DNA from: Bacteroidota bacterium
Lineage (GTDB): Bacteria > Bacteroidota > Bacteroidia > Chitinophagales > Chitinophagaceae
Length of the DNA stretch: 5,748 bases
Reading direction: 5' to 3'
NCBI GenBank assembly: GCA_023390215.1
Contig: JAEWDG010000323.1
Span: forward strand, 1-5,748
Of this stretch, positions 1 to 5,748 are shown piece after piece. The notes under the pieces are model-generated. The model did no database searches, was not told where the DNA came from, and was given only the letters and a program-made list of their open reading frames with translations. Position numbers and translations under genes: made by a program. Numbering within the stretch: position 1 is the first letter of the stretch; every line of letters starts with the position of its first letter.

Positions 1-26
1 TGTGAGTACGGGAACTAAGAATTTTG

Positions 27-65
27 GGGGATGCCGTTAGTTTTTGGCAGAATCCCCTTATTTTT
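27..65 (+). terminator. Intrinsic terminator-like hairpin for a gene upstream of the window
   Basis: GGGGAT (27-32) pairs with ATCCCC (52-57), and inside it GCC (33-35) pairs with GGC (46-48) across a 3-base bulge (AGA, 49-51). A TTATTTTT run follows at 58-65. This is the form of a Rho-independent terminator reading rightward. No coding region is visible to its left, so it would close a transcript that begins outside the window. The imperfect stem keeps confidence moderate. Confidence 0.55.
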
Positions 66-78
66 GCTCCCCCAACAA

Positions 79-93
79 GGTGCGGTAACTCAG
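79..93 (+). pseudogene. 15-base tRNA-Phe 5' end fragment
   Basis: GGTGCGGTAACTCAG matches the first 15 bases of the intact tRNA-Phe at 177-191 (GGTGCGGTAGCTCAG) in 14 of 15 positions: the 5' acceptor strand and the start of the D arm. Similarity ends after this, and no anticodon arm or T arm follows, so it cannot be a working tRNA. It shares the unusual C at acceptor position 5 with the intact gene, which suggests a local duplication. It may be the relic of a tandem tRNA copy or of recombination at the tRNA; the two cannot be told apart here. Confidence 0.5.
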
Positions 94-97
94 CAGT

Positions 98-162
98 GAT
101 TTTTAAGGCGACTTTGGAGCCGTAAAAAATCAGGTCCCGATGAGCGAACCGAAATTGGGATC
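98..162 (+). other. Two adjacent hairpins just upstream of tRNA-Phe
   Basis: The first hairpin pairs GATTTTT (98-104) with AAAAATC (125-131) and, further in, GGC (107-109) with GCC (119-121). The second pairs GGTCCCGAT (133-141) with ATTGGGATC (154-162), nine pairs with two G-T wobbles. They fill the space between the tRNA fragment and the tRNA. No convincing TAnnTTTG promoter for the tRNA is seen here. Their role is unknown; they could be leader structure or non-functional. Confidence 0.35.
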
Positions 163-176
163 GGTAGATAAAATAT

Positions 177-249
177 GGTGCGGTAGCTCAGTTGGTAGAG
201 CAAAGGACTGAAAATCCTTGTGTCGGCGGTTCGATCCCGCCCCACACCA
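177..249 (+). tRNA. trnF: tRNA-Phe (anticodon GAA)
   Basis: The cloverleaf is complete: acceptor 177-183/242-248, D stem GCTC/GAGC (186-189/198-201), anticodon stem AAGGA/TCCTT (203-207/215-219), anticodon GAA at 210-212, five-base variable loop, T stem GGCGG/CCGCC (225-229/237-241) with loop TTCGATC, and discriminator A249. CCA is not encoded, so it must be added after transcription. The acceptor stem has one C-A mismatch at pair 5-68 (C181/A244). The product delivers phenylalanine at UUC and UUU codons. Confidence 0.97.
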
Positions 250-259
250 CGAAAAATAA

Positions 260-291
260 AAAACCCTGGCGATTGCCGGGGTTTTGTTTTT
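260..291 (+). terminator. Intrinsic terminator of tRNA-Phe
   Basis: An 11-pair stem, AAAACCCTGGC (260-270) with GCCGGGGTTTT (275-285), has a single T-G wobble and a four-base GATT loop. It is followed by TTTTGTTTTT ending at 291. It begins 11 bases after the tRNA discriminator base, the right place to end a single-gene tRNA transcript. Confidence 0.9.
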
Positions 292-325
292 GAAAAATTA
301 CATCCTAAAAAAATTTGTTATCAGT

Positions 326-348
326 CCTCCCCGATAGCCATCGGGAGG
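326..348. repeat. CCCGATAGCCATCGGG-type palindromic hairpin
   Basis: CCCGAT (330-335) pairs with ATCGGG (340-345) around an AGCC loop, and CCT (326-328) pairs with AGG (346-348) with C329 bulged. From memory, near-identical CCCGATAGCTATCGGG palindromes are dispersed between genes in Bacteroidota. Only one copy is in this window, so membership of a repeat family is inference. No U-tract follows, so it does not look like a terminator. Confidence 0.4.
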
Positions 349-362
349 CTCCACACCGCAAA

Positions 363-395
363 AGCCTCAACATTGCTGTTAGGCTATTTGTTTTT
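363..395 (+). terminator. Second terminator-like hairpin downstream of the tRNA
   Basis: AGCCT plus AACA (363-372, C368 bulged) pairs with TGTTAGGCT (377-385): nine pairs around a TTGC loop, followed by ATTTGTTTTT at 386-395. On the other strand the same stem is followed by TTTTG, so it could act in both directions. The strong tRNA terminator lies about 80 bases upstream, so this may serve as a back-up or be left over from a lost gene. Confidence 0.4.
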
Positions 396-407
396 AGACA
401 CTTTGAT

Positions 408-618
408 TTTTCCCGCAGATCTCGCGGATGTTCGCAGAGTGGATTTATTTTCCTATCGAATAAGCGCTCCTTAACTTAACTGGGCGTAGCTTTCAGCACG
501 TGCTGATGTAGTTGGAAACAGTACCGAGGAAGGAGGACTTTTTGCCTTTTGAAATAGTTCACGCGCTGAGCAGATTTATTTCTGCGCTAACACCGATATC
601 CGCGAAATGCCCGGAAAA
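408..618. repeat. Degenerate inverted repeat, arms 408-438 and 581-618
   Basis: The left arm reads TTTTCCCGCAGATCTCGCGG and onward to ATGTTCGCAGA. The reverse complement of the right arm reads TTTTCCGGGCATTTCGCGG and onward to ATAT, and then after a short insertion CGCAGA. About 18 of 24 aligned outer positions agree, with one gap. The 140-odd bases between the arms hold no gene. It resembles the CGCAGAT/CGCGGAT intergenic repeats I recall from Bacteroidota genomes. It could be a worn non-autonomous element or a dispersed structural repeat; there is no transposase and no visible target-site duplication. Confidence 0.4.
493..506. repeat. Perfect 14-base palindrome
   Basis: TCAGCACGTGCTGA is an exact 14-base palindrome centred on CACGTG, lying inside the degenerate inverted repeat. 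It could be a protein-binding site or part of the repeat's structure. Nothing nearby identifies a reader, and no gene start is within 200 bases. Confidence 0.3.
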
Positions 619-635
619 TTCTTATAGCTCTTGGA

Positions 636-706
636 AATTGGTTTTGCAAAATTCAATTATAGAAAATAACTTCTAAATTTTATTGGGTTAATCCAATTTA
701 CCAATT
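636..706 (+). promoter_or_regulatory. Cluster of AATTGG/CCAATT half-sites before the HNH gene (possible operator)
   Basis: Two inverted repeats stand in tandem. The first, 636-658, is AATTGG-TTTTGCAAAA-T-TCAATT, whose centre (642-651) is a perfect 10-base palindrome and whose outer arms pair with one bulged T. The second, 682-697, is ATTGGGTTAATCCAAT, symmetric at 14 of 16 positions. Another CCAATT stands at 701-706. The five half-sites share the ATTGG/CCAAT core and end 11 bases before the HNH start codon. TAAATTTT at 674-681 is one base off the TAnnTTTG -7 element, but no TTG stands at the right distance. A repressor site controlling the nuclease is inference; the region is AT-rich, which raises chance matches. 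Confidence 0.35.
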
Positions 707-717
707 AGAACTATGCA

Positions 718-1488
718 ATGAAGCAAGGACAAAAACTCTGGACAAGGGATGAATTGATCTTAGCAGTAAATCTTTATTGTAAACTTCCTTTTGGAAAACT
801 ACACCGGCTTAATCCGGAAGTAATTCATCTTGCTAACCTCATTAACAGAACCCCAAGTTCTGTTGCCCTCAAACTTGTAAATTTTGCAAGTCTTGATCCG
901 AGTCTTAAAACCAAAGGCATAAAAGGTGCTTCCAATGCAAGTAAACTGGATTATGAAATCTGGAACGAATTTTACAATCACTGGGATATATTACCTTATG
1001 AAAGTGAAAAGTTGTTGGCGCAATTTCAACACACTACCGTTGAAAAACTTAATAACCTGTCGGAAGAATACATTCCAAATGAAGGGAAGGAGCGGGAACA
1101 GATAATTAGAGCAAGAGTTAATCAATCTTTTTTCAGAAGTTCGATATTAGCATCATATAACTTCACTTGTTGTATAACTGGAATAAATCAGCCGGAACTT
1201 TTAATAGCTGGCCACATCCGTCCTTGGGGAATTGATGAAAAGAACAGAATGAATCCGAGAAATGGAATTGCGATTAATGCGCTTCATGATAAAGCATTTG
1301 AAGCCGGGTTCATAACCATCACACCAGAATACGTAATCAAAATTTCGTCGCACATTCTAAATCAAAAAGGCGAACAGGTTTACAATTTCTTCGGAAAATT
1401 TGAAAATCAAAAAATAATTCTGCCTTCAAGGTTTCTCCCAGACACTAATTTTCTAGAATACCACAATCAGGAACGTTTCAGATCTTAA
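718..1488 (+). CDS. HNH endonuclease (HNH_2 / COG3440-like predicted restriction endonuclease)
   Basis: The 256-residue product is a predicted DNA-cleaving enzyme of the HNH_2 type. Residues about 134-202 carry the beta-beta-alpha metal motif: FTCCITG (149-155), AGHIRPW with catalytic H166, RNG with N182, and LHD with H190, followed by KAFEAGFITI, all typical of the family. Residues about 7-70 (LWTRDELILAVNLY, then NRTPSSVALKLVNF) form the N-terminal region often seen before this nuclease domain in predicted restriction enzymes; it probably reads DNA. No methyltransferase or other restriction partner is in the window, so it may act alone, need a distant partner, or work in phage defence. The ATG at 718 is the only start that keeps the N-terminal domain. 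The gene is visibly AT-richer than those to its right and stands near a tRNA, which hints at acquisition. Family call firm; biological target unknown. Confidence 0.85.
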   Translation: MKQGQKLWTRDELILAVNLYCKLPFGKLHRLNPEVIHLANLINRTPSSVALKLVNFASLDPSLKTKGIKGASNASKLDYEIWNEFYNHWDILPYESEKLLAQFQHTTVEKLNNLSEEYIPNEGKEREQIIRARVNQSFFRSSILASYNFTCCITGINQPELLIAGHIRPWGIDEKNRMNPRNGIAINALHDKAFEAGFITITPEYVIKISSHILNQKGEQVYNFFGKFENQKIILPSRFLPDTNFLEYHNQERFRS

Positions 1489-1543
1489 TACGAACGAATA
1501 GATCTTATTATCAGTACCAAGTACTTAGATTAATGCAATTGGG

Positions 1544-1563
1544 AATTTGAAAATCCTCAAATT
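1544..1563 (+). promoter_or_regulatory. FNR/FixK-type box, distal copy (AATTTGA-N6-TCAAATT)
   Basis: A perfect inverted repeat with 7-base arms, AATTTGA and TCAAATT, is separated by six bases. Its core, 1547-1560, is TTGA-N6-TCAA, the spacing and sequence read by FNR, Anr and FixK proteins. It lies in the spacer after the HNH gene and about 220 bases before the flavoprotein start. No U-tract follows, so a terminator for the HNH gene is less likely. The reader could be the CRP/FNR-like response regulator at 2760-3818 (inference). Confidence 0.5.
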
Positions 1564-1611
1564 ATTGAAGCTACAAACTCCAACAAGCTCCGCCACCCGA
1601 ATTCCTGGATC

Positions 1612-1647
1612 TTCTTGAACATCTTGAACTCCTTGAACCTCTTGAAC
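1612..1647. repeat. 9-bp tandem repeat, four units of NNCTTGAAC
   Basis: Four head-to-tail units end in CTTGAAC: TTCTTGAAC, ATCTTGAAC, TCCTTGAAC, CTCTTGAAC. The last seven bases are invariant and the first two vary. The period is a multiple of three, but no gene with a plausible start runs through it. Arrays of this kind occur between genes in Bacteroidota as I recall them, so it is probably a dispersed simple repeat. Each unit contains a TTGA half-site, and the array lies between the two full TTGA-N6-TCAA boxes. Confidence 0.75.
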
Positions 1648-1717
1648 TCCCAATCCCATCACCCTCAACACTTAACGAAGCCGTCACTTCCCGCACTGAC
1701 CTTATTCATCGAAACCG

Positions 1718-1731
1718 TTGACAGGCGTCAA
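1718..1731 (+). promoter_or_regulatory. FNR/FixK-type box, proximal copy (TTGAC-N4-GTCAA)
   Basis: TTGACAGGCGTCAA is a perfect inverted repeat with 5-base arms and a 4-base centre, an exact fit to the FixK/Anr form TTGA(C/T)-N4-(G/A)TCAA. Its centre (1724.5) lies about 52 bases before the flavoprotein start and about 41-42 bases before the start point expected from the weak -7 element at 1754-1761. That is the position used by CRP/FNR activators that touch RNA polymerase beside the promoter. It is the second such box in one 288-base spacer. Confidence 0.6.
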
Positions 1732-1753
1732 TTCCCGAAGCGCAGGGCTTTTG

Positions 1754-1761
1754 TTTCTTTG
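1754..1761 (+). promoter_or_regulatory. Possible -7 element of the flavoprotein operon
   Basis: TTTCTTTG matches the Bacteroidota -7 consensus TAnnTTTG at five of six fixed positions (A replaced by T). No TTG stands at the usual -33 distance; the TTGAC-N4-GTCAA box occupies the region just upstream instead, as would fit an activator-dependent promoter. The implied leader before the ATG at 1777 is only about ten bases. Confidence 0.3.
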
Positions 1762-1776
1762 AATAAATTTTAAGTC

Positions 1777-2259
1777 ATGTTCGGTACACTCGATGCTAAA
1801 ATAATAGAAGATCTGCTCCGCAATCAGCTGATCGGGCGCCTGGGAATCAATGGTAACCCCTGGCCCTATGTTGTACCTGTAAGCTACGCTTACGATGGCG
1901 AATACGTTTACGGCTTTACGCAGGAAGGTACAAAAGTAGACTTGTTAAGGCAACGCCCGGAAGTTTGCTTCGAAGTGGAAGACACCCAGGATATTTCTAA
2001 CTGGAAAACTGTAATCGCCTGGGGAAGATTTGAAGAGTTGCAGGAAACTGCTCTTCGCGAACATGCGATCGATATGCTTAACAAACGCGTGCTTCCTATG
2101 CTCAACAGTGAAACCATGCGGCTTTCGCCTTTCTGGCCTTTCGTGAATAAAGAAGATACTCATGCCTTGCCGGGAGTGGTCTATCGAATCAAACTGGAAG
2201 AGAAAACAGGTCGATACGAGAAAAGCGCAACGCCTTCCCGTTCTTATCCGGCAGTTTAG
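1777..2259 (+). CDS. Pyridoxamine 5'-phosphate oxidase-like flavoprotein (Nim-like, split-barrel FMN-binding)
   Basis: The 160-residue product fits the small FMN-binding split-barrel family that includes nitroimidazole-resistance (Nim) proteins. Family marks in order: LIGRLGINGNPWPYVVPVSY (18-37), where the barrel opens; a YVYGFTQEGTKVDLLRQRPEVCFEVE stretch (from 43) that forms the flavin phosphate site; W82-G83-R84 (AWGRFEEL); and a C-terminal VYRIKLEEKTGRYEK strand. The usual family length is 140-170, so it looks complete. These proteins bind FMN, haem or F420 in the cytoplasm and reduce or sense small redox substrates; the substrate here cannot be named. Many Nim-type proteins have a His near position 48, where this one has T48-Q49. 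The start follows an AT-rich leader without a clear ribosome-binding site, as usual in Bacteroidota. Two FNR/FixK-type boxes upstream suggest control by oxygen or nitric oxide, perhaps through the regulator encoded convergently. The 2304 gene follows after 44 bases. Confidence 0.85.
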   Translation: MFGTLDAKIIEDLLRNQLIGRLGINGNPWPYVVPVSYAYDGEYVYGFTQEGTKVDLLRQRPEVCFEVEDTQDISNWKTVIAWGRFEELQETALREHAIDMLNKRVLPMLNSETMRLSPFWPFVNKEDTHALPGVVYRIKLEEKTGRYEKSATPSRSYPAV

Positions 2260-2303
2260 TGACCACTATCAAAATTTAACCTGTTCAAAATCAGTAATAC
2301 GCT

Positions 2304-2750
2304 ATGACTACACCAATAATTTTGAGTAATCCGCATTTTTCCGAAAAATCGGCTGCGGTTCTCACTGGAATGGAAATACAACTGAAGAAGACGGGAACAA
2401 TCGGAGAGCTGCAAACCTGGTTTAGCAGTCATTACCCTTTTTTGAAAGTAGAGTTTTACAAACGAACCGCAGACCTCACCAACAGGAAAACGTCCAAAAT
2501 TCAAAATGCCGCCGTAACCTTTCAGGAAATTGGTCTGCTTAAAGAAGGTTCGCTTAACATAAGCGACGAACTTACCGTAGGCACCCTTGAAAAATTACTC
2601 CTCGACGAATATGGACTGCGTGCGGAAGTCTTCAGAAACAGCGGTGAGGGCCTCTGGCTGGAAACCACGATGACGGAAGAATGGTCGCTTTCCAAACAGA
2701 ACGAATATGGAAATGAGATCATGCAGCTCTCACGCAAAAAAGCGATCTGA
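2304..2750 (+). CDS. Conserved-looking Bacteroidota protein of unknown function, with a possible internal duplication
   Basis: I do not recognise a named family for this 148-residue protein, although the WLETTMTEEWSLSKQN stretch (118-133) resembles uncharacterised Bacteroidota proteins I recall. No signal peptide, membrane segment or cysteine is visible, so it should be cytoplasmic. Two segments look related: 31-52 (GTIGELQTWFSSHYPFLKVEFY) and 90-110 (LTVGTLEKLLLDEYGLRAEVF), each T-(I/V)-G-x-L, a helix, Y, then a short strand, which suggests two small alpha-beta units. It starts 44 bases after the flavoprotein stop with no terminator between, so it is probably the second gene of that operon and would share its FNR/FixK-type control. 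M23 is a possible later start just before the first repeat; neither start has a clear ribosome-binding site. It converges on the response-regulator gene, with nine bases between the stops. Confidence 0.75.
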   Translation: MTTPIILSNPHFSEKSAAVLTGMEIQLKKTGTIGELQTWFSSHYPFLKVEFYKRTADLTNRKTSKIQNAAVTFQEIGLLKEGSLNISDELTVGTLEKLLLDEYGLRAEVFRNSGEGLWLETTMTEEWSLSKQNEYGNEIMQLSRKKAI

Positions 2751-2759
2751 TCGTCTCAC

Positions 2760-3818
2760 CTAAAATAACAGGTTTTTCAGCTTATCCGGATTGGATATCC
2801 GGATCTTACCCGCGCTGATCTCGATCAATTTTTCCGCCTTAAAATCACTCAATGTTCGGATCAGGCTTTCCGTTGCCGTTCCTATATAATGCGCAATGTC
2901 TTCTCTTGAGATATCGATGGGGTTATTGCCCGCATCAGCATTGTATTTTTGATTCAGATCCACAAGTGCTTTCGCAACACGTTTGCGTAAAGAACTGTAC
3001 GCGAGATTAACCAGGCGCTCCTCCTTTTCTTTTACATTTTGTGTAATGATCCGGATGAATTTGGTCGCAACGTTCATGTCCGTATAGATCATATTTTGAA
3101 AATCCTCTTTAGGAATATGAATGATCTCGGCATCTTCCAGCACAACCGCAGAATCATCATAGTTCTTGTCTTCGATCAATGCCGGATACCCTACAAAATC
3201 TCCGGGGGTGAAAATGTCGATGATATAGTCTTTACCATCTTCATGCGTTTTCACCGCTTTTACTTTTCCTTTGGTGATATAATACAGATATTTAGGTCGT
3301 TTGCCCTCCTGGTATAATACCTGCTTTTTCGCGTAGTTTTCGATATCATACTGATCCCCTAGTCTTTCGATCAGGCCCGAATCTTTTACATCTTTTAAAA
3401 ACTCATGCAGACCCTGCTGGCTCAACCCATAAGGCTGTTGCAGCACTTCGGCTTTTTTAAGCCGTACTTCGATGGCACTCAACAATTCAATGTCCTCAAA
3501 TGGTTTGGTTACATAATCGTCCGCGCCCATTTCCATCCCTTTACGCAAATCACTTCTTTCTGTTTTCGCTGTAAGAAAAATGAAAGGAATATTCTGGGCA
3601 TCCGGATTTTTTTTCAGCAGATGCAACACGCCGTAACCATCCAGCTCAGGCATCATGATATCACAAACAATAATATCCGGCTTTTCTTTCAGTGCTTTCT
3701 CCACTCCGACCTTTCCGTTTTCAGCGGTCAGGGTCTGATATCCTGCCAGCTCTAAAATTTCCGCGGTATTCTCGCGGATATCTGTATTGTCGTCGATTAC
3801 TAAAACAGTTTTTGCCAT
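2760..3818 (-). CDS. Response regulator: receiver domain fused to a CRP/FNR-type sensor and helix-turn-helix
   Basis: The 352-residue protein joins three modules. Residues 3-120 are a receiver with the acidic pair D9-D10, phospho-acceptor D53 (IIVCDIMMPELDG), T83 and K105 (TKPF), all intact. Residues about 148-262 are a cyclic-nucleotide-binding-like barrel (LYQEGKRPKYLYYITKGKVK, then FTPGDFVG). Residues about 272-345 are a Crp-type helix-turn-helix (ISREDIAHYIGTATESLIRTL). E317 and R321 match the recognition-helix Glu and Arg that CRP and FNR use to contact TGA half-sites. The barrel lacks the cAMP-contact Glu and Arg of E. coli CRP (Y211 and D222 stand there), and the only cysteine is C52, so neither cAMP nor an FNR-type iron-sulfur cluster is expected; phosphorylation of D53 is the likely switch. 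It starts one base after the kinase stop (TAA-C-ATG), implying coupled translation with its cognate kinase. Stop is TAG at 2762-2760. Confidence 0.93.
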   Translation of the reverse strand: MAKTVLVIDDNTDIRENTAEILELAGYQTLTAENGKVGVEKALKEKPDIIVCDIMMPELDGYGVLHLLKKNPDAQNIPFIFLTAKTERSDLRKGMEMGADDYVTKPFEDIELLSAIEVRLKKAEVLQQPYGLSQQGLHEFLKDVKDSGLIERLGDQYDIENYAKKQVLYQEGKRPKYLYYITKGKVKAVKTHEDGKDYIIDIFTPGDFVGYPALIEDKNYDDSAVVLEDAEIIHIPKEDFQNMIYTDMNVATKFIRIITQNVKEKEERLVNLAYSSLRKRVAKALVDLNQKYNADAGNNPIDISREDIAHYIGTATESLIRTLSDFKAEKLIEISAGKIRISNPDKLKNLLF

Positions 3819-3819
3819 G

Positions 3820-5052
3820 TTATCTGGTGATTGGGATTGTAATAGTTACGGTAGTTCCCTGGTTGATGTCGCTGTCAATTTCCACTTTCCCATGCATTAG
3901 CTCGGTGAACCGCTTTACGATATGAAGCCCCAGGCCTGTTCCCTGAATATTTACGGCATTTGCTCCCCGGAAAAAACTTGAGAACAAATGTACCTGATCT
4001 TCTTTTGAGATACCAATTCCCTGGTCGGAAACCTTAATTTCTGCCTGGTCTGATTCTACTGATGCACGCACCTCCACTGTTTTATCCTCATCAGAAAACT
4101 TAATGGCATTTGTTACCAGGTTAACCAGCGCATTTTTCAGTAATTTTCTGTCAGCGGAAACCTCCGGATTTCCCCTAAAATCGAGGCTGATCTTCTGGCC
4201 TTTTTTTAATAACCCGGATGTTTCCTCTACCAGCTCATGAAGGAATTCTTCGAGATTAAACACAGATGGATTACATTCAACCTTTCCTTCATCGAGCTTA
4301 CCCAATGAAAGAAAATCTTCCAGGATCTCGTTTAACTGGCTTACCGAATTTTTGATCTTATTAATATGACGCTGCCGCTTATCCTGGTCTTCCGTGTTGG
4401 TGTATTTTGATAAAAGTGAAGCCGAAGATAAAACCGTACTCAATGGCGTTCTGAATTCATGGGAAGCCATGGAAACAAATCTTCCCTTGATCTCATTCAG
4501 TTCCTTTTCTTTGGCCAGGGCTTCACTCAATTCCTGCTGGGAACTCTGCAGTTTTTCAAGGGCCTCCCGGAGTATCAATGTTCTTTCTTCAACTTTAGCT
4601 TCAAGTTCAGTATTGAGTTTCTTAACCTGATCGGTAATATGTTCCAGCTTATGTTGCTGGTCAAGCATCGCCTGTTCAATCTTTTTTCGTTGTGTGATAT
4701 CGACGATAAAAGCGATCACGAACATCTCTCCGTCTCTTTCATAGTGACTCAGGCTAACTTCCACAGCCAGCCACTCTCCATTTTTCTTCATCGCGTAGAG
4801 GTCACGCCCATGACCCATACGGCGATTGGAAGGGTGTTCAACAAATTGCTCACGAAGTTTAACATGGTGCTGTTGCTGCGGGCGGGGGATGAGGATCTCA
4901 ACCGACTTACCAATGATCTCATCTTCTTCATACTGAAACATTCTCCGTGCAGAAGGATTTATAAGAATAATAGACCCTTTCGTATCAGTGAGAATAATGC
5001 CTTCGGTTGCATTATCAAAAAGCGAAGTGAGATGTGCGATGTGCCGGTTCAT
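3820..5052 (-). CDS. Soluble PAS sensor histidine kinase, FixL-like PAS
   Basis: The 410-residue kinase has no signal peptide or membrane segment, so it senses an internal signal. Residues about 4-122 form one PAS domain, ending in the DITQRK linker. A coiled coil follows (about 124-190, LEHITDQVKKLNTELEAKVE). Then come the H-box SHEFRTPL with phospho-acceptor H198, N-box N311 and N315 (NLVTNAIKF), DQGIGI (343-348) and GTGLGL (371-376); the catalytic core is intact. The PAS segment 56-101 aligns without gaps to rhizobial FixL: PRP-QQQHH with H63 at the haem-ligand His position and GHGR with R83 at the oxygen-sensing Arg, 20 residues apart as in FixL. However, R78 stands where FixL has a hydrophobic pocket residue (I215), and this PAS type is also common without haem, so haem binding is possible, not shown. 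It should phosphorylate the regulator encoded next. It lies 64 bases after the RIC gene, with a possible own promoter. Confidence 0.93.
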   Translation of the reverse strand: MNRHIAHLTSLFDNATEGIILTDTKGSIILINPSARRMFQYEEDEIIGKSVEILIPRPQQQHHVKLREQFVEHPSNRRMGHGRDLYAMKKNGEWLAVEVSLSHYERDGEMFVIAFIVDITQRKKIEQAMLDQQHKLEHITDQVKKLNTELEAKVEERTLILREALEKLQSSQQELSEALAKEKELNEIKGRFVSMASHEFRTPLSTVLSSASLLSKYTNTEDQDKRQRHINKIKNSVSQLNEILEDFLSLGKLDEGKVECNPSVFNLEEFLHELVEETSGLLKKGQKISLDFRGNPEVSADRKLLKNALVNLVTNAIKFSDEDKTVEVRASVESDQAEIKVSDQGIGISKEDQVHLFSSFFRGANAVNIQGTGLGLHIVKRFTELMHGKVEIDSDINQGTTVTITIPITR

Positions 5053-5068
5053 AGTTGGGGACTGGCAC
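5041..5068 (-). promoter_or_regulatory. Hairpin with the kinase start codon in its loop
   Basis: On the transcribed strand GTGCCAGT (5068-5061) can pair with ACCGGCAC (5048-5041): five pairs, one A-C mismatch, two more pairs. The 12-base loop CCCCAACTATGA contains the kinase ATG (5052-5050). In a read-through transcript from the RIC gene this could affect translation start. A transcript begun at the element at 5076-5069 would lack the 5' arm. Function is inference. Confidence 0.25.
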
Positions 5069-5076
5069 CAAAAATA
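5069..5076 (-). promoter_or_regulatory. Possible -7 promoter element for the kinase-regulator pair
   Basis: The minus strand reads TATTTTTG, an exact match to the Bacteroidota TAnnTTTG -7 element, 16 bases before the kinase start codon. No TTG stands at the -33 distance, and the resulting leader would be only about ten bases. It may give the kinase and regulator expression independent of the RIC gene. An exact short match in an AT-rich gap can also arise by chance. Confidence 0.35.
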
Positions 5077-5084
5077 TCGATTAA

Positions 5085-5123
5085 TAGCTAACCATTTACG
5101 GGGAATTAAAATCGGGTTAGTTA
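5085..5123 (-). repeat. Inverted repeat in the RIC-kinase gap
   Basis: TAGCTAACC (5085-5093) and GGTTAGTTA (5115-5123) are inverted copies matching at eight of nine positions, 21 bases apart. The right arm covers the RIC stop codon (TAA at 5119-5117). As RNA it would form a stem just after the RIC gene, followed by an A/U-rich stretch, so partial termination between RIC and the kinase, or an operator, are both possible. Weak evidence for either. Confidence 0.3.
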
Positions 5124-5748
5124 ACGGCAGAATGGGGAAACCTATCCAAAAGAATTTCTTCCAGAAATATCAGATCGAGGATCCTGGATTCCAGTTCCTT
5201 CAACAGTGAAAATGCTACGCGATGCGAAGTGCAGGCAGTATCATCAAAGAGGTATTCGTTAGAAACAGAACGCATTTTACGCAACACAGAAACCAAGTAA
5301 GCTTTTTTATTGCCGAAACCGGCCTTATACTCTTGTATACAATTATGTTCAGCATCTAATCTTGCGTAAATCTTACGATCTTGATCAAGGTAACCGGTTA
5401 AAGATGTTGACAGTTCCTGAACCAAAGGTTCGAGCGCTTCCAGAAACTTAAATTTTTTACGATGACCGGCTGCAAAATTTTCAATTTCTGAAAGGATATG
5501 CGGGAGTTGATCCTGCAGATAAACATGATAAATTTCGCGGATGTATGCCATCAGGAACTCAGTTGACCAGTTAAACACAGACCTTAGAAAAACGGATTGA
5601 AGCGCGCTTGTTTCCAGCGCAACTTCGCGTAGAAGATCGTGATGATCAATGCCTGCATTCCCGCACACCATTTCCAGCGGCCATTTTCCACCGCAACAAT
5701 AATTAATTGCGTGTCGTTTGAAAACTGCAGCACTGCGATAGTCTTCGC
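5117..5748 (-). CDS. ric: RIC (YtfE/ScdA-like) iron-sulfur repair protein homologue, 5' end beyond the window, di-iron ligands partly lost
   Basis: RIC proteins restore iron-sulfur clusters damaged by nitric oxide or peroxide. The reading frame stays open to the window edge, giving 209 visible codons; the ATG at 5671 is internal, because the residues before it form the ScdA_N motif (AAVFKRHAINYCCGGKWPLE), with the diagnostic Cys-Cys pair at visible codons 17-18. Only about 10-15 residues should be missing, judged from the position of this motif in E. coli YtfE (220 residues). The rest follows the hemerythrin-like domain: YH (codon 74), AAGH (95), AEH (134) and ACTSHR...LLKELE...LEE. Compared by eye with YtfE, ligands H84, H105, H160 and E208 have counterparts (H74, H95, H134, E196), but H129, E133 and H204 appear as G118, Q122 and L192. 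The centre may be mononuclear, altered or absent. It is the first visible gene of a RIC-kinase-regulator run on this strand. Confidence 0.85.
   Translation of the reverse strand, partial: EDYRSAAVFKRHAINYCCGGKWPLEMVCGNAGIDHHDLLREVALETSALQSVFLRSVFNWSTEFLMAYIREIYHVYLQDQLPHILSEIENFAAGHRKKFKFLEALEPLVQELSTSLTGYLDQDRKIYARLDAEHNCIQEYKAGFGNKKAYLVSVLRKMRSVSNEYLFDDTACTSHRVAFSLLKELESRILDLIFLEEILLDRFPHSAVN

Follow-up and report, generated by a model that had tools for sequence, protein, structure and literature searches.

The flavoprotein gene in this stretch of Bacteroidota DNA and the small conserved gene that follows it are each preceded by a tandem of two dyads 22 bp apart and, at a fixed distance downstream, a -7 box. 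The reading we favour, with a probability of about 0.7, is that the neighbouring CRP/FNR-type response regulator binds both tandem promoters as two stacked dimers and would activate the flavoprotein and small genes when a predicted oxygen-sensing kinase reports low oxygen. Comparison of related loci and genomes, at the level of sequence, shows the motif, the 22-bp spacing, the distance to the -7 box (a box whose mapped position we take from one published study), the concentration at promoters and around regulator genes, and the kinds of genes downstream.

Two predicted tandem promoters in the window

The window, i.e. the whole stretch of 5,748 nucleotides that was analysed, contains a tRNA-Phe gene (177-250), an HNH endonuclease gene (718-1488), a gene for a flavoprotein of the pyridoxamine-phosphate-oxidase type (1777-2259, plus strand; Pfam PF12900) and a gene for a small conserved protein with no Pfam family (2370-2750, plus strand; 126 residues from the in-frame ATG at 2370, according to an alignment of relatives). 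The minus strand encodes a response regulator (2760-3818), a FixL-like PAS histidine kinase (3820-5052) and a RIC/YtfE-like iron-sulfur repair protein (5117-5746; below the NCBIfam cut-off), the start of which lies beyond the window, as does the promoter of this RIC-kinase-regulator operon. The HNH protein resembles a phosphorothioated-DNA restriction endonuclease model below its cut-off (52 bits, cut-off 180). A plasmid search with the flavoprotein returned 206 records, all with less than 60% identity.

Two full architectures, each consisting of a dyad pair and a -7 box, are present on the plus strand, compared to 0 in 1000 shuffles of the window. Promoter 1, the predicted promoter of the flavoprotein gene, comprises a distal dyad CTGACCTTATTCAT (1696-1709, plus strand), a TGA-N6-TCA exactly 22 bp upstream of the dyad at 1718 and centred at about -63.5; a proximal dyad TTGACAGGCGTCAA (1718-1731, plus strand), with the core TGAC-N4-GTCA and a centre at about -41.5; and a -7 box TTTCTTTG (1754-1761, plus strand), with one mismatch to TAnnTTTG, at the conserved 29-base offset. 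Transcription is predicted to start at 1766, upstream of the ATG at 1777. The dyad pair is kept in L081/L093. An imperfect 14-base inverted repeat (86% complementary) pairs 1702-1715, at the distal dyad, with 1753-1766, at the -7 box of promoter 1, and may be due to chance.

Promoter 2 consists of a distal dyad GTGACCACTATCAA (2259-2272, plus strand), a proximal dyad CTGTTCAAAATCAG with one mismatch (2281-2294, plus strand) and a perfect -7 box TAATTTTG (2317-2324, plus strand), with a predicted transcription start at 2329. Among relatives, the closest found is G001, which contains locus L005. It carries both genes in this order, with protein identities of 57% and 54%, and retains the two dyad pairs and the two -7 boxes at identical spacings; its promoter 2 reads GTGATGAGTATCAA and CTGTTAAAAGTCAG at the two dyads and TATTTTTG at the same offset. 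The sequence-only reading had proposed the flavoprotein operon as a candidate direct target of the neighbouring two-component system. By comparison the flavoprotein gene holds up as a likely direct target, but the details of the operator proposed for it do not, and the operon appears to be split into two transcription units that each have a separate tandem promoter.

The longer open reading frame of the small protein spans 2304-2750, so that the -7 box of promoter 2 falls inside it; the box at 2317 requires a moved start, a point we count against our explanation. Relatives of the small protein start at or near Met 2370 in the alignment, which, together with the position of the box, makes 2370 the likely start rather than 2304. 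The locus genes were called with a simple ORF caller, and 29 of 132 predicted transcription starts fall after the called start codon, indicating that the called starts are sometimes too early. The structure model of the small protein is confident (pLDDT 92.8). It has no PDB match at an E-value of 0.001 or better, and the top-ranked structure is a chain of a di-ubiquitin complex (E 0.089); one of 25 relatives matches Pfam Ubiquitin_4 (at 0.0021). These matches thus give only a weak hint of a beta-grasp, ubiquitin-like fold. The small-protein family, without a Pfam name, recurs next to the regulator in many relatives.

The tandem operator and its distance to the -7 box

To explore the operator in related loci, we collected 80 loci around regulator orthologues (1.34 Mb) and scanned their intergenic DNA for all 4-base half-sites paired with their reverse complements across spacers of 0-10 (2816 forms). 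The window was excluded from the palindrome scan, the density, profile, spacing and -7-offset statistics and the pattern counts; the mismatch tally accompanying the pattern counts files it under group B, and the target tally includes it. The first-ranked palindrome was TGAT-N4-ATCA, with 114 occurrences against 6.9 expected, followed by TGAC-N4-GTCA (35 against 1.3), ATGA-N6-TCAT (60 against 6.1) and CTGA-N6-TCAG (36 against 2.4). These palindromes are one motif, MTGAY-N4-RTCAK, with the core TGAY-N4-RTCA. Its 248 intergenic core sites are distributed over 73 of the 80 loci. Core sites have densities per kb of 2.99 in divergent and 1.45 in codirectional intergenic DNA, 0.088 in coding DNA and 0.117 in convergent intergenic DNA. 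The outer position of the dyad is A in 40%, C in 35%, T in 16% and G in 8%, T being disfavoured.

The dyads occur as tandems with a single spacing. In the 80 loci, TGA-N6-TCA pairs were found 106 times at 22 bp, whereas the counts for all other spacings between 12 and 60 range from 0 to 5. A perfect intergenic tandem is present in 62 of these loci, a number that rises to 70 when one mismatch is allowed. In whole genomes the perfect tandem outnumbers its reversed-control pattern by 147 to 2 (20 genomes), 773 to 19 (147 genomes, family of G002) and 292 to 28 (296 genomes, phylum of G002). Perfect tandems reach 79 per Mb around the regulator, in the 80 loci, compared to 1.3 per Mb in the 20 whole genomes. 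Comparison thus shows, from sequence, an operator made of two MTGAY-N4-RTCAK-like dyads 22 bp, or two helix turns, apart. Two results count against our explanation: the 22-bp pair is present upstream of only 5 of 12 flavoprotein relatives, with all 12 rows counted, and Chitinophaga skermanii has no genome-wide excess of single dyads (41 against 48 for the control). The latter genome carries 4 tandems.

The distance from the operator to the promoter is also constrained. Of 219 site-gene directions, 132 have TAnnTTTG, with at most one mismatch, 29 bases downstream of the proximal-dyad centre, the next-best offset accounting for 10. In PMC9723704, the TAnnTTTG -7 box is mapped at -12 to -5 in Flavobacterium psychrophilum, and the 29-base offset would accordingly place the dyad centres at -41.5 and -63.5. 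Full architectures number 177 at the 29-base offset and 1-14 at eight other offsets tried. In the class I/II nomenclature, an activator with its proximal site at -41.5 is a class II activator, and the proximal dyad here, measured from predicted starts, is predicted to lie at that position.

The sequence-only reading had located the operator elsewhere, in two exact TTGA-N6-TCAA boxes at 1547-1560 and 1718-1731. A scan of the whole window confirmed both boxes, the lack of a third and the 7-base arms flanking the first. Their improbability depends on the region considered: at least two boxes occurred in 0.02% of 5000 shuffles of the 288-base spacer (1489-1776), a figure limited by the spacer having been picked after the fact, but in 4% of 1000 dinucleotide shuffles of the whole window (mean 0.277, against 2 seen). 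As an operator, the pair stands only in part. The 1718 box belongs to the conserved element, its core TGAC-N4-GTCA matching the enriched operator and its overlooked partner CTGACCTTATTCAT (1696-1709) lying 22 bp upstream, but the 1547 box does not. With TGAA...CTCA the latter departs from the TGAY-N4-RTCA core and was rejected; TTGA-N6-TCAA is absent from the 250 bases upstream of the orthologous flavoprotein gene in L081, the closest relative found. Across the 80 loci, the intergenic excess of TTGA-N6-TCAA is only mild, with 13 occurrences against 5.5 expected and a rank of 63 among the 2816 forms, and the unbiased palindrome scan together with the position profile ruled out this form as the operator. 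The same spacer also contains a 9-base direct repeat, TCTTGAACA, in about four copies (1613-1650); one-mismatch TTGA matches at 1615-1646 arise from this repeat and were discarded as dyads.

Candidate reader and signal

The regulator scores above the cut-offs for PF00027, PF13545 and PF00325, which places its output half, a cNMP-binding-like domain with a Crp-type HTH, in the CRP/FNR superfamily. Its named relatives are mostly from Chitinophagaceae and other Bacteroidota. The receiver residues D10, D53, T83 and K105 are kept in all 19 aligned regulators. E317 and R321, which had been taken as a sign of TTGA reading, are indeed invariant in the same 19 proteins, but CRP has E and R at the same aligned positions, so these residues do not point to TTGA. 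Beside them, T316 and I320 occupy what we take to be the places of CRP Arg180/Gly184 and FNR Val208/Ser212, and may explain the preference for an outer A or C. CRP E72 and R82, presumably the cAMP-pocket residues, align with Y and D and are thus not kept. The only cysteine is C52, in the receiver; with none in residues 124-352, an FNR-type Fe-S cluster is not expected in that half. The AlphaFold model of the regulator (mean pLDDT 53) was set aside.

The neighbouring regulator is the likely reader of the dyads, judging from co-occurrence, clustering and sites at its own operon in relatives. Regulator-positive genomes of the family were defined by an E-value of at most 1e-60, with at most 14 candidates scored per genome there and at most 7 in the phylum sample; given these limits and many incomplete genomes, some regulator-negative genomes may be misfiled. 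In the family, 96 of 107 regulator-positive genomes and 15 of 40 regulator-negative ones carry at least two tandems; the corresponding numbers in the phylum sample are 29 of 43 and 26 of 253. The link is not one-to-one: a perfect tandem is missing from 3 of 107 (family) and 11 of 43 (phylum) regulator-positive genomes, and the regulator-negative genomes just counted have two or more. The DNA read upstream of the RIC-kinase-regulator operon of the closest relative contains no tandem with at most two mismatches; self-control of the regulator is therefore seen only as a pattern in other relatives.

One alternative accepts the operator and assigns it mainly to a separate, receiver-less CRP/FNR-type protein, leaving the two-component regulator in the position of neighbour, target or additional reader. 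Three loci (L108, L110 and L112), from genomes that yielded no fused regulator, encode receiver-less CRP-type proteins (open frames of 239-259 residues) with a near-identical recognition helix, GTATE-x-x-IR, and a tandem operator adjoins each gene. G090, G103 and G110, in which the regulator was not found, carry 8, 5 and 6 tandems and receiver-less GTATE-x-x-IR proteins with a tandem adjoining the gene, and an L112-type protein is present in 3 of the 8 regulator-negative phylum-sample genomes with at least three tandems that were checked (it was not seen in the other 5). The best CRP-type proteins of G084, G123, G138 and G141, which are regulator-negative and tandem-free, carry other helices. 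These patterns suggest that the operator follows the helix type, with exceptions both ways: G125 and G050 have the GTATE-x-x-IR helix yet no tandem, and two G090 CRP-type genes with other helices (L126 and L136) adjoin one. The latter genes indicate that CRP-type genes beside tandems may simply be targets. Against a receiver-less main reader, tandems track the two-component regulator across genomes and cluster around its gene, and five regulator-positive genomes with L112-type proteins lack a perfect tandem, so that an L112-type protein alone does not predict the operator. We regard this assignment as unlikely, at roughly one chance in five.

The predicted targets bear on the signal. Tandem sites with at most one mismatch number 152, with 221 directons within 400 bp, the window included. 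Families found downstream include the regulator itself (in directons of 44 loci), the CcoN-FixO fusion of cbb3 oxidase (28), a FixI-type ATPase (28), the kinase (25), the small-protein family (21), RIC (20), Rrf2 (12), NosZ (12) with cytochrome c (12), fasciclin (10), universal stress proteins (10), FixS (9), Hsp20 (6), hemerythrin (3) and the flavoprotein (3). G059 carries 29 tandems; in the five regions read, which cover 18 of them, the sites precede a regulator/FixI pair, the cbb3 fusion, a radical-SAM gene, RIC, kinases and stress proteins, and some have no nearby called gene. The regulon is thus likely to be far wider than the flavoprotein, with cbb3 oxidase, NosZ, RIC and others among its predicted members.

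An adjacent, alignable kinase is present in 50 of the 80 loci; in 19 of the other 30, the opposite-strand neighbour is FixI-like (N-terminus, judged by eye). The best solved relatives of the PAS domain of the window kinase are FixL, then DosP and other haem sensors (13 of 17 matches, one of them listed as yddU, a name for DosP). H63 aligns with the FixL histidine that is presumably the haem-binding residue, and is kept in all 50 adjacent kinases, a likeness to the axial histidine by alignment. R83 aligns with the distal arginine of FixL and is kept in all 26 kinases of subfamily A, to which the window kinase belongs, and in 6 of 24 of subfamily B. In subfamily B (L050-L080), 18 of 24 kinases carry Leu, Met, Phe or Ile in place of the distal arginine yet retain the haem histidine, which hints at an altered ligand preference. 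These alignments point to a kinase that would sense oxygen via a haem PAS domain.

An alternative with the same operator and regulator is that the signal would be redox stress or nitric oxide, the latter being a ligand that haem PAS domains are able to bind. RIC, Rrf2 and NosZ are among the targets, and the distal arginine of FixL is missing from those 18 kinases of subfamily B, all of which would suit such a signal. Oxygen limitation is the better fit to cbb3 oxidase, FixI and FixS, which are among the commonest targets, and to the retention of both FixL residues in 26 of 26 adjacent kinases of subfamily A. Nitric oxide or redox stress as the signal is improbable in our estimate, much like a receiver-less main reader. 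Repression by the tandem dyads is very unlikely: position alone does not establish the sign of control and some CRP-family proteins repress, but the sites as a rule avoid the DNA downstream of the -7 box and keep a fixed upstream place, with the proximal centre predicted at -41.5.

In the mechanism we favour, activation by the neighbouring regulator in response to low oxygen, falling oxygen would be registered by the haem-PAS kinase through H63, and the active kinase would phosphorylate the receiver of the regulator at D53. The CRP/FNR-like half of the phosphorylated protein would then read [A/C]TGA[C/T] half-sites. Two dimers would sit on one face of the DNA, with the proximal one in the role of class II activator. 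This control would extend to cbb3 oxidase, N2O reductase and nitrosative-stress repair, and many relatives would also place the operon of the system itself under it.

Relation to known systems and significance

The proposed system would work like FixL-FixJ-FixK of rhizobia with the last two proteins merged. It shares with that cascade a haem-type PAS kinase with the aligned histidine and distal arginine, as well as cbb3 oxidase, FixI and FixS as targets. However, the receiver is here fused to the cNMP-binding domain and Crp-type HTH, whereas FixJ combines a receiver with a LuxR-type output and acts with a separate FixK, and the operator is a tandem with a 22-bp spacing. Because a separate FixJ and FixK are absent, we do not file it as a member of that system. 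E. coli-type FNR, which reads TTGAT-N4-ATCAA, has the same TGA-N6-TCA dyad spacing, a related HTH fold and anaerobic-type targets. The present system differs in the outer base (A or C, not T), in having two dyads as a rule and in lacking cysteine in the CRP-like half; the low rank of TTGA-N6-TCAA and this lack of cysteine set it apart from FNR.

The predicted place of the proximal dyad recalls class II promoters of E. coli CRP. In contrast to CRP promoters, most sites here have a second dimer site, predicted at -63.5 and a constant 22 bp upstream, and the -33 element has apparently been replaced; the system is not CRP, since the cAMP residues are lost. The receiver-less CRP-type proteins of L108, L110 and L112 are closest in their helix and in the tandem beside the gene, and differ in having no receiver. 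Among the matches listed in a search mainly of the open literature, none described this operator or reported that Bacteroidota have a FixL-like system, and an earlier description is possible.

More tentatively, and with somewhat less than even odds, Bacteroidota may run oxygen and N2O respiration with a distinct switch, in which a haem-PAS kinase phosphorylates a fused FixJ-FixK, the receivers lock two adjacent CRP-like dimers together on the 22-bp tandem, and this phosphorylation-driven pairing on a single DNA face gates activation. The tandem code would be shared with receiver-less paralogues, which are perhaps ancestral.

The logic of FixL-FixJ-FixK would appear here in merged form, and the arrangement raises a biophysical question, namely why two dimers should be spaced by precisely two turns of the helix. 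The comparison gives an exact and testable operator for low-oxygen control across a large family of bacteria: two dyads, 22 bp apart, at predicted centres of -41.5 and -63.5. With an operator this exact, regulons may be read from genomes, including nosZ for N2O removal, cbb3 oxidase, nitrosative-stress repair and several unknown proteins.
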